Under the pieces are notes generated by a model. That model made no database searches. It was not told the DNA's origin and saw nothing but the letters and a program-made list of their open reading frames with translations. A DNA stretch of 64,000 nucleotides. It comes from Polynucleobacter sp. AP-Latsch-80-C2 (GTDB lineage: Bacteria; Pseudomonadota; Gammaproteobacteria; Burkholderiales; Burkholderiaceae). The position numbers and the translations under genes were made by a program. The DNA lies in assembly GCF_018882185.1 (NCBI RefSeq), contig NZ_JACVOY010000001.1, forward strand, positions 124,001 through 188,000. Direction: 5' to 3'. Positions 1 through 64,000 of this stretch are shown piece by piece (the first letter of the stretch is position 1; each line of letters opens with the position of its first letter).

Positions 1-185
1 GGGGGGTAATGATCAATCCCTTGGGTGATAGAAATAAAACAGTTGATTGGAAAGAAAATATGAGTAGTTGGCTTGCCAACGATGCATATTGTTTGAGATA
101 AATTTAACTCAACCAGTTCAGCATTAGCTAAAACAGACTCTTGATTCTGCTGCGGCAACAAATTAATGAGAGCATTTTTATTCAT
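1..185 (-). CDS. Crp/Fnr-type regulator, N-terminal part only (cut by window edge)
   Basis: The reading frame starts at an ATG on the minus strand at 185 and runs off the left edge, giving about 61 residues. The translated start (MNKNALINLLPQ) and the following stretch with KPTTHIFFP resemble the N-terminal cyclic-nucleotide-binding-like fold of the complete regulator just upstream at 310-1029, which has MSHVYFPST at the same place. So this is probably a tandem paralogue of a Crp/Fnr family transcription factor. The DNA-binding part lies outside the window. A palindrome GTCCGTTATCGCAC at 296-309 sits upstream of it. The family call is based on a short alignment by eye. Confidence 0.6.
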   Translation of the reverse strand, partial: MNKNALINLLPQQNQESVLANAELVELNLSQTICIVGKPTTHIFFPINCFISITQGIDHYP

Positions 186-295
186 TTACCAAGCCTTCAG
201 GTTGTAGTGATAAACCTTACTCGGGCAATAGGGCTCTAATTTTGTATTTGATATCTTTCCCAGCTGAAGTATGTATGGATACTTTAGTTTGCTCT

Positions 296-309
296 GTCCG
301 TTATCGCAC
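296..309. promoter_or_regulatory. Candidate Crp/Fnr-type operator, site A
   Basis: GTCCGTTATCGCAC fits the palindrome GTnYGnTAnCGnAC, which occurs four times between 296 and 1613. It lies about 110 bases upstream of the start of the partial Crp/Fnr gene and touches the stop codon of the complete one. The role is inferred from position, symmetry and recurrence. Confidence 0.45.
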
Positions 310-1029
310 TTAAACGGCCATTTTTTCTGGGAGTAGGCGATCATATTCAGATTTCACTACTTGATAGCACTCGCAGATGCGCTTTTCTAAGCCCAATCGA
401 TTTAAGACGCTAATGTGTCCGCGAGAATATTTGATTAGTCCTGCCTTTTGGACTTTTAGGGCTGCCTCGGTAACACCCTCTCTTCGAACCCCAAGCATGT
501 TGGCAATCAATTCTTGGGTCATACGTAACTCATTACTCGGCAATCTATCTAGACTCAAAAGTAACCAGCGGCAAAATTGCTGATCTAGTGTGTGATGACG
601 ATTACAAACTGCGGTTTGAGTCATTTGGGTTATTAATGCTTGGGTGTAGCGCAACAATAGGTGCATTACTGGGCCCGCTCGATTAAATTCTTCAAGGAGG
701 ATAGCTGATTTGATGCGATAGCCTTTACCTGCACTTTGTACAACCGCTCTACTAGATGTAGATTCACCGCCCATAAAGATGGAAATTCCAACAACCCCTT
801 CATTGCCAACTATTGCAATTTCAGCTGACGAACCATTTTCTAGTGCGTACAGCAGGGAGACAATCGCTGTTGAGGGGAAGTAAACATGGCTCATTTTCAT
901 GCCGGGCTCGTATAAGACTTTGCCTAGCGGGAGCTCTGTTACTTCAATATGGGGAAGAAGTCTTTCCCACTCAATTGTGGGGATTGAATGGAAAAGATGA
1001 TTTTGATCTTTTGGTGGCGTTTTTTCCAT
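310..1029 (-). CDS. Crp/Fnr family transcriptional regulator
   Basis: A protein of 239 residues with a cyclic-nucleotide-binding-like domain (about residues 20-130) and a C-terminal winged helix-turn-helix (about 165-215, around MTQELIANMLGVRREGV, which keeps the Arg-Glu pair typical of Crp recognition helices). There is no N-terminal cysteine cluster as in oxygen-sensing FNR, so the signal is unknown. The open frame extends to 1113, but I chose the ATG at 1029: it has AGGT nearby, and the longer version would translate through a perfect palindromic site at 1098-1111. Neighbours are a second Crp/Fnr gene and small stress-type genes, and the same palindrome occurs before them, which suggests a small autoregulated regulon. 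Confidence 0.85.
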   Translation of the reverse strand: MEKTPPKDQNHLFHSIPTIEWERLLPHIEVTELPLGKVLYEPGMKMSHVYFPSTAIVSLLYALENGSSAEIAIVGNEGVVGISIFMGGESTSSRAVVQSAGKGYRIKSAILLEEFNRAGPVMHLLLRYTQALITQMTQTAVCNRHHTLDQQFCRWLLLSLDRLPSNELRMTQELIANMLGVRREGVTEAALKVQKAGLIKYSRGHISVLNRLGLEKRICECYQVVKSEYDRLLPEKMAV

Positions 1030-1097
1030 AATGGTACCTAGATATGAATTATCGTGTTGAGACACATCCAATATATTTTCTATAATCATTTGAGTAT

Positions 1098-1111
1098 GTG
1101 CGATACCGTAC
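1098..1111. promoter_or_regulatory. Candidate Crp/Fnr-type operator, site B
   Basis: GTGCGATACCGTAC matches the palindrome GTnYGnTAnCGnAC. It lies about 70 bases upstream of the preferred start (1029) of the Crp/Fnr gene, consistent with autoregulation. This is inferred from sequence symmetry and its recurrence at 296, 1565 and 1600. Confidence 0.5.
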
Positions 1112-1131
1112 ATAAAGTCAGCTTACACGAT

Positions 1132-1156
1132 AAAAACCCACCACATAGTGGTGGGT
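1132..1156 (-). terminator. Rho-independent terminator after the 82-residue gene
   Basis: On the minus strand a perfect 9-bp stem (ACCCACCAC paired with GTGGTGGGT, loop of 3) is followed by TTTTTA. It sits downstream of the gene at 1220-1468 and before the Crp/Fnr gene, so it should separate the two transcripts. Confidence 0.8.
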
Positions 1157-1219
1157 AGGGTCGTTTATTTGAGTATTTTGCCTATATCAGCATTTTTTAC
1201 TCTATACAGTCGCAATAAC

Positions 1220-1468
1220 CTATGACTTCATTGCCGGGGCTGAATTGGCGGTATTTTTTAATGCAGCCTCACTATGTTCATTTGCCTGCAGAGTATGACC
1301 TTGAGCTACTGCAGCATGAAAGCCAGCTTGCTTAACATCACCAGATTCGCAATGTTTTGCAGCTTCTTTATGGGCCATAGATGCAGCATCACAATGTTCT
1401 GCAGCTTTAGCATGAGTTTGTTGTGGAGTAGCCTGCATAGTGCTGCTTGATTTTGGATCGATTGCCAT
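1220..1468 (-). CDS. Small Ala/His-rich protein of unknown function
   Basis: An 82-residue, soluble, alanine- and histidine-rich protein with recurring A-K/H-H-C/S-type segments (AKAAEHCDAA, EAAKHCESG, HSEAALK), predicted by eye to be largely helical. There is no signal peptide or membrane segment. The start is well supported by CAGGAGA six bases before the ATG. It is divergent from the BON lipoprotein gene at 1705 and the shared intergenic region carries two copies of the GTCTGATAGCGAAC palindrome, so it probably belongs to the same stress-type regulon. I do not recognise a family. The two cysteines and several histidines could bind metal, but nothing in the sequence proves it. Confidence 0.75.
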   Translation of the reverse strand: MAIDPKSSSTMQATPQQTHAKAAEHCDAASMAHKEAAKHCESGDVKQAGFHAAVAQGHTLQANEHSEAALKNTANSAPAMKS

Positions 1469-1564
1469 ATATTTCTCCTGAAAATATAAATAAAGAGTTC
1501 TCTATTTATGTGAGTCAAAAAGTAAACTCACAGATTACTTTAGGGCTTACATAGTATTTACTAA

Positions 1565-1578
1565 GTCTGATAGCGAAC
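1565..1578. repeat. Candidate Crp/Fnr-type operator, site C
   Basis: GTCTGATAGCGAAC is the first of two identical 14-base elements, and also fits the GTnYGnTAnCGnAC palindrome found at both Crp/Fnr genes. It is about 97 bases from the minus-strand gene and 127 from the plus-strand gene. Confidence 0.5.
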
Positions 1579-1599
1579 TTATAAAAAATAAATCCTTAT

Positions 1600-1613
1600 G
1601 TCTGATAGCGAAC
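1600..1613. repeat. Candidate Crp/Fnr-type operator, site D
   Basis: GTCTGATAGCGAAC is identical to the element at 1565-1578. The spacing of 35 bases is about 3.3 helical turns. It lies about 92 bases upstream of the BON lipoprotein gene. Confidence 0.5.
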
Positions 1614-1704
1614 ATGAAATTAAATACTTCAGGAATACGCTTAAGCCTTGCATAGGGAAATATCGACACCCCAAGTAAGTCGACTACATATATGAAAGAA
1701 TCAA

Positions 1705-2040
1705 GTGACCGTACTTAAAAAAATAGCCGCATTAGCATTTTCTAGTATTTTAATTTCACTATCAGCTTGTGCTGCAACAGAAACCAAGGAGAGTACTGGC
1801 CAGTATGTCGATAACAGTGTTTTAACTGCCAAGGTTAAAACAGCGATCTTCAATGAACCTACATTAAAGTCTTCGGAAATTACTGTGGAAACCTTTAAGG
1901 GGGAAGTCCAGCTCAGCGGCTTTGTCAGTAGTATTGATCAAACTAAAAGAGCTGTTGAAGTAGCTAAGAGTATTCCAGGAGTTACTTCAGTCAAGAACGA
2001 TATGCGAGTCAAAGGAAGCAATAACCCTTTTTACAAATAA
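1705..2040 (+). CDS. BON-domain lipoprotein (OsmY-like)
   Basis: A 111-residue protein with a lipoprotein signal peptide whose lipobox L-S-A-C places the lipidated cysteine at residue 22, followed by one BON domain (about 35-105) with the typical pattern LTAKVKTAIF, EVQLSGFVSS and GVTSVKNDM. BON domains bind phospholipid surfaces and occur in osmotic and envelope stress proteins, so it probably stabilises the envelope from the periplasmic face. The start is a GTG; no in-frame ATG gives a full signal peptide. The csbD gene follows 67 bases downstream and probably belongs to the same stress response. Two palindromes upstream suggest control by a nearby Crp/Fnr protein. Confidence 0.88.
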   Translation: MTVLKKIAALAFSSILISLSACAATETKESTGQYVDNSVLTAKVKTAIFNEPTLKSSEITVETFKGEVQLSGFVSSIDQTKRAVEVAKSIPGVTSVKNDMRVKGSNNPFYK

Positions 2041-2107
2041 AAAACTATGCAAGAAAAACTTGCGTAAAAGTAGTTCCGCTGTCTAACGCAATACTAAGGA
2101 GTTCGCT

Positions 2108-2284
2108 ATGAATAAAGATCAAGTAAAAGGCCGCATTGAAGAGGTTAAAGGCAAGGTAAAAGAGGTTGCTGGTAATGTTGTAGGAAATAAGTCTCTTGAG
2201 GCGGAGGGCCTATCTCAAAAAGTAGTTGGAAAGATCCAGGCTGGTTTTGGAGACGCAAAGGATGATTTAAAAAGTAAGCTTTAA
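2108..2284 (+). CDS. CsbD family stress protein
   Basis: A 58-residue, highly charged, lysine- and glutamate-rich protein starting MNKDQVKGRIEEVKGKVKE, which is the CsbD family signature, with the usual GKIQAGFGDAKDDLK end. CsbD-like proteins are induced by general stress in many bacteria; their biochemical role is not known. An AAGGAG ribosome-binding site stands seven bases before the ATG, and a strong terminator follows 21 bases after the stop. It lies behind the BON lipoprotein gene, a common pairing of small stress genes. A very degenerate copy of the upstream palindrome may lie at 2074-2087 but has three mismatches. Confidence 0.92.
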   Translation: MNKDQVKGRIEEVKGKVKEVAGNVVGNKSLEAEGLSQKVVGKIQAGFGDAKDDLKSKL

Positions 2285-2305
2285 TTCAGGTTAATTAACG
2301 AATTT

Positions 2306-2327
2306 AACCGCCTTCGGGCGGTTTTTC
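2306..2327 (+). terminator. Rho-independent terminator after csbD
   Basis: AACCGCC, loop TTCG, GGCGGTT followed by TTTCTTT. A classic UUCG tetraloop hairpin directly downstream of the csbD stop codon. Confidence 0.88.
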
Positions 2328-2396
2328 TTTGATAAACTAATTTAACCGGCCGCATAGATTTATTAGCCAAGATGGCATTTGCTTAAGCGTATTCCA

Positions 2397-2412
2397 CCCC
2401 CCCCTTTTTTTT
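2397..2412. repeat. C8-T8 homopolymer junction
   Basis: Eight C followed by eight T between the csbD terminator and the transporter leader. Such tracts are prone to replication slippage. It lies upstream of the leader hairpin and so might alter promoter spacing, but no promoter could be defined. Confidence 0.6.
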
Positions 2413-2418
2413 CTTATT

Positions 2419-2463
2419 CCAAGTGTTGATTGGTTTACTATGGGTTTAAGGTAAACCACTTGG
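2419..2463 (+). promoter_or_regulatory. Leader hairpin in front of the Nramp-like gene
   Basis: TGGTTTAC at 2431-2438 pairs with GTAAACCA at 2451-2458, and CCAAG at 2419-2423 can extend the stem with CTTGG at 2459-2463 across a bulge. The right arm covers the beginning of the GGAGA ribosome-binding site (2462-2466) of the mini-ORF at 2478. It could therefore limit translation initiation; a regulator or ligand is not visible. Confidence 0.4.
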
Positions 2464-2477
2464 AGATACTTCAAATA

Positions 2478-2498
2478 ATGAGTATTCATTCGCTTTGA
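2478..2498 (+). CDS. Six-codon leader peptide overlapping the transporter start
   Basis: ATG at 2478 encodes MSIHSL and its TGA stop (2496-2498) overlaps the transporter ATG (2498) as TGATG. A GGAGA sequence lies 11 bases upstream of this small ORF, whereas the transporter ATG has no ribosome-binding site of its own. This arrangement suggests that transporter translation depends on termination and re-initiation. It is inferred from sequence only. Confidence 0.4.
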   Translation: MSIHSL

Positions 2499-3766
2499 TG
2501 AAGCACTCTCTCTGGAGTCGTATTAAAAACCATCCCCTCTTGAGAGTCGGCCCTGGCCTAGTAACTGGTGTGGCTGATGATGATCCCAGCGGGATTGTTA
2601 CTTATTCTCAGGCCGGCGCTCAATTTGGCCTCAACATGTTGTGGACGATGCCTATTGCGTATCCTTTGATGGCTGCAATACAAGTTTTATGCGCGCGCCT
2701 TGGAAGAGTCACTGGCCATGGCTTGGCATCCAACATCAAAACTACATTTCCACCGGCAGTACTATTTTTGTTGGTACTTCTTTTGCTGATAGCGAATGTA
2801 CTCAATATTGCTGCTGATATTGCGGCAATGGGTGAAGTGGCAGCATTAGTTACCGGTATTAATTGGCATGTGATGACCGCTTTTTTTGTCGTACTCACTT
2901 TAGCCTTACAAATCCTTGTCCCTTACCATCGTTACGTTTATTTCTTAAAGTGGCTCACCTTATCGCTTCTGGCTTATGCAGCTGTATTGTTCACGGTAAG
3001 CGTTCCCTGGAGTGAGGTATTTTGGGCCACCCTGATGCCGAGCTTTAAGCTCAACTCAGATGCGGCGGCAATGGTAGTGGGCATCTTTGGTACAACGATT
3101 AGTCCTTACCTATTTTTTTGGCAAGCCTCTCAAGAGGTGGAGGATATGAATAGTCGTCACCAGAAAAACTTATTATTAGAAGGTGAGGGCATTGCGCACT
3201 CAGAGCTCAAGCGGATTAGCTGGGATACTTGGAGCGGCATGCTGTATTCGAATGTAGCTGCTTATTGCATCATCCTAGCCACAGCTGTCACACTGCACGC
3301 CGCAGGAATCACGGATATTAATACTGCAGCCCAAGCAGCTTTTGCCTTAAAGCCCTTGGCTGGAAACTCTGCCTATTTCTTATTCGCAATCGGTATTTTG
3401 GGGGTTGGCTTGATTGGTGTTCCAGTATTAGCTGGGTCAGCGGCCTATGCGCTTTCGGAAGTATTTGGCTGGAATGGAAGCCTTGAGCATTCACCACGCC
3501 ACGCGATTAAGTTTTATATTGTTATTGCACTGAGCGTATTGGGCGCGCTGGGAATACAGTATTCACCAATCAGCCCAATGAAGGCTTTATTTTGGAGTGC
3601 CGTGATAAATGGCGTAGTGGCAGTGCCTTTAATGATGGCTATCATGATCCTGGCTTCCAAAAGGTCAGTCATGGGTGACTTTATAGCCAGCAAGTCGATA
3701 TTGTGTTTAGGGTGGTCTGCCACGATTATTATGGGTATTGCGGCCTTGTTTATGTTTTTTGGCTAA
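2498..3766 (+). CDS. Nramp family divalent metal cation transporter (variant metal site)
   Basis: A 422-residue inner-membrane protein with about eleven hydrophobic segments. The TM1 motif reads DPSGIVTYSQAG, corresponding to the Nramp DPGN motif, and the TM6 motif reads GTTISPYLFFWQASQE, where classical Nramp/MntH proteins have MPH. Loss of that methionine is known in Nramp relatives that do not prefer manganese or iron, so the substrate (Mn, Fe, Mg or another divalent ion) should stay open. It starts at an ATG overlapping the stop of a short leader; a TTG one codon earlier is possible. It appears monocistronic. The methyltransferase gene follows 43 bases later without an obvious terminator. 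Confidence 0.87.
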   Translation: MKHSLWSRIKNHPLLRVGPGLVTGVADDDPSGIVTYSQAGAQFGLNMLWTMPIAYPLMAAIQVLCARLGRVTGHGLASNIKTTFPPAVLFLLVLLLLIANVLNIAADIAAMGEVAALVTGINWHVMTAFFVVLTLALQILVPYHRYVYFLKWLTLSLLAYAAVLFTVSVPWSEVFWATLMPSFKLNSDAAAMVVGIFGTTISPYLFFWQASQEVEDMNSRHQKNLLLEGEGIAHSELKRISWDTWSGMLYSNVAAYCIILATAVTLHAAGITDINTAAQAAFALKPLAGNSAYFLFAIGILGVGLIGVPVLAGSAAYALSEVFGWNGSLEHSPRHAIKFYIVIALSVLGALGIQYSPISPMKALFWSAVINGVVAVPLMMAIMILASKRSVMGDFIASKSILCLGWSATIIMGIAALFMFFG

Positions 3767-3809
3767 AGTAATTACTGGAATAATTTGAGACCTTGGGAGT
3801 CATGTTGGC

Positions 3810-4562
3810 ATGAGTCATCTAACAATTGAACAAATTCATAAGCAAAAAACAGGGAAGGTCAGTGACAAATGGTCTTCTTATCTTCCTTTCTATGATGCGT
3901 TATTTGAAAAATATCGCACACAAAAATTAAATCTTTTAGAGATAGGCGTTCAAAATGGCGGATCTTTGGAGACTTGGAAAACCTTTTTTGCTGATGCCAA
4001 TGTATTAATTGGTTGTGATATCGATGAGCGATGCGCCAATCTTCGTTACGAGGATCCTCGAGTACATGTCATAGTTGGAGATGCAAATCAGCCAGAAACC
4101 CACGATCGAATCACCGCTATATGCAAAGACTTTGACATTGTTATCGATGATGGCTCTCATTTATCTAATGATATTTTGAATAGCTTTCTGATCTACTTCC
4201 CCCTAGTTAAGCCGGGCGGTTTATTTATAGTAGAAGACGCTCATACCTTGTACTTAAATGATTGGGGAGGGGGAGTGTTAAATGAATTTTCTGCCTATAA
4301 CTTCTTTAAAAAATTGGTGGATGTCATTAGCATTCAGTTTTGGGGGAATGAACTTCCTCTAGATGTCTATTTCAGAACCTTCTTTGGCTTGGGGCAAATG
4401 CCGGCCTTCATAAAGGAAGGTTGGATTGAGTCCATTGAATTTAGAAACTCCATTATTGTCATTAGAAAATCTGCAACTGCTACCCATGAAAAACTCGGCG
4501 ATAGAATTGTGAGTGGTACAGATGCGATAGTAAATAGCGATATCCTTCAATTCCGTCAATAG
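3810..4562 (+). CDS. Class I SAM-dependent methyltransferase-like protein
   Basis: A 250-residue protein with a Rossmann-type methyltransferase core: motif I LLEIGVQNGGSLETW (about residues 42-56), an acidic residue after the second strand (GCDIDERC), and FDIVIDDGSHLSND, the pattern seen in TylF/macrocin O-methyltransferases and related sugar or cephalosporin-hydroxylase-like enzymes where acidic residues and histidine can bind a metal. Some distant relatives are annotated as glycosyl-modifying enzymes, but no polysaccharide cluster adjoins it. Cytoplasmic, with no signal peptide. The substrate cannot be predicted. The gene stands alone between the transporter and the hydrolase genes. Confidence 0.7.
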   Translation: MSHLTIEQIHKQKTGKVSDKWSSYLPFYDALFEKYRTQKLNLLEIGVQNGGSLETWKTFFADANVLIGCDIDERCANLRYEDPRVHVIVGDANQPETHDRITAICKDFDIVIDDGSHLSNDILNSFLIYFPLVKPGGLFIVEDAHTLYLNDWGGGVLNEFSAYNFFKKLVDVISIQFWGNELPLDVYFRTFFGLGQMPAFIKEGWIESIEFRNSIIVIRKSATATHEKLGDRIVSGTDAIVNSDILQFRQ

Positions 4563-4595
4563 CAGATTGCCTAAAATATTTCCCCATCTCCAGAA

Positions 4596-5630
4596 ATGAA
4601 AAAAATTCTTCCAGCTCTGCTTGCTGTCATCAGCTCATTCTGTTTTGCAATTGATTATCCCAATCAAAAAGAAGGTGTTTGGATTGCAAAAGATTTCCAG
4701 TTTCATACGGGTGAAACTTTAAAAGAAGCCAAGATTGGCTATATCACTTTAGGTGATCCCAGTAATCCCGCTGTACTGATCTTGCATGGCACTGCCGGTA
4801 CGGCCAAGGGCATGCTCGGAAAAGATTTTGGTGGCGAGCTGTTTCAAGCAGGGCAGCCCTTAGATGCCAACAGCTATTTCATCATCATTCCAGATGCCAT
4901 TGGTGTCGGTAAATCCAGCAAGCCCTCGGATGGGATGAAGGCGCAATTTCCCCGATATAACTACAGTGATATGGTCCAGGCGCAATACCGCCTTGTTACA
5001 GAGGGGCTGGGCATCAAACATCTCAAGCTCGTTTTAGGCAATTCCATGGGCGGAATGCAAACCTGGTTGTGGGGCACCAATTACCCCGGCTATGCTGACT
5101 ATCTGGCGCCCATGGCCTCCACTCCAAGTGCAATGTCTGGACGCAATTGGATGATGAGGCGCTTTATCTCTGAATCCATTCGTCGCGATCCTACCTGGAA
5201 TGGTGGAAATTACGAAACACAGCCCAAGAGCGCTCATTTTGCGAGCGTCTTTTATCCCTTTGCTACTAGTGGCGGAAATCAGCACCTACAGTTCTTAGCT
5301 CCCAATAGCGAAAAGGCAGATGCCATCGTCAATGAACGACTCAATACCCCTTTATCTATGGACGCTAATGACTTTCTCTATCAATGGGAATCATCGCGGG
5401 ATTTCAATCCAGGGCCTGATTTAGAAAAGATCAAGGCAAAGGTATTGGTGATTAATTCAGCCGATGATGAAAGAAATCCCCCTGAGCTTGGAATCATGCA
5501 AAAAGAGTTAAAGCGCATTAAATCTGCAGAGCTCTATTTAATTCCCGCAAGCGAGCAGACCCTGGGTCATTCAACCACAGGCCAGGCTAAGTGGTGGAAG
5601 GATAAGCTGAGTCAATGGATGGCGAAGTAA
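4596..5630 (+). CDS. Exported alpha/beta hydrolase, homoserine-acetyltransferase-like
   Basis: A 344-residue protein with a short N-terminal signal peptide (cleavage likely after SSFCFA). The fold shows LHGTAG (oxyanion region), the nucleophile elbow GNSMGG with Ser150, an acid region NSADDERNP near residue 297 and LGHSTTG with the histidine at about 325. The layout around NSYFIIIPDAIGVGKSS and GNSMGGMQTW is like MetX-type acetyltransferases and related esterases, but the export signal argues against methionine synthesis and for hydrolysis of an external ester or amide. It is the first of three exported hydrolase genes in the same direction (4596, 5746, 6745). Confidence 0.83.
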   Translation: MKKILPALLAVISSFCFAIDYPNQKEGVWIAKDFQFHTGETLKEAKIGYITLGDPSNPAVLILHGTAGTAKGMLGKDFGGELFQAGQPLDANSYFIIIPDAIGVGKSSKPSDGMKAQFPRYNYSDMVQAQYRLVTEGLGIKHLKLVLGNSMGGMQTWLWGTNYPGYADYLAPMASTPSAMSGRNWMMRRFISESIRRDPTWNGGNYETQPKSAHFASVFYPFATSGGNQHLQFLAPNSEKADAIVNERLNTPLSMDANDFLYQWESSRDFNPGPDLEKIKAKVLVINSADDERNPPELGIMQKELKRIKSAELYLIPASEQTLGHSTTGQAKWWKDKLSQWMAK

Positions 5631-5745
5631 GTTAGCGCAGTAAGCTGGATTTAGGATTTTTCCTTTAGCTTCGGGTAAGATGTTTTAGCGATATCAATTT
5701 ATAAAAATAAGTCGTTAATCAATCGTATTTTGGAGACTAAAACTA

Positions 5746-6711
5746 ATGAAGTATTTTCTATTAGCCATTCTGGCGGGCCTATCCTTATCCGCACAAGCTG
5801 CTGAGATTGTTTATCCACCTCGCGCAGAAATTTATTCCATTCCAACCCTGACGATCTCCGATAAGCAGTTTTTGCAAGGCGATAAGAATGGTAAGGAAGT
5901 TACTGTCAACGGTATTTTACGTTTCCCCCCAAAACCAGTCAGTCAAAAAATCCCGGTGATCTTTTTGATTCACGGCTCAAGTGGCATGGGGGCTAATGTG
6001 GAGTATTGGTCAAATCACTTTTTAGGTGAGGGCTATGCCACTTTTAGTCTAGATGGCTTTACTGGAAGAGGTTTAACGGTAGTGGGGCCAAATCAGGCTT
6101 TGCTAGGTAGACTAAATCTGATTCTTGACAGTTATAAGGCTATGGAGATTTTGGCCAAGCATCCGCGCTTAGATTCCAGCAAATTTGTCATGATGGGATT
6201 CTCGAGAGGGGGTCAGGCAACTTTGTTTGCCAGTGTCGAGCGCTTTAATAAGCAGTGGAATAAGAGCGGCACGGTATTTGCAGCGCACATTCCCTTTTAT
6301 GCCGACTGTGTCACCAGTTACATCGGTGATGATAAGACCACAGGTAAGCCGATCCAGTTACATCATGGTAAAGCGGATGATTACAACCCTATTGGCGCCT
6401 GCAAGACCTACGTCAATAAGTTAAAAGCTGCCAAGCAAAATGTGGAATTGTTTGAGTATGACTTTGGACCTCATGCCTTTGATTCTCCGCTGGGAACTGT
6501 ACCGCCAGTGATTTCTAAAAATGCGCAAACAGTGAGAGCTTGCACCATTGTCGAAAAGACAGAAGGACTCTTAATTAACACCCAAACCAATCAAGAGTTT
6601 CAATATTCTGATGCGTGTGTGCAGTTAGACCCCCACGTTGGGCGTGATGATGACGCTACTCAAAAATCGACGCGTGAGATTGATGGCTTTTTGGCAAAAC
6701 TCTTTAAATAA
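5746..6711 (+). CDS. Exported dienelactone hydrolase-like alpha/beta hydrolase
   Basis: A 321-residue protein with a signal peptide (cleavage probably after SAQA). Catalytic elements are LIHGSSGMG, the elbow GFSRGGQ with Ser153, an acid in HGKADDYNP and a histidine in FGPHAFDSP, fitting the dienelactone hydrolase (DLH) family. Most DLH proteins are cytoplasmic; the exported ones are poorly characterised and probably act on small esters or lactones in the periplasm. GGAGACT stands upstream of the ATG. The 115-base gap before it holds no obvious terminator, and the SGNH hydrolase gene follows after 33 bases, so the two are likely co-transcribed. Confidence 0.83.
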   Translation: MKYFLLAILAGLSLSAQAAEIVYPPRAEIYSIPTLTISDKQFLQGDKNGKEVTVNGILRFPPKPVSQKIPVIFLIHGSSGMGANVEYWSNHFLGEGYATFSLDGFTGRGLTVVGPNQALLGRLNLILDSYKAMEILAKHPRLDSSKFVMMGFSRGGQATLFASVERFNKQWNKSGTVFAAHIPFYADCVTSYIGDDKTTGKPIQLHHGKADDYNPIGACKTYVNKLKAAKQNVELFEYDFGPHAFDSPLGTVPPVISKNAQTVRACTIVEKTEGLLINTQTNQEFQYSDACVQLDPHVGRDDDATQKSTREIDGFLAKLFK

Positions 6712-6744
6712 TCTATCAAGAACAATACATTTTTTAGGAACGCT

Positions 6745-7551
6745 ATGAAAATCACTAAATTATTAGGCCTCGCATTATGTTTGCTGCTTGTGCAAGGTAT
6801 TTCTCTTGCGCAGCAAAAGCCAACTGTTCAAAGCTATCCCAAGGATGCGCCTAAATCAGTCGCCTTTATAGGTAATAGCTTTTTCTATTTCAATAACGGG
6901 ATTATTAGCAACCTCGGGCCAATGGTTGCCGAAGGCATGAAAGGTGCTCCACTACGTCAAAGCATGATTACGATCAGTGGTTCGGGCTTTGATTGGCATG
7001 ACGTGGATTCTTATTTCCGTCCTAATGCCATTGGGAAGTACTCCTTTGATGCGCAAAACAATGTGGTCATGAATCCTGCGCAGAAACCCTTGTTTGATGC
7101 GGCGATCTTGATGGACTGCAGTCAGTGCCCCATTCATCCGCAAATGAAATCCGTTTTTACAGAGTATGCAAAGAAGCACAGTGATACGGTAAAGCGTCAT
7201 GGCTCAGTACCAGTCTTCTTCATGTCATGGGCTTATAAAGATAAGCCTGAAATGACGATTCCTCTGGCAGATGCTTATACCGCTGCTGGTAATGAGAATG
7301 GGGTCTTGGTAATTCCAGTTGGGTTAGCGTTTGCCAAATCCATCGCTTCAAAGCCTGACTTGGAGTTGTATGCCCCTGATAAACGCCACCCTAGTGTGGC
7401 TGGAACCTATCTGTCAGCTGCAACCACTTATGCAACGCTCTTTAATCAATCACCGGTTGGTCTTAAATATAACGCGGGCTTAAGCCCTGAAGTTGCTTTG
7501 TATTTACAGCAAGTGGCCTACGATACTGTTAAGGAATATCAAAAGCGTTAA
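6745..7551 (+). CDS. Exported SGNH/GDSL-type hydrolase
   Basis: A 268-residue protein with a signal peptide (cleavage near SLA-QQ). Block I reads AFIGNSFFYFNNGI with the nucleophile Ser45, and the final block PDKRHPSVAG has the D-x-x-H pair (Asp212, His215). This spacing is typical of SGNH hydrolases, which cleave esters of carbohydrates, lipids or other small molecules. The closest type I can recall is the DUF4886/YaaH-like SGNH group, but this is not certain. It lies 33 bases after the dienelactone hydrolase-like gene and probably shares its transcript and physiological role in the periplasm. Confidence 0.8.
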   Translation: MKITKLLGLALCLLLVQGISLAQQKPTVQSYPKDAPKSVAFIGNSFFYFNNGIISNLGPMVAEGMKGAPLRQSMITISGSGFDWHDVDSYFRPNAIGKYSFDAQNNVVMNPAQKPLFDAAILMDCSQCPIHPQMKSVFTEYAKKHSDTVKRHGSVPVFFMSWAYKDKPEMTIPLADAYTAAGNENGVLVIPVGLAFAKSIASKPDLELYAPDKRHPSVAGTYLSAATTYATLFNQSPVGLKYNAGLSPEVALYLQQVAYDTVKEYQKR

Positions 7552-7556
7552 ACGTT

Positions 7557-8333
7557 TTAAAAGGCGATAGCTGCTATTAGTTTAATAACCCAGTTATCGC
7601 TATTTAAGTTGGTTCCCTTGCCCACACCAAAGTTGATCGTTGACTTATCAATTTTGGTGTCCACTACCAGGTAAGCCGTATTAAAGCGTTGAGAGACGGG
7701 GAAAGAGTTAGTGGTATTGCTCATTTCACTGTAATACTCTGCGCCCAAGGAGGTGTGGGGTGTTACTGAGTAGGCAATTTTTCCCGTGGGGGCAAAGGCG
7801 ACACCACCACTTTTATTCAGCCCAAAGTCGATTGATGGGTTGATGGTAAAGCGCCATTGTTGTAGTTGTACCGCAAGAATGGGCGTCATTTCCCAAAAGA
7901 GTTGGTTCTCGGTACCAATATCTTTGAGGTAGATAAGTTCATTTTTAATGCCGTAATGAAAAATGCCATCCTCTTCATGGGTGGGAACATACATTTGACT
8001 GAGCTTGCCGCCATTAACGTAAGAAACGCCGTTGTAATTACTGAGAAAGATATTGGCGCCAATTTCATTTCCTTGCACAATGCCATAGGCATATTCAAGT
8101 CTGGTTTGAAACACATCGGATTTGATCCCCTGCGCTGCACTGGCCTGGAAAAGATTGGTTTCAATCTCGTAACTTGACTCATGCAGCTCCGCAATAAGCT
8201 CGTCATGGATCTTGATCTCAAAGGGGGCTGCCCACAGACTTTTACTAAAGAAGCACAAAGTCAAGAGAGCCCCTAGCGCTAAAAACAAAGGTCTAGAATA
8301 GGGTCTACTGATGAATATATGGGGATGCTGCAT
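7557..8333 (-). CDS. Outer-membrane beta-barrel protein of unknown function
   Basis: A 258-residue protein with an N-terminal signal segment ending near SLWAAPFE, then alternating hydrophobic/polar strands ending in a terminal aromatic residue (IAAIAF), typical of a beta-barrel inserted by the BAM complex. It is related to the protein at 38159-38947: both contain a G-x-E-YYS motif (LGAEYYSEM here) and end with VGKG followed by a closing strand. I do not recognise a named family. The start overlaps the divergent lipoprotein gene by a few bases, and the ribosome-binding site is weak. Confidence 0.72.
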   Translation of the reverse strand: MQHPHIFISRPYSRPLFLALGALLTLCFFSKSLWAAPFEIKIHDELIAELHESSYEIETNLFQASAAQGIKSDVFQTRLEYAYGIVQGNEIGANIFLSNYNGVSYVNGGKLSQMYVPTHEEDGIFHYGIKNELIYLKDIGTENQLFWEMTPILAVQLQQWRFTINPSIDFGLNKSGGVAFAPTGKIAYSVTPHTSLGAEYYSEMSNTTNSFPVSQRFNTAYLVVDTKIDKSTINFGVGKGTNLNSDNWVIKLIAAIAF

Positions 8334-8610
8334 GATGTTTAATCAAGTCGGCTTAATACGCTACAGTCTATTAATAATGTCAGCCTGCATTATACTGGCT
8401 TGCTCTACGCCGCCTTCTGAGTTTAGGGTTTATCAACAGTCAGATGGAACTATTGGATTGCATGTTCCCAAAACCGCTAATGAAGCAGAGACGCATGAAG
8501 TAGCTGAGGCGGAATGCAAGAAGTTAGGAAAGCGGACTGCTACTTTGGTTGACAGTCGAAAGACTGTCAATGACCGCTTTCCTATGTCCTATACCTACCT
8601 CTGTAGGTGA
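8332..8610 (+). CDS. Small lipoprotein of unknown function
   Basis: Ninety-two residues from the preferred ATG at 8332 (GGGGA six bases upstream); an in-frame ATG at 8311 would add seven residues but increase overlap with the divergent barrel gene. The signal peptide ends in I-L-A-C, a good lipobox, so the mature protein is lipid-anchored. The mature part contains EAETHEVAEAECKKLGKRTATL and a second cysteine near the C terminus (YTYLCR), which could form a disulfide with the internal cysteine. No family is recognised. Confidence 0.72.
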   Translation: MMFNQVGLIRYSLLIMSACIILACSTPPSEFRVYQQSDGTIGLHVPKTANEAETHEVAEAECKKLGKRTATLVDSRKTVNDRFPMSYTYLCR

Positions 8611-8630
8611 GGACAAGATTGCTTAATGAA

Positions 8631-9509
8631 TTAACTCAGCAACCACTTTTTGATAGATTTGTTTACGCACATTGCATCTAATGCCAAGCCAAAGAATTCA
8701 GAGCCGTTGGTGACCATGCTCTCAATTGCCTCAACCTTGCCAGACTTAATACCACGTAAATAAGTAGCAGCGCGGTAGCGTAAGAAATGCTCTGTTTTGC
8801 CTTCTTCATTCTCAGTAGAGCAGAGTTCTAAGCTGCCATAACGGGTTTCTGGATTGATATTCAGAATCGCTAGGCCTAGGGCTCCGATCAAATTGTCTGG
8901 AACGGAGATAGGGACGTAGGAGTAGAGCGATATCAACATCTCTTCTTCATCTACTTCAATGATGTGATCGATCTCAAATACATCTTTTTCAGTGAGTTCA
9001 GTTTCCCCTGAATCGCCACCACCAAAAGTAGATTCAAACTGCAACATCGCAGTGTTGCTGCCTTTGGAGATTTCGATCATGTCAGGATAACCAAGCAAAC
9101 CTTTCCACCAATACATCAGGGAGAAAGTGCAAGGCTTTACTTCTACCAAACCTTTTTTAGTGGATTTTGCAAAATACAGACCGTAGAACTCATCGTCTTG
9201 CTCGAGTCCGTATTGGTCTACCTTTGGTGATTTAGCAGAAGATTTTTTAACTACCTTCTTGCTTACTTTCTTAGCTGCTGGTTTCTTAGTTGCTGGCTTT
9301 TTAGCAGGAGCTTTCTTAACAGCTACTTTTTTTGCTACAAGCTTTTTGGCAACGGTTTTTTTAGCTGCTGGTTTTTTCACTACCTTTTTTACTGTCTTTT
9401 TGGCAGCTACTTTTTTAGTAGCAACTTTCTTGACCGCTTTTTTTGCAGGGGCTTTTTTTACCACCTTAGTAGCTACTTTCTTTTTTGCTGGTGACTTCTT
9501 TGTAGCCAT
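8631..9509 (-). CDS. Histone H1-like Lys/Ala-rich domain fused to an uncharacterised C-terminal domain
   Basis: A 292-residue protein in two parts. Residues 1-95 are almost only Lys, Ala, Val, Thr and Pro with repeated AKK/KKPA units (for example KKPAAKKTVAKK), like histone H1 tails and bacterial AlgP/Hc1-type DNA-binding proteins. Residues 96-292 are an acidic globular domain with GEQD-like and strand-rich segments (EIDHIIEVDEEEMLISLY, SVPDNLIGALGLAI) whose order faintly recalls YbjN-type domains; that relation is a guess. The tail probably binds nucleic acid electrostatically. The start has GAAGGG nine bases upstream. Codon use in the tail is forced by lysine/alanine, so the opposite strand shows a spurious long frame. 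Confidence 0.75.
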   Translation of the reverse strand: MATKKSPAKKKVATKVVKKAPAKKAVKKVATKKVAAKKTVKKVVKKPAAKKTVAKKLVAKKVAVKKAPAKKPATKKPAAKKVSKKVVKKSSAKSPKVDQYGLEQDDEFYGLYFAKSTKKGLVEVKPCTFSLMYWWKGLLGYPDMIEISKGSNTAMLQFESTFGGGDSGETELTEKDVFEIDHIIEVDEEEMLISLYSYVPISVPDNLIGALGLAILNINPETRYGSLELCSTENEEGKTEHFLRYRAATYLRGIKSGKVEAIESMVTNGSEFFGLALDAMCVNKSIKKWLLS

Positions 9510-9726
9510 GGTTTATTACCCTTCTTTTCATTTAGTAGTGCTTAGTGCACCTATCGATATTACTGCAATTTCTATCAAGAAATCCTCATTCCCATATGGG
9601 GTTTTTCCTGCTCATTACAAGGGGTGGGGAGCAATTAAATTTCTCATGAAATCCATTGTTCTGTGGACTGCGGCTTGATAAACTAAAAACGTGCAGTTTT
9701 GATTAACTTCAATGAAAAGAGCGTCT

Positions 9727-9951
9727 ATGTTTCCTGAATATCGTGAACTCATCACCCAGCTAAAAACCTCAGATCGTCATTTTTCTCATTTATTCGATAA
9801 GCACAACAATTTAGATCAAAAGATTTTACGTATGGAGGCGCATTCAGAGCCCAGTACCCCTGAGCAAATAGAGATCCTCAAGAAGGAAAAACTCCTCTTG
9901 AAGGATCAAATCTACGCTGTTCTGAAAAAGGCGAGCGCCGAGGAAGACTAG
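9727..9951 (+). CDS. YdcH/DUF465 family protein
   Basis: A 74-residue all-helical protein starting MFPEYRELITQLK, the usual start of betaproteobacterial YdcH proteins, followed by FSHLFDKHNNLDQKI and KKEKLLLKDQIYAVLKKA, the DUF465 signature forming a helical hairpin. Function unknown. I chose the ATG at 9727, preceded by AAAGAG, over the in-frame ATG at 9712, which lacks a ribosome-binding site. It ends three bases before the stop codon of the convergent yjdM gene. Confidence 0.88.
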   Translation: MFPEYRELITQLKTSDRHFSHLFDKHNNLDQKILRMEAHSEPSTPEQIEILKKEKLLLKDQIYAVLKKASAEED

Positions 9952-9954
9952 GAA

Positions 9955-10296
9955 CTAGGCCTTCTTCAAGAAGCAGGCTTTGAGCAACATGCTGCCTGCT
10001 TCTGTTTTGCAATCGACTTCATGATCGCCGGGCACTAGGCGGATTCCCTTAATCTTGGAGCCGACCTTAAGGGTGGTGGACGAGCCCTTCACCTTTAGAT
10101 CTTTGATTAAAGTAACCGTATCGCCATCTGCCAGAAGGTTGCCATTGGCATCTTTGACAATCAGCCCAGTCTCTTCCTCAATAACTGCTCCCGCTATAGG
10201 CCATTCATGGCCACATTGTGCGCAAACATAATTGTCGCCATCGGGATAGGTCATATCCTCCTGACAAGCGGGGCATTTAGGGAGACTCTCGCTCAT
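9955..10296 (-). CDS. yjdM: Zinc-ribbon protein YjdM (PhnA-like)
   Basis: A 113-residue protein. The N-terminal zinc ribbon has CPACQEDM and CAQCGHEW (two CxxC pairs, residues about 8-35), followed by the conserved SH3-like PhnA domain with [23 protein letters not shown] and a C-terminal motif GDHEVDCK. It is named after the alkylphosphonate operon neighbour in E. coli, but its function is not established and no phosphonate genes lie nearby. The length and both domains match the family. It is convergent with ydcH and ten bases from the holin-like gene upstream, so these two may be co-transcribed. Confidence 0.92.
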
Positions 10297-10305
10297 TGAG
10301 TCAGC

Positions 10306-10653
10306 TTAAGCAATGATGCTCACAACAAAGAGGCTAAATAAAGAAATGAAGATGCTGGCAAAGAATGCGGTCCAGAAGCTTGAAATCGTAAAGCCACTCA
10401 CCACTGCAGAAACTAACATCAATACCAAAGCGTTAATGACCAAAAGGAATAATCCCATCGTGACCACGGTTAACGGCAAGGTAAAGAGAATGAGCAATGG
10501 CTTCACAATGGCATTGGCAAAGCCGAGAAGCAGGGCAGCAATGATGAGTGAGCCGCCGTCAGCAAATCGTAGGCCGCTAAAAATATAGCTAGCAACCCAC
10601 AGCGATAAAGAGGTTAAGCCCCACTGAACGATAAAAGGTGTTAAGTTGCCCAT
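10306..10653 (-). CDS. Phage holin family / DUF360 (YvlD-like) membrane protein
   Basis: A 115-residue hydrophobic protein with four predicted membrane segments and the conserved IVKPLLILFTLPLTVVTMGLF core found in the YvlD/DUF360 group, which databases place under 'phage holin family 4'. Despite the name these are ordinary chromosomal membrane proteins of unknown role; nothing else here suggests a prophage. A CTAAAGGACC ribosome-binding site precedes the ATG. It lies just upstream of yjdM on the same strand. Confidence 0.85.
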   Translation of the reverse strand: MGNLTPFIVQWGLTSLSLWVASYIFSGLRFADGGSLIIAALLLGFANAIVKPLLILFTLPLTVVTMGLFLLVINALVLMLVSAVVSGFTISSFWTAFFASIFISLFSLFVVSIIA

Positions 10654-10715
10654 GATTTGGTCCTTTAGGTGAAGTGAAAAATGACTGCTTCTACAGTATG
10701 AATCTTATCAGTCGC

Positions 10716-10919
10716 CTAGTAGTGCGGCGGGATTTCATCTTTTAAGCTACCCGAGCCACCGCTACCAGCTTGTTCCTTGACTGCTTTGAGCTCTCGATAC
10801 AGAAACTCAATTTGCTGTTGTTGTTTGTAGACCGTCTCATTGAGCTTTTCAATCAAATCCTCGGTAAAGCTGAGTTTGATCTCTAAATTGGTGATTCTGT
10901 CTTCGCTGGGGTTGCTCAT
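10716..10919 (-). CDS. slyX: SlyX family protein
   Basis: A 67-residue coiled-coil protein with the family pattern RITNLEIKLSFTEDLIEKLNETVYKQQQQIE (two halves read RITNLEIKLSFTED and LNETVYKQQQQI) and the conserved acidic-proline tail DEIPPHY. SlyX proteins are widespread and small; their role is not known. A C-terminal GSGGSG linker separates the coil from the conserved tail. It is flanked on the same strand by the DUF1653-like gene (26 bases upstream) and may be co-transcribed with it. Confidence 0.9.
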   Translation of the reverse strand: MSNPSEDRITNLEIKLSFTEDLIEKLNETVYKQQQQIEFLYRELKAVKEQAGSGGSGSLKDEIPPHY

Positions 10920-10945
10920 TTGGGGTTCCTATTTCTCTTATCTTA

Positions 10946-11164
10946 TTACTCAATGAGCTCAAAACGCCCATCTTCCATTTCTGCCTGGGGTCGGATCCAA
11001 AAATCATGTGATTGCATAGATTCATATACGTATGCAGGCTCTAGAGTAGCTTCGACATTGGCCAAAAAGACGACTTTATAGAATCCACCGGTCTTAATGT
11101 GCTTAAGTTTGGCGCCGGGCTTAAAGAGCCCTGCATCAGGATCTGCCATTTTAGGTTTGCTCAT
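10946..11164 (-). CDS. DUF1653-like small protein
   Basis: A 72-residue protein with the order [31 protein letters not shown] and a final F-E-L-I-E, which fits the DUF1653 pattern (H-Y-K-x-G-x-Y-x-V followed by a V-Y-x-x-L segment and a W-x-R-P block). These proteins have an SH3-like fold and no known function. It is divergent from the LLM oxidoreductase gene with a 33-base gap that must hold both ribosome-binding sites, so the promoters overlap the neighbouring reading frames. Confidence 0.75.
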
Positions 11165-11197
11165 GATAAAAAACGACTTTCTCAGTATGATCTGGTA

Positions 11198-12196
11198 ATG
11201 GCCAATCCCATCCCGTACTCCATTCTAGATATATCTCCCATTCCACAGGGATTTACTGCAGGAGACGCCTTGCGCAACTCATTGGATGTGGCGCAGCATG
11301 CGGAGAAGTGGGGTTACACACGCTACTGGGTCGCTGAGCACCACAATATGACGGGTAATGCGAGTTCAGCCACAGCAGTGTTAGTGGGGTATCTAGCGGG
11401 CGGCACTAAAACGATCCGTGTGGGCTCAGGCGGGGTCATGCTGCCTAACCATGCGCCACTCGTGATCGCAGAGCAGTTTGGCACCTTAGCCTCCATCTAC
11501 CCTGGACGAATTGATTTGGGCTTAGGGCGTGCTCCCGGTACTGATCAAATGACGGCTCGCGCTCTGCGCAGAGATTTATTGGGAAGCGACGACCGCTTTC
11601 CGCAAGACGTGAGAGAGTTACAGCATTACTTCGGGCCAATTTTGGAGGGACAAGCAGTCAAAGCTATTCCAGGTGCAAATACTGAAGTGCCGATTTGGAT
11701 CTTGGGCTCTAGTTTATATGGCGCACAACTGGCTGCACACTTTGGCTTACCTTATGCATTTGCATCCCACTTTGCTCCAGAGCAACTATTAGAGGCGATG
11801 AAGATCTATCGTGAGCTCTTTAAGCCATCAGATAAGTTAGATAAACCCTATTCTGCTTTTGTAATGAATGTTGTTGCTGCAGATACGGATGAAGAAGCGC
11901 AACATCTATTTACTACCCTACAGCAAAATGTCATTCGGATGCGTCGCAATACTCGCGGACCGCTACCGCCGCCAATCAAAGATATTGATGATTTTTGTGA
12001 GCCCTATGAAAAAGCAACGGCATCACATGCCTTGCAGGTCTCTGCAGTTGGATCTCTAGAAACGGTAAGAAAGACAATGCGCCATTGGTTAGATCTGACT
12101 GGCGCCAGTGAATTGGTCGTAACAGGCCAGATCTTTGATCATCAGGCGCGTTTGAAGTCTTTTGAAATCGCCGCTCAAGCAGCGCAAGGGCTATAA
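11198..12196 (+). CDS. LLM class flavin-dependent oxidoreductase (luciferase-like)
   Basis: A 332-residue protein with the luciferase-like TIM-barrel pattern: YSILDISPI at the N terminus, [49 protein letters not shown] and PIWILGSS. These belong to the YhbW-type group of putative FMN-dependent monooxygenases, with unknown substrate. The open frame begins at 11099 inside the antisense DUF1653-like gene, but the family starts at MANPIPYS, so the ATG at 11198 was chosen. The 3' end overlaps the convergent PIN gene by six bases. Confidence 0.9.
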
Positions 12197-12601
12197 GCAG
12201 TTGTAGTCTGCAGTAATCTGTACACCTTCTTTTGCCGCGCCACTGGCTAATTTCAATACTTCATTATCTTTGCTAATCAAGATACAAGGCTTACAGGTAA
12301 AGGCTAGATCCAAAAAGATTTGGTCATCCATGTCCCGGCATTGCCAGGGAGCAGCAATAATCTTTTGATCCTCAATAATGCGAGCCAGTGATTGCCATTC
12401 TTGGACTAGCCTTTCTTGAGCATCTTGCTCTAATGAAAAGAGTGGGCGCGAGATCACATCGGCAAATTCTTCTAATGTTTGACGGCTAGCGAGAGCATCT
12501 AATTGCTTCTCTGCCAATGCTTGTTTGATATGAAGTGCCCTAAAGTCGTTGAAGATAAAAAGATCTAGCAAGACATTGGTATCAAAAATGACGGTCTTCA
12601 T
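12191..12601 (-). CDS. PIN-domain ribonuclease-like protein (putative toxin, COG1569 type)
   Basis: A 136-residue protein starting [15 protein letters not shown]; the first strand carries the catalytic aspartate (FDTN), and further acidic residues occur in [10 protein letters not shown] and [13 protein letters not shown], with ISKDNEVL near the end. The layout is that of the 'putative toxin-antitoxin component, PIN family'. PIN toxins cleave RNA, but no antitoxin gene adjoins: the neighbours are LLM oxidoreductase and yaeQ. The frame extends five codons further upstream, but the family start and position favour 12601. It probably forms a short operon with yaeQ (21 bases apart). Confidence 0.82.
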
Positions 12602-12622
12602 TGCACTTCTTTGCAATTTGAT

Positions 12623-13171
12623 TTAGGTGGATTGATTGCGCCAGATCTCTGGGGTAATCGTCACTTGACCTTGATCGGATGAAACGTAGGCTTCCCCATC
12701 TTGAATATTCACATGCAGGACCATGCTGCGCTCAACCAATTTATTGAGTTCACGAGCTTGCTCGGCTGGAATGGAGATGATTTGGAGATTTTTTGCTCTA
12801 GTGAGCTTATTAGCAATGCCGTCCCACCAAATTTTGCTAGTGTGTCCACCATAGCAATACACAACCACTTGATCCGATCTACCGCATGCTTTGAGAATGC
12901 GGCGCTCGTCTGGCTGACCTATTTCAATCCACAATTTAATCGAATCGGTGAGATCTTTGATCCATAAATCAGGTTCATCGGTATCGCTCAGGCCCTTCGT
13001 AAAGGCCAAATCTTCGTGGGCCTGTAAGACAAAAGCAATGATCCGGACCATCATCCGTTCTTCAGTTTCAGAGGGGTGCTTGGCGATGGTTAGCGAGTGG
13101 CTGCCATAGTAGTGACGGTCTGAATCGGCGACGTGAAGGTCGGCTTTGTGGATAGTTGCGCGTAGAGCCAT
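12623..13171 (-). CDS. yaeQ: YaeQ family protein
   Basis: A 182-residue protein with the complete YaeQ pattern: MALRATIHKADLHVAD at the start, ETEERMMVRIIAFVL, EPDLWIKDLT, WIEIGQPDERRILKA and VYCYGG. The structure of the family resembles a PD-(D/E)XK nuclease fold, and its acidic pattern (EPDLW followed by IEIGQPD) is present, but nuclease activity is not established. The start is standard. It stands upstream of the PIN gene and divergent from the Bug receptor gene. Confidence 0.93.
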   Translation of the reverse strand: MALRATIHKADLHVADSDRHYYGSHSLTIAKHPSETEERMMVRIIAFVLQAHEDLAFTKGLSDTDEPDLWIKDLTDSIKLWIEIGQPDERRILKACGRSDQVVVYCYGGHTSKIWWDGIANKLTRAKNLQIISIPAEQARELNKLVERSMVLHVNIQDGEAYVSSDQGQVTITPEIWRNQST

Positions 13172-13262
13172 GGCGCATTATCGCCTTTTACCGAAAATAC
13201 AGAGGGATTTGCCATATTCCCAGTATCATTTTAGGAATTTGTTTAACTCCCTGGAGTATTTG

Positions 13263-14252
13263 ATGAAGCTCGGTCCTATGAAGAAAATGCGCTTTTCTGT
13301 CAGTATTTTCGGGGGTCTACTACTGGCCTGCTTTTTCCATTTATCAGCTGCAGCAGCTCCATGGCCAACAAAGCCGATCAAAATCATCGTCCCATTTTCT
13401 CCAGGCAGTGTTCAAGACGCCTTAGCGCGTTCATTTTCAAATGAGCTTGGGGTTGCGTTAGGTGAGACCGTTTTAGTAGAAAACAAAGCTGGAGCAGGGG
13501 GCACGGTAGGTACTGGAATCGTGGCGAAGTCACCAGCTGACGGCTATACCTTTGTGATGGCAGCAGCAAGCCACAACATCAATGGCACTTTATTTCCAAA
13601 ACTCAGCTTTGACCCACAAAAAGATTTCACGGCAGCCGCATACATCGGCACTAGCAGCTACGTCATGATGACAAACTCGGAGTTCCCTGCAAAGAACGTG
13701 GCTGAATTCATCGCATTAGCAAAAGCCAAGCCGGGACAATATAACTACGCGAGCGCTGGCAATGGCAGTGCCTCCCATTTAGCCATGGCCTACTTTGATA
13801 GCATGGCCGGAATTGATTTGGTACACGTACCCACCAAGGGAACCGGTGATGCGATTACTGAGCTCTTGGCGGGGCGCGCTCAAGCAGTCATTGCTGCCAA
13901 TGTGGCTGCATTGCCTTTCGCAAATGATTCACGCATTCGCTTTCTCGGGGTTTCATCTGAAAAGCCTTCCCCATTTGTGCCAGGCGTTGCACCTATTGGC
14001 AATACGGTAAAGGGTTATGTATTTGATAGCTGGTTCGGATTGCTAGCACCAGTAGGCACGCCTAAGGAAGTGATTAATAAAGTTTCAGCAGAGATGACTA
14101 AGCTATTAAAGCAACCTGACATTATTGAGCGTATGCGTCGCCAAGGCATTGAGATTGGCGCCTTGACGCCAGCAGAATTTAATCAGTTGTTAGCAAAAGA
14201 TTTTGATCGTATGGCTAACGTTGTGAAGAGCTCGGGAGCCAAGGCTGAGTAA
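13263..14252 (+). CDS. Bug family (TctC-like) periplasmic solute receptor
   Basis: A 329-residue exported protein with a signal peptide ending near AAAAP-W. It carries the Bug hallmarks: WPTKPIKIIVPFSPG at the mature N terminus, VENKAGAGGTVGTG, VAKSPADGYT, YASAGNGSASH and LLAPVGTP. Such receptors of the tripartite tricarboxylate transporter type bind carboxylates or amides. No TctA/TctB membrane genes are adjacent, so it is an orphan receptor. The frame reaches back to 13146, but the ATG at 13263 has CTGGAG six bases upstream and gives a normal signal peptide. The flavoprotein gene follows nine bases later. Confidence 0.92.
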   Translation: MKLGPMKKMRFSVSIFGGLLLACFFHLSAAAAPWPTKPIKIIVPFSPGSVQDALARSFSNELGVALGETVLVENKAGAGGTVGTGIVAKSPADGYTFVMAAASHNINGTLFPKLSFDPQKDFTAAAYIGTSSYVMMTNSEFPAKNVAEFIALAKAKPGQYNYASAGNGSASHLAMAYFDSMAGIDLVHVPTKGTGDAITELLAGRAQAVIAANVAALPFANDSRIRFLGVSSEKPSPFVPGVAPIGNTVKGYVFDSWFGLLAPVGTPKEVINKVSAEMTKLLKQPDIIERMRRQGIEIGALTPAEFNQLLAKDFDRMANVVKSSGAKAE

Positions 14253-14261
14253 GTCGTCCAC

Positions 14262-15890
14262 ATGATTCGCATTACTGAACTACGTTTACCCATTAGCCAT
14301 CCGCCGCAAGCGCTTGAGGAAGGCATTCTCAAGCGCTTAGGCTTATCTGCAAAAGATTTGATTGCGTTTGATATCTTTAAGCGTAGCTATGACGCTAGGA
14401 CAAATGTAGCGCTTGCGTTTATCTATACCATTGACTGTTCCGTCAAGGATGAAGATAGCTTACTTAAGAAGTTTGCGAATGATATTCATATTAGGCCATC
14501 CCCAGATACGAGTTATCACTTTGTAGCAAAGGCCCCCGAATCGATTCTGAATGGTGACGTGTTACGCCCAGTCGTCATTGGCTTTGGCCCTTGCGGAATT
14601 TTTGCCGCCTTAGTGCTAGCGCAAATGGGCTTTAAGCCGATTGTCTTAGAGCGTGGCAAGCCCGTACGTGAACGCACTCAAGATACCTGGGGTCTGTGGC
14701 GTAAAAATATTCTCAATCCAGAGTCGAATGTGCAATTCGGAGAGGGTGGAGCAGGGACATTCTCGGATGGCAAGCTCTACAGCCAAATTAAAGATCCCAA
14801 ATTTTATGGCCGCAAGGTCATTGCAGAATTTATCAAAGCAGGTGCGCCCGAAGAAATTCGCTATGTTGCCAAACCCCATATCGGCACCTTCCGTTTAGTT
14901 GGGGTAGTAGAAAAGATTCGCCAACAAATTATTGAGTTAGGCGGTGAAATTCGTTTCTCTCAAAAAGTCGTAGGCTTTGATATTGAAAATGATCAGATCA
15001 CAGGTATCAAGATTGAGAATCAACCTGATTTAGCCGCTAATCATGTGATCCTGGCGCTTGGACATAGTGCACGCGATACTTTTAAAGCGCTTCATGAAGC
15101 AGGCGTCTTTATGGAAGCCAAGCCTTTCTCGGTGGGCTTTCGGATTGAGCATCCTCAATCATTAATTGATAAGGCGCGCCTAGGACCGCATGCTGGAAAT
15201 GAATTAATCGGCGCCGCTGATTACAAATTAGTGCATCACGCAAAAAATGGCCGCTCGGTGTATAGCTTCTGTATGTGTCCAGGTGGTACTGTAGTAGCCG
15301 CGACATCAGAGCCAAACCGCGTGGTTACTAATGGGATGAGCCAATACTCGCGTAATGAGCGTAATGCTAATGCAGGCATTGTTGTGGGCATAACGCCAGA
15401 GGATTACCCTGGTGGCCCGTTAGCTGGGATCGAGTTCCAACGCGCTTTGGAATCTAAGGCCTATGAACTTGGTGGGCGCACCTATGAGGCCCCCGGACAA
15501 TTAGTGGGTGATTTTTTAGAAGGTAAGCCGTCAACTGAATTTGGTAGCGTGATGCCCTCCTATAAACCGGGTGTCCATCTCACGGATTTAGCGCAAAGTT
15601 TGCCAGACTATGCCATTGAGGCAATTCGGGAGGCCATTCCTGCTTTTGAGAAGCAAATCAAAGGCTTCTCGATGAAAGACGCTGTCTTAACTGGAATTGA
15701 AACTCGCACCTCTTCGCCACTGCGCATTACTCGGGGGCCCAACTTTCAGAGTTTGAATATTAAAGGTCTTTATCCAGCAGGTGAGGGTGCTGGCTATGCA
15801 GGCGGCATCTTGTCGGCAGGTGTTGATGGGATTAAAGTAGCAGAAGCACTTGCGCTTGATTACTGCTCAAAACAATCATCATCCATATAG
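14262..15890 (+). CDS. FAD-dependent dehydrogenase (COG2509 type)
   Basis: A 542-residue cytoplasmic flavoprotein. An N-terminal domain of about 95 residues precedes a Rossmann FAD-binding motif VVIGFGPCGIFAALVLAQMGFKPIVLERG (its first half is GFGPCGIFAALVL, from about residue 104), then GEGGAGTFSDGKL, ALGHSARDTF and the C-terminal GEGAGYAGGILSAGVDGIK. This arrangement is typical of the 'NAD(P)/FAD-dependent oxidoreductase' group of unknown function related to HI0933/geranylgeranyl-reductase-type proteins. It lies nine bases after the Bug receptor and six before hemN, so all three may be one transcript. Confidence 0.88.
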   Translation: MIRITELRLPISHPPQALEEGILKRLGLSAKDLIAFDIFKRSYDARTNVALAFIYTIDCSVKDEDSLLKKFANDIHIRPSPDTSYHFVAKAPESILNGDVLRPVVIGFGPCGIFAALVLAQMGFKPIVLERGKPVRERTQDTWGLWRKNILNPESNVQFGEGGAGTFSDGKLYSQIKDPKFYGRKVIAEFIKAGAPEEIRYVAKPHIGTFRLVGVVEKIRQQIIELGGEIRFSQKVVGFDIENDQITGIKIENQPDLAANHVILALGHSARDTFKALHEAGVFMEAKPFSVGFRIEHPQSLIDKARLGPHAGNELIGAADYKLVHHAKNGRSVYSFCMCPGGTVVAATSEPNRVVTNGMSQYSRNERNANAGIVVGITPEDYPGGPLAGIEFQRALESKAYELGGRTYEAPGQLVGDFLEGKPSTEFGSVMPSYKPGVHLTDLAQSLPDYAIEAIREAIPAFEKQIKGFSMKDAVLTGIETRTSSPLRITRGPNFQSLNIKGLYPAGEGAGYAGGILSAGVDGIKVAEALALDYCSKQSSSI

Positions 15891-15896
15891 CTACTT

Positions 15897-17312
15897 ATGA
15901 ACTCAGCAGTCATTCTTCCGTCAGTACCTGAAAAAGAAGTCTTGTTTCATCCAGAGTTGCTGCAAAAGTTCGATATCAATGGACCGCGCTATACCTCTTA
16001 TCCAAGCGCTGATCGCTTCCATAACGCGTTTGCAGAGGCTGACTATCTAGGAGCACTCAAGCGAGTGGCAGGCGCTCATGAGCCACTCTCGCTTTATTTT
16101 CATCTGCCTTTTTGCCCCAATATTTGTTATTACTGTGGCTGCAATAAGATCATTACAAAAGATCACGGCCGTAGTGCCAAATACATTAAGTATTTAGCTA
16201 AAGAGATGGCAATGGTCTGTGCTGCGATGGGCGCCACGAAAAAGATTCCGATTACCCAACTACATTGGGGTGGTGGTACACCTACTTTTTTATCTCATGA
16301 AGAGATGACAGAATTAATGCATCACACTCGCACGTATTTTGAATTACTCCCTGGTGGTGAGTACTCGATTGAAATTGATCCGCGACGTGTGACAGAAGAC
16401 GATATTGCCTTACTGGCGGAGCTGGGCTTCAATCGCATTAGTTTAGGTGTTCAAGATTTCAACTTAGCAGTGCAAGAAGCAGTGCATCGAGTGCAGACGA
16501 TTGAAGAAACTCAAGCTGTGATGGATTGGTCCAGAAAGTATGGCTTTAAGTCTAGAAGCGTAGACCTGATCTATGGTTTGCCAAAGCAGACCCCAGCCAC
16601 TTTTAAAGAAACAGTGGATACCGTTTTAAAGATGAATCCCGATCGCCTCTCGGTTTATAACTATGCACACTTACCGCATATCTTTAAGCCCCAGCGCCGT
16701 ATTTCAGAGGCGGACCTTCCGCCAGCTGCAGACAAGCTCGATATTCTCTCCAATACGATTGAGCGCCTAGGCGAAGCAGGTTATGTCTTTATTGGCATGG
16801 ATCACTTTGCCAAACCAGATGATGAGTTAGCGATCGCGCAGAAGGAAGGCAAGCTCCATCGTAATTTCCAGGGTTACTCGACTCAAGCCGAATGTGATTT
16901 ATTGGCCTTTGGTATTTCATCAATTGGCAAGGTGGATGATTGCTACTCACAGAATGTGCGTACGCTTGATGAGTATTACGCTGCGATCGATGAAGGACAT
17001 CTACCAACTTTGCGCGGATTACAACTTGATCAGGATGACTTGCTGCGTCGTGAATTGATTGGTGAGTTGATGTGTCAATTTGCTTTGGATATTGCAGCGT
17101 TCGCAAGCGCTCATCAAATTGACTTCAATACCTACTTCAAAGTAGAACTAGAGGAACTCAAAGGTCTTGAAGAAGCAGGACTTTTGGAATGGCAGGGATC
17201 CACCTTAGTGGTGCCGATCAAAGGTCGATTATTAGCCAGAAGAGTAGCTATGACATTTGATCGCCACCTGAGAGAATCTCAGGCAAAAGGTACGTACTCT
17301 AAGGTTTTGTAG
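15897..17312 (+). CDS. hemN: Oxygen-independent coproporphyrinogen III dehydrogenase HemN
   Basis: A 471-residue radical SAM enzyme for the anaerobic conversion of coproporphyrinogen III to protoporphyrinogen IX in heme synthesis. The cluster motif CPNICYYCGC (Cys-x3-Cys-x2-Cys plus a further Cys) is present, as is the SAM-binding GGGTPTF, and the N terminus has the HemN pattern FDINGPRYTSYPSADRF that separates true HemN from HemW. The length fits. It starts six bases after the flavoprotein gene. Anaerobic control is likely given two perfect FNR boxes just downstream, though these more probably serve ompW. Confidence 0.97.
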   Translation: MNSAVILPSVPEKEVLFHPELLQKFDINGPRYTSYPSADRFHNAFAEADYLGALKRVAGAHEPLSLYFHLPFCPNICYYCGCNKIITKDHGRSAKYIKYLAKEMAMVCAAMGATKKIPITQLHWGGGTPTFLSHEEMTELMHHTRTYFELLPGGEYSIEIDPRRVTEDDIALLAELGFNRISLGVQDFNLAVQEAVHRVQTIEETQAVMDWSRKYGFKSRSVDLIYGLPKQTPATFKETVDTVLKMNPDRLSVYNYAHLPHIFKPQRRISEADLPPAADKLDILSNTIERLGEAGYVFIGMDHFAKPDDELAIAQKEGKLHRNFQGYSTQAECDLLAFGISSIGKVDDCYSQNVRTLDEYYAAIDEGHLPTLRGLQLDQDDLLRRELIGELMCQFALDIAAFASAHQIDFNTYFKVELEELKGLEEAGLLEWQGSTLVVPIKGRLLARRVAMTFDRHLRESQAKGTYSKVL

Positions 17313-17319
17313 GTCCCGT

Positions 17320-17333
17320 TTGATCTAGATCAA
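17320..17333. promoter_or_regulatory. FNR/ANR box 1 upstream of ompW
   Basis: TTGATCTAGATCAA is a perfect match to the FNR consensus TTGAT-N4-ATCAA. It lies eight bases after the hemN stop codon and is centred 72 bases upstream of the second box. Confidence 0.85.
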
Positions 17334-17336
17334 TGA

Positions 17337-17365
17337 TTGCTCAAAACAGTGTTGCTTTTGAGCAA
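17337..17365. repeat. 10-bp inverted repeat between the FNR boxes
   Basis: TTGCTCAAAA and TTTTGAGCAA form a perfect 10-bp inverted repeat with a 9-base loop. It could end the hemN transcript, although no T-run follows (AAATATAAAA instead), or act as an additional operator. Confidence 0.5.
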
Positions 17366-17391
17366 ATATAAAATTTGTAAGCATCTTCGAT

Positions 17392-17405
17392 TTGATACAC
17401 ATCAA
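17392..17405. promoter_or_regulatory. FNR/ANR box 2 upstream of ompW
   Basis: TTGATACACATCAA is a second perfect TTGAT-N4-ATCAA site, centred at 17398.5. A class II promoter would start near 17440, and CAAAAT at about 17428 is at the right place for a -10 element. It lies 65 bases before the ompW start. Confidence 0.85.
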
Positions 17406-17469
17406 ATTAATTCCTCTAAATCAATTTCAAAATGAACTCATCGAAATTGAAAACAAAAGGGGAATCATC

Positions 17470-18105
17470 ATGCGTATTAAAACTCTCGTAGTGGCAATGG
17501 CTGCCGTAGCTTCACTAGCTCCAATCGTATCACAGGCTCAGTCGTCTGAAGACAATCCTTGGATGTTACGTGTACGTGCCGTAGATTTGCTTTGGCAAAA
17601 TGGGCAAACGAATACACTTTCGACCTTGAATGTGAAGGCAGAGAATCAGGTTATTCCTGAATTTGATATTTCTTATTTCTTTACAAAGAATATTGCCGCT
17701 GAGTTGGTCTTAACTTACCCACAGCAAGTGAATATCACAGCAGGCTCTGGCAATACTAGCGTCGGTAAAATTACTGCACTCCCACCATCATTGTTAGTTC
17801 AGTATCACTTCACTGAACTAGGTGCCTTCAAGCCATACGTTGGCGTTGGTGTGAATTACACAATTTTCGGTAATCGTCAGAACTTCCCAGCATTAGGTAA
17901 CTCTGTAACAGTTGATCAATCCAGTCTTGGTGCAGTTGCTCAAATCGGTGCAGACTATATGTTTGATAGAAACTGGGGTGTGAACCTTGATTTGAAATAT
18001 GCCACAATCAGCACTAATGTGAATACTGTTGCCGGCAACACTAACCTGGGTAAATTAACATTGAATCCATGGATGCCTGCAGTGGGTGTAACTTACAAGT
18101 TCTAA
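17470..18105 (+). CDS. ompW: OmpW family outer-membrane protein
   Basis: A 211-residue protein with a signal peptide (MRIKTLVVAMAAV..., cleavage after SQA) and an eight-stranded barrel pattern: NPWMLRVRAVDLLWQNG, FFTKNIAAELVLTYPQ, LPPSLLVQYHF, FKPYVGVGVNYT, NWGVNLDLKYA and a terminal aromatic residue (VGVTYKF). OmpW forms a narrow hydrophobic channel in the outer membrane. The frame extends to 17392, but the ATG at 17470 has AAGGGGAA upstream and gives a proper signal peptide; the longer version would run through the FNR box. Two FNR boxes suggest induction under low oxygen, as is known for ompW of enterobacteria. A strong terminator follows. Confidence 0.94.
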   Translation: MRIKTLVVAMAAVASLAPIVSQAQSSEDNPWMLRVRAVDLLWQNGQTNTLSTLNVKAENQVIPEFDISYFFTKNIAAELVLTYPQQVNITAGSGNTSVGKITALPPSLLVQYHFTELGAFKPYVGVGVNYTIFGNRQNFPALGNSVTVDQSSLGAVAQIGADYMFDRNWGVNLDLKYATISTNVNTVAGNTNLGKLTLNPWMPAVGVTYKF

Positions 18106-18129
18106 GCATTCAGTTCCTAGATCTTGAGA

Positions 18130-18155
18130 TAGGGCCCTAAAGGGGCCCTATTTTT
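18130..18155. terminator. Terminator between ompW and the convergent ATPase gene
   Basis: TAGGGCCC, loop TAAA, GGGGCCCTA followed by TTTTT. A strong GC-rich hairpin 24 bases after the ompW stop; it abuts the stop codon of the minus-strand gene. Confidence 0.9.
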
Positions 18156-18750
18156 ATTGGATTAAATCTTCCAGCAGCTTGTCAAACACTTGCGCATCAA
18201 ATTGCAAATGGTTAAAGCGATGTATTAGCGTATGGGTAGGTGGTCCAGTTCTGCGTAGCGCATATTGATCCCAGTGATTCAGTTTCCAATCATCTCTGGG
18301 GTCAGATCTTTTTTCCATACGCATCTTGGCTTCATTTTCAGGCAAATCAATCCAGGCAATCTGAATACGGGTTTGCGCAGGAATTCCAAGAGCTTCTGGA
18401 TCAAACATACGGCCACTCTGAATCTCTTTCGAGAAGGGCCCCACCAAAATCACATTGACTCCTAGCAGTAAATTTTCTCTAGCAATCTCAATCAAGCCTT
18501 GATATTCCCAATCGCGGAGATTTTCGAGGTAGTAGGGGCTGTCGCGGTCATGGGAGTTATGTGTAGTGAGCTCCATCACATGGGCGCTATAGGCGCCATA
18601 GACAGTATCTTTATCCAAAAAGAAAAAATCTTCCCCGGTTTTCTCAATAATGAGTGGCAATGCTCTTTTGGCTAAAGTGGTTTTACCGGTGCCTGCATGA
18701 CCTGCAAAGAGGATCAGGCGGGGCGATGAGGGACTGAGTTTGCAGATCAT
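18154..18750 (-). CDS. P-loop ATPase/kinase-like protein
   Basis: A 198-residue protein with a Walker A motif GHAGTGKTTLAKRAL (residues about 17-31), FFLDKDTVYGAY after the second strand, VNVILVGPF and a DLPENEAKMRMEKRSDPRDDWK segment resembling the lid of zeta-toxin/gluconokinase-like small-molecule kinases (COG0645 type). It probably phosphorylates a small molecule, but the substrate is not predictable. No antitoxin-like partner adjoins it. It is convergent with ompW and divergent from the ABC-F gene. Confidence 0.75.
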   Translation of the reverse strand: MICKLSPSSPRLILFAGHAGTGKTTLAKRALPLIIEKTGEDFFFLDKDTVYGAYSAHVMELTTHNSHDRDSPYYLENLRDWEYQGLIEIARENLLLGVNVILVGPFSKEIQSGRMFDPEALGIPAQTRIQIAWIDLPENEAKMRMEKRSDPRDDWKLNHWDQYALRRTGPPTHTLIHRFNHLQFDAQVFDKLLEDLIQ

Positions 18751-18817
18751 AGGTACCTAGTCTCGCAGAAATTAGCGGAAATATCCCAGCTTTTACTGTA
18801 GCGACGATAATGTTGGC

Positions 18818-20746
18818 ATGGCTTTAATCGTACTTACTGATGCAAAACTGGCTTTTGGCCACGTTGACCTCCTCGCAAACACTGCTTTTTCCCTGGAATC
18901 AGGTGAACGTGTTGGCTTAATTGGCCGTAATGGCACGGGTAAATCTTCTTTATTGAAGATCTTGGCTGGCATAGAAAAAATGGATGACGGGCTCTTGCAA
19001 TACCAGCAAGGCTTGCGCATTGCCTATGTCCCACAAGAACCTATTTTTGAGGCAGAAGAAACTGTTTTTGATGCCGTCTCCAAAGGGGTGGCACAAGCAA
19101 AGGCCTTGCGTGAAGAATATGAAGCGCTTAGCGTTGGAGAGTGGGATGATGCCTCTCACCATCGCTTAGATGAAGTGCAGTCCCAGCTCGAAGCTTTAAG
19201 CGGCTGGAACTGGGAGCAGCGTGTGCATGAAACATTGGATCGTCTGCATTTGGAAGCTGATGTCAAAATTAGTACGCTTTCTGGTGGAACCAAGAAACGG
19301 GTTGCCTTAGCGCGTGCACTGGTAGAGATGCCTGATGTGCTCTTGCTCGATGAGCCTACTAACCATCTCGATTTAGATTCGATCGCTTGGCTCGAAGATC
19401 TATTAAAAGAGTACCAAGGCTCTGTCATTTTGATTACCCATGATCGCGCTTTCTTGGATAACGTCTGCACCCAGATTGTGGAGCTAGATCGCGGAATCTT
19501 GCGTTCCTACCCAGGAAACTTCTCTGCGTATGAAGTCCTCAAGGACCAAGAACTTAATTCGGAATCCCTCGCCAATGCCAGAGCGGATAAATTATTGGCT
19601 CAAGAGGAAGTATGGATACGCAAAGGGGTTGAAGCCCGTCGTACCCGTAGCGTTGCTCGTATAGCCCGCTTAGAAAATTTACGCTCAAGCCGTGCGCAGC
19701 GCAGAGATGCTATAGGTCAAGTGAAGTTAGCAGTATCAGCGGGTGATAGAAGCGGCAAGATTGTTGCTGACTTGCAAGAAGTATCTAAGTCTTACGATCG
19801 TCCGATTGTGAAAGATTTCACGGCCACCATTTTGCGTGGTGATAAGGTTGGTTTATTAGGCCCCAATGGTGCTGGTAAAACGACCTTACTAAAACTCATT
19901 CTGGGAACAATTGCTCCCGACTCTGGCACTGCAACCATGGGAACGCGCATTGAAGTGGCTTACTTTGATCAAATGCGTGAAGGCCTAGATCTCAATGCCT
20001 CGCTTGAAGATTACATCAGCCCAGGTAGCGAGTGGATTGAAATTAACGGCAATAAAAAACACGTTAAGAGCTATTTGAGTGACTTTTTATTTGCTCCAGA
20101 ACGCACTAATTCTCCAGTAAGCACCTTATCTGGAGGCGAGCGCAATCGCTTATTGTTAGCGCGTCTATTCGCTAGGCCTGCGAACGTATTGGTTTTGGAT
20201 GAGCCAACCAATGACTTAGACATTGATACCTTAGATTTACTAGAGCAATTACTGCAAGATTACAAAGGCACTGTTTTCTTGGTGAGTCATGACCGATATT
20301 TCTTAGATAACGTGGTCACGAGCATTATTGCGAACGAGGGCGATGGATTCTGGCGCGAATATGAGGGAGGTTATGAGGATTGGAAAATCCAAAAGGCCCG
20401 CTCCGACAAGATTCGGGCAGCAAACTCCAGTGCAAAAGCACAAAGTGCAACACCTCCGAAGGCTGAGATCAAGGCAGAGGCAAAAGTAGAGACTAAGCCA
20501 GCAGTAAAAAGTGGCGTCCAGAAGCTCAACGGCAAGGAGCGCCACGAGCTAGAAGTCTTACCAGCTCAGATTGAAGTGCTGGAAACAGAGCAGGCAGACA
20601 TTGGTATTGCGATGAGCAATCCTGATCTTTACAAAAATGAGCCTGAGTTGGCAGCCAGTATGCAAGCGCGTTTGACGGAGATCACTGAGCAGCTAGATCA
20701 ACTGTTGCAGCGCTGGGAGCAACTGTTAAGCCGCTCCGAATCTTAA
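18818..20746 (+). CDS. uup: ABC-F family ATPase, Uup type
   Basis: A 642-residue soluble protein with two ABC domains: Walker A GRNGTGKSSL and GPNGAGKTTL, signature LSGGTKKRV and LSGGERNRL, and Walker B LLLDEPTNHLD and LVLDEPTNDLD. It ends in a basic/acidic coiled coil of about 90 residues (KLNGKERHELEVLPAQIE), the feature that separates Uup from other ABC-F proteins. ABC-F proteins act on ribosomes, and Uup is also linked to precise excision and replication intermediates. It has no membrane partner, and the neighbouring genes do not suggest a special role. It is convergent with cbpM, with a gap of seven bases. Confidence 0.93.
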   Translation: MALIVLTDAKLAFGHVDLLANTAFSLESGERVGLIGRNGTGKSSLLKILAGIEKMDDGLLQYQQGLRIAYVPQEPIFEAEETVFDAVSKGVAQAKALREEYEALSVGEWDDASHHRLDEVQSQLEALSGWNWEQRVHETLDRLHLEADVKISTLSGGTKKRVALARALVEMPDVLLLDEPTNHLDLDSIAWLEDLLKEYQGSVILITHDRAFLDNVCTQIVELDRGILRSYPGNFSAYEVLKDQELNSESLANARADKLLAQEEVWIRKGVEARRTRSVARIARLENLRSSRAQRRDAIGQVKLAVSAGDRSGKIVADLQEVSKSYDRPIVKDFTATILRGDKVGLLGPNGAGKTTLLKLILGTIAPDSGTATMGTRIEVAYFDQMREGLDLNASLEDYISPGSEWIEINGNKKHVKSYLSDFLFAPERTNSPVSTLSGGERNRLLLARLFARPANVLVLDEPTNDLDIDTLDLLEQLLQDYKGTVFLVSHDRYFLDNVVTSIIANEGDGFWREYEGGYEDWKIQKARSDKIRAANSSAKAQSATPPKAEIKAEAKVETKPAVKSGVQKLNGKERHELEVLPAQIEVLETEQADIGIAMSNPDLYKNEPELAASMQARLTEITEQLDQLLQRWEQLLSRSES

Positions 20747-20753
20747 AGGGTTC

Positions 20754-21074
20754 TTAGCTGCCGATTTGGATACGGGCACGCAGATGTGCGATCTCATCTA
20801 AGAGATCTAAAGCTAGTGCAACACCCGGCGTATTGAGCTCTAAATCATGAGTGAGGTGAGCAGCGGTCTTTGCTCTACGCAGTGACTCACCGCTAAAACG
20901 CCAATCTTGCGGGGATGATCCGGTGGGGCTTAAGACACCCTCGGATACCCACGACATGATGAGATCTTCTGGAGTGCGAGAGGCATGTGAGAGTTCCACA
21001 ATGCTCATGTGTACTTCATTTTCGACAACGCTACCTTCGATCCAGGTGATATTGGTTTGGGTCATGTTCATCAT
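20754..21074 (-). CDS. cbpM: CbpM family chaperone modulator
   Basis: A 106-residue protein with a MerR-like helix-turn-helix region (HASRTPEDLIMSWVSEGVLSP) and the CbpM-type C terminus ALDLLDEIAHLRARI. CbpM binds the J domain of CbpA and inhibits it. The gene overlaps the end of cbpA by four bases (ATGA), which indicates translational coupling and supports the pairing. Several ATGs lie at the start (MMNMTQ), so the exact initiation codon is uncertain by a few residues. Confidence 0.88.
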   Translation of the reverse strand: MMNMTQTNITWIEGSVVENEVHMSIVELSHASRTPEDLIMSWVSEGVLSPTGSSPQDWRFSGESLRRAKTAAHLTHDLELNTPGVALALDLLDEIAHLRARIQIGS

Positions 21075-22051
21075 CCCTTCAAGTGAGTTCTGGGGTTGAA
21101 ATCAAAAGCCTTTTCAAAAGTTTGATAAGCCTCTTTGTGTGCATCTGAATCAGCAGGTGGCAAAACGATCGTAGGCACGACATACAAATCACCAGCTTCC
21201 GCACTAGGGATGCCTTTGCCTTTAAGACGCATCTTACGACCAGCAGTAGTGCCAGCGGGAATCTTGAGTTCTAGTGTTGTACCTGCAGGAGTTGGAACAT
21301 TGACTGTAGTGCCTAAGGCTGCCTCCCAAGGTGCTAGGGGAATGTCGATGTACACATCTTTCCCATCGACTCGATAGATAGGGTTAGGGTGGAAATCAAT
21401 TTCTAAATAGAGATCACCTGCGCCACCTTCGCCCATGCCAGGCCCGCCTTGACCAGAGAGGCGTAAATTTTGTCCGGCTTTAATTCCTTTAGGAATGCTG
21501 ACATCTAATTTACGCTCTTGGGTGCCGACATGACCTTGGGCATCCATGCTGGGCATGTGCAAAGCAATCGTACGCTTAGCACCGTTATAAGCATCCGCAA
21601 GATCGATCAAGATTTTGGCATGATGATCTTGGCCTTTAAAGTTCATGCCTTGGCGTGCATTGCCTCCACGACCGCCTTGGCGATGTTTGCCTCTACCAAA
21701 AAGAGATTCGAAGAATTCACTTTGATCGCCTTCAAAGCCGCCGCCATAACCAGGGTGACCTCCGCCATAGCCGTCATCAGCGTATTCAAAACCTTCGTTC
21801 CAATTAGGAGGAGGGGTGAAATCTTGACCGTTTTTCCAGTTCGCTCCAAAGCGATCGTAGGCTGCACGTTTTTCAGTATCTTTGAGTACAGCATAAGCTT
21901 CGCCAATCGCTTTGAACTGCTCTTCAGCGCCAGCTTCTTTGTTCACGTCAGGGTGAAACTTGCGAGCCATTTTGCGGTACGCAGATTTGATCTCAGCCTC
22001 AGTGGCAGAGCGCGCCACCCCTAGTGTTTCGTAGTAATCCTTAAATTTCAT
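21071..22051 (-). CDS. cbpA: DnaJ-type co-chaperone / curved-DNA-binding protein CbpA
   Basis: A 326-residue protein with an N-terminal J domain (MKFKDYYETLGV, HPD motif at FHPDVNKE), a Gly-rich linker (GYGGGHPGYGGGFE), and two C-terminal substrate-binding domains with KGIKAGQNLRLSGQGGPG and PAGTTAGRKMRLKGKGIP. There is no DnaJ zinc-finger, which identifies a CbpA-type co-chaperone of DnaK. The gene sits directly upstream of its modulator cbpM and overlaps it by four bases. The start is the family start. Confidence 0.95.
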   Translation of the reverse strand: MKFKDYYETLGVARSATEAEIKSAYRKMARKFHPDVNKEAGAEEQFKAIGEAYAVLKDTEKRAAYDRFGANWKNGQDFTPPPNWNEGFEYADDGYGGGHPGYGGGFEGDQSEFFESLFGRGKHRQGGRGGNARQGMNFKGQDHHAKILIDLADAYNGAKRTIALHMPSMDAQGHVGTQERKLDVSIPKGIKAGQNLRLSGQGGPGMGEGGAGDLYLEIDFHPNPIYRVDGKDVYIDIPLAPWEAALGTTVNVPTPAGTTLELKIPAGTTAGRKMRLKGKGIPSAEAGDLYVVPTIVLPPADSDAHKEAYQTFEKAFDFNPRTHLKG

Positions 22052-22121
22052 AAGCCTTATACATTTCGATTAAGTCTTGTTCGGTCTTGATTGAACCTCA
22101 AGGATTAATTCTACAGGCCTA

Positions 22122-23669
22122 TTAGCTCATTACGCCGATTTGCCAAGGCACAAATTCATAATCTCCTAGACCCAGCAATTCACTTTTTGAGGCTTCTCCT
22201 GAGGCAGTGCGCAAAAATAGTTCAAAAATACGTTGCCCCATTTCCTGGACTGAAACGGTGCCATCGAGGATTTCACCGCAATTGATGTCCATATCCTCAG
22301 TTAAGCGCTGGTACATCGGGGTATTAGTAGCTAACTTAATGCAGGGGGCTGGCTTAGATCCAAACATCGAGCCCCGACCAGTAGTAAAGGCAACCAGGTT
22401 TGCGCCACCAGCAATTTGGCCGGTGGCAGAGACGGGATCAAATCCAGGGGTGTCCATGAACACAAATCCCTTGGCGGTGACAGGCTCTGCATATTTATAC
22501 ACTTCCATGAGGGGGCCGGTGCCTCCTTTCATGGAAGAGCCTAAGGATTTTTCAAAAATATTGGCAAGGCCACCAATTTGATTTCCGGGGCTCACTTGGC
22601 CATTGATTTGCACATCTCGGCCAACAGAGTATTCATCTTTCCACCAGCGAATGCGTTTAATCAGTTTCTCGCCAATTTCTTGGCTGGCAGCTCTACGCGT
22701 CAAGGTATGCTCAACACCATAGATCTCAGGAGTTTCAGAAAGAATGCCAGTGCCGCCATGGCGAGAGAGGATATCAATCGCTGCACCCAATGCCGGGTTT
22801 GCAGTAATAGAGGAGAAGCCATCTGATCCACCGCATTGCAGTCCAACCGTTAAATGACTAGCGGATACGGTTTCACGTTTTGCTTTATTGGCTTCGGGTA
22901 ATAAGGCTTTCACTGCTTCAATACCAGCCTCAATCGTTTTGCGTGTACCGCCGCTCTCTTGCATGATGAAGGTATGCAGGTTATGACCTTCTTTGAGATC
23001 CTCTTGTTCCATCAAGCCTTTGAGTTGATTGCGCTCGCAGCCTAAGCCTACGATTAATGAAGCTGCGAGGTTAGGGTGACGCGCATATCCCGCCATCGTG
23101 CGACGGAGTAACTGCATCGGTTCACCACTCATTTCCATGCCGCAACCAATGTCGTGACTAAATGCCACCACACCATCTACATTTGGAAAATCTTTGAGGC
23201 GCTCTGGTGTAAACCAGTCAGCAATCCTATTGACTACCGTTGCTGAGCAGTTCACGGTCGATAAGATGCCAATGAAATTACGGGTGCCGACTTTACCGTT
23301 GGGACGCACATAACCCTGGAAGGTAGCGCGCTCAGACTCAGGAAGCATTTGGGTAGGCTTATATTCACTGGAGTAGGCATAGTCACGATCGAATTCACGA
23401 AACTCGGTGTTATGACTGTGCACCACGGTGCCAGGCTCAATATCGACATTGGCAAATCCAACCGTAACGTTGTACTTGAGAATAGGATCGCCTTTCAAAA
23501 TTTTCTTAGCAGCAATTTTGTATCCGGCTGGAACCTGACTGCGGCTAGTGAAATGTTCACTAGGCACTTCTGTACCAATGGCAATATCAACGCGTGCCAC
23601 CACAATATTGTCATTTGGGTGAAGGCGAATAATGGAGCCTGCTAATTTTTTTCCAGAGGTTTCAATCAT
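22122..23669 (-). CDS. UxaA family dehydratase (altronate/galactarate dehydratase type)
   Basis: A 515-residue protein with an N-terminal SAF domain (about residues 10-80: IIRLHPNDNIVVARVDIAIGTEV) and a large UxaA/GarD catalytic domain with GYVRPNGKVGTRNFIG, NCSATVV, HDIGCGM, GLGCERNQ, GLQCGGSDGFSS and MDTPGFDPVSATGQ. The length fits altronate or galactarate dehydratases, which remove water from sugar acids. The cysteines in these motifs bind the iron centre. The true substrate is uncertain: neighbours (SMP-30 lactonase, enolase-superfamily enzyme, dehydrogenases) point to an aldonic or aldaric acid. It is divergent from the enolase-superfamily gene. Confidence 0.92.
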   Translation of the reverse strand: MIETSGKKLAGSIIRLHPNDNIVVARVDIAIGTEVPSEHFTSRSQVPAGYKIAAKKILKGDPILKYNVTVGFANVDIEPGTVVHSHNTEFREFDRDYAYSSEYKPTQMLPESERATFQGYVRPNGKVGTRNFIGILSTVNCSATVVNRIADWFTPERLKDFPNVDGVVAFSHDIGCGMEMSGEPMQLLRRTMAGYARHPNLAASLIVGLGCERNQLKGLMEQEDLKEGHNLHTFIMQESGGTRKTIEAGIEAVKALLPEANKAKRETVSASHLTVGLQCGGSDGFSSITANPALGAAIDILSRHGGTGILSETPEIYGVEHTLTRRAASQEIGEKLIKRIRWWKDEYSVGRDVQINGQVSPGNQIGGLANIFEKSLGSSMKGGTGPLMEVYKYAEPVTAKGFVFMDTPGFDPVSATGQIAGGANLVAFTTGRGSMFGSKPAPCIKLATNTPMYQRLTEDMDINCGEILDGTVSVQEMGQRIFELFLRTASGEASKSELLGLGDYEFVPWQIGVMS

Positions 23670-23844
23670 GTCATTCTTTCAGTAAAGTAATTTTGTATTT
23701 AGGTATTGCGTAGTCGATCGCCAGAGGCGATTGGGTCAGTTGATGGGCAATAATGCCAAAATCAGCATTCTCATGTAATGTTCTCCATAATCGTTTTTAT
23801 AAGTTATTTTTTAAGTATATTTATTAAAGCATTGATCTAGACAA
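23670..23844. promoter_or_regulatory. Divergent promoter region of the sugar-acid genes
   Basis: The 175-base region between the divergent dehydratase and enolase-superfamily genes is AT-rich. It contains a small hairpin TCGCC-AGA-GGCGA near 23717 and TTTATAAGTTAT near 23797, whose reverse complement resembles ATAACTTA of the repeat at 26034. No gene is visible. Regulation by the GntR protein at 27001 is a guess. Confidence 0.3.
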
Positions 23845-24990
23845 ATGAAAATTACTAGCGCGACCATTTACCCTCTCTCTGTACCGCTCATGGAGCCGAT
23901 TAAGATGTCGCGGGAAATTGTTGCAGATGCAAAAACTGTACTGCTCTGCATCAGCGATGAGGAGGGTAGGCAGGGCTGGGGTGAAGCCTCGGTAGCTCCG
24001 CTCATGACCGGTGAAACCTTGGATAGCCTAGTGGGGAGCGTTAAGTATTTGGTCGAGCAGGCAAAGAATTGGGAATGGACTGAGCCGAAGAAATTTGCGG
24101 AGGAGTTTGCAAAAATTTTATACGGCAATGCTTCGGCAAAGTCTTGCTTAGAAATGGCACTGCTAGATTTATTTACGCAACAGCAATCGATTCCGCTATG
24201 GCGATATCTGCGCCAGGAAAATAATTTACCGGATGTTGAAACTCCTGCTCCCATCCCACTTCTACGAATGCTCGGTGGTTCTTTTGATAAAGAAGTGGCT
24301 GACGCTAAATCATTTCGTGAGCTTGGCTTCCGGCATTGGAAGATCAAAATTGGCTCTCTCTCATTAGCAGAGGATTTGCATCGAGTAGAAGCACTTTCTA
24401 ATTTACTCGAGGGTGATGTCATTTCTGTAGATGCAAATGGTGCAATGAGTTTATCTGATGCAATCCAATTCTGCGAATCTAAAGAGGCCAGTAAATTAAG
24501 TTTTGCAGAACAGCTCGTTCCTGCCGATTTACCGTTAGAAGATTTTGTTCTATTGAAAAAAAGATCGCCCATTCCAATTGGCTTAGACGAGTCCATCCAT
24601 GGTTTATCTGAAATTGAAGAGTTCATTAAGGCTAAGGCCTTGGATGGTGCAAGCCTGAAGCTCATTAAAACTGGCGGGGTTCTTCCAGCGCTCGAAGCGG
24701 GCAAGACCTTGCTAAGCCAAGGCCTCAAAATGAATTTAGCCTGCAAAATTGCAGAGACCTCTCTCGCGGGCGCAGCGACTGCGTCCATTGGCTTTGCTCT
24801 TGGAGAAGTACCCTGGGGATTTAGCATGTCAAATCAATATCTGCAGTTTGATATTTGCAATCAGCCGCTAAAGGCTCAGGAAGGCAAACTGGATGTTGCG
24901 CAACTGTCTATTAGCGGCATTGGTGTCACACCCAATCTGGATAGGGTTAAGAGCGCCATTGCTAAGGGCTACGCAGCTATTGAATGTTAA
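23845..24990 (+). CDS. Enolase superfamily enzyme (mandelate racemase/muconate lactonizing type)
   Basis: A 381-residue protein with an N-terminal capping domain and a TIM barrel that carries the superfamily catalytic set: the K-x-K motif in HWKIKIG at the end of strand 2, metal ligands in VDANGAM, SFAEQL and GLDESIHG, and the second lysine in LKLIKTGG. These features indicate abstraction of a proton alpha to a carboxylate, as in racemases, cycloisomerases and sugar acid dehydratases. K-x-K with lysine opposite is typical of the MLE/dipeptide epimerase subgroup. In this neighbourhood a role in sugar-acid or lactone conversion is likely. The 3' end overlaps the convergent dehydrogenase by 14 bases. 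Confidence 0.88.
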   Translation: MKITSATIYPLSVPLMEPIKMSREIVADAKTVLLCISDEEGRQGWGEASVAPLMTGETLDSLVGSVKYLVEQAKNWEWTEPKKFAEEFAKILYGNASAKSCLEMALLDLFTQQQSIPLWRYLRQENNLPDVETPAPIPLLRMLGGSFDKEVADAKSFRELGFRHWKIKIGSLSLAEDLHRVEALSNLLEGDVISVDANGAMSLSDAIQFCESKEASKLSFAEQLVPADLPLEDFVLLKKRSPIPIGLDESIHGLSEIEEFIKAKALDGASLKLIKTGGVLPALEAGKTLLSQGLKMNLACKIAETSLAGAATASIGFALGEVPWGFSMSNQYLQFDICNQPLKAQEGKLDVAQLSISGIGVTPNLDRVKSAIAKGYAAIEC

Positions 24991-25915
24991 GCACATCAAA
25001 CGCTGCCTTTAATCTTCTGGAATAAGAATCTGACACCTGGGTGATTTCCTCGGGCGTCCATTTTCTAAAACCTTCGCCTGCTTTCATCCCCGTTTTTCCC
25101 TCACTCATCAACTGCTCTACTTTGGCCGGCAGGGTGGTGATATTAGAGAGGGAAGGGTAAATCTCACGAGCAGCATTAGCCATGCCGTCCCATCCGGAAA
25201 TTTCTTTTTGTGTCATTGGCCCAACTGCGGCGTATCGAAAACCAAAGCTATATCTCACGGCATCGTCAATATCATCTGGAGTAGCAATACCTTCTTGCAC
25301 TAAAGATAAGGCCTCTCTCATGAGGGCATGCTGAATTCGATTGGCCAAAAAGCCTGGAATATCTTTTTTAACCAGCACTGGCTTCTTATCAATGCTTCGA
25401 TATAGCTCGCATGCTTGTTGTGCAAAAGATAACTCCGTATTTTGTCCCATCACGATTTCTACTAAGGGCACCACTTCTGCAGGCATGAAGTAATGTGCTC
25501 CCATCATGCGATTAGCAGTCTTAAGTCCTTCAGCAATTTTGCTAATCGGAAATCCCGAGCTATTGCTGCCAATGGGAATATTGCTTGGTACTACACCGTC
25601 AAGATACTGAAACACTTTTTGCTTGAGCGCTAAGTTCTCAGCAACCGTTTCGATGATCCATTGGCATTGATCCCAATTCGTCCAGTCTTCAAGGACAGCT
25701 GTGGATTGCGCTGACTTGATCGCTGCTACATCTTTTTTGGCATTCTCACCAACCAAGCCAATTTTGTTGGCCAGAGTAATGGCCTTATCTAAGCAGGCGT
25801 CGGATTTGTCTTTTGACCTTCCCAAAATGACCACGGGGATGCTTTGCGCAATAAACCCAGCGGCGATGCCTGCAGCCATAATTCCGGAGCCAATAACGGC
25901 GACCTGTTTCGTCAT
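24977..25915 (-). CDS. 3-hydroxyacyl-CoA dehydrogenase family NAD-dependent dehydrogenase
   Basis: A 312-residue protein with an N-terminal Rossmann motif VAVIGSGIMAAGIAAGF, the catalytic region NSSGFPISKIAEG with RMMGAHYFMPAEVVPLVEIV, and a helical C-terminal domain with DIPGFLANRIQHALMREALSL. This is the fold of 3-hydroxyacyl-CoA dehydrogenases and of single-domain relatives such as L-gulonate 3-dehydrogenase. The surrounding sugar-acid genes make oxidation of a hydroxy acid more likely than fatty acid oxidation. It is divergent from the SMP-30 gene and overlaps the convergent enolase-superfamily gene. Confidence 0.9.
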   Translation of the reverse strand: MTKQVAVIGSGIMAAGIAAGFIAQSIPVVILGRSKDKSDACLDKAITLANKIGLVGENAKKDVAAIKSAQSTAVLEDWTNWDQCQWIIETVAENLALKQKVFQYLDGVVPSNIPIGSNSSGFPISKIAEGLKTANRMMGAHYFMPAEVVPLVEIVMGQNTELSFAQQACELYRSIDKKPVLVKKDIPGFLANRIQHALMREALSLVQEGIATPDDIDDAVRYSFGFRYAAVGPMTQKEISGWDGMANAAREIYPSLSNITTLPAKVEQLMSEGKTGMKAGEGFRKWTPEEITQVSDSYSRRLKAAFDVLNIQ

Positions 25916-25924
25916 ATGTGAGCC

Positions 25925-25938
25925 TATACGGTTAAGTT
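25925..25938. repeat. Direct repeat copy 1, possible GntR operator
   Basis: TATACGGTTAAGTT lies ten bases upstream of the start of the dehydrogenase gene and agrees at 12 of 14 positions with the copy at 26034-26047. Confidence 0.4.
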
Positions 25939-26033
25939 GTAATATTTTTTTAATAGCAATATATGATATCGCTCATCTATTTACTGTAGATTATCATTAA
26001 TCATGGTTTAATAGCAAAAGAATAAGAACTACT

Positions 26034-26047
26034 TATACGGATAACTT
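26034..26047. repeat. Direct repeat copy 2, possible GntR operator
   Basis: TATACGGATAACTT lies about 20 bases upstream of the start of the SMP-30 gene, overlapping the probable promoter or leader. See the copy at 25925. Confidence 0.4.
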
Positions 26048-26066
26048 AATAAAGGAACCTTAATAT

Positions 26067-26999
26067 ATGACAATGACTAACCCATTCCAGCCTGTTGAAA
26101 AGATTAAAGCCGAAGTCTTTATGTCTATGCCTGAGAAATTCAGGAAAAAATCCCGCACGGGTTGGTCTGATCCCAACCGCCAAGGTCAGGAAGTGGAGTG
26201 CTTCTTAGAAGGCCCTTCCTTTGATCGTGAAGGTAATTTGTGGTTTGTGGACATTCCATTTGGCCGTATTTTCAGAATTACTCCAAAAGGCGATTGGGAT
26301 CTCGTGACTCAATACGACGGTTGGCCTAATGGTCTGAAGTTCCATAAAGATGGCCGCGCATTCATCTGCGATTACAAAATGGGTTTGATCGCACTCGATC
26401 CTAAAACAGGAAAGATTGAAACTGTTTTGGGCTCCATGTATAGCGAGAACTTCAAAGGCCTTAATGATTTACATTTTGCTTCTAACGGCGACTTGTATTT
26501 CACAGACCAAGGGCAGACTGGTATTGCAGATCCAACAGGTCGCGTATTTAGATTGCGTGCCAATGGACAGTTAGATCGCTTGGCAATCAATGTACCTAGC
26601 CCTAACGGTATTACTTTGAATACTCAAGAAAAGCATGTATTTGTTGCAGCAACGCGTTCACAACAAATCTGGAGATTGCCATTGATGGCTGACGGTTCAG
26701 TTTCTAAAACTGGCGTTGCTATTCAATTAACCGGCGGAGTTGCAGGTCCTGATGGTATTGAGATGGACTCAGAAAATGGCTTATTGGTTTGCCATTTAGG
26801 AATTGGTATTTGGCGTTTTGATAACAATATGTTGCCAACCCATTTGATCTATTCAGACAATCCACACCATCATCATTTGGCTAATATGTGTTTTGGCGGC
26901 CCTGATGGCAAAGATCTTTACATCACTGAATCGTTGTCTGGAGACATCCTCAAGGCCCGTCTCCCAGTTGCTGGCAAAAAGATGTTTGGGTTAAGTTAA
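26067..26999 (+). CDS. SMP-30/gluconolactonase family lactonase
   Basis: A 310-residue six-bladed beta-propeller protein of the SMP-30/LRE family. Typical motifs are CFLEGPSFDREGNLWFVD (the glutamate is a metal ligand), GLNDLHFASNGDLYFTDQG and PSPNGITLN, which carry the other metal-binding residues. It has no signal peptide and so probably hydrolyses a sugar lactone in the cytoplasm. The order lactonase - GntR - Ldh dehydrogenase - receptor, with gaps of 1 to 19 bases, points to one operon. AAAGGAACC stands upstream of the ATG. Confidence 0.92.
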   Translation: MTMTNPFQPVEKIKAEVFMSMPEKFRKKSRTGWSDPNRQGQEVECFLEGPSFDREGNLWFVDIPFGRIFRITPKGDWDLVTQYDGWPNGLKFHKDGRAFICDYKMGLIALDPKTGKIETVLGSMYSENFKGLNDLHFASNGDLYFTDQGQTGIADPTGRVFRLRANGQLDRLAINVPSPNGITLNTQEKHVFVAATRSQQIWRLPLMADGSVSKTGVAIQLTGGVAGPDGIEMDSENGLLVCHLGIGIWRFDNNMLPTHLIYSDNPHHHHLANMCFGGPDGKDLYITESLSGDILKARLPVAGKKMFGLS

Positions 27000-27000
27000 A

Positions 27001-27735
27001 TTGACTGAGCGCCTACCGTTATATAAGTCATTAGCCAATTCGCTCGAGGAGCGTATTTATAACGGCGACTGGCCTGTGGGGTCTGCTTTACCAACCGAGG
27101 CAGACCTTTGCAAAAATTTTCAGGCTAGCCGCCATACCCTGCGTCATGCCTTACAAATTTTAGAGGCCAATGGCTTGATTTTTCGTCGTCAAGGTGCGCC
27201 TACACAAATCATTTCTAGAAGAAAGCTGAGACGCTTTACACAGAGCTTTAATTCTCCAATAGATATTTTGAGTTATCCACGGGATACCTATCGTGTGAAT
27301 CTAGTAGAAGAGTTCATTGAGATTGATCAAGTGCAGAGTGAAATGATTGGCTGCCCAATTGGATCCTCTTGGTATCACATTGGCGGTATTCGGAAGCGCC
27401 AAGAAACTGAAGAAATCATTTCATGGTCCGATATTTATATCTTGCCGCAATTTGCCTCTTTAACCACTGACCCAGAGCATCCACAAGTGATGGTGTTTGA
27501 GCAAATTGAGCAGAAGTATGGCGCCAGAATAGAGCGGGCAGAACTTGACGTCTATGCTTTAGCTGCGCCAACACGGATTGCAGAGCATCTCAAGTTGAAG
27601 CCTTCGGATCCCTGCTTAGTCATTATTCGGCGATATTTCGATAGCCAAGATAAGCTTTTTGAAGTTACTGTTACTTATCATCCTGAAAAAAAATACGTCT
27701 ACAGTATGGAATTTAAAGCGAGCACGGAGATTTAA
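27001..27735 (+). CDS. GntR family transcriptional regulator, HutC/UTRA type
   Basis: A 244-residue regulator with an N-terminal winged helix (YKSLANSLEERIYNGDWPVGSALPTEADLC; key part LPTEADLCKNFQASRHTLRHAL) and a C-terminal UTRA effector domain (about 85-235, with WYHIGGIRKRQ and CLVIIRRYFDSQDKLFEVTVTYHP). UTRA domains bind sugars and organic acids, so it probably senses the pathway substrate. The start is a TTG one base after the lactonase stop codon; no in-frame ATG gives a complete N terminus. It may regulate the divergent promoters at 25916-26066 and 23670-23844. Confidence 0.93.
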   Translation: MTERLPLYKSLANSLEERIYNGDWPVGSALPTEADLCKNFQASRHTLRHALQILEANGLIFRRQGAPTQIISRRKLRRFTQSFNSPIDILSYPRDTYRVNLVEEFIEIDQVQSEMIGCPIGSSWYHIGGIRKRQETEEIISWSDIYILPQFASLTTDPEHPQVMVFEQIEQKYGARIERAELDVYALAAPTRIAEHLKLKPSDPCLVIIRRYFDSQDKLFEVTVTYHPEKKYVYSMEFKASTEI

Positions 27736-27741
27736 GAATTC

Positions 27742-28800
27742 ATGGCAACTACGAAATACTTATCTATCGCCGATGCTGAGCAATTCATTGCAAAGGCGCT
27801 GGTTGCTAATGCTGTTCCTAGCGCTGATGCTCTGATTGTTGCGCAGTTAATGGTTAAGTCAGATTTAGTAGGAGCGGATGGTCATGGTTTATTTCGCTTG
27901 CCTGCTTACCTCAAAAGAATTCGTGCGGGTGGCGTTAATCTCAAGCCCAATATTCGGATTGAGCGTGAGAAGGGTGCTACCGCATTAATTAATGGCGACA
28001 ACGCTTTAGGTCATCTCGTGATGAACAAGGCGGTAGAAGTTGCCATCGAAAAAGTAAAAGAACATAGTGTTTGCTGGGTAGGTAGTCATTATGGCAATCA
28101 CTCTGGTGCTGCATCAGTCTATGTTCGTAAATTAGCAGAACAAGGTTTCATTGGCATCTACATGGCCGTAGGCAATGCGAATCATATGGCCCCTTGGGGC
28201 GGCATTGATTTGCTTTTATCTACTAACCCGATTGCGATTGCTGTTCCAGCCGGAGACCATCCAATGGTCTTGTTGGATATAGCTACAACAGTGGCTGCTT
28301 ATGGCAAAGTAAAACTAGCCGCCCAGAAGGGCGAGTCAATGCCAGATGATTGGATGATTGATCGTCAGGGTCGGCCTATTACAGATCCGAAGAGATCATC
28401 TGAAGGTTCTTTATTGCCCATCGGTGGATACAAGGGTTATGGCCTGGCGGTCATGATTGGCTTACTGGCCGGCGCTTTGAATAATGCGGCAGTAGGCAAG
28501 GGTACTATTGACTTTAATGCCCATCATGATCTGATTACGAATACAGGGCAAACTATCATTGCGGTTGATCCGAGTGCGTTCGGAGATAAACAAGAATTCA
28601 TCAATCGAGTCATTGCGTTGGTAGACGACTTAAAAAGTTCATCAACATTGCCCGGCGTAAAAGAAATACGTGTACCTGGAGAGGGTGCTGCAAAAATGAT
28701 GGCTGAAAGAATGCGTCTGGGGATCCCGATTACACCCGAGTTATTGGAATCTTTAAATAGCTGTGCCAAGGAGTGTGGAATTGCTTCTTTGAGTATCTAA
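27742..28800 (+). CDS. Ldh family (malate/L-lactate dehydrogenase-like) oxidoreductase
   Basis: A 352-residue protein of the malate/L-lactate/sulfolactate dehydrogenase (YbiC/AllD) family: DLVGADGHGLFRLPAYLKRI near the start, the conserved HYGNHSGAASVYVRKLAEQGFIGI catalytic region (NHSGAA), TNPIAIAVPAG and the GGYKGYGLAVMIGLLAG motif. These NAD(P)-dependent enzymes oxidise 2-hydroxy acids without a Rossmann fold. It lies six bases after the GntR gene and 19 before the Bug receptor; together they suggest uptake and oxidation of a hydroxy acid. Confidence 0.93.
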   Translation: MATTKYLSIADAEQFIAKALVANAVPSADALIVAQLMVKSDLVGADGHGLFRLPAYLKRIRAGGVNLKPNIRIEREKGATALINGDNALGHLVMNKAVEVAIEKVKEHSVCWVGSHYGNHSGAASVYVRKLAEQGFIGIYMAVGNANHMAPWGGIDLLLSTNPIAIAVPAGDHPMVLLDIATTVAAYGKVKLAAQKGESMPDDWMIDRQGRPITDPKRSSEGSLLPIGGYKGYGLAVMIGLLAGALNNAAVGKGTIDFNAHHDLITNTGQTIIAVDPSAFGDKQEFINRVIALVDDLKSSSTLPGVKEIRVPGEGAAKMMAERMRLGIPITPELLESLNSCAKECGIASLSI

Positions 28801-28819
28801 ATTAAGTGGAGGAGACAAT

Positions 28820-29791
28820 ATGTTTAAGAAAATAATAAAAAACATAGCATTAAGCGCAGTGGTATTGCCTGTAGTCATCGGGTCTGCTGTTGCTGCCTAC
28901 CCAGATAAGTCAATCAAAATGATGATTGGTTATGCGCCAGGAAGCTCAACGGATATTGTTGGCAGAATGATTGCCAATGATCTCAGTCTTGCATTGAAGC
29001 AACCGGTGATTGTAGAAAATCGTGGTGGTGCAGCAGGTAGCTTGGCTGCAGAAGCGGTGGCTAAAAGCACTCCAGATGGTTACACCATTTTGTTTGCGCA
29101 AAACGGTCTCGCGATAAACGTAGCTGCCAATCCAAAATTGCCATTTAATGGACAAAAGGATCTACTCCCAGTAGTCGGGGTGGCTGCTACCCCCCATATT
29201 TTGATCGTGAATAACAATTCCAAAGTCAAGAATGTGGCTGATTTGATTGCCATGCTCAAAGCAGATCCAGGCAAGCTGAGCTTTGGCTCATCAGGTATTG
29301 GCAACTCCGATCATATGGCTGGCGAGTTATTTTTAGCCACCACGGGATTGCAAGCGATTCATATTCCGTACAAGGGTGGTTCTCCAGCGGCTACTGATTT
29401 AGTGGGCGGACAAATTGACTTCTACTTTGCAGGTATGCCAGTGGGTCTTCCTTTATACAAAGGCGATAAGGCCCACGCATTAGCAGTGACTAGTAAAAAT
29501 AGATTTAGCGGTGCACCTGAATTACCAACAGTTCAAGAGGCTGGCGTTAAGGGTTATGAAATGGCGCTATGGCAAGGGGTATTTGTGCCGGCGGGGACTT
29601 CACCTGCCATCGTACAAACACTGAACAATACCGTACTTAAAATTTTAGAGACACCCGAAATGAAAGAGCGATTCATCAAGGCGGGCGTACAGATTGCGCC
29701 AATGAATACTCAGCAATTCTCGGACTTATATTTCTCCGATATTGCTAGGTGGAAAGTGGTGATGGAGAAATCGAAGATTAAGTTAGATTAA
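28820..29791 (+). CDS. Bug family (TctC-like) periplasmic solute receptor
   Basis: A 323-residue exported protein; signal peptide ends near SAVAAYP. Bug signatures are YPDKSIKMMIGYAPGSSTDIVGR, VENRGGAAGSLAAEAVAKSTPDGYT, SFGSSGIGNSDHMAGE and HIPYKGGSPA. A strong ribosome-binding site GTGGAGGAGAC lies upstream. It ends the sugar-acid operon, so its ligand is probably the sugar acid or lactone processed by the genes before it. No membrane subunits are adjacent. A hairpin at 29820-29856 probably terminates the operon. Confidence 0.93.
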   Translation: MFKKIIKNIALSAVVLPVVIGSAVAAYPDKSIKMMIGYAPGSSTDIVGRMIANDLSLALKQPVIVENRGGAAGSLAAEAVAKSTPDGYTILFAQNGLAINVAANPKLPFNGQKDLLPVVGVAATPHILIVNNNSKVKNVADLIAMLKADPGKLSFGSSGIGNSDHMAGELFLATTGLQAIHIPYKGGSPAATDLVGGQIDFYFAGMPVGLPLYKGDKAHALAVTSKNRFSGAPELPTVQEAGVKGYEMALWQGVFVPAGTSPAIVQTLNNTVLKILETPEMKERFIKAGVQIAPMNTQQFSDLYFSDIARWKVVMEKSKIKLD

Positions 29792-29813
29792 ATCTCCAGA
29801 AATCTGCGGCAAA

Positions 29814-30518
29814 TCACTCAGCGCTGAGGTCGAACACTAAGACTTCAGCGCTTTTTCCATTGCTAATTTGGATTTGCGTTTCATCTTGAATAAAAAGCGC
29901 ATCGCCGGCAGTCAAAGTTAGACCATTTACCTCTAAAGAACCTTGAATCAGGTGCACATAAGCTTTGCGCTTTGGATCAAGGGCCAATAAGGCGGTTTGA
30001 TCGCCATCAAATAATCCAGAGTACAGATAGGCATCAGCATGAATTAAGACGGAATGACCTTGCCCACTAGGAGATGCTACTAAGCATAACTTACCCTGCT
30101 TATCAACTAATGGAATCGTTTTTTGTTCATAGCTGGGTGCCACTTCTAAAGTATTAGGCTCTATCCAGATTTGTAAGAAATGGGTTGTTTGATCTTTAGC
30201 GTGATTAAACTCGCTATGCGTTACACCCGTACCAGCACTCATGCGTTGCACATCACCCGGCGGAATGCCTTTGATATTGCCTATGCTGTCTTCATGCGCT
30301 AATTCACCAGAAAGAACATAGCTAATGATTTCCATATTGCGATGTCCGTGCTTGCCAAAGCCCATGCCTGGGGCAACGCGGTCTTCATTGATCACTCTGA
30401 GATTACCCCAGCCCATAAAGCGAGGGTCATGATAGCTACCGAAGGAAAAAGAGTGAAAGCTTTTTAGCCAACCGTGATCGGCATAGCCGCGTTCTTGAGA
30501 TTTTCTGAGAATTTGCAT
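29814..30518 (-). CDS. Pirin family protein (YhhW type)
   Basis: A 234-residue bicupin. The N-terminal cupin has the metal-binding pattern GFGKHGHRNMEIISYVLSGELAHEDS, supplying His, His, Glu and His ligands, preceded by SFHSFSFGSYHDPRFMGWGNLRVINED, a pirin hallmark. The C-terminal cupin ends with LEVNGLTLTAGDALFIQDE. Many bacterial pirins have quercetinase activity or unknown roles. The start is the family start. It is convergent with the Bug receptor gene and shares its terminator region. Confidence 0.93.
   Translation of the reverse strand: MQILRKSQERGYADHGWLKSFHSFSFGSYHDPRFMGWGNLRVINEDRVAPGMGFGKHGHRNMEIISYVLSGELAHEDSIGNIKGIPPGDVQRMSAGTGVTHSEFNHAKDQTTHFLQIWIEPNTLEVAPSYEQKTIPLVDKQGKLCLVASPSGQGHSVLIHADAYLYSGLFDGDQTALLALDPKRKAYVHLIQGSLEVNGLTLTAGDALFIQDETQIQISNGKSAEVLVFDLSAE
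29820..29856 (+). terminator. Terminator of the sugar-acid operon, inside the pirin 3' end
   Basis: AGCGCTGAGGTC and GACTTCAGCGCT pair with one mismatch (12-bp stem, loop of 9) followed by TTTTT. It lies 29 bases after the receptor stop and overlaps the last codons of the convergent pirin gene. Confidence 0.65.
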
Positions 30519-30552
30519 AATTTAAAAATGAGTTATGAAAACAATAATCTGT

Positions 30553-31005
30553 TTACTCGCTCTCTCCCGATCTGCTAGGAAATTTATAGGAGGCATAGCG
30601 CACTACTGCATTTGCCAGGGCAAGGATGAGAATGGTTAGGCCCATCAGCAAGATTGGCATATCGGCTTCATGCTTGGTATTGACTAAATCAATGATGAGG
30701 CGCGTTACTGCAGTGATTGCTACATAGATCAAAAAACGTACCGGCATATGGTTAGTCTTAAAGTAAATGCCGACCATGGCGCCAATCTCTAAATAGATAA
30801 ATAGTAAGAGTAAGTCTTCGATAGAGGCTGAACCCTTATTAACCATTCCAAGGAAAGCTACGGCTGCAGACCAAACAGTGGCACCACCAATTCCAAATAA
30901 GGCTATTCGATGAAATAAGGAAACAAAAAGGTTTCCAATGGGCACTGTCCATTTTTCAATAGCATCTTCAAGCTTGGAGGCATCTTTTGGCAAGGTTGGT
31001 GGCAT
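30553..31005 (-). CDS. PsiE-like (phosphate-starvation-inducible) membrane protein
   Basis: A 150-residue protein with four hydrophobic helices in the C-terminal 120 residues and the PsiE-type central block LLLLFIYLEIGAMVGIYFKTNHMPVRFLIYVAITAVTRLIID (core: FIYLEIGAMVGIYF, then HMPVRFLIYVAITA). The role of PsiE in E. coli is unknown beyond induction by phosphate starvation and cAMP; no Pho box was found here. AGGAGAT lies upstream of the ATG. A terminator separates it from the upstream sulfide dehydrogenase genes. Confidence 0.85.
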   Translation of the reverse strand: MPPTLPKDASKLEDAIEKWTVPIGNLFVSLFHRIALFGIGGATVWSAAVAFLGMVNKGSASIEDLLLLFIYLEIGAMVGIYFKTNHMPVRFLIYVAITAVTRLIIDLVNTKHEADMPILLMGLTILILALANAVVRYASYKFPSRSGESE

Positions 31006-31072
31006 GGTTATTACATCTCCTGCTTTTTTAATGGTTATGCCCCAGTATATTTCTCAAACAGCGGGTTGTAAC

Positions 31073-31100
31073 AAAAAAGAGGCCGAAATGCCCCTTTTTT
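31073..31100. terminator. Bidirectional terminator after the sulfide dehydrogenase genes
   Basis: AAAAAAGAGGC, loop CGAAAT, GCCCCTTTTTT with one mismatch; T-runs exist on both strands. It lies 20 bases downstream of the fccB stop codon. Confidence 0.75.
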
Positions 31101-31119
31101 TGGAAAGTATTGACCTAGA

Positions 31120-32394
31120 TCACGCCAAACTATCAGCCCAGATGTTGTGGGCCCATCCCCAAGCATAAACACCTTCTAGAGTAGAGGGTGCAGGAGAGAG
31201 ACCGCCAGATCCAGGAACGGGTTTGAAGGTTTTTTCTGCGGCAATATATTGGTGAACGCTGGCAACGTGGACAACTTCTTTGTCGTTCACAAAGCTATAG
31301 CAGGTGTTGGTGAGTACTGGGGCTGGATTGACTTCCCAACCACTGAGCTCAGCAACGATTGCGGCTGCAGCAACTTTGGCGTGTTGATTGGCCATGTGTC
31401 CAGATTTTGGCATTGCATAGGCAACCTGGATTGAATCTCCCAGCACATGAATATCTTTTTGGGCGGTAGATTCAAAGTTGATGAAGTTGACATTCACCCA
31501 GCGACCATTAGAGTTAGCTAAACCCGTTTTAACGGCGATCTCACCAGCACTCATTGCTGGTAAAAGATTTAAAACGTCCCCTTTGATGTCATCTTGTATT
31601 TCTAATTTGACAGTTTTGGTTTTAGCATCGACAGCAGTGACGTTGTGTTTTGGTAGGTACTCAATAATTCCGGAGTACTGTTCCGCCCACACTTTCTTAA
31701 ACAGTGCACCCTTAGAGGTAACGTCCTGATTGGCATCCAAAATCAATACTTTAGATTTAGGTTTATTTTGCTTGAGATAATTCGCTACTTGGCAGGCACG
31801 CTCGTATGGTCCTGGAGGGCAGCGATAGGGCGCCTCAGGTACGCTCAATATAAAAGTTCCGCCATCGCGCATAGCAGCTAACTGCTGATGCAATGCCACG
31901 GTTTCAGCGCCAGCTTTCCAAGCTTGTAATGTAACTCCTGCTTTGTTGGCTTGCTCTAAACCCTCGATGCTATTCATCATTAGCGTAACGCCAGGAGAAA
32001 CGACGGCCTTGTCATAACGCAAAGTTTTGCCAGAAGCAAGCTTCACCGTCTTCTTATCAGCATCCATGCTCACTACGCTATCTTGAATAACCTTAATCCC
32101 ATGACGTTTACTCAGATTGTCATAAGAGGAAGTAATTTCAGAGATGGTGCGCGAGCCACCAACCACTAAATTGGAAAGAGGGCAGGAAATAAACGATGCA
32201 TTAGGCTCAATTAAGGTTACCTTGGCAGTGTTATTGGAAAATAGGCGTAAGTATTTAGCGGCAGTTGCGCCGCCGTAGCCACCGCCAATTACCAAGATTT
32301 CTGCTTTTTGTAAGTTGGCATGGGCCCGTCCAGAGAAGCCGGCTGCTAAGCCGAAGGCGGCAGCGCTTTGACCAATAAAGTGACGACGATTCAT
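31120..32394 (-). CDS. fccB: Flavocytochrome c sulfide dehydrogenase, flavoprotein subunit (FccB-like)
   Basis: A 424-residue periplasmic flavoprotein. The start MNRRHFIGQSAAAFGLAAG is a twin-arginine signal (RRHFIG). The mature part has the FAD motif ILVIGGGYGGATAAKYLR, the cysteine-bearing PNASFISCPLSNLV and YRCPPGPYERACQ segments that form the redox-active disulfide next to FAD, and PKSGHMANQHAKV. Such subunits oxidise sulfide and pass electrons to the cytochrome subunit. I placed the start at 32394 because of AAGGAAG and the Tat signal; the longer frame to 32538 lacks both. It lies ten bases after the cytochrome gene. Confidence 0.93.
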   Translation of the reverse strand: MNRRHFIGQSAAAFGLAAGFSGRAHANLQKAEILVIGGGYGGATAAKYLRLFSNNTAKVTLIEPNASFISCPLSNLVVGGSRTISEITSSYDNLSKRHGIKVIQDSVVSMDADKKTVKLASGKTLRYDKAVVSPGVTLMMNSIEGLEQANKAGVTLQAWKAGAETVALHQQLAAMRDGGTFILSVPEAPYRCPPGPYERACQVANYLKQNKPKSKVLILDANQDVTSKGALFKKVWAEQYSGIIEYLPKHNVTAVDAKTKTVKLEIQDDIKGDVLNLLPAMSAGEIAVKTGLANSNGRWVNVNFINFESTAQKDIHVLGDSIQVAYAMPKSGHMANQHAKVAAAAIVAELSGWEVNPAPVLTNTCYSFVNDKEVVHVASVHQYIAAEKTFKPVPGSGGLSPAPSTLEGVYAWGWAHNIWADSLA

Positions 32395-32404
32395 GATGGC
32401 TTCC

Positions 32405-32740
32405 TTATTGTTTTTTGCTAAGTTGATTGGCGATGGTTTCGAGTTGCTCATCGCTGTAGCCTTTGGCAAGCTGAGGCATGATGGTGCCTTCACGGGCGCC
32501 AGATTTAAATGCTTTGAGTTGTGCCAACATTTGTTCACTCGTCAGACCGTTGATGAGGGGCATGCCGCCATCGACAGCGCCTTTTCCATCTGTGCCGTGG
32601 CAATTAGCGCAAGTAGCTGCTAATGACCGTTTGTATAAATCCGTTGCCGCGGAGTTTTGTGCCAGGCTTGAGCTACTCCATTGACCAAGGCCAATAATGG
32701 CCGCAGCTAAAAATGCGGTTTTGAGGTGCTTTGCACGCAT
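32405..32740 (-). CDS. Class I c-type cytochrome, partner of FccB
   Basis: A 111-residue exported cytochrome: signal peptide MRAKHLKTAFLAAAIIG, one heme motif CANCH (about residue 40), TDGKGAVDGGMPLINGL and the distal methionine in EGTIMPQLAKGYSDEQLE. It is a single-heme cytochrome c553-like protein and is the likely electron acceptor of FccB encoded ten bases downstream; FccA of well-studied sulfur bacteria is often diheme, so this is a short version. The ATG at 32740 was chosen because of GGAGA nine bases upstream; an earlier ATG at 32755 lacks a ribosome-binding site. Confidence 0.92.
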   Translation of the reverse strand: MRAKHLKTAFLAAAIIGLGQWSSSSLAQNSAATDLYKRSLAATCANCHGTDGKGAVDGGMPLINGLTSEQMLAQLKAFKSGAREGTIMPQLAKGYSDEQLETIANQLSKKQ

Positions 32741-32755
32741 GGGAACAATCTCCAT

Positions 32756-32925
32756 TTCGATTTTTTCTCAGTGTTTAGAACTAGGTGAATTTCACTTATA
32801 CATATCTTAAACAAGAAGTTGAGGGCAGTGCCGTATAGCTCAGATTCATTTCTTATAAGCTCATGTGCAAAAGTGCTCGATTCAGCTTTTCTCCAGAAGG
32901 ATTGCAAGCCCTATAAACTAGCGCT
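32756..32925. promoter_or_regulatory. Divergent intergenic region
   Basis: 170 bases between the cytochrome gene (minus) and the glycosyltransferase gene (plus). It must hold two promoters; I see AT-rich blocks but no clear consensus box, and no small gene. Confidence 0.35.
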
Positions 32926-34650
32926 ATGCGTGGTTCATTTTCATACCGTTCGGCTCTCTTCATACTCTTTTTAGGTGTATTTACCTATTTATATGGCTTG
33001 GATAGTCGCTTTGCCCCCAAAAATGGCGATGAATATCCCTATATGCATATTGTTCGCATGACGGCAAATACTGGCGATTGGCTGCCTTTGCAGTCGGAGA
33101 TGCAGGGGCTCAAGAACACCAAGCCCCCGCTGATTTTTTGGCAGGGCTTAGTCACCACCCAGTGGGCCAATCATTGGTCATTATTTAATTTACGTTGGCC
33201 TGGAGTTTTCTATACGGGCCTCACTGCTCTTTTCTTATTTCTGGCGGTACGCTGCTTTAGTGGAAATGCCAAGACGGGATTATTGGCAGGCTTAGTGTGG
33301 CTTTCCTTTTTTGCAACTTATCGATATGGTCGCCCATTCTTAACTGATCCCCCAGAAGTATTTTGGATTAGCTTGCCGTTTATGGCACTTTTATATTGGG
33401 GTAAGACTGCCTTCGATTCCAAAATATTGTTTCCATTGTTTGCTGGGATTTGTTTAGGTTTCGCTTTACTTGCAAAATCGTTCGCTTATATCGTGCCAGC
33501 CACTTTTGCCTTGACTCTGTATTACTGGCGTTGGCGGCAGTGGGGCATATCCAAAACGCTGATCAGCGATTTCTATAAGTTATTCCTCATTGGCATCCTG
33601 GCCTTGAGCGTGTTTGCTCTCTGGTTTGCACTCGATCCTTATCCCGAGGCTATCTGGAAAGAATTTGTCCTTGGAGAGAATGCTGGTAAATTTGATGCGC
33701 GCAGTAGTAATTACTTATTGGACTTATTAAGTGGGGGCGACAGCATCTGGATGTTGATGCTGACTACTTTAGGCAATGCTGGTTTATTTGCTTTTGTGCT
33801 GATCTCTACCTTATGGCAGTGTTGGCGTGAGCGCCGATTTTTCACTGTCGAAGAAAGTCTATTGCTGTTATTAGCGATTGCATTCTTGATGGTGTTTAGT
33901 TTTCCAAGTCAACGTTCAGGCCGTTATCTTTTGCCTGTGATGCCCGCTTTTGCTGCATTGATTGCCTTGCATTGGGAACGCTTGCCTTTGTGGGGCTTTC
34001 GTATTGCCCTGATATTACAGATCATGATTCTGGCGATCTTGATATGGCTTGGTAGTCGTCTGCAGTTGTCCGTGCTGATTGGTGGGGCAGGCTCGTGGAC
34101 TTACTCCTATGCGCATTGGTTTCTCATGGGTGCTAGTGTGCTGCTTGTACTGGCCGGACTGTTCAAGAGGGATTTCTGTAAAACCGCTGCACTAGCAAGC
34201 TGCTTTTTGGTCTACTGCGCTCTTAACAGCAGCCTCTCTCCCTTGGAAGGACAATTGGGTAGATATTCCCCAGCAGTGATCGCGCAAGTGCAGGACAAGG
34301 ATGTGTGGATTCCGTGTGATTACCGGGCGAAGGATGAGGAATACCGACTCTTGTTGCCAGGTGGGCGTTTGCATGGATACTCAGCCTCAGAAGCCAGTGA
34401 AGCAGCGCAACTGAGTGCAAACTACCCATTAGTCTTGGTGCAGGCTCCATTAGGGGTTAAACCACTGGTGTGTGATTCTTGTCAAGTCTTGGGTCAAAGA
34501 ATGGAAATGAGAGCGCGTCATTCTGATAAAGAAATAATCGATATGCTCAAAGGAAATCTTGCTGAGCATTTATTTGTTAATGAGTTCTTGATCGCAACCC
34601 CAGTAGTGAATTCATCGGCCATGGTAAATGGTAAGGATGCCTGTAGATGA
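32926..34650 (+). CDS. GT39/ArnT-like membrane glycosyltransferase
   Basis: A 574-residue inner-membrane protein with about eleven hydrophobic segments. The first periplasmic loop has the D-E motif (FAPKNGDEYPYMH) typical of dolichyl/undecaprenyl-phosphate-sugar transferases of the PMT/ArnT fold, followed by KPPLIFWQG as in ArnT (K-P-P). A periplasmic C-terminal domain of about 140 residues carries a CDxCQ pair (VCDSCQ). It likely moves a sugar from a lipid carrier onto lipid A or another envelope acceptor. Its stop codon overlaps the next start (ATGA), so it is translationally coupled to the Asp-box protein. Confidence 0.85.
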   Translation: MRGSFSYRSALFILFLGVFTYLYGLDSRFAPKNGDEYPYMHIVRMTANTGDWLPLQSEMQGLKNTKPPLIFWQGLVTTQWANHWSLFNLRWPGVFYTGLTALFLFLAVRCFSGNAKTGLLAGLVWLSFFATYRYGRPFLTDPPEVFWISLPFMALLYWGKTAFDSKILFPLFAGICLGFALLAKSFAYIVPATFALTLYYWRWRQWGISKTLISDFYKLFLIGILALSVFALWFALDPYPEAIWKEFVLGENAGKFDARSSNYLLDLLSGGDSIWMLMLTTLGNAGLFAFVLISTLWQCWRERRFFTVEESLLLLLAIAFLMVFSFPSQRSGRYLLPVMPAFAALIALHWERLPLWGFRIALILQIMILAILIWLGSRLQLSVLIGGAGSWTYSYAHWFLMGASVLLVLAGLFKRDFCKTAALASCFLVYCALNSSLSPLEGQLGRYSPAVIAQVQDKDVWIPCDYRAKDEEYRLLLPGGRLHGYSASEASEAAQLSANYPLVLVQAPLGVKPLVCDSCQVLGQRMEMRARHSDKEIIDMLKGNLAEHLFVNEFLIATPVVNSSAMVNGKDACR

Positions 34651-35897
34651 GTCGCGTTATTTCTCTCTGCTTTTTATTGCTAGCTGCGGTAATCGGCTTT
34701 CTACATCTAGATAGCCGTCCAGCTTGGTCGCCGTTTGCTGAAGTAACCCCAATGGCTATTGAAGAGCCAGTTGAGCAAGCAGTGTCTTCTAAAACGAAGC
34801 AAGCGATTCAACCGAGCATTGCTCAGCCACTGGCAACTTGGTTGCCGGACACTGGCGCAGCATCAGTTCATGCTGCCTCTCTGATTGCTTTAAAAGATGG
34901 ATTCATCAGGGCGTTTTGGTTTGCCGGTAGCCGTGAGGGCGCTCCTGATGTTGTTATTAATAGCGCCGTCTATGATCCGCATTTGGCAACTTGGAGCGCT
35001 CCAACCGTCGTGATTGATCGACTTTCCGCTCAGAGTGGCCTCTCACGCTATATCGCTAAGTTAGGCAATCCAGTTCCTAGCAGAATGGCTGATGGCCGCA
35101 TGCAATTGTTCTTTGTGACGGTTTCTATTGGTGGATGGGCGGGTAGCTCGATCTCCACCATGATCTCGGACGATGAAGGGCTTACTTGGGGTCGACCACA
35201 ACGCTTGATTAGCTCACCTTTGTTTAATTTAAGTACTTTAGTAAAGTCACCAGCCTTGCAGTTCGCTGATGGGCGCCTAGGTTTGCCTGCCTATCATGAG
35301 TGGATTGGACGCTTCGGAGAGTTTTTAAGAATAGAGGCAACCCAGGTAATCGATAAACGCCGCATGAGTTCTGGGCGTAGTGCGATCCAGCCAGTGGTAT
35401 TTGTAAATGATCCCCAATCGGCTACTGCCTTATTTCGACAAACCAGAAGTTCTACCCTTCCAAAACAAATTCCGGTTAGCCAAACTAGCAATGCTGGCAA
35501 AACTTGGCAATCTGCTGAAGATGTATCGGTTGCCAATCCAAACTCTGCGGTAGCGGGCCTGACTTTAAAAAATGGCATCCGTTTATTGGCGCTCAATAAT
35601 ATTGCGGCAGGGCGTTATCGTTTAGTCTTGTTGATGCAGTCTGCTCCATCTGCGCCATGGCAAGTCGTGCGAGTGCTAGAAGATGATGAGGCCTTACCAA
35701 ATGAGCAAAGAAAAGAGTTTTCTTATCCTTATTTAATTAGTGCTCATGGTGATGATGCGCATGTAGCCTATACCTGGGACCGCAAAAAAATTCGGCATAT
35801 CTATTTTTCTCCTGCATGGCTAATGCAAGCATATAGCCAACTGCCACAAGCGCCGATTCCCGCTAAGGATGCAAATACTAAGGAGGGGCAACCATGA
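34647..35897 (+). CDS. Asp-box (BNR, sialidase-fold) exported protein
   Basis: A 416-residue protein with an N-terminal membrane anchor or signal (VISLCFLLLAAVIGF), a Ser/Glu-rich linker, and a six-bladed propeller of the sialidase fold: Asp boxes SDDEGLTWG (about residue 177) and SNAGKTWQ (about 284), and IKDGFIRAFWFAGSREG in the first blade, which supplies an arginine as in sialidase family proteins. It may be an exo-sialidase or, more broadly, a glycan-binding or -trimming enzyme; sialic acid is not expected in this lineage. The gene overlaps its neighbours on both sides by four bases (ATGA), so all three proteins probably act together. Confidence 0.8.
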   Translation: MSRVISLCFLLLAAVIGFLHLDSRPAWSPFAEVTPMAIEEPVEQAVSSKTKQAIQPSIAQPLATWLPDTGAASVHAASLIALKDGFIRAFWFAGSREGAPDVVINSAVYDPHLATWSAPTVVIDRLSAQSGLSRYIAKLGNPVPSRMADGRMQLFFVTVSIGGWAGSSISTMISDDEGLTWGRPQRLISSPLFNLSTLVKSPALQFADGRLGLPAYHEWIGRFGEFLRIEATQVIDKRRMSSGRSAIQPVVFVNDPQSATALFRQTRSSTLPKQIPVSQTSNAGKTWQSAEDVSVANPNSAVAGLTLKNGIRLLALNNIAAGRYRLVLLMQSAPSAPWQVVRVLEDDEALPNEQRKEFSYPYLISAHGDDAHVAYTWDRKKIRHIYFSPAWLMQAYSQLPQAPIPAKDANTKEGQP

Positions 35898-36514
35898 TCG
35901 ATTGGATGCAGAACTTCGCTCTGATTGAAATGGCAATCACTTGTGGGGTGATATTGGTTTGGTTTGCGCAAGCTTTCTCTGATAAGCCACTTTCATATCC
36001 AGTGAAGTGGTGTTTGTTGATTCTGTTAGCAAATCTTTTCTTCTGGCCATTCGGTTTAGGGACGGCCTTACCTTTGGCCGCTTATGTGCGGGGCATCGTA
36101 GGTGATTTGAGTGTGGTGCTTACTTTATTACTCTGGAGTTCGGTAATGTTACCAAGCCGTCCTATTCCTTTAAGCTTTAAATTCTCGGTCACCTTGATCT
36201 CACTGATTTTTTATCCGCTGGCCTTGGGTCTGGGAATGTTCGATCCGTATAGTTGGGGTTACGGCTCACTAGGCATGCTAATAGCCGTCTTACTATTTGC
36301 TTTAGTTTTGGCATTATTGGGCTGGACTAAAGGTGTTTGGATTATTGCGCTTGCCATTATTGCGTGGGCAGGTCATTGGCATGAGTCCACAAATCTTTGG
36401 GATTATGTTTTAGATCCATTGTTGGGCATCTGGGCGGTGATTGCTCTAGTAAATATCCTGCATCGTAAGCGTCGCGATAAGGCGAGGTCTGGTTACTTAT
36501 TTAGACCAGGTTAA
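35894..36514 (+). CDS. Polytopic membrane protein of unknown function
   Basis: A 206-residue protein with about six hydrophobic helices, among them CGVILVWFAQAF, WCLLILLANLFFWPFGLGTAL and FALVLALLGWTKGVWIIALAIIAW, and a basic C terminus (HRKRRDKARSG) expected in the cytoplasm. No family is recognised. It is the third gene of the GT39-like/Asp-box operon, overlapping the preceding gene by four bases. It may help present or flip the glycan substrate, but this is only inferred from position. No terminator is seen before the DUF3300 gene. Confidence 0.75.
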   Translation: MIDWMQNFALIEMAITCGVILVWFAQAFSDKPLSYPVKWCLLILLANLFFWPFGLGTALPLAAYVRGIVGDLSVVLTLLLWSSVMLPSRPIPLSFKFSVTLISLIFYPLALGLGMFDPYSWGYGSLGMLIAVLLFALVLALLGWTKGVWIIALAIIAWAGHWHESTNLWDYVLDPLLGIWAVIALVNILHRKRRDKARSGYLFRPG

Positions 36515-36561
36515 GGTTTGATAAAAGCAGATCATTATTCCTGCTTATTAAGGGAGTGCGT

Positions 36562-37716
36562 ATGAAATCAGTAGTGCAAACAAGTTCTAGTTTAGGGCGA
36601 GTAATAGGCTGGGTTTTCGCGGCCCCGCTTGTCTTAAGTGCCTGCGCCAATAATTACAACCCTTATCAGCAATATGCCTACCCACAGTCTTATATGCAAA
36701 TCGCTTCTTATACAGGGACAGGTTCGCCTCTAGTGCTATCAAATGCGCAACTCGAATCCCTGTTATCTCCCATTGCGTTGTATCCCGATTCTTTACTCTC
36801 TTTGATGTTATTGGCTTCCACCTACCCATTAGAGGTGGCTGAGGCTTATAACTGGAGAAACGCTAATGCCAACCTGAAGGGGGTTGATTTACAAAATGCA
36901 CTGAAAACTCAGACCTGGAACGATAGTGTGAAATCACTCATGTCCTTTCCGCAGGCATTTAACATGATGGGTAGTCAGTTGCAGTGGACGCAAAACTTAG
37001 GCAATGCCTATAAGCTGCAATCATCTGACACCATGAAGGCTATTCAGTCGCTCAGAAAGCGAGCTATACAAGCGGGCACTTTAAAAAGCTCTCCGCAAAT
37101 GACGGTGACGACCGATGCAAGTTCTAATATTCTGATTGCTCCGAGTAGTCCTCAGCTCGTGTATGTACCTACTTATAGTCCTACTGCGGTTTATGGCACT
37201 TGGCCTTATCCCGACTATCCACCATACCCCGCCTTTAACCCGGCATGGGGGCCTATGGCTTTTGGCTTGGGTTTGGCGGTTGGTGATTCTTTCTGGGCTA
37301 CCCCAGCTTGGTCTAATGGCACGATCAACTCCACTAATGTCAATACCAATCCATCGCGCGGTTTGATTGGCCCGAGCAATGTGCAGAATCAGCAAAGGCT
37401 ACTCAATGATTGGAATAGCAATGCAACTCCACAAGATCGTCAGGATGCCCGCAATGCAGCCCAGCGTGCCGACAATACATTTCAGCGGGATGCTACGCCA
37501 CAAGAACGTGCGCAAGCAGATCGCATGAATCAGGAAGCGCGCAACACTTATCAACAAGATAGAGCAAACCCAAATTTTTACCGCGAGGCTGCTCAAGAAA
37601 ATGCCTTCCGTGAACAAGCCCGTTTTGATGGTGGACAAGATCGATTTGGTGCCAGTCGTATGGGTGGTGGCGGTGGTGGATTTGGTGGCGGCCACATGGG
37701 TGGATTTAGACGTTAA
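36562..37716 (+). CDS. DUF3300 family exported protein
   Basis: A 384-residue protein with a lipoprotein-like signal (PLVLSAC) and the DUF3300 hallmark LLSPIALYPDSLLSLMLLASTYPLEVAEA (core: ALYPDSLLSLMLLAST) near residue 70, then WNDSVKSLMSFP and LVYVPTYSPTAVYG. The C-terminal 100 residues are low-complexity (QDRQDARNAAQRAD; final Gly-rich GGGGGGFGGGHMGG). The function of DUF3300 is not known. The ATG at 36562 was chosen over the GTG at 36556 because AAGGGAG lies five bases upstream. A small secreted protein gene follows. Confidence 0.87.
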   Translation: MKSVVQTSSSLGRVIGWVFAAPLVLSACANNYNPYQQYAYPQSYMQIASYTGTGSPLVLSNAQLESLLSPIALYPDSLLSLMLLASTYPLEVAEAYNWRNANANLKGVDLQNALKTQTWNDSVKSLMSFPQAFNMMGSQLQWTQNLGNAYKLQSSDTMKAIQSLRKRAIQAGTLKSSPQMTVTTDASSNILIAPSSPQLVYVPTYSPTAVYGTWPYPDYPPYPAFNPAWGPMAFGLGLAVGDSFWATPAWSNGTINSTNVNTNPSRGLIGPSNVQNQQRLLNDWNSNATPQDRQDARNAAQRADNTFQRDATPQERAQADRMNQEARNTYQQDRANPNFYREAAQENAFREQARFDGGQDRFGASRMGGGGGGFGGGHMGGFRR

Positions 37717-37735
37717 TTATTTGAAAGCATTCAAC

Positions 37736-38104
37736 ATGAATACCTTAAAGAAAATCGTATTATTTCTAGCCTGCTTATGTTGTTATCAGCAGTCAGCAGT
37801 AGCACAGGCCAACATGCCAGCGAATGACGCTTCAACTGCCGCTTTAGTGGAGTTGTGCAAGAACCGCAATGATCAGGATGCCCAAAACTTTTGCTTTGGC
37901 TTTGGTGAGGGCGTATTCCAGGCTTACTTAGCCAACCAACCTACTAATGCCAAGCCTAGCGTTTGCTTCCCGCAACAAGGCGGTTCCCGCGAAGCTATCT
38001 TGCAAGAGTTTTTAAAGTGGAACCGAGCTAACCCCCAATTTAATCAAGAGCGAGCAGCAAAAACGCTCGTGCGCTTTTTTACGCAGAGTTACCCCTGTAA
38101 GTAG
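37736..38104 (+). CDS. Exported Rap1a/Tai-like small protein
   Basis: A 122-residue protein with a signal peptide (cleavage near AVAQA). The mature part has cysteines at LVELCKNRN, QNFCFGFGEGVF, SVCFPQQ and YPCK, and KTLVRFFTQSYPC at the end. This cysteine pattern is that of the Rap1a/Tai domain, found in type VI secretion immunity proteins and in many proteins of unrelated function. There is no type VI toxin gene here, so an immunity role is not supported. The true start is 37736 (MNTLKK); the open frame reaches back into the DUF3300 gene. Confidence 0.7.
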   Translation: MNTLKKIVLFLACLCCYQQSAVAQANMPANDASTAALVELCKNRNDQDAQNFCFGFGEGVFQAYLANQPTNAKPSVCFPQQGGSREAILQEFLKWNRANPQFNQERAAKTLVRFFTQSYPCK

Positions 38105-38111
38105 GGGATAG

Positions 38112-38142
38112 AATGATTGGCACTCGCAAAGTGCCAATCATT
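38112..38142. repeat. Perfect 13-bp inverted repeat between genes
   Basis: AATGATTGGCACT and AGTGCCAATCATT with a loop of 5 (CGCAA). No T-run follows. It may stop transcription of the small gene before it, or act as a protein-binding palindrome for the barrel gene behind it. Confidence 0.6.
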
Positions 38143-38158
38143 GCTAAACTCTTGCATC

Positions 38159-38947
38159 ATGTCTCAATCCAGCGGTTTACTAGCCCGCATCCTAATAGTA
38201 TTTGCGCTTGCCATATTGCCTGTTAAATCAAAAGCAATGTTGCAGGATGAAATACAGGTATACGACGACGAGATCAATGCAAAAGGCGTCTCTAGTATGG
38301 AATTACATATTAATAGCACGCCTCGGGGCATACAGACTCCCTCCTATCCCGGTGAAATCACCAGTAATAATGGTGTTCGTGTCACGCCTGAGTTTGCATA
38401 TGGCTTGGGACATGATTTAGAGGCCGGCCTTTATATCTCCTACGCAAATGCAAATAATCAATTTCAATATGCTGCCACTAAGGTGCGGATGAAGTGGTTA
38501 CCGATTCGCGAGGAAAAAGGAGATTCATTTTTTGCGGGTGTGAACTTAGAGTTAGCAAACGTTCAACCCCAGTTTGATGAGTCTAGATACAACAGTGAAA
38601 CCCGTTTTATTATCGGTAAGCATTTTGATGAGTGGCTGATCTCTTTTAACCCTATTATTGATATGCCCCTGTCGCAGCCGTATGTCCATCAAGCACCTTA
38701 TTTTTCAACGGCAACCCGCCTCTCTAAAGAGGTGACACCAGAATTGGCATTGGGAGTTGAGTACTACTCAAACCTGAATCAAATCAATCAGCCAATCAAT
38801 TATCAAAACACCCAACAAATGGGATTTTTGATGATGTATTACGACGGTAAGCCGATCTCTTTTCAGGCAGGTGTAGGCAAAGGCTTTTCTAACAGCACCG
38901 ACTCTTTAACCTTAAAGGCAATCTTTTCTATTCCCTTATGGGATTAA
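38159..38947 (+). CDS. Outer-membrane beta-barrel protein of unknown function, paralogue of 7557-8333
   Basis: A 262-residue protein with a signal peptide (VFALAILPVKSKA). The N-terminal 30 residues form an extended stretch (MELHINSTPRG), followed by alternating strands: FAYGLGHDLEAGLYISYA, FFAGVNLELA, TRFIIGKHFDEWLISFNPIID, LALGVEYYSNL and a C-terminal strand ending in tryptophan-aspartate. It shares LGxEYYS and VGKG with the barrel at 7557-8333 and both seem to be small outer-membrane barrels. The start ATG at 38159 has only a weak ribosome-binding site. Its end overlaps the convergent Bug gene by four bases. Confidence 0.72.
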   Translation: MSQSSGLLARILIVFALAILPVKSKAMLQDEIQVYDDEINAKGVSSMELHINSTPRGIQTPSYPGEITSNNGVRVTPEFAYGLGHDLEAGLYISYANANNQFQYAATKVRMKWLPIREEKGDSFFAGVNLELANVQPQFDESRYNSETRFIIGKHFDEWLISFNPIIDMPLSQPYVHQAPYFSTATRLSKEVTPELALGVEYYSNLNQINQPINYQNTQQMGFLMMYYDGKPISFQAGVGKGFSNSTDSLTLKAIFSIPLWD

Positions 38948-39930
38948 TCGGGCTTGATGTTGGAGTCTTTAATGACTTTCTCCCACATCGTTACTTCACG
39001 ATGGATGCGTTTAGCTGAATCTGCAGGCGTTAGGTAATTCACATAAACGCCAGCACCGAGCATGCGTTCCTGCACATCAGGGCGCTGTAAGATCACTTTA
39101 ATATCCGCATTGAGTTTATCAATGATCGGTTTTGGAGTTCCGGCTGGAGCCAGAATTCCAAACATACTCACTACATCAAAGTTCGGCATACCAGTTGCTT
39201 CAGTCACCGTAGGAACGTCTGGCAGCTGACTAATTCGTTGCGCAGTAGTCACTGCTAATGCGCGTAATTTACCGGTTTGAATAAATGGCAATGCTGCTGG
39301 CACTGTCTCTGACATGCTCAAGACTTGACCGCCCACTAAATCGGTCATTGCAGGACCGCTACCTTTGTAAGGGACATGTAAAAGATCAAGGCCTAATTGC
39401 GCGCGAAACATTTCCATCGCGAGACGTTGTGGAGCGCCAGCACCTGAGGAGGCAAAAGTAAGCTTGCCAGGATTGGCTTTGGCATAAGCAATAAACTCTT
39501 TCATATTGTTTACGGGTACTGTTGGGTTGACAACAAATACCAAGGGCACTACACCCACTACGCCCACCGGTGTGAAGTCTTTTTCTAAGTTGTACTTAAT
39601 GCCATCTTTATTTAAACCAGTATTGATGGCGTGCGAGGTGAGTGCAGCCAGGAGGAGGGTGTAGCCATCGGCTGGAGACTTTGCCACCATATCCGCACCA
39701 ATGTTGCCGCTATCGCCTGAGCGGTTGTCTGGTACCACTTGCTGATTGAGTGATTTCGATAGCTCCTGAGCCATGATGCGACCTATGACATCGGTTGCAC
39801 CACCCGGTGGGAATGGAATCACCATACGAACCTGCTTATCCGGATAATTTTTGATGGCTGCAGTACTTTGCGCATAGGTGTTACCCAATAGTGCGGATAG
39901 GCAAAGGGCAAGAAAGAGGGATTTTTTCAT
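38944..39930 (-). CDS. Bug family (TctC-like) periplasmic solute receptor
   Basis: A 328-residue exported protein; the signal peptide ends near NTYAQ. Bug motifs are YPDKQVRMVIPFPPGGATDVIGR, VPDNRSGDSGNIGADMVAKSPADGYT, LTFASSGAGAPQRLAMEMF and LLHVPYKGSGPAM. It is the third of four Bug receptors in the window and has no neighbouring membrane subunits. It overlaps the convergent barrel gene by four bases. Its ligand cannot be inferred from the context. Confidence 0.93.
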   Translation of the reverse strand: MKKSLFLALCLSALLGNTYAQSTAAIKNYPDKQVRMVIPFPPGGATDVIGRIMAQELSKSLNQQVVPDNRSGDSGNIGADMVAKSPADGYTLLLAALTSHAINTGLNKDGIKYNLEKDFTPVGVVGVVPLVFVVNPTVPVNNMKEFIAYAKANPGKLTFASSGAGAPQRLAMEMFRAQLGLDLLHVPYKGSGPAMTDLVGGQVLSMSETVPAALPFIQTGKLRALAVTTAQRISQLPDVPTVTEATGMPNFDVVSMFGILAPAGTPKPIIDKLNADIKVILQRPDVQERMLGAGVYVNYLTPADSAKRIHREVTMWEKVIKDSNIKPD

Positions 39931-40047
39931 GGCTTGTCTCGAAGTCCGTTTTTATATTAATAAAGAAGCGTTTTTTCTATTATCGACAGAAATCCAATTC
40001 CTGCCTTAGGTCAATGTATCTAGGATAGAGCTAATTACAATAGGTCT

Positions 40048-40329
40048 ATGAACCTTCAAGCCCATGAAATCGAGATTATTGGTTATTGCGCTGCATTCTT
40101 AACCACGGTTGCCTTTTTGCCTCAGGCATTTCATTCATGGCGGAACCGTAATCTCTCAGGGGTTTCCTTGGGTATGTATTCTTTATTTACTGCTGGGGTA
40201 GGTTTATGGCTGATCTACGGCCTCATTATCGAAAAGTGGCCTTTGATATTGGCCAATGCCATCACTTTTGCCTTGGCTCTTAGCATCTTGTTATTGAAAT
40301 TGCGTCATACTTCCAAAGAACCGAAATAA
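40048..40329 (+). CDS. SemiSWEET family sugar transporter
   Basis: A 93-residue protein with three transmembrane helices in the SemiSWEET/PQ-loop pattern: IIGYCAAFLTTVAFLPQAFHSW (PQ motif), SLGMYSLFTAGVGLWLIYG and ILANAITFALALSILLL. Two copies form a sugar-transporting dimer. The length and three-helix layout match prokaryotic SemiSWEETs. The substrate is not evident, and no sugar catabolic gene adjoins it. A fumarylacetoacetase-like gene follows 36 bases downstream. Confidence 0.93.
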   Translation: MNLQAHEIEIIGYCAAFLTTVAFLPQAFHSWRNRNLSGVSLGMYSLFTAGVGLWLIYGLIIEKWPLILANAITFALALSILLLKLRHTSKEPK

Positions 40330-40365
40330 ATTATCCAACCATTGCCTATCAAAGAAAGGTTAGTC

Positions 40366-41058
40366 ATGAGTTCCAATTATGTTATCGAGCCACCTGTAGT
40401 GACTTCATTGCCAGTGACTGGCGATACTCGTCGCTTTGCTGTCAATCGTATTTATTGTGTGGGTCGTAACTATGCGGATCATGCGCGCGAAATGGGTCAT
40501 GATCCAGATCGTGAACCACCATTCTTTTTTATGAAGCCAGCGAACTCCATCGTGACAGATGGCAAAGATATGGCCTTTCCTCAGTTATCTAATGATGTCC
40601 ATCATGAAATTGAAATGGTGGTAGCTATTGGTAAGGGCGGTGCCAATATTGCCGCTGATAAAGCACTCGATCACGTTTATGGATATGGTGTTGGTTTAGA
40701 TATGACGCGTCGTGATCTCCAGGGTGAAGCGAAAAAAATGGGACGTCCTTGGGATACTGGCAAAGCATTTGATCAATCTGCTCCTTGTGGTGAAATCACC
40801 CCAGTTGCAAAGTGCGGACATCCAAGTGCGGGTGCCGTGAAGTTATTAGTGAATGGTGAAGTGCGCCAAGAAGGTGATCTCAATCAGTTGATTTGGAATG
40901 TGCCAGATACGATTGCCTACCTCTCTACTTTATTTACTTTAGAGCCCGGTGATTTGATTTATTCCGGTACACCTGCAGGAGTAGGGCCCGTGAAAAAGGG
41001 TGACGTCCTCGAAGGCAGCGTGCAGGGCCTAGTTAACTTAAAAACAAAGATCATTTAA
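40366..41058 (+). CDS. Fumarylacetoacetate hydrolase family protein
   Basis: A 230-residue protein with the FAH fold: RIYCVGRNYADHAREMG near residue 30, PPFFFMKPANSIV, VHHEIEMVVAIGKGG (the E-x-E metal pair), GYGVGLDMTRRDLQ and IYSGTPAGVGPVKKGD. Metal ligands include the glutamates of HEIEMV and the aspartate of GLDMT. Such enzymes hydrolyse or decarboxylate beta-diketo acids or fumarylpyruvate. AAAGGTTAG lies upstream of the ATG at 40366; the TTG at 40342 is weaker. A secreted hydrolase gene follows two bases after the stop. Confidence 0.9.
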   Translation: MSSNYVIEPPVVTSLPVTGDTRRFAVNRIYCVGRNYADHAREMGHDPDREPPFFFMKPANSIVTDGKDMAFPQLSNDVHHEIEMVVAIGKGGANIAADKALDHVYGYGVGLDMTRRDLQGEAKKMGRPWDTGKAFDQSAPCGEITPVAKCGHPSAGAVKLLVNGEVRQEGDLNQLIWNVPDTIAYLSTLFTLEPGDLIYSGTPAGVGPVKKGDVLEGSVQGLVNLKTKII

Positions 41059-41060
41059 TC

Positions 41061-42122
41061 ATGAAGAGATGCATATTTAAGGCGCTTTCACTAGCAATCG
41101 TATTGCCAATTCTTCTAGCGGCATGCGCTAGCTCTGACAAGACCAATACCGAGAAGACAAGCGCACCAACGCCGGTAGCTAGTTTATATAGCAATGCATC
41201 TCCTTTGGATTTACGCTTAAGTGCATGGCCTTACCCATATCCGCTCAAAGAATATAAAACCAGCCTACAAGGGCAGCCTGCAAGCATGATGTATATGGAC
41301 GTGCCTGCAGTTGGCAAGCAGAAGGGTGCGGTTGTGCTCTTTCATGGCAAGAACTTTTCTAGTGACTACTGGGCTTTAACCATTGCTGGTTTAACTCAAG
41401 CAGGCTATCGCGTGATTGCTCCAGACCAAATTGGTTTTGGTAAGTCCTCTAAGCCGGATGTGGCATATCACTTTGACGACTTAGCTGCCAATACGCAAGC
41501 ATTACTGAAGTCCCTCAAAATTAGTAAAGTGTCAGTCATTGCAAATTCTATGGGCGGTATGGTTGGCGTACGATTCGCGCGTCTGTATCCACAGACCGTG
41601 CAAAAGCTTGTGCTAGAAAATCCATTGGGTCTTGAGGATTACAGCAAAGATATTCCTCCGCAGCAAAACGATACCTTGCTCAAGCTGGAGATGGCACAAA
41701 CAGAAACGAGCTATCGTAATTTCTTAAAGAGCTATTTTCCGAATTGGCAGCCAGCCTATGAGCAGTTTATCGAGGTCTATGTGCGTGTCCAAAAAGGCCC
41801 AGACTATCCAGCCTACGCTAGAACCTCTGTGCTGACTTATCAAATGATTGCGGAAAAGCCAGTGGTAAATGACTTGCCGCAATTGAAGATGCCAGTTCTT
41901 TTGGTGATCGGACAAAAAGACCGTACCGTATTTGGTCGTCGCTTTGCGCCACCAGAGGCCGTCAAATCTTTAGGGAACTTTCCGGAGTTGGGTCGTAAGG
42001 CGCAGGCTGCTATTCCGAATGCCAAGTTGGTAGCAATCGATAACGTAGGGCATGTACCCCACGTGGAAGTACCAGACCTCTTTATAAAAACCGTCGTTGA
42101 GTTTTTAAACGTTAAAAACTAA
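41061..42122 (+). CDS. Lipoprotein alpha/beta hydrolase
   Basis: A 353-residue protein with a lipoprotein signal (PILLAAC, Cys22 predicted to be lipidated). The fold shows LFHGKNFSSDYW (oxyanion region), GFGKSSKP, nucleophile elbow ANSMGGMVG (serine near residue 165), the acid in IGQKDRTVFG and DNVGHVPHVEVPD with the histidine. The layout is like epoxide hydrolase/haloperoxidase-type enzymes. It is membrane-anchored in the periplasm and could cleave small esters. It starts two bases after the FAH-family gene and ends next to the enoyl-CoA hydratase gene on the other strand. Confidence 0.87.
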   Translation: MKRCIFKALSLAIVLPILLAACASSDKTNTEKTSAPTPVASLYSNASPLDLRLSAWPYPYPLKEYKTSLQGQPASMMYMDVPAVGKQKGAVVLFHGKNFSSDYWALTIAGLTQAGYRVIAPDQIGFGKSSKPDVAYHFDDLAANTQALLKSLKISKVSVIANSMGGMVGVRFARLYPQTVQKLVLENPLGLEDYSKDIPPQQNDTLLKLEMAQTETSYRNFLKSYFPNWQPAYEQFIEVYVRVQKGPDYPAYARTSVLTYQMIAEKPVVNDLPQLKMPVLLVIGQKDRTVFGRRFAPPEAVKSLGNFPELGRKAQAAIPNAKLVAIDNVGHVPHVEVPDLFIKTVVEFLNVKN

Positions 42123-42902
42123 TTACTTGCCTCTCCATTGGGGCGGGCGACCTTCGAGGAAGGCGTTTACGCCTTCCCGAAAATCTTCACTGTTATAGGT
42201 TTCGCGCATCAGGTCCGTGCAATTGGGAAGATTGCTACGCAATAAGCGTGCGATTCCCAATTTGCTTGCTTTTTGTGTGATGGGCGCGAGCACTACCATT
42301 CTCTTGGCCAGCGCATCGGCCGCATCGGTAATCTGCGATGACTCTACTGTTTGATACAGAAAGCCCGAGGCCAATAATTCGGGGGCCTTTATTAACTCTG
42401 CAGTAAGCAACATTTTTTTCACCATTGGAATACCTAGGTGAGCACTAATCCAATTAAGATTGCCTGGTGAGAGACAGTTGCCCAAAGTTTTTGCTACTGG
42501 AATGCCAAAGCGCGCATCTGGTGTAGAGATACGGAAATCACAAGCGGTAGCCATAAGCAGGCCACTGCCTACTGCTAAACCTTCAATGACAGCAATCGTT
42601 GGCATCGGGAGTTCTTGCAAGGACATAAAGATGCGATCCACATCTACCTCATAGGCTTCATCTTTTTTAAGATGAACAAATTGTTCGATATCGCTTCCAG
42701 AGACAAACGCTTTATCGCCAGCACCACGAAAAATGACTACCCGAATATCTGCATTTTTTGCTAAGGCATCACAAATCGTTTTGAGCTCCTCGTACATCGA
42801 CCATGTCATGGCGTTACGTGAGGTCGGATTATTGAAGGTGATCCGTGCGATGTTGCCATCGATTAAAAGATCTAGGCAGGGAGGTATAGAAGGGTTGCTC
42901 AT
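42123..42902 (-). CDS. Enoyl-CoA hydratase/isomerase family protein
   Basis: A 259-residue crotonase-fold protein: ARITFNNPTSRNAMTWSMYEEL at the start, the oxyanion-hole regions VVIFRGAGDKAFVSGSDIEQF and IEGLAVGSGLLMATACDFRIS, and a C-terminal helical part ending in FLEGRPPQWRGK. The catalytic glutamates cannot be assigned with certainty (a glutamate does not follow the second oxyanion segment as in standard hydratases), so the reaction, hydration or isomerisation, is open. It stands alone on the minus strand between two plus-strand units. Confidence 0.9.
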   Translation of the reverse strand: MSNPSIPPCLDLLIDGNIARITFNNPTSRNAMTWSMYEELKTICDALAKNADIRVVIFRGAGDKAFVSGSDIEQFVHLKKDEAYEVDVDRIFMSLQELPMPTIAVIEGLAVGSGLLMATACDFRISTPDARFGIPVAKTLGNCLSPGNLNWISAHLGIPMVKKMLLTAELIKAPELLASGFLYQTVESSQITDAADALAKRMVVLAPITQKASKLGIARLLRSNLPNCTDLMRETYNSEDFREGVNAFLEGRPPQWRGK

Positions 42903-42988
42903 GGGGTCATTCTAAACAAAAGACCTAGATAAACGCTGTAATTGCTGGGTTTGCCTGAAGAAATTGCCGCCTGCGCTAGAATTCTGAT

Positions 42989-43147
42989 ATGTATATGTTT
43001 TTCCCATTTCTGACAGCCTTTATCGGACTGATCCTGGTCTGGTTTGAGAAGCGTCTTGTCGGCTTAATTCTGTTGGCTATCACGGTTGGAACCCTCATGG
43101 TCTGGTTCTATTTTCACGCTACCGATCACCTCAATATCAGTCTGTGA
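42989..43147 (+). CDS. DUF5993-like small membrane protein preceding DsbB
   Basis: A 52-residue protein, MYMFFPFLTAFIGLILVWFEKR followed by a second hydrophobic segment (LIGLILLAITVGTLMVWFYF-like, read as GLILLAITVGTLMVWFYF) and the tail HATDHLNISL. This tail is the feature I know from DUF5993 proteins. Two helices with a short basic loop are predicted. Its stop codon TGA overlaps the GTG start of dsbB (GTGA), so the two are translationally coupled and probably work together. A second ATG six bases in would only lose two residues. Confidence 0.75.
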   Translation: MYMFFPFLTAFIGLILVWFEKRLVGLILLAITVGTLMVWFYFHATDHLNISL

Positions 43148-43707
43148 ACAAGCATTCCTTCCCTTCTCTTGCTGCCCTAGGCAACCAGTTAGCGCTATTA
43201 GCTATTGTTGGCATGCTTTCTTATGCCTTTGTAGATCAACTGTATTTTGGCGAACTTCCATGCCCACTATGTTTGATGCAAAGAATAGGGTTTGTGATTA
43301 TTGGATTTGCATTAGTACTCAATATTCGTTGTGGTGCGTACTCTGCACATTACGGCTGGGGAATTATCGGTGGCTTAGTAGGAATGACCGTTTCCTTGCG
43401 TCAGGTGTTCTTGCATATTGCTCCGGGCGATAAAGGCTTTGGCGCTACTTTTTTAGAGTTGCATTTTTATACTTGGGCTTTTGTAGCCTATTTAGGTTTA
43501 ATGGCTGGCCAAGCGATTTTATTAATGCTGCCTAATCGAGACGTCCGCTCTCGCAACTGGTTTGCAAATACGATCGTTATTCTCTTTATCTTGATGGTCT
43601 TTGCCAATCTAGTATCAACCTTATTGGAGTGCGGCACTGGCCCATGCCCAGATGATCCTGTGAGCTATACAGGCTGGATTTGGTTGCGTAACTACTTGGG
43701 CTTTTAA
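43144..43707 (+). CDS. dsbB: Disulfide bond formation protein B (DsbB-type), variant cysteine layout
   Basis: A 187-residue inner-membrane protein with five predicted helices. The first periplasmic loop has the redox pair Cys40-Pro-Leu-Cys43 (ELPCPLCLMQR), as in DsbB, which reoxidises DsbA and passes electrons to quinone. The usual second periplasmic pair between helices 3 and 4 is absent; instead Cys163 and Cys168 (ECGTGPCPDD) follow the fifth helix. The start is a GTG overlapping the stop of the DUF5993-like gene. The partner dsbA is not in this window. Confidence 0.85.
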   Translation: MNKHSFPSLAALGNQLALLAIVGMLSYAFVDQLYFGELPCPLCLMQRIGFVIIGFALVLNIRCGAYSAHYGWGIIGGLVGMTVSLRQVFLHIAPGDKGFGATFLELHFYTWAFVAYLGLMAGQAILLMLPNRDVRSRNWFANTIVILFILMVFANLVSTLLECGTGPCPDDPVSYTGWIWLRNYLGF

Positions 43708-43734
43708 GTTTCTCTACTTCATTCGATTTCATAC

Positions 43735-44721
43735 ATGATGCATTTTTGTAGGGTGGCTAAGGCCCTCATTATTGGTCTTGGCTTTTGCGGAGTATTGACT
43801 GCCCAAGCACAGACCAATCAGCAATGGCCTAAGCAGCCGATTCGGATTGTGGTGAGTTTTACTCCAGGCGGGGCACCAGATATTTTGGCTCGTGTTCTTG
43901 CAGAGCATTGGCAAAAAAATTTAGGTGTTCCTGTTCTGGTAGAAAACCGTCCCGGCGTCGGCGGCAACATTGGCGCTGACTTAGTTGCCAAGAGCGAGCC
44001 AGATGGTTATACCTTGTTGATTGGTACAGTAGGTATTCAGGCTATCAATGGTGCTTTGTATGACAAGATGTCTTTTGATCCTGTAAAAGATTTCACACCC
44101 ATTAGTTTCTTGGCAAGCACTCCCAACGTATTGGTAGTAAATAAACAATTGGGGGTTACCAATTTGCATGAACTCATTGAGCTCGCCAAGGCAAAACCCA
44201 ATCAACTCACTTTTGGATCCTCTGGTGTTGGCACTTCCTTGCATATGTCCGGCGAACTCTTTAAAGAATTTACCGGAGTGCAAATAAGGCATATTCCTTA
44301 CAAAGGGCGCGCTCAATCTTTGCCAGATTTATTAAGTGGGCGCATTTCAATGCTCTTTGATAACCTCTCCTCATCGCTGCCCTTGATTAAAGCAGGAGAG
44401 GTGCAAGCTTTAGGAGTGACCACCTTAAGGCGTTCACCTGCGGCCCCAGAAATCCCGACGCTTGCCGAACAAGGTTTAACTGGATTTGAGGCAACCTCTT
44501 GGTTTTCATTGGTGGCCCCAGCCAATCTAACGCCCAGTATTCAGATGCGCTTGAATCGCTTAACCCGTCAGGCTTTAAATAGCCCTGAAGTTAAGGCGCG
44601 TTTATTAGCCAGCGGCCTAGACCCAGCCCCAGGGAGCCCGCAAAGCCTCTCAAAACTGATTGCTGCAGAAGCAAATAAGTGGGGTAGAGTAATTGCCAAA
44701 TCAGGCGCAAAATTAGACTAA
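43735..44721 (+). CDS. Bug family (TctC-like) periplasmic solute receptor
   Basis: A 328-residue exported protein; signal peptide ends near LTAQAQ. Bug motifs are WPKQPIRIVVSFTPGGAPDILARVL, VENRPGVGGNIGADLVAKSEPDGYT, LTFGSSGVGTSLHMSGELF and RHIPYKGRAQ, with SLVAPANLTPSIQ near the C terminus. This is the fourth Bug receptor in the window, again without adjacent transporter subunits. The start is uncertain by one codon because ATGATG occurs and the ribosome-binding site is weak. Confidence 0.93.
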   Translation: MMHFCRVAKALIIGLGFCGVLTAQAQTNQQWPKQPIRIVVSFTPGGAPDILARVLAEHWQKNLGVPVLVENRPGVGGNIGADLVAKSEPDGYTLLIGTVGIQAINGALYDKMSFDPVKDFTPISFLASTPNVLVVNKQLGVTNLHELIELAKAKPNQLTFGSSGVGTSLHMSGELFKEFTGVQIRHIPYKGRAQSLPDLLSGRISMLFDNLSSSLPLIKAGEVQALGVTTLRRSPAAPEIPTLAEQGLTGFEATSWFSLVAPANLTPSIQMRLNRLTRQALNSPEVKARLLASGLDPAPGSPQSLSKLIAAEANKWGRVIAKSGAKLD

Positions 44722-44829
44722 GAAATACCTTATTTTTATGTCAGCTTGAATCTGCCTGGGGCGTTATAGAGGGTAGAAGGTAATAAAAGTATCAGATCGT
44801 TACAAATAGACCAATTAGAGGGGTCGATG

Positions 44830-45312
44830 ATGAAACTCAATAAAAAACATATCGCTTTAGGAATTGCTCTGGCAGGCTTACTCAGCCTGAGTCCTTTGGC
44901 AGCCAATGCTGGTAATGTGGGTTGGAATGTCAGCGTAGGCGGTGGCTATGGTGGTGGTTATGGTTATGGTGGTGGTTGGCGCCCAGCGGCTTATGGCCCA
45001 GGTTGGGGTCGTGGCTATGGCTATGGTGCTTATGGTGGTGGCTGGCGCGGTAATTGGGTTGGTGCTGGCTATTACGGCTATCCTCAAGCGGCCTACTACG
45101 CTCCACCTGTAGCCTATGCGCCCCCTGTAGTGGCTTACGTTGCCCCTCCACAACCAATGGTTTTGGCTTCTCAGCCTCAGCCAGCAGTTTGGTATTTCTG
45201 CGAAGCGACTGGCAATTACTACCCTTATGTTCAAGAGTGCGCATCTGGTTGGAAAACCCAGCCTGCCACCCCTCCAACAAGCAGTGTTACAGCTAAAAGA
45301 CCTCAGTATTAA
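44830..45312 (+). CDS. Exported Gly/Tyr/Trp-rich low-complexity protein
   Basis: A 160-residue protein with a signal peptide (cleavage near AANAG). Residues 30-80 are repetitive Gly-Tyr-Trp-rich (GGGYGGGYGYGGGWRP), then APPVAYAPPVVAYVAPPQP, and a C-terminal cysteine segment VWYFCEATGNYYPYVQECASGW, which resembles the conserved end of many small exported proteins of betaproteobacteria. The function is unknown. GAGGGG lies six bases before this ATG, another ATG is one codon upstream. The repetitive region also yields spurious frames on both strands. Confidence 0.8.
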   Translation: MKLNKKHIALGIALAGLLSLSPLAANAGNVGWNVSVGGGYGGGYGYGGGWRPAAYGPGWGRGYGYGAYGGGWRGNWVGAGYYGYPQAAYYAPPVAYAPPVVAYVAPPQPMVLASQPQPAVWYFCEATGNYYPYVQECASGWKTQPATPPTSSVTAKRPQY

Positions 45313-45368
45313 AGATCTTTAAAATAGTGCGTAGTAATTAGTGAAAAAGAATTTTTTAAAGGTTTGAA

Positions 45369-45791
45369 ATGAAACGATTGACGTTATTAGTAGTGCTGGC
45401 GGCTTCATTAACAGCGTGCGTATCTGCTCCGACAGGGCCTACCGTTGCAGTGATGCCGCGTGAGGGTAAGCCGTTTGATTTGTTTCAACAGGAAGATCTG
45501 TATTGCCGCAACTTTGCCGCAAATTCAGTCAGAGATACTAGTGATGCTGCTTTAAAAGAAGGCGCTACTAGCGCTGCAATCGGGGCTGCTTTAGGTGCTG
45601 TTGCTGGGGCTGTTATTCAAGGTGGTAATCACGCTAATGTGGGAACGGGTGCTGGCGTTGGTTTACTAGGCGGTGCTGCAATGGGTGCCATGAATTCTTC
45701 TGGAAAGCAAAATCAAGCGCAGGCTCAATACAATATTGCTTATCAGCAGTGTATGTATGCCAAAGGCAATCAAGTGCCTAGTATTCGTTAA
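45369..45791 (+). CDS. Glycine-zipper lipoprotein
   Basis: A 140-residue lipoprotein (signal LAASLTAC, lipobox L-T-A-C). The centre holds a glycine-zipper segment, ATSAAIGAALGAVAGAVIQGG then GTGAGVGLLGGAAMGAM, that forms membrane-interacting helices in Rcs/SlyB-like outer-membrane proteins. Cysteines in YCRNFA and YQQCMYAKG flank this segment. Function unknown; probably an outer-membrane envelope protein. AAAGG lies upstream of the ATG. It is convergent with the MATE exporter gene. Confidence 0.85.
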   Translation: MKRLTLLVVLAASLTACVSAPTGPTVAVMPREGKPFDLFQQEDLYCRNFAANSVRDTSDAALKEGATSAAIGAALGAVAGAVIQGGNHANVGTGAGVGLLGGAAMGAMNSSGKQNQAQAQYNIAYQQCMYAKGNQVPSIR

Positions 45792-45804
45792 GCACTTCGC
45801 TTCA

Positions 45805-47196
45805 CTACACTTCAACTGGCGGATGCGTTTTTTCAAAGCGCGCCGCCGTTTTTCTAAAGAGATAGAGTAGTAAGCAAGCAGCTAAACCTAAGCTGATGCT
45901 ATTGCCGGCCCAAAATCCATTAGCCCCCTGTAAGAATGTTGGCGTATTGCCCAGCACATTAAATCCAAGCAAGTAACCACCACCTAATCCCACGCCCCAC
46001 AAAGAGCCGGCATAAATGACCATGGGCCAGAAGGCGACTCGATAAGCTCGCAAAATAAAAGCTGCGGTTACTTGTAAGGCATCAAAGACTTGGTAAAAAG
46101 CAATGAATAAAAAGAGCGGAATCGAGAAGACTTTGACTGCTTCCGGTGGATTGTAGAGATCTAATAAATGCAGGCGGAGTACCCAAACGCCAATACCAAT
46201 CGCAATACAAAGCACGGTCGTAAAAAATACCGATGACCAGCCAATTTCTTCAGCCCGCTCTGGTTTATTGGCACCAATCGATTGAGATACTAAAGTCATG
46301 GTGGCAATGGAGAGTGATAGTGGGACCATATAAATTACCGTACCCATGTTTGCCACAATTTGATGGCCTGCTAATGCAGTGGTGCCTAGGCGCGCAATAA
46401 ACAATGACATGAAGGTGAACGAAGTGACTTCAATGAGGTAGCTAAAGCCAATAGGAGCGCCTAGCTTTAGCAAAGTCCAGATACGATGCCAATCTGGTGC
46501 GCTAAAACGGCTAAAGATTTTAAAAGGGCGATAAAAGCGATCAATCAAGACAAAGCTCAATGTGATGATGAGCCAAAGCCAATTAATGATGACAGTAGCC
46601 GCTGCGCAACCCGGCCCACCCATGCCTTCAATGCCAAAGCCCCCATAAATAAAGAGTAGGTTCAGAGGCAGCTTTAATCCTAAGCCAATGAGTTGCACCA
46701 CAGTTATGACAGCGGGTCGCGAGACCGCGTTATGCAGTGCCATGAGGACACGCATACCCATGCTTGCAGGTAAACCAAGTGCCAAAATATTGAGGTAGAG
46801 GCGCGCCTTACCTTCAATGTCAGCGGTGACGCGTGAGATCGCAAGCAAGTAATCGGCATTGATAAGTACGATGCACCCCAATACCGTGAGACCTACAGCG
46901 AGCCAGGTAGCCTGACGCACTTCTTCGCCAATTTCATCAAGGCGTTTTGCACCAAAGAGTTGCCCTGCGATCGGGGCCAGAGCAGAGATGACTCCTGTTA
47001 GGCCTACGTAAATGCTAATGAAAATGGCAGAGGCCATAGCCAAAGCAGCAAGATCTTCTGCTGAGTAGCGCGCCGTCATGGCGGTATCCAGCACGCCAAA
47101 GGTAATGACTGCCAATTGGCCAATGAGTAAAGGCCCAGCTAATTTAAGTAGAGCGGGAATATCCTCGCGTAGGCGCGATAACTTAAAGTGCAGCAC
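45805..47196 (-). CDS. MATE family multidrug/toxin exporter
   Basis: A 463-residue inner-membrane protein with twelve helices in two related halves, starting with LKLAGPLLIGQLAVITFGVLDTAMTARYS (TM1: QLAVITFGVLDTAMTA) and LAALAMASAIFISIYVGLTGV. NorM-type features include GLPASMGMRVLMALHNAVSRP and IATMTLVSQSIGANKPERAEE. It likely exports drugs or metabolites using a sodium or proton gradient. Three bases separate it from the upstream GT39-like gene on the same strand, so they may be one transcript. Confidence 0.92.
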   Translation of the reverse strand: MLHFKLSRLREDIPALLKLAGPLLIGQLAVITFGVLDTAMTARYSAEDLAALAMASAIFISIYVGLTGVISALAPIAGQLFGAKRLDEIGEEVRQATWLAVGLTVLGCIVLINADYLLAISRVTADIEGKARLYLNILALGLPASMGMRVLMALHNAVSRPAVITVVQLIGLGLKLPLNLLFIYGGFGIEGMGGPGCAAATVIINWLWLIITLSFVLIDRFYRPFKIFSRFSAPDWHRIWTLLKLGAPIGFSYLIEVTSFTFMSLFIARLGTTALAGHQIVANMGTVIYMVPLSLSIATMTLVSQSIGANKPERAEEIGWSSVFFTTVLCIAIGIGVWVLRLHLLDLYNPPEAVKVFSIPLFLFIAFYQVFDALQVTAAFILRAYRVAFWPMVIYAGSLWGVGLGGGYLLGFNVLGNTPTFLQGANGFWAGNSISLGLAACLLLYLFRKTAARFEKTHPPVEV

Positions 47197-47199
47197 GCC

Positions 47200-48915
47200 T
47201 TATTCCGGAATAACTTCGTAGAGACGCAGACGTTCGTCGCGGTCAGATGGGCGGCGATCTTCCCATAGCAAGCTGAGTTTTTTATTATTTAGGCGCGCAT
47301 AAGCCGATGCTTCTGACTGGCTATGAGTCAGCAACCATGGGCAGCTTGGGTCATCTCGTAAATCGAGCTTCGTAAAGTAATCAAAAGAGGCAAGCTGTGC
47401 ATAGCCTAAGTTACTGGTATCAATACAACCTTCGCTTGGAACGGCTTGCACTAAACGAGCGGATACATGGCGATAGGTTTTTGCGTAATTGATGGTTGGC
47501 AACCATAAAGTCATCAATAACACCCACATCAAAGTAGTGCCAGATGCAGAGATGATGAGGCAGCGCCAAATTTCTTTGGGGGCGCGTGAGGTTCTCCAGC
47601 GAACAATGGCAAGCCATAAACCAGTAATGACTAGGGCAACGATAAAGGCGAGAGGGTTAAATTGACCTTCAAAGCCCGGCAAGTAACGTGCCACATTATC
47701 CGCAATTTGCTCTGGATAGCCGCTTATCTTAGCTAACCAAATGACCCAGATCGCCAAAGCAATTAATGAGAAGCTGAACATCGCAAACCAGTCAATGAAG
47801 CTAATTACACTGCGCTTCAGAATGGGTAAGCTAAAAGCCGCAATGATGGATAGGCTCGGAATCAAAATCATGAGGTCATGTTCATTCGCCTGGCTACGGA
47901 ACAAGACATAAATAAAGCAACCAATAAACAAGCTTAGTGGAATGCAAAGATGTGGAGCCCGCCATGCGCCGGATTCTTTTACGCGACCCCAGTGAAACAA
48001 AGCAATCATAGCTAAAGGCCATACTGGCCAGGCATAGGCCCAAAAGTTCACACTCAAAAATTCGACGGATTCGAAAGAGGGCACTAAGCGCATCTCCGGC
48101 GTATTGCGCCAGCCTTCTTCTGCAATGTGGCGCCACTCAGGACTGATGTCAGACATGTACCAAAGCGCTGGCCAAGAGAGCACACCGACGATGCCAAAGA
48201 AGGTGCTCGTAATGGTCCAGCGAAAACGTAATCGGGCATTACTAGCGATGACTGCAATGATGGTCGATGCAATCACAATCAGACTTAATGCGAGATTGCT
48301 TGAGAGAGAAACAATCGTGACGCCTAAGCCTGTCCAGAGACCGCCTTGCCAAGGTTTATCTAAACCACGGACTGTCCCGTACAGCACAATACTGATGCCC
48401 ATCAGTTGCGCCATCATCGGCGTTGTTTCATGAGCGCGCTGCGCAAGACCTACGCAAGCTAAGAAGATGAGGAGGGCGCCATCAGCCAAGGTCATGCCAT
48501 AACTCTTCAAGTCAGGCTGACCGCCTACCGCTAATGCAATCGGCTGCACTTCACGACGACGACCCAGTAAATAAGTGGCGTACCAAATAGCGATTGCTGC
48601 AGCAAAAAAACAAATTGCGGAATAGAGGCGCGCTGCATTGGCGGCGCCAATCCAAGGGCCAAAGAGTTCAATTAAGCTAGCACCCATCCAATAAGGAAGT
48701 GGGGCGCCTAGGGAGATATCGCGGCCTGCTAAATGAGGAACGACCCAATCTAAAGAGTCGCCACGAAATAAAGTCCACATTCCGCCAAAGCCAATCGCAT
48801 CTTCATTTTTCCAAGGATCGCGAAAGAAGAGGCCAGAAAATCCATACACCAAAGTCAGCGCAAAAATAATGATGCGAGGGATAGATTTGGTGGCGGCGGC
48901 GGTGAGTTTAACCAT
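47200..48915 (-). CDS. GT39/ArnT-like membrane protein
   Basis: A 571-residue inner-membrane protein with about twelve hydrophobic segments. FRDPWKNEDAIGFGGMW in the first loop carries an acidic pair in the position of the catalytic D-E of GT39/ArnT-like transferases; a GAPLPYWMGASLIELFG segment corresponds to the K-P-P-like region but with changes. It is therefore a putative lipid-linked sugar transferase with degraded or divergent motifs. It shows weak general similarity to the glycosyltransferase at 32926. It lies upstream of the MATE gene. Confidence 0.72.
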   Translation of the reverse strand: MVKLTAAATKSIPRIIIFALTLVYGFSGLFFRDPWKNEDAIGFGGMWTLFRGDSLDWVVPHLAGRDISLGAPLPYWMGASLIELFGPWIGAANAARLYSAICFFAAAIAIWYATYLLGRRREVQPIALAVGGQPDLKSYGMTLADGALLIFLACVGLAQRAHETTPMMAQLMGISIVLYGTVRGLDKPWQGGLWTGLGVTIVSLSSNLALSLIVIASTIIAVIASNARLRFRWTITSTFFGIVGVLSWPALWYMSDISPEWRHIAEEGWRNTPEMRLVPSFESVEFLSVNFWAYAWPVWPLAMIALFHWGRVKESGAWRAPHLCIPLSLFIGCFIYVLFRSQANEHDLMILIPSLSIIAAFSLPILKRSVISFIDWFAMFSFSLIALAIWVIWLAKISGYPEQIADNVARYLPGFEGQFNPLAFIVALVITGLWLAIVRWRTSRAPKEIWRCLIISASGTTLMWVLLMTLWLPTINYAKTYRHVSARLVQAVPSEGCIDTSNLGYAQLASFDYFTKLDLRDDPSCPWLLTHSQSEASAYARLNNKKLSLLWEDRRPSDRDERLRLYEVIPE

Positions 48916-48937
48916 GCGTAACTATATGCAAAATCAA

Positions 48938-48962
48938 TAAAAAAGGCAGCAAACGCTGCCTT
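48938..48962 (-). terminator. Terminator after rpmE2
   Basis: On the minus strand AAGGCAGC, loop GTTT, GCTGCCTT followed by TTTTTATT. It stands 38 bases downstream of the rpmE2 stop codon and in front of the GT39-like gene. Confidence 0.88.
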
Positions 48963-49000
48963 GATTATCTCGCAGAGAACCCTGCAAAGGAGAAAGGAAT

Positions 49001-49348
49001 TTAAGCCTTCTTCTTAGCAGGCTTTTCAGCAGCTTTAGCTTCTGCAGCAGCCGCTTTTTTCTCAGCGGTTTTAGCAGCGCCATCACCAGTAGCTTTAGCA
49101 ACCGCTTTGCTACCGAATTTCTGACGGAATTTCTCAACACGACCAGCGGTATCCATGATTTTCTGGGTACCAGTGTAGAAAGGGTGAGATTCAGAGGAAG
49201 TTTCGATCTTGGCTAATGGATATTCATTGCCGTCTTCCCACTTGATTGTCTCTTTAGTAGACATAGTGGAGCGAGTCTTGAAGCTGAAGTTATTGGAAAC
49301 GTCTACAAAGACGATTTCACGATATTCGGGGTGAATGCCAGGTTTCAT
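49001..49348 (-). CDS. rpmE2: 50S ribosomal protein L31, type B, with Lys/Ala-rich tail
   Basis: A 115-residue protein starting [20 protein letters not shown], then [40 protein letters not shown] (core [21 protein letters not shown]), the L31 signature. There is no CxxC zinc pair, so this is the zinc-independent type B. The typical length is about 85-90 residues; here about 30 extra C-terminal residues are Lys/Ala-rich ([21 protein letters not shown], 21 letters in all at the end), probably flexible and RNA-binding. Ribosome-binding site and family start agree. It is monocistronic with its own terminator. Confidence 0.95.
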
Positions 49349-49470
49349 TTTGAGTCCTATGAGCGGGTAGCCGTTTTGGTTAAAACAACCTAAATACTTT
49401 CCCAGGTTTTAAAAGCAGTAAAGGCTAAATTATGCCATGAAATCAACAACAAAGCGCTGTTTAGCTAAGT

Positions 49471-49495
49471 AAAAGGGGTTAAAACAACCCCTTTT
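49471..49495. terminator. Bidirectional terminator between rho and rpmE2
   Basis: AAAAGGGGTT and AACCCCTTTT form a perfect 10-bp stem with a 5-base loop and T-runs on both strands. It lies about 30 bases downstream of the rho stop codon, between rho and rpmE2, and mainly serves rho. Confidence 0.82.
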
Positions 49496-49527
49496 ATGCA
49501 TCAAAGCGCCACTCGGGGGGGCTTAAA

Positions 49528-50790
49528 TTAGCCTCCGCGACGCATTAAGTCGAAGAATTCACCGTTATTTTTGGTTGATTTGAGTTTATCCACAATAAAG
49601 TTCATCGCCTCGATATCGTCCATATCAGCCAGCAATTTGCGTAATACCCAGATCTTTTGGAGGTTTTCGGCTTTAACCAGCAACTCTTCACGGCGAGTAC
49701 CGGACTTATTGAGGTTGATCGATGGGTAAACACGACGCTCAGCCAAACGACGCTCAAGGTGAACTTCCATATTGCCGGTACCTTTAAATTCCTCATAAAT
49801 GAGGTCATCCATGCGGCTACCCGTTTCAATCAGGGCAGTAGCGATGATGGTTAAAGAACCACCTTCTTCAATATTACGAGCCGCACCAAAGAAACGTTTT
49901 GGACGTTGCAGGGCATTGGCATCCACACCACCGGAGAGTACTTTTCCAGACGAAGGAACAACCGTGTTGTAAGCACGTGCTAGACGCGTAATGGAGTCAA
50001 GCAAGATGATGACATCTTTACCCATCTCTACTAAGCGCTTAGCCTTTTCAATCACCATTTCGGCAACTTGAACGTGACGTACTGCTGGCTCATCAAAAGT
50101 AGAGGCGACAACTTCACCGCGCACAGAGCGCTGCATTTCAGTAACTTCTTCAGGACGCTCGTCAACGAGCAATACGATGAGAATGGCTTCAGGATTATTG
50201 GCAGCAATCGCATGAGCAATGTGCTGCATCATGACAGTCTTACCGGACTTTGGTGAAGCCACAATCAAGCCACGCTGGCCATAGCCAATGGGGGAGATCA
50301 TATCGATGATGCGGCCAGTTAAGTTTTCTTCAGCTTTGATATCACGCTCAAGAGAAATCACGCGATTTGGATGTAATGGCGTTAAGTTTTCGAACATGAT
50401 GCGGTTCTTGAGGGCCTCTGGAGCCAAACCGTTGATCTTGTCTACTTTGACCAAAGCAAAGTAACGCTCACCATCTTTTGGTGTACGTACTTCACCTTCT
50501 ACGCTATCGCCAGTATGTAAGTTAAAGCGGCGAATCTGTGCAGGAGAGATATAAATGTCATCTGGTGAAGCCATGTAAGAAGCTTCAGGAGAACGTAAGA
50601 AGCCAAAGCCGTCAGGCAATACCTCTAAGGTACCGTCACCAAAAACCGTTTCACCGGCTTTAGCGCGTTTCTTCAGAATAGCAAACATCAATTCTTGTTT
50701 GCGCATCCGTTGGGTATTTTCAATCTCCAAGCTAGCTGCCATTTCAAGCAGAGCGGAAACGTGGAGGACTTTGAGTTCAGTTAATTGCAT
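49528..50790 (-). CDS. rho: Transcription termination factor Rho
   Basis: A 420-residue hexameric RNA helicase. It starts [18 protein letters not shown] (Rho N-terminal domain), has the RNA-binding CSD segment [22 protein letters not shown], then the Walker [26 protein letters not shown], Walker B-like [17 protein letters not shown] and the arginine-finger region [17 protein letters not shown]. Length and order match Rho of betaproteobacteria. It ends in MRRGG. A 250-base leader precedes it, as is common for autoregulated rho genes, with several hairpins but no assignable attenuator. Confidence 0.98.
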
Positions 50791-51040
50791 GTGGTTCTCG
50801 GGTATTAATAAGAGGGGAAAAGAATTATGTGTTTTGAGGTATGACTGTCCTGATGAGAATCAGACAGATATGGTCAAACAGAATTGTGGAGTTTTGCTAA
50901 AAGAAGGGGGGATAAATTACTGAAAAATCGGAGCACTGATTAGTGCGTTTGAGTAATACTACACCAAAAATGGGGTGTGACAAGCGTTTAAAGCGGGAAA
51001 AACCACGAGCTCACCTAGTGAACCCGTGGAGCAATACGAT
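50791..51040. promoter_or_regulatory. rho leader and trxA downstream region
   Basis: 250 bases without a gene. It contains the trxA terminator (50998-51029), an ACACC...GGGTGT hairpin at about 50960-50978, and CTGAT-GAGA-ATCAG at about 50852. The rho leader is expected to be a site of autoregulation, but no specific attenuator could be assigned. Confidence 0.4.
50998..51029 (-). terminator. Terminator after trxA
   Basis: On the minus strand CCACGGGTTCAC, loop TAG, GTGAGCTCGTGG (imperfect in the middle) followed by TTTTT. It begins 12 bases after the trxA stop codon. Confidence 0.85.
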
Positions 51041-51367
51041 TTACAGATGACTATCAATAAAAGCAGTCAACTGTGATTTAGCCAAAGCGCCTACTTTTTG
51101 AGCAGCAACAGTGCCGTTCTTAAAGAGGATCAGCGTAGGAATGCCGCGAATATTGAACTGGGCAGGAACGCCTTGGTTCTCATCCACATTCATCTTGGCG
51201 ATCTGTAATTTGTCACCGTATTCACCGGAAAGCTCTTCCAGGATTGGGCCAATCATTTTGCAAGGACCGCACCATTCAGCCCAAAAGTCGAGCAAAACAG
51301 GTTTATCGGACTTGAGGACGTCTTGTTCGAAAGAGGCGTCAGTTACATATTTAATGCCGGCACTCAT
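51041..51367 (-). CDS. trxA: Thioredoxin
   Basis: A 108-residue thioredoxin with the active site [10 protein letters not shown], the conserved aspartate in LLDFWAEW, and the cis-proline loop [13 protein letters not shown]. It keeps cytoplasmic proteins reduced, as a partner of thioredoxin reductase. Full-length with the standard start; no signal peptide. It lies upstream of rho on the same strand, the usual trxA-rho order in betaproteobacteria. A terminator separates the two genes. Confidence 0.98.
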
Positions 51368-51499
51368 GAAAATTCCTTATTTAGACTTATTTAGCGAGTT
51401 GTTTAATTGTGTCGTTACAACGCTTATATTAGCAATAAGCGAAAGATTGTGCCGAAAATTCAAAATAAGCCCTAAAACGAGAGTTCATCAAAGTCAGTA

Positions 51500-54400
51500 A
51501 TGTCAGCAGCATTTCCCACCATTTCTAAGCAAGAGCAGCCCTATGCTTGGGCTGTTGCGCCCAATGCTGACGCTCTCAAGGTCCTGGCTGAAGGTGTTTG
51601 GAATTGTGCGCTGCAAACTAGTCAACGCCTCTTAGTAGTTCTTAGCACAGCAGGCCCTCTCATTGGACTCAGGGTGGCGCTCGAAGAAACGAGGCCAAAA
51701 GATCTACCCAATCAGATCGCCTTCTTGCCGCAAGTCATCAGTTTTACGGATTGGTTAGAGGCAGCACCAAGCGCCTGGAAGTTTCCAAAGAAGCAATCGG
51801 ATTTAGAGCGCTGGATTTCAGTCTATGTGAATTTGCGCAAGCATCCCAAACTCAAAACTTGGTTTAAAGCAGAGAGCGATGCAGGTGCGTGGGGATTAGC
51901 AAAATCCGTGATTGATGCATGCGATGCATTATCTGAAGCGGTTGTTCCAAAGTTGCAAGGCGAGCTTAATGGTTTGCTGGAAACACATTCGCGAGATGTA
52001 GATGTGTGGCTTAAAAAAGTAGAGCAAATTTTAGATCAGGCGATTGCAAAAGCCTATGTCGGCCTCTCCAAGAAAGTGGTTGATGATGAATCAGAAGTTC
52101 TTCTAGCATTTTGGCGTTACCTCACCAATGTAGGTGACCCCGTCATTCGCAAGCACTTGGCTATGGCCGATCATCTACAAACTGTAAAAACAAATTCGCA
52201 ACTTGGAAATGTAGCCAGTCGTCCATTCATCTGGGTTCAGACTGCCGATCCAAAACCCGTCGATCAAGAATTAATGAATGGATATCTTCATGATTACGCC
52301 CAATTTGCGCCAGTAGTAAAGGTCAATCTAGACTGGGAGTCAGTAGCCTTATGGTCTGAAGCACTGTGTGGTTTAGACGGAGAAGGTCAGATTGCGCTAG
52401 CTGATACTAGCGAGCAGCAGCAAATAGCTAGTAACGTTCAGGTCAATAGGCGAGAAGGGTGGCGATTGCTAGCGGCCACGCGTTTTGAAGAGTTGGCTTG
52501 GGCTGCTACTAAATCGATTGAGACTCATCTCATTGCCGGCAAGAAAAATATTGCACTCGTTGCGCAGGACCGTCTAGCTGCCCGCAGAGCGCGCGCTTTA
52601 CTCAGCCGGTTGGGTAGTTCTTTGCGCATTCGCGATGAAACAGGTTGGAAGTTATCTACCACTAGAGCAGCAGCAGCCTTAGATAGTTGGCTTGAATTAA
52701 TTCGATCACCAAAAGAGGGGCCAAGTGCAAACGTATTGCTGGAATTTTTGCAAAACCCTTATTTTGATCTGGCGAAAAGTCTGAACATCTCGTCTGAGAC
52801 GAGTATTGGATTGATAGCTCAGCTAGAAGATATTTTGATAGCAAGTCAGGCGAAATCAGGATGGCAGACTTTCCTGATGGCTGTTGAGCGAGCTAACTAC
52901 TACACCGCAACCAATGGCGGCTTGCCTAATGAGCAACTTCAGAAACTCATTATCTTTGTGAGTCAACGTCATAGCGCCTGGCAAAAAGACTCCTTAGCCT
53001 GTTCTGATGCTTATGAGCGTTTACAAAGTGATTTGCTTGAGATGGGCATGCATGATCGCCTTGAAAAAGATTCCGCAGGGAAGCAGTTATTAGAGACCCT
53101 CAAGGGTTTTGATCTTAGCGCTGGGATTTATCAAGATATCAAAATGCGTTTGCCCGAATGGCTGAGCCTTCTAAAAACGATTATTGAAGAGGCCTCATAC
53201 GAGGAAGAGGGCAAGAGTGCAGAAGCAATGTTGAGCATCTTGCCGCTCAGCTCAACTAGACTCCGTCAATTCGATGCGGTAGTGCTGGTAGGTTGTGATG
53301 AGCAACAGTTACCAGCGTTTTCTGAGCCCCCATTATTCTTTTCGGACACGCTAAATCGGCTTTTAAAGTCCTCAACGATTGCCGCTCAATATGTACAGCA
53401 GGCCAGAGATCTCTCCGGTCTTTTGGTAACTTGTCAGAATGTGGATTTGCTTTGGCAGAGTAAGAGTAAGAATGGCGAGCCACTCAGGGCATCTGCTTGG
53501 ATACAGCGATTGCAGGCAGCGCTAAAGCAATCTAAGCCATGGCAGGTAACAGAGGTGAAGTTCGAACCCTATGCGGCTCAATCGGCGCCTATTCAAATGG
53601 CAGTAAGTACGCCCGATCAAGATTTGGCAATTCCTGTAACGGTATCCCCAAGTGCCTATAAGGCTTTGCGTGATTGCCCTTATCGCTATTACGTTGGCAG
53701 TTTGCTTGGATTGCGCAAAGCAAAGGAATTCGAGGAAGGCTTTGATGCCTCCTTAGCGGGACAAACCTTGCATGCACTTTTGAAAACGTTTTTTCAGGCA
53801 CTCAAGACTGAAGAAGAAAAGCCACACTCTTCGATTGGTGAGGGTGTTGAGATTCGTCGTCAATGGATGATTGATCACTTGCGGCTCGGTTCTGAAAAAG
53901 AGTTTGAGCGTTTGGTTGCTGGTGACGCGAGAGTACTGGGGACCCTGCGTGATTGGCAGAAGCAAATCCCAAGCTTTGTTGACTGGCAGCTAAAGAGAGA
54001 GCAAGAAGGCTGGCGCTATCACGATGCTGAGTTGCCGGTTGGATTTACTTTGACCATACAGGATCCCGATGGCATTTCAAGAGAAATCAACATTGCAGGT
54101 CGTGCGGATCGGTTTGATATTCATATAGGTGATGAGTCTGCAGCAGCAGTCATCGATTACAAAAATCAACCGATGAAAAAGATTGCCCAGCGAGCCGAAC
54201 ATATTTTGAATGATCCGCAGCTCTTGATATACGCTCGCGCTGCTAATGAAAATCCGGTCTCGGTACATCTGCCTGGGCGCACGGTAGATCAAGCCGAGTG
54301 GGTGACTCTTAAGGCTGAGCTTGATAAAGGTGAAGCAAAAAATATCCGCGCGACTGCAGTAGAAGATATGCCTAATTTGATGGATCAATTCTCCATTCAA

Positions 54401-54514
54401 ATTGAGAACGACTTAAGTGTCTTATGGGCAAGACAGCCAATGCAGGCATTTGCTCCTAATAGTGTGTGCCAATACTGTGAAGCCCGGGGTATTTGCAGAA
54501 AGGGGATGTGGTGA
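51500..54514 (+). CDS. addB: AddB-like helicase-nuclease subunit (PD-(D/E)XK nuclease)
   Basis: A 1004-residue protein of the AddB/RexB-like group. The N-terminal part resembles an inactivated helicase without a clear Walker A. The C-terminal 300 residues contain a RecB-type PD-(D/E)XK nuclease: AGRADRFDIHIGDESAAAVIDYKNQ, with the catalytic Asp and Lys in IDYKN. Cysteines in ALRDCPYRYYVG and the end motif CQYCEARGIC are placed like the four iron-sulfur ligands of AddB. It processes double-strand breaks together with the downstream subunit. The stop codon overlaps the next start (GTGA), showing translational coupling. Confidence 0.9.
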   Translation: MSAAFPTISKQEQPYAWAVAPNADALKVLAEGVWNCALQTSQRLLVVLSTAGPLIGLRVALEETRPKDLPNQIAFLPQVISFTDWLEAAPSAWKFPKKQSDLERWISVYVNLRKHPKLKTWFKAESDAGAWGLAKSVIDACDALSEAVVPKLQGELNGLLETHSRDVDVWLKKVEQILDQAIAKAYVGLSKKVVDDESEVLLAFWRYLTNVGDPVIRKHLAMADHLQTVKTNSQLGNVASRPFIWVQTADPKPVDQELMNGYLHDYAQFAPVVKVNLDWESVALWSEALCGLDGEGQIALADTSEQQQIASNVQVNRREGWRLLAATRFEELAWAATKSIETHLIAGKKNIALVAQDRLAARRARALLSRLGSSLRIRDETGWKLSTTRAAAALDSWLELIRSPKEGPSANVLLEFLQNPYFDLAKSLNISSETSIGLIAQLEDILIASQAKSGWQTFLMAVERANYYTATNGGLPNEQLQKLIIFVSQRHSAWQKDSLACSDAYERLQSDLLEMGMHDRLEKDSAGKQLLETLKGFDLSAGIYQDIKMRLPEWLSLLKTIIEEASYEEEGKSAEAMLSILPLSSTRLRQFDAVVLVGCDEQQLPAFSEPPLFFSDTLNRLLKSSTIAAQYVQQARDLSGLLVTCQNVDLLWQSKSKNGEPLRASAWIQRLQAALKQSKPWQVTEVKFEPYAAQSAPIQMAVSTPDQDLAIPVTVSPSAYKALRDCPYRYYVGSLLGLRKAKEFEEGFDASLAGQTLHALLKTFFQALKTEEEKPHSSIGEGVEIRRQWMIDHLRLGSEKEFERLVAGDARVLGTLRDWQKQIPSFVDWQLKREQEGWRYHDAELPVGFTLTIQDPDGISREINIAGRADRFDIHIGDESAAAVIDYKNQPMKKIAQRAEHILNDPQLLIYARAANENPVSVHLPGRTVDQAEWVTLKAELDKGEAKNIRATAVEDMPNLMDQFSIQIENDLSVLWARQPMQAFAPNSVCQYCEARGICRKGMW

Positions 54515-57500
54515 GCGAAGAATTCGATTACGCCGTAGCCTGCGACCCTAAACAATCAGTCGTCGTCTCTGCATGTGCAGGAAGTGGGAAGACTTGGTTA
54601 TTGGTCGCCCGCATGATTAGACTTTTGTTGGCAGGTGCTAATCCTCAAGAGATCTTGGCGCTCACATTTACTCGCAAAGCTGCGCAAGAAATGCGCGATC
54701 GTCTTTATGGCTTGCTCGAAGAATTTTCCACTGCAGATGATCAAACGCTGATTAAGGAATTAACAGACCGAGGCATGACAATTGAAGAGGCAATCAGTTC
54801 AATTCCAAAGGCCAGAGACCTCTATCTCAAAGTATTGTCTAGTCCCCAAGCAATCGTAATTGATACTTTCCACGGTTGGTTTGGTCGCTTACTTGGCGCA
54901 GCACCAGTATCAGCAGAGGTGCAGCCGGGTTTTAATTTGCGAGAAGATGCTAAGCGCCTGCAAGAGGAGTGCATGGAAGATTGGTGGGGCAATCTTCCTG
55001 AGAATCTTAAAGCGCACTATGACGTATTGCTGGATGAGTTTGGCGCCTTTGAGACGCAAAAGTTTTTGATGGGCAACTACAGCCTCTTTAAACAAAGAGG
55101 CGCATGGACATTTTTTCAAGATGCCTGCATTGCTAATAAGGTGAAGCCGATTGACTGCTTGCAGAAAATCTTGCCTTATCAAAATCAGCCAAATCCGCTA
55201 GAGACATTCTGGGAGCAAGAGCAAACCTCTGCCAATTTAGAGATTATGTATAAGTGCTTCAGTAATGGCACGCCAACTCAAAAGAAGAACGCGGTCTTTA
55301 TAGAGATGCTCATGGCTCATAAACGTGCTGGCAAGTCGGTCATGGAGATTGCTGATCAATGGCAAAGTTATTTCCTGACGCAAAAACGAATGCCTTTGGC
55401 TGATATTGAGAATATGTCAGTGCCGATGAAAAAATATGTGGAGACCATGGGTGGCGATGTGGTTCGAATTACCGATATTCGTAACGATTGGGCTCGGGCT
55501 TACCAAGCGCTTTTTGACTGGGAAAGCGAGCATCTCATCGACAAGTTAAATGTTGCCTGGTTCGCTATGAGTGAGGCTATGCTAGAGCATTTAGAAAAAA
55601 CCAAAGAGTCCATGCGGGTCAGGGATTTTGATGACCTAGAGATCGGCGTAAGCCAATTAATGGCTAGTGCTGCAAACGCATCGTATCTTCAGGCCCGCTT
55701 GGATGCGAAATACGCCCATATTTTGATAGATGAATTCCAAGATACCAATCCCTTGCAATGGCAAATCTTGCGATCATGGCTAGATGGTTATGGCGACGAT
55801 GGAACAATGCCCACCGTATTTATTGTTGGCGATCCTAAGCAGTCGATTTATCGTTTCCGCCGAGCTGATCCAAGGTTATTTGAAAGCGCCCAACTTTTTT
55901 TAAAAGAAAAATTAGATGCTGCTTATTTACCTAAAAATACGACAAAGCGAAATGCACCTGCTATTAATAAAGCGGTAAACGATATTTTCTTGGCAGGAGC
56001 TTTGCCTCCAAGTTATCGATATGCAGAGCAATATACAGACTGGAAACCCTTATTAGAGGGATTGCCTTCTCAGGAATACTCAGCAAAGGGTGAAGTATCC
56101 CTATTGCCATTAATTGAGCGCGTCGATAGCGATCCCTTAGGGCGTGTGGGTACAGCCTTTGATGCTCCGATCGAGGATATGGGTCAAACCGCTGGCGATC
56201 AACAGCGCTACTTGGAAGGTAAACAAGTAGGGCGCTTGATTCATTATATTTTGGCAACACGCCAAGTGATGGATAAAAAGGATGGAAAAGGATTTTGGCG
56301 GCCAGCAAGGGGTAGCGACTTTATCTTGTTGGTCAAACGCCGACAATATTTACCTCAGTATGAGCGGGCTCTCCGTGAGGCAGTCTTGGCGTATGACAGT
56401 TCACGCTTGGGAGGTCTCCTCAACACGTTAGAGGTAGATGATTTGATTGCCTTGCTTACAGTCTTGGTATCACCAAGACATGATTTGCCGCTAGCTCAGG
56501 TACTGCGTAGTCCCATTTTTAGTTTTACAGAAGCCCAAATGCAAGAGCTCAGCATCAGCATTAGGCAGGGTTACAGCTCTTGGTGGGATGCATTACAAGC
56601 AAATCAAAGTCCGCTGATTCAGAAGGCTGCTCGATATTTAGAGCATTGGCGCGGGCTTGGCGAAGCGCTACCAGTACATGACTTACTGGATTTGATTTAT
56701 CACGAAAGTAATTTGCGAATTAAGTACGCCATTGCCGCTCAAAATCTGGCGCGCGCGCGAGTACTGGCGAACTTAGATGCATTTTTAGAATTAGCCCTGA
56801 ATCAAGATGGCGGTCGCTACCCTAGCTTGAGCCGTTTTATTGATGAGATCAATGCAATGCGTCGGGGTGATGATGATGAGACTCCGGATGAAGGTGATGT
56901 AGAGGCAGAAGGGGCCTCTGAAGCAAATGAAGATATTGGCGAAGTAGATGTAGCAAGTGAGATGTCAGAGGAGGAGCGGCATAGGCGAGTGCGCATGATG
57001 ACTATTCATGGGGCTAAAGGTTTGGAGGCGCCATTTGTGATCATGCTCGATGCAAACAATACGGAATGGCGAGCGCCACATCGCGGTGTCTTGCTGGACT
57101 GGTCTCCTGAAGATGCTAGCCCTGCACATCTTTCGCTTTACACCTCTAAAACCTTAACTGGTGAACGCAGTGCTATTTTCAAAAAAGAGAATGACGTCGG
57201 TCAAAATGAAAATTGGAACTTGCTTTATGTTGCCATGACTCGGGCAAAACAAGGCTTATGGCTAAGTGGCGTAGAAGCAAGAACCAAGACTGGCATTAAT
57301 GAGCGCTCTTGGTATGGCAGGGCTCTGGCTGCAAGTGTGGAGACTTTGGATGTCGCTTCACTAAATTTGCCAAACGAAAATCCCCAAGAAGCTGAAGTCC
57401 AGCAAGAGCTTGGGAGCATGCCATTTAAGATCGACCATTTTGCGATTGCCTGGGATGATGCCGTTAAGGATCATGAGGCCCGCCTCTCTGGAATTGAGAG

Positions 57501-58029
57501 TGGTGCTTTAGCAGATGCGCTAAAAGCCAAATTGCTGGAGAAGGCAAAAGAAGAGCCCGATCCCGAACTCTTGCAAGAGGGTACGAACTTTCATAAATTG
57601 CTTGAGTTCTTAACCCCAGACTCTGGCAATCAAAACAAACCCGCAATGCCAAGCGAACAAGAGCTCATGCATTGGTTGAGCATCGATCAAGAGAGTGCCA
57701 AACAGTTGCTTGATCGAGCAAGGACTGTTTTAGAAAAACCAGCACTGCAACGCTACCTCACTTCAGGGGGGTGGATTGCCGCCTGGAATGAACTGGATCT
57801 CGTGGGCGAAAAAGGCAAAAGCTATCGCATGGATCGCCTGGTAGAGCTAGACGATCACTTTGCCATCATCGACTACAAACTCACCATTCCAGATGAGGGC
57901 AGTGAAAAGTATGAAAAATACTGTAAGCAATTACAAGACTACAAAGTAGAGCTAAAGCGTATTCGCGAAGGCAAAGAGATTAAAACCTTCTTGATTTCGG
58001 CAAAAGGCGAGCTCCACCAGGTGCTGTAG
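54511..58029 (+). CDS. addA: AddA-like UvrD-type helicase/nuclease subunit
   Basis: A 1172-residue protein with all superfamily 1 helicase motifs: ACAGSGKTWLLVARM (Walker A), FTRKAAQEMRDRL, LIDEFQDTNPLQWQIL (motif II), IVGDPKQSIYRFRRADP (motif III), TIHGAKGLEAPFVI and LYVAMTRAKQGLW (motifs V-VI). The C terminus carries a second RecB-like nuclease (FAIIDYKLTIP). It unwinds and cuts broken DNA ends to start RecA recombination. The start is the GTG at 54511, overlapping the addB stop; AGGGG lies about 8 bases upstream. The frame continues to a TTG at 54493 but without advantage. Confidence 0.94.
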   Translation: MSEEFDYAVACDPKQSVVVSACAGSGKTWLLVARMIRLLLAGANPQEILALTFTRKAAQEMRDRLYGLLEEFSTADDQTLIKELTDRGMTIEEAISSIPKARDLYLKVLSSPQAIVIDTFHGWFGRLLGAAPVSAEVQPGFNLREDAKRLQEECMEDWWGNLPENLKAHYDVLLDEFGAFETQKFLMGNYSLFKQRGAWTFFQDACIANKVKPIDCLQKILPYQNQPNPLETFWEQEQTSANLEIMYKCFSNGTPTQKKNAVFIEMLMAHKRAGKSVMEIADQWQSYFLTQKRMPLADIENMSVPMKKYVETMGGDVVRITDIRNDWARAYQALFDWESEHLIDKLNVAWFAMSEAMLEHLEKTKESMRVRDFDDLEIGVSQLMASAANASYLQARLDAKYAHILIDEFQDTNPLQWQILRSWLDGYGDDGTMPTVFIVGDPKQSIYRFRRADPRLFESAQLFLKEKLDAAYLPKNTTKRNAPAINKAVNDIFLAGALPPSYRYAEQYTDWKPLLEGLPSQEYSAKGEVSLLPLIERVDSDPLGRVGTAFDAPIEDMGQTAGDQQRYLEGKQVGRLIHYILATRQVMDKKDGKGFWRPARGSDFILLVKRRQYLPQYERALREAVLAYDSSRLGGLLNTLEVDDLIALLTVLVSPRHDLPLAQVLRSPIFSFTEAQMQELSISIRQGYSSWWDALQANQSPLIQKAARYLEHWRGLGEALPVHDLLDLIYHESNLRIKYAIAAQNLARARVLANLDAFLELALNQDGGRYPSLSRFIDEINAMRRGDDDETPDEGDVEAEGASEANEDIGEVDVASEMSEEERHRRVRMMTIHGAKGLEAPFVIMLDANNTEWRAPHRGVLLDWSPEDASPAHLSLYTSKTLTGERSAIFKKENDVGQNENWNLLYVAMTRAKQGLWLSGVEARTKTGINERSWYGRALAASVETLDVASLNLPNENPQEAEVQQELGSMPFKIDHFAIAWDDAVKDHEARLSGIESGALADALKAKLLEKAKEEPDPELLQEGTNFHKLLEFLTPDSGNQNKPAMPSEQELMHWLSIDQESAKQLLDRARTVLEKPALQRYLTSGGWIAAWNELDLVGEKGKSYRMDRLVELDDHFAIIDYKLTIPDEGSEKYEKYCKQLQDYKVELKRIREGKEIKTFLISAKGELHQVL

Positions 58030-58138
58030 CTAAACCCCCTTGAATTCCCTCAAAAAGCCCTCATATAGCTAGGGAATAGCAAAAATGCATAAATTGGTGA
58101 TAATCAAAATCGCAAGAATCATTTCATAAGGAGTCATG

Positions 58139-58954
58139 ATGAAGATGCAACATTTACTGAAGTTATTGATTGGCGTATGTGCAAGCCTAGTCTTACTGAC
58201 AAGTAATACGGTTTTTGCTGAACCAACTTTGCCTGAGGTGTATCAAGCAGTCCAAGCGGGCCAGTTGGGTAAAGCAGATGCCATGATGAAAGAGGTTCTG
58301 CAACTTCATCCGAATAGCGCTAAAGCACACTATGTTGCTGCTGAGCTTTACCTCAAAGAAGGAAGGTTAGAAGCGGCGCGCAGTCATTTTCTTCAAGCAG
58401 AAAACTTAGCGCCAGGCTTACCTTTTGCACAAGCAGAGTCAGTGCAAAAACTACAAATGCAATTGGCGAGCTCTGCAGGTACTCCTGTAGCAGGCTCTTC
58501 TTCTATTTTTAGTAATCCCTTGTTCTGGGGTTTGATTGCCATTTTGGTCATTGGCACCATCATTGTCATGAGACGTCGTAATCGTGATGCGGTTCAGGTC
58601 TACAACGCGCCAGCCGCTGGTTATCCTGGCACTCCTGGTGGTCCAGCGCCGTATCCCGGTGCGCCTGGTTATCCACCAGCAGGTGGCGCTGGTAGCGGCT
58701 TGATGGGCAGCTTAGCAACAGGTGCTGCTTTGGGCGCTGGTATGTATGCTGGCCAAGCTTTGGCGAGTCATCTCATGGGTGGTCATGAAGGCAATACCGG
58801 TAATTTTGGTAACAATCCCAATATGAATCAAGTGGGCGGCCCTGCAATGGATGATCCTAATTTTGGTGTGCGTGATGCCAGCTCTTGGGATGATGGCGGT
58901 AGCGCAAGCAGCTGGGATGATAGCGGCGGCGGTGATTTTATGAGCGATGTATAA
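58139..58954 (+). CDS. TPR-containing membrane protein with Gly-rich and Ser-Trp-Asp tail
   Basis: A 271-residue protein. The order is signal peptide (LLTSNTVFAEP), TPR-like helices (about residues 25-110: YQAVQAGQLGKADAMMKEVLQLHP, AKAHYVAAELYLKEG), one membrane segment (FWGLIAILVIGTIIVMRRR, about 145-160), a Pro/Gly-rich stretch (YPGTPGGPAPYPGAPGYPP), a Gly/Ala helix (GSLATGAALGAGMYAGQAL) and a tail with SSWDDGG and SSWDDSGGG. I do not recognise a named family, but similar tails occur in bacterial envelope proteins with TPM domains. AAGGAG lies five bases before this ATG. Confidence 0.75.
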   Translation: MKMQHLLKLLIGVCASLVLLTSNTVFAEPTLPEVYQAVQAGQLGKADAMMKEVLQLHPNSAKAHYVAAELYLKEGRLEAARSHFLQAENLAPGLPFAQAESVQKLQMQLASSAGTPVAGSSSIFSNPLFWGLIAILVIGTIIVMRRRNRDAVQVYNAPAAGYPGTPGGPAPYPGAPGYPPAGGAGSGLMGSLATGAALGAGMYAGQALASHLMGGHEGNTGNFGNNPNMNQVGGPAMDDPNFGVRDASSWDDGGSASSWDDSGGGDFMSDV

Positions 58955-58994
58955 GACATTGCTCTTTTAGGTAGGACTCTTTTAGAAAGTATTT

Positions 58995-59498
58995 ATGGCT
59001 ATTTCAATGTACCAAGCATCTGTTCCACAACTGAAAAAGATGTTGAACAACCTCTCTAGCATTCTGAAAAAGAGTGCAGAGTTTGCTGCAGATAAGAAGA
59101 TTGATGAAAAGGTGTTAGTGGAATCTCGCCTAGCTCCAGATATGTTCCCATTGGCCAAGCAAGTACAAATCGCTTGTGATCAAGTAAAAAACGGGATGGC
59201 TCGTATAGCAGGCGTCGAGCCACCTAAGTTTGAAGATACTGAAAGCACATTTGCAGACCTTCAAGAGCGCATCGCTAAAACGATCGCCTTTGTTGATGGT
59301 ATTAAGCCAGAGCAGGTAGATGGTACGGAAGCTAAAGAAATCAAATTCTCTATCTATGAATGGAAATTTGAGTTTGTTGGCGACCAGTATTTATTGACTT
59401 GGATCATCCCGAATTTCTATTTCCATGTCACGACTGCTTACAACATCCTGCGTCACAATGGTGTGCAGATTGGCAAGACCGATTACTTGGGTGGCTAA
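58995..59498 (+). CDS. DUF1993 family protein
   Basis: A 167-residue soluble protein with the DUF1993 pattern: SMYQASVPQLKKMLNNLSSIL at the start, ESRLAPDMFPLAKQVQIACDQVKNGMARIAG in the middle and LLTWIIPNFYFHVTTAYNILRHNGVQIGKTDYLG at the end (core FYFHVTTAYNILRHNGV). This is a DinB-like four-helix bundle with conserved histidines that may bind a metal; no function is known. The gene is alone between the TPR gene and the SOS operon. No clear ribosome-binding site except GAAAGTATTT, so the start is a little uncertain. Confidence 0.88.
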   Translation: MAISMYQASVPQLKKMLNNLSSILKKSAEFAADKKIDEKVLVESRLAPDMFPLAKQVQIACDQVKNGMARIAGVEPPKFEDTESTFADLQERIAKTIAFVDGIKPEQVDGTEAKEIKFSIYEWKFEFVGDQYLLTWIIPNFYFHVTTAYNILRHNGVQIGKTDYLGG

Positions 59499-59520
59499 AT
59501 AAGGCGGTTAAACTAGCTAT

Positions 59521-59637
59521 ATGGATTACTTTGCAGAGATGTTTGAGACGGTGATACCTTGGTTCTATCGAGCCAGCATGTACTTGTCCAATGCTTTTGT
59601 GGATGACCCCGCTATTCTGGCTTTCGCCTTTTGCTAG
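59521..59637 (+). CDS. Possible 38-residue peptide gene
   Basis: ATG to TAG encodes MDYFAEMFETVIPWFYRAS then MYLSNAFVDDPAILAFAFC, 38 residues. It is an amphipathic, aromatic-rich peptide. It lies directly in front of a rho-independent terminator and 22 bases after the DUF1993 gene. There is no convincing ribosome-binding site, only AGG about 16 bases upstream. It may be real or accidental. Confidence 0.28.
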   Translation: MDYFAEMFETVIPWFYRASMYLSNAFVDDPAILAFAFC

Positions 59638-59658
59638 AGTCAATAGCAATCCTCTTAG

Positions 59659-59679
59659 ACCACCTTCGGGTGGTTTTTT
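59659..59679 (+). terminator. Terminator before the umuDC operon
   Basis: ACCACC, loop TTCG, GGTGGT followed by TTTTTC. It ends transcripts of the DUF1993 region. Confidence 0.86.
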
Positions 59680-59747
59680 CTTGCCTAAAATTGAGGCAAA
59701 TAGCTCAAAAGCAACAAAAATCACCTCATTTTTGCGGTTTTTACATA

Positions 59748-59767
59748 TACTGTATAAACATACAGTA
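59748..59767. promoter_or_regulatory. LexA (SOS) box in front of umuD
   Basis: TACTGTATAAACATACAGTA is an almost perfect palindrome with the CTGT-N8-ACAG core and is nearly identical to the E. coli SOS consensus. It lies 12 bases upstream of the umuD ATG, overlapping the likely promoter and transcription start. Confidence 0.93.
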
Positions 59768-59778
59768 TATTAATCACT

Positions 59779-60264
59779 ATGACGCAGCAAATGAACCCCA
59801 CAAAAGCAACCCTCAGCCAAGCCCCACAAGCTTTGGCGGCCCATTTTGCCGCCCATGAGACAAGACTCTTAAGTCATCGGATTTCAGCGGGATTCCCAAG
59901 TCCAGCGGCTGATTACGCTGAAGAAGGCTTAGACCTCAATCATTACCTGGTTCAGAACAAACCGGCCACATTCATGTTTACCGTTCAAGGTGATTCGATG
60001 ATGGGTGCGGGTATTTGTGATGGCGATAAGGTGGTTGTTGATAAAGCCCTAAAGCCAAAACACAAAGACATCGTAGTAGCAGTAGTCGATAGTGAATACA
60101 CCATCAAGCGCCTGTATCAATTGCGTGGTCGCATTGAACTCCAACCAGAAAACCCAAGCTACCAGCCCATCACTTTTAACGAAGGCAGCGAGTTACAAAT
60201 TTGGGGCGTCGTAGTGGGAGTGGTGCGTAAATACAGCCATTACAGCGGTAGGGGCGGTAAGTGA
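59779..60264 (+). CDS. umuD: UmuD, S24 family translesion synthesis protein
   Basis: A 161-residue protein. Cleavage takes place between Ala37 and Gly38 ([12 protein letters not shown], the UmuD type of site). The catalytic pair is Ser73 (GDSMMGAG) and Lys110 (YTIKRL), as in LexA/UmuD proteases. RecA-stimulated self-cleavage to UmuD' activates DNA polymerase V. Compared with LexA the N-terminal DNA-binding domain is missing. The ATG at 59779 is the family start, though its ribosome-binding site is weak; the next ATG is four codons later. umuC follows one base after the stop. Controlled by the LexA box at 59748. Confidence 0.95.
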
Positions 60265-60265
60265 G

Positions 60266-61561
60266 ATGAGCGCCTCTACCAATCCATTATTTGCACTAGT
60301 CGATGTGAACAACTTCTATGTTTCCTGCGAGCGTGTCTTTGCTCCAAAGCTAGAAGAGGTGCCAATGGTGGTGCTATCAAACAATGATGGTTGCGCAGTA
60401 GCACGTAGTGCTGAAGTAAAGGCATTGGGTGTGAAGATGGGAACACCTTGGTTTCAGATGAAAGATCTTGCCAAGAAGCACGGCATCGAGGCCTATTCCT
60501 CTAACTACACGCTGTATGGCGATATGAGTAATCGCGTAGTACAAGTACTCAGAAAATTTACACCCAATCTAGAGGTGTACAGCATTGATGAAAGCTTTCT
60601 GCAAATTGAAACTGTTTTAAAGCAGCATCCTGACACGATTGCATTTGGAAAAATAATTAAGCAGCAGGTAAAAGACACAACGGGTTTGCCAGTCTGTGTT
60701 GGTATTGGTGCTAGTAAAACCTTAGCGAAGTTTGCCAATCACTTGGCTAAAAAACATCCGCAGTTTGCTGGCGTTTGCGATGTTGAAGCAATGCCTAAAC
60801 CCGAGCTCTATCAATGGATGAGCGAGACTGCCGCTGCTGAAGTGTGGGGGATTGGACGTCAGCTGGCCAAGAAACTCAAGGTTTTGGGTATCCATACGGT
60901 TTTTGATCTTCTGCAAACCTCACCGCAAGCAATGCGTCAGCAATTTGGCGTAGTTATGGAAAGGCTTTGTTATGAATTGCGTGGCACATCTTGCTTAAAG
61001 TTGGAAGAGGTGTCGCCAGCCAAGCAACAAATTATTGCCTCACGCAGTTTTGGGAAGTTAGTCACTAAGCAAGAAGAGCTTGCGCAGTCTGTTGCTATGC
61101 ATGCAGCACGCGCTGCAGAAAAGTTACGGGGCCAACATTCTGTAACGGGCGCGATAACAGTCTTTATTCAGACTAATCCTTTTAAGCAAAACGAGCCACA
61201 GCATCATCAGAGCATCACCATCCCACTAGCGGACCCTAGTGATAACACGGTGACCTTAACCAATGCAGCGCTCAAAGGGCTTAAACAAATTTATCAAAGT
61301 GGCTTTCGTTATAAGAAGGCGGGCGTCATTTTCAATCTGATTGCAGATAAGCCGACAGTTCAGCAATCTTTATTTGAGGATATGGAGAGCAAAGGGAAGT
61401 CTGCTGATCTGATGCAAGCAATGGATACGATTAATTCACGGTTTGGTAATGCCGTGATTCGCTTAGCAGCATCCGGTACCAAACAAGAGTGGCAAATGAG
61501 ATCGGGCAACAAGTCTCCCAACTACACCACGCGGTGGGATGAGTTGCCGGTAGCCCATTAA
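60266..61561 (+). CDS. umuC: UmuC, Y-family DNA polymerase V catalytic subunit
   Basis: A 431-residue translesion DNA polymerase. Catalytic motifs: [17 protein letters not shown] (first Asp), [25 protein letters not shown] (Asp-Glu pair), [21 protein letters not shown], and the little-finger domain. The C-terminal block [41 protein letters not shown] (core [15 protein letters not shown]) is the DUF4113-type end specific for UmuC. It acts with UmuD' and RecA on damaged DNA and forms one transcript with umuD. A 43-residue peptide gene follows 36 bases later. Confidence 0.96.
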
Positions 61562-61597
61562 TCAATTTAAGAAGCAAATATCACAAAGGAGAAACAC

Positions 61598-61729
61598 ATG
61601 GACTTATTCAACAACTTCAACGGCATTTCACTGGCGATCATCATGGTGCTGTCTTACTGCGCTGTGCTTAAAAATACCCAGCGCGACCAGAGTCTTAAGG
61701 GAACTATTAAGTCACTTTTAAGCTTTTAA
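61598..61729 (+). CDS. 43-residue single-span membrane peptide downstream of umuC
   Basis: The protein is 43 residues: MDLFNNFNGISLAIIMVLSY continuing CAVLKNTQRDQSLKGTIKSLLSF. One hydrophobic stretch (residues about 9-23) predicts a membrane anchor; the rest is basic. The ribosome-binding site AAAGGAGA, six bases before the ATG, is very strong. It is 36 bases downstream of umuC with no terminator between, so it is probably transcribed with umuDC, but an own promoter cannot be excluded. No family is recognised. It could be an SOS-induced inhibitor or stress peptide; that is only a guess. Confidence 0.65.
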   Translation: MDLFNNFNGISLAIIMVLSYCAVLKNTQRDQSLKGTIKSLLSF

Positions 61730-61755
61730 GTAGGGCAGTCTAGTTTGGTGCAAAA

Positions 61756-61776
61756 TTTGCCTAATTATTAGGCAAA
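61756..61776. repeat. Hairpin downstream of the 43-residue gene
   Basis: TTTGCCTAA, loop TTA, TTAGGCAAA is a perfect 9-bp stem. Further out TGGTG (61747) and CACCA (61779) can also pair. No T-run follows, so it may be an RNA processing or attenuation site rather than a simple terminator. Confidence 0.5.
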
Positions 61777-61817
61777 GACACCAGACCCCCTGTTTAAAAG
61801 GGTCAAATTTGCAGGTT

Positions 61818-61833
61818 TTTGAAATATTTCAAA
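61818..61833. repeat. Perfect 16-bp palindrome TTTGAAATATTTCAAA
   Basis: A self-complementary 16-mer without spacer, 99 bases upstream of the phasin ATG. TTGAAA within it could be a -35 element. Confidence 0.45.
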
Positions 61834-61866
61834 TATTCATGCAAATTTCATAAATATTATTTAAAA

Positions 61867-61895
61867 TGGTGCAATGCAGTAATTGCAGTGCACCA
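61867..61895. promoter_or_regulatory. TGCA-rich palindrome, candidate PhaR-type operator
   Basis: TGGTGCAATGCAGT and ATTGCAGTGCACCA around a central A match at 12 of 14 positions, with four TGCA units. PhaR repressors of polyhydroxybutyrate granules recognise TGC-rich sites in front of phasin genes, so this is a likely PhaR operator. It is centred about 50 bases upstream of the phasin start. Confidence 0.6.
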
Positions 61896-61932
61896 TAAAT
61901 TATTAAGTAAATACCCTAACAGGAGAATCGCA

Positions 61933-62502
61933 ATGTTTCAAAACACACTAAACACTACATTGACCGCTACTCAAGCTAAATCTATTGAGTCTGCACAAGC
62001 TATCGCTCAATTGGCTGTAAAAAGCGCTGAGCAAATTGCTGAGATCAACTACGACGCAGCTAAAGAAGTTGTTACTGCTGCTCAAGCTAAGTCTGCAAAA
62101 TTGACTCAGTTGAAAGATCCTAAAGCTGCTTTAGAAATGTTTGATGCTGATTCAGCAAAAGAAGTTGCTGCTCAAGTTGTTGGTTATCAGAACAAAGTAA
62201 ATACAGTTTTGCGCAAGAACAGCAAACAAGTTGCTAACTTGATCGACTCAGGGATTGATGATTCACAAGCTGATTTGAAAAAATTCGTTAAAGAAGCTGT
62301 TGCACAAGCTCCTGCTGGTTCAGAGGCTTTTGTATCTTCTTTCAACACAGCATTTGACGCTGCTTTGAAGAGCTTTGAACAAGTTCGCGCTACATCACAA
62401 GACGCTTTTGTAAACTTTGAGAAGAGTGTTGACGCTGCAATGAGCTCTTTCCAAGGTCAAGTAGCTCCAGCTACTAAGTCACGTAAGCAAATCGCTGCTT
62501 AA
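61933..62502 (+). CDS. phaP: Phasin family protein (polyhydroxyalkanoate granule protein)
   Basis: A 189-residue, all-helical, alanine-rich protein of the phasin family: FQNTLNTTLTATQAKSIESAQAIAQLAVKSAEQIAEINYDAAKE and the later QAKSAKLTQLKDPKAALEMFD (core DPKAALEMFDADSAKE). It coats polyhydroxybutyrate granules and influences their size and number. The ATG at 61933 has AGGAGAAT upstream; an open frame back to 61819 would cross the operator. High, even codon bias for AAA/GCT/CAA suggests strong expression. A clear terminator follows. Confidence 0.93.
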   Translation: MFQNTLNTTLTATQAKSIESAQAIAQLAVKSAEQIAEINYDAAKEVVTAAQAKSAKLTQLKDPKAALEMFDADSAKEVAAQVVGYQNKVNTVLRKNSKQVANLIDSGIDDSQADLKKFVKEAVAQAPAGSEAFVSSFNTAFDAALKSFEQVRATSQDAFVNFEKSVDAAMSSFQGQVAPATKSRKQIAA

Positions 62503-62525
62503 TGCATTAGTAACAAGCCTTACTG

Positions 62526-62552
62526 AAAAAGCCCCATTGATTGGGGCTTTTT
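62526..62552 (+). terminator. Terminator after the phasin gene
   Basis: AAAAAGCCCCA, loop TTGAT, TGGGGCTTTTTT. A strong hairpin with T-run, 24 bases after the phasin stop. Confidence 0.92.
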
Positions 62553-62570
62553 TATTGGCCAGAGTAAACA

Positions 62571-62930
62571 CTAGAGCCAGCCAGCACTTCGAACATCAGC
62601 CTCAATCAGAGCCAGTGTGTCTGCTGCAGTTTGCGCTCTGGGTCCCACGCCATTCTTGCCGACAATAAAACCCCCATCCTTGGGGATATAGGTATGCACA
62701 TAGAATTCATTTTTACTGCTGCCTAAAACGATCTGTAGGATCGGTTCTTTACTGGCGCGATCATAGGATTCAGTAAAGCTGGAGTAGGAGATATTTTCTC
62801 CATGCTTTTGGGCCAGGCGAAAAATCAAATTACTAATACCCTCAACAAGCAGGCAGTACTCCTGATGAAAGGTGGGATTACTCATTCGAAAGTCTTCGAT
62901 TGCAATTGCGTGAAGGGCACTGTTAGCCAT
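62571..62930 (-). CDS. Conserved-looking protein of unknown function
   Basis: A 119-residue soluble protein: an alpha/beta pattern with EYCLLVEGISNLIFRLAQKHG, PILQIVLGSSKNEFYVHTYIPK and GGFIVGKNGVGPRAQTAADTLALIEAD. It has no signal peptide or membrane segment and no recognised family. The first ATG at 62930 has no strong ribosome-binding site; an internal ATG at about residue 16 is an alternative. It lies alone behind the phasin terminator on the other strand. Confidence 0.65.
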   Translation of the reverse strand: MANSALHAIAIEDFRMSNPTFHQEYCLLVEGISNLIFRLAQKHGENISYSSFTESYDRASKEPILQIVLGSSKNEFYVHTYIPKDGGFIVGKNGVGPRAQTAADTLALIEADVRSAGWL

Positions 62931-63125
62931 AGGTGCTGGAGATATTGATTATTTTTTCTGATATCAATATACGCCTGAGAACTAGCCTCCGGAAGTCTTT
63001 TTGATACTGCAGTGCCGCATAGAGAATTCGGTAAAAACCCAAATAGCAGCAGGGAGATGGGGGTAAGATTAATCAGGCATAACAACGCTGCTGAAGTTCA
63101 ACCCTAATTGAAAGTGAAGGCTCAA

Positions 63126-63494
63126 ATGACTAACTATCCGATTGCCATTGAATTAACTGCCTGGGTTGAGCTTGGATTAAACCAATATGAGGTGACGTTA
63201 GGGGAAGTCTCTAAGGTGACCGTTAAAAGAACGGATGATGTATTGCACTCTAGAGAGCTCACTTCCTCCGAAGCTGAGTCATTACTAAAAGCCATTCAGA
63301 GTGTGACAGTGCCAGTAACGCAAGAGCTTCCAGAAAACCCAAACCACAAGCCAGTCTCTAGTTATGAGCTCATTATTGAGTCCGCCCATTTTTCTCTAGA
63401 GTACAACTGGGAAGATGTGGATGCGCAATCATCTAAGGCATTTGATTCGGTAATCGATTTAGCACAATTGATTAAAGGCATTGGTAAATTTTAG
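63126..63494 (+). CDS. Small protein of unknown function
   Basis: A 122-residue soluble protein starting MTNYPIAIELTAWVELG. It has a beta-rich N terminus, a helix with SSEAESLLKAIQSVTV, then YELIIESAHFSLEYNWEDVD and a C-terminal helix. No signal peptide, no family known to me. GAAGG stands five bases before this ATG, so it was preferred to the TTG at 63108 and GTG at 63114. The 195 bases upstream show no recognisable regulatory site. Confidence 0.7.
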   Translation: MTNYPIAIELTAWVELGLNQYEVTLGEVSKVTVKRTDDVLHSRELTSSEAESLLKAIQSVTVPVTQELPENPNHKPVSSYELIIESAHFSLEYNWEDVDAQSSKAFDSVIDLAQLIKGIGKF

Positions 63495-63581
63495 TTCTGA
63501 ATTGATCTTTAAATGGATAGTAATATATAAGAAATCAATGTATTGATAGATTATTTGCTCCATTAACCCAAGGGAATTTTC

Positions 63582-64000
63582 GTGAAATTATTAGTAACAA
63601 TTGTTCTGGCATCCATTTATTCCATGGCATTTGCCCAACAAAAAACAACCATCATCCAAACAGATCAAATGCAACAGGCAATTGCTCGCGGGGCGATTAT
63701 TTGGGATGTACGTGATGAAAAGAGTTACCTAGAAGGTCATATTCCTGGGGCAATCAATATTGGTGAGGTCGGTAGCGTGCTGCGTGACCCCAATAAAGAA
63801 GACTATATTTCTACTGAGCAAATTCAGAAACTTTTTAACAATGCTGGCTTAGATGTTAATCGGGATATTGTGGTTTATGGTGTGCGCGGGAACCCATACA
63901 CCTATTTTGGCCTGTACACCATTAACTATTTTGGTGGAAAGAATGCACAGGTTTACCATGACGGCATAGATGGCTGGAAGCAAACCGGTTTGCCAATCCA
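63582..64000 (+). CDS. Exported rhodanese-like domain protein, cut at the right edge
   Basis: At least 139 residues, running off the window. A signal peptide (MKLLVTIVLASIYSMAFAQQ) precedes a rhodanese domain: IIWDVRDEKSYLEGHIPGAINIG (the D-V-R and E-G-H-I-P-G-A motif) and DIVVYGVRGNPYTYFG. The loop that normally begins with the catalytic cysteine reads YGVRGNPY, so the cysteine is replaced by glycine and sulfur transfer is not expected. The start is a GTG with AAGGGA six bases upstream. Confidence 0.85.
   Translation, partial: MKLLVTIVLASIYSMAFAQQKTTIIQTDQMQQAIARGAIIWDVRDEKSYLEGHIPGAINIGEVGSVLRDPNKEDYISTEQIQKLFNNAGLDVNRDIVVYGVRGNPYTYFGLYTINYFGGKNAQVYHDGIDGWKQTGLPI

Follow-up and report, generated by a model that had tools for sequence, protein, structure and literature searches.

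A repeated palindrome as the probable DNA switch of an uncharacterised Crp/Fnr regulator family

What is the role of a short palindrome that recurs at the left end of this stretch of Polynucleobacter DNA, around two genes for Crp/Fnr-type regulators? The window, i.e. the whole stretch of 64,000 nucleotides that was analysed, had been described in a first-pass annotation as carrying four copies of one palindrome, recurring far too often for chance. The letters bear this out on both counts: the copies lie at positions 296, 1098, 1565 and 1600, and the region yields six strand-matches compared with a mean of 0.04 in shuffled sequences, none of the 100 shuffles reaching six. The core pattern had to be corrected to GTnYGnTAnCRnAC, and conserved flanks extend it to a 20-bp palindrome, TMTGTNCGNTANCGNACAKA, which is, as had been proposed, distinct from the operators of FNR (TTGAT-N4-ATCAA) and Crp. 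Very probably, the palindrome acts as the DNA switch for a Crp/Fnr regulator family not characterised so far, with a promoter layout that appears to be kept in many relatives. Beyond the earlier annotation, we show how far the cluster reaches past the border of the window, give the operator in its full length of 20 bp and describe a class II geometry that predicts activation.

When the entire genome (2.53 Mb in 59 contigs) was searched with a loosened pattern, GTNYGNTANCRNAC, seven places were found, six of them within a single 4.5-kb cluster (C1:121079-125613). The cluster begins approximately 3 kb before the window, whose left border is C1:124001, and two sites are positioned just left of this border; the seventh match, on contig C59, is located inside an ORF. 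Within the window only the four sites reached a score of 12 or more in a matrix scan. Allowing up to three mismatches resulted in 28 matches genome-wide and in 30 with a reversed control pattern, and the matches with three mismatches are therefore noise. A match with two mismatches at C56:133856 was dropped as a site because it falls inside an ORF. Another such match, C3:21385, is centred 60 bp upstream of a gene for a DUF5670 protein, with TACAGT at +32, and this protein is a possible outlying target.

On contig C1 the cluster reads, from left to right: tRNA-Ser(CGA), a palindrome copy (here called an operator), a Rap1a-like and a YMGG Gly-zipper gene, a BON gene and a DUF3309 gene (both on the minus strand), a second operator, a weak operator (score 12.0), a CsbD gene, a gene for a protein without Pfam match, Fnr1 (minus strand), operator 1, Crp2 (minus strand), operator 2, the gene for an Ala/His protein (minus strand), operators 3 and 4, a BON gene, a CsbD gene and a gene for an Nramp-family transporter. 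A gene pair for a PIN-domain protein and a MazE-type antitoxin (L005:3043-3764 and 3843-3932; coordinates of locus L005 equal those of the window plus 7001) adjoins tRNA-Ser(CGA) at the left flank of the regulon cluster and may mark an integration hot spot.

Fnr1, the first Crp/Fnr-type gene, encodes 228 aa; its 5' end occupies positions 3..185 of the minus strand and the gene reaches C1:123499, left of the window (HTH_Crp_2: 56.2 bits, E 3.3e-15; cut-off 27). Operator 1, TCTGTCCGTTATCGCACTTA (293..312; matrix score 24.4), is centred 117 nt upstream of the Fnr1 start, and the -10-like CATACT at +32 from its centre (268..273, minus strand) is weak, since it does not conform to TAnnnT. The second gene, Crp2 (310..1029, minus strand; HTH_Crp_2: 45.2 bits, E 9.2e-12), is preceded by operator 2, TATGTGCGATACCGTACATA (1095..1114; score 27.9), with TATATT at +32 (1070..1075, minus strand). 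TAAAGT (1537..1542, minus strand) lies at +32 from the centre of operator 3, TAAGTCTGATAGCGAACTTA (1562..1581; score 21.7), read towards the gene for the Ala/His-rich protein of 82 aa (1220..1468, minus strand), which is without Pfam match and has a site upstream in seven of the nine members of its cluster. Operator 4, TATGTCTGATAGCGAACATG (1597..1616; score 22.0), is read in the opposite direction, with TACGCT at +32 (1636..1641, plus strand), towards a gene for an OsmY-like BON-domain protein (1705..2040, plus strand; BON E 7.4e-17; 72.9 bits against the OsmY model, below the cut-off of 174), by eye a possible lipoprotein, and a gene for a CsbD-like protein of 58 aa (2108..2284, plus strand; CsbD E 2.8e-18), which is probably co-transcribed with it. 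Given the -10 spacing, the twin sites at 1565 and 1600 make sense as two divergent promoters and appear to serve the Ala/His gene on one side and BON-CsbD on the other. The Nramp-family metal transporter gene (window 2495-3766) follows directly after BON-CsbD and has no operator of its own at threshold.

According to the first-pass annotation, all copies lie before genes. The places were confirmed, but the longest Crp/Fnr ORF (310-1113, minus strand, 267 aa) begins inside operator 2, so that its start and the copy at 1098 overlap. At other Crp2 loci of the same genus with an upstream site (16, two broken copies included), the distance from the operator centre to the beginning of the longest ORF is 53-89 nt in 13; of the remaining three ORFs, two start inside the operator and one at 143. 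Because of this spacing, and because TATATT at 1070-1075 would put the transcript start near 1063, we place the most likely start of Crp2 at 1029, which is 75 nt away from the centre of operator 2 and gives a protein of 239 aa.

Relatives of Crp2 were searched for in 300 genomes of the order (E <= 1e-20) and detected in 100, 65 of which contain two or more Crp2-type copies. Across 40 neighbourhoods of orthologs, which comprise 743,367 bases, the motif occurs 47 times and ranks first among 630 half-site-permuted palindromes, itself included (mean 3.1; next highest 21), while 17 of the 40 are without any pattern match. The flanks T-M-T/A-K-A are conserved, although they were not used to select the sites; at the three outer positions of 53 sites the frequencies are T 0.83, A/C 0.88 and T 0.75. 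A symmetric 20-bp matrix was then built from 96 sites and applied with a cut-off score of 12 or more. In 61 loci around Crp2 orthologs it retrieved 206 sites, a count that is partly circular, as the matrix was trained on sites of the same loci. Forty column-permuted matrices, run on every third locus and their counts multiplied by three, averaged 4.5 sites and gave 15 at most; cut-offs of 10 and 15 gave 230 and 163 sites, the largest controls being 33 and 30. The loci of 80 named orthologs, at least four of which (L146, L148, L191 and L200) are the same DNA as training loci, contained 144 sites compared with 2.1 (maximum 16) for 60 permuted matrices, and 45 of the 80 had a site within 350 bp upstream, compared with 0.1 (maximum 1) for the same controls. 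Genera with an upstream site include Variovorax, Collimonas, Hydrogenophaga, Polaromonas, Acidovorax and Thiocystis.

The position of the sites relative to promoters is conserved as well. Of the 206 sites, 88 could be oriented (score of at least 14, downstream genes on one strand at 15-300 bp, enough flank); together with 47 upstream sites of named orthologs (score of at least 14) they make 135, or 121 after removal of near-duplicates. Of the 121, 49 show a TAnnnT hexamer centred at offset +32 from the middle of the operator, compared with a mean of 1.28 and a maximum of 7 at other offsets (operator and offsets 31-33 left out). The peak is seen with regulator targets (11/31), named orthologs (16/44) and other targets (22/46) alike, and in the own cluster TAnnnT is found exactly at +32 towards the own gene in six of the seven operators, CATACT of the Fnr1 promoter being the seventh. 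Since a -10 element is centred near -9.5, the 32-bp spacing would put the operator centre at -41.5, overlapping the -35 region. CRP and FNR are known to act from a site at this position as class II activators.

The first-pass annotation had suggested a search for the motif upstream of orthologous Crp/Fnr, BON and csbD genes. Genes in the 61 loci were called by a simple ORF rule that leaves 23% of the bases outside genes, and 169 of the 206 sites fell into this fraction. As a baseline, a site lies upstream of 18% of all 1048 called genes. The expectation was confirmed for Crp/Fnr genes (55/92), BON genes (18/23) and one CsbD group (CsbD-1; 8/10), but not for the second (CsbD-2; 4/12), to which the CsbD gene downstream of BON in the window belongs. 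Sites also precede Rap1a-like genes (5/6), DUF3309 genes (4/5) and a BLUF group (4/6, p 0.012), the BLUF and DUF identities each resting on one representative (L135 in the case of BLUF). There was no enrichment in these loci for a DUF883 group (3/9) or for a group that is of GGDEF type, judged by eye from the member shown (3/21). BLUF-group genes neighbour Crp2 copies in L130, L133, L135, L142 and L144.

For DUF5670 as a conserved trans target the evidence is mixed. Seventeen loci were found in 16 of 186 genomes of the genus, and four of them (own genome, G039, G046 and G450) have a site within approximately 210 bp upstream, that of G039 scoring 11.4; eight of the 17 have neither a site nor a preceding Crp2 gene. 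Genes for small DUF5670 membrane proteins directly follow a Crp2 gene in L239, L241, L242, L246 and L250, all of the same genus.

Motif density follows the presence of the regulator. In the 300-genome sample, the strict core occurs 1.31 times per Mb in the 100 carriers (Crp2 or a close paralog present) and 0.50 times per Mb in the 200 non-carriers, a 2.6-fold difference (Mann-Whitney p about 1e-18, with related genomes treated as independent), compared with 1.94 and 1.82 for the reversed control pattern (p 0.19). With 0, 1, 2, 3 and 4 or more copies of the regulator gene the density is 0.50, 1.09, 1.18, 1.42 and 1.89 per Mb, respectively. Within the genus the regulator is present in 18 of 186 genomes (E <= 1e-15), G438 having the Fnr1 type only. 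Among 101 genomes of the genus, eight carriers average 8.75 loosened matches compared with 2.44 in 93 non-carriers, one of which reaches 9. CsbD, found in 13 of the 186 genomes (12 over the Pfam cut-off), is present in 11 of the 18 carriers (one below the Pfam cut-off) and in two of the 168 others; the corresponding figures for DUF5670 are 11/18 and 5/168. G450 and G097 possess CsbD together with a motif site and are without Crp2 at threshold.

The sites also covary with the recognition helix of Crp2, LGVRREGVTEAA. Orthologs with Glu after LGVRR have an upstream site in 44 of 66 cases, the other 22 having none within 350 bp upstream, whereas those with Ser, Pro or Ala at this position have one in none of 13 (Fisher 5.6e-6); the 13 (L169, L173, L176, L179, L180, L182, L188, L193, L194, L197, L201, L202 and L204) are confined to the related genera Pandoraea, Paraburkholderia, Cupriavidus, Caballeronia and Trinickia, so that the 13 should not be taken as independent events. 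One of the 80 named orthologs, L156, has a site and is unreadable at the helix. By eye, the Glu aligns with the contact residue E181 of CRP. No replacement palindrome (4+4 fixed letters) common to at least seven of the 13 was found upstream of the Ser/Pro/Ala orthologs; matrix sites are present elsewhere in two of these loci, three in L169 (Pandoraea) and one in L173.

The earlier proposal, in which these regulators recognise the palindrome and a small stress regulon is marked by it, is thus supported by the recurrence upstream of the expected genes, by the density that tracks the regulator across 300 genomes and by the 0/13 among Ser/Pro/Ala orthologs. The proposal covered both regulators; the evidence points to the second, Crp2. 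Fnr1 shares the helix core LGIRR-V-GVT, a site lies upstream of nine of the 11 Fnr1-type genes of the same genus, and G043, in which Crp2 and no Fnr1 was detected, is without a strict 20-mer, yet has a matrix site scoring 19.6 before Crp2; Fnr1 may also bind the site. That Fnr1, or both proteins as a heterodimer or in a hierarchy, is the real binder seems rather unlikely to us. G438, which has Fnr1 and a Rap1a-like gene with no Crp2 detected, contains no site in its 20-kb locus and no strict 20-mer genome-wide. Two strict sites each are kept, by contrast, in G419 and G402, where Crp2 was detected and Fnr1 was not, although each of these cases is a single genome. Together with the covariation of the Glu, which concerns Crp2, these genomes favour Crp2 as the main binder.

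The same operator might be used mainly for repression, lifted for example by stress, as Crp/Fnr proteins are able to repress and autoregulatory sites near promoters are often negative. We regard this as improbable: with 32 bp between its centre and that of the -10, the site lies over -41.5 and takes the place of the -35 element, as in a class II activator promoter, and repression would be expected more often from a site over or downstream of the -10. The first operator lies approximately 150 bp from tRNA-Ser(CGA) and the regulator is patchy in the genus (18/186), which could fit repeats for recombination, integration or methylation in a mobile island beside the tRNA gene that are without a role in transcription. 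This reading was rejected as very improbable in view of the variable letters, which differ between most motif copies, the placement outside called genes and the fixed -10 spacing. Chance recurrence, finally, is of negligible probability given the shuffles, the clustering of six of the seven matches, the permuted palindromes and matrices, and the recurrence in independent genomes.

We consider it highly probable that TMTGTNCGNTANCGNACAKA is the operator of the Crp2 subfamily and serves class II activation of the regulator's own gene, of Fnr1 and of small genes of envelope or stress type; the binding itself, and activation rather than repression, are deduced from the sequence. A Crp2 dimer would bind the operator centred at -41.5 and recruit RNA polymerase as a class II activator. 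It would thereby switch on its own gene, in positive autoregulation, as well as the adjacent Fnr1 gene, and turn on the genes for the Ala/His-rich protein and BON-CsbD; left of the window, DUF3309, another CsbD gene and the Rap1a-like/Gly-zipper pair would be activated as well.

Crp/Fnr class II regulons are a kind already known, and the putative regulator fits the superfamily by its C-terminal HTH and N-terminal beta-barrel with dimer helix. The match of Crp2 to cNMP_binding (27.1 bits, E 4.2e-6) is just under the Pfam cut-off of 27.5, and its predicted model (mean pLDDT 80.6) matches GlxR, CRP and FNR structures (TM 0.70 to 4cyd). When Crp2 is aligned with GlxR, a gap and a Ser stand opposite the Glu and Arg that contact cAMP, and no cysteine precedes residue 142 in the 239 aa of Crp2. 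As both the cAMP contacts and the FNR cysteines are missing, neither cAMP nor an FNR-type Fe-S cluster is likely to provide the signal. Residues C142, C153, C219, C221, H145 and H146 are invariant in 15 aligned Crp2 sequences and possibly form a thiol or metal sensor.

Comparison with known systems places Crp2 beside several of them. It shares with E. coli CRP the fold, HTH_Crp_2, the outer GT-N10-AC frame, the -41.5 centre of class II promoters and, by eye, helix Arg and Glu at the places of R180 and E181; it differs in the inner half-site (YG-N-T, not GA), in a Glu at the position of R185, in an operator that is not TGTGA-N6-TCACA and in the loss of the cAMP-contact Glu and Arg. With FNR it has the superfamily and class II geometry in common, but it is without a cysteine before residue 142, its operator is not TTGAT-N4-ATCAA and its helix lacks ETVSR, which is seen in Crp-type genes of seven other genomes of the genus that we read as FNR. 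The cyanobacterial NtcA (GTA-N8-TAC) uses the same 14-bp frame and is a weak sequence match; Crp2 reaches 22.1 bits against TIGR03697, with a cut-off of 244.95, and the inner bases differ. SdrP and LdrP of Thermus are CRP-type stress or light regulators that work without cAMP. Crp2 would work alike, as a Crp-type activator of stress genes without cAMP, although the operators of the Thermus proteins are different.

The RpoS general stress regulon of E. coli includes OsmY and OsmB. In Salmonella, the CsbD-like YjbJ is among the small ORFs under sigma-S control (PMC5437024). The present cluster differs in that the sigma switch would be replaced by a Crp/Fnr operator combined with a -10 element. 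The window genome and three other genomes of the genus in the 300-genome sample have no RpoS over the cut-off, the best match to the RpoS model in the own genome being E 3.5e-82 and matches over the cut-off being at approximately 1e-113 or better. A role of the regulator as a general substitute for RpoS was rejected: RpoS is present in 53 of 100 carriers and 76 of 200 non-carriers (129/300 over the cut-off; 54 and 75 if the borderline G391 is counted as a carrier with RpoS), which is the opposite direction (Fisher p 0.019).

More tentatively, and with considerable doubt, we suggest that this could be a general-stress regulon, so far undescribed, that is found in Burkholderiales and some Gammaproteobacteria. 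Its self-activating Crp/Fnr activator would perhaps sense a thiol or metal signal by way of the invariant Cys/His residues. Where RpoS is lacking, as in the present bacterium, it would control an osmY/csbD-type set, and in some relatives also a gene for a BLUF blue-light sensor, with operator and regulator travelling together as a compact cassette. A literature search retrieved no described operator for this Crp/Fnr subfamily or its regulon, the slash spelling making phrase negatives weak, and no paper on the motif strings or on the combination of CsbD, BON and Crp; Crp, FNR, DNR and NnrR have no occurrences in PMC5343134. With a third of the sampled genomes carrying it, the subfamily is common. 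Since the operator is defined over 20 bp and its promoter layout is fixed, the regulons of the subfamily can be predicted from sequence in many environmental genera, and the signal of the regulator can be tested with a simple reporter. Three Crp2 copies of the genus (L112, L125 and G472:C21:20016-20723) contain an internal stop and look as if they were decaying.
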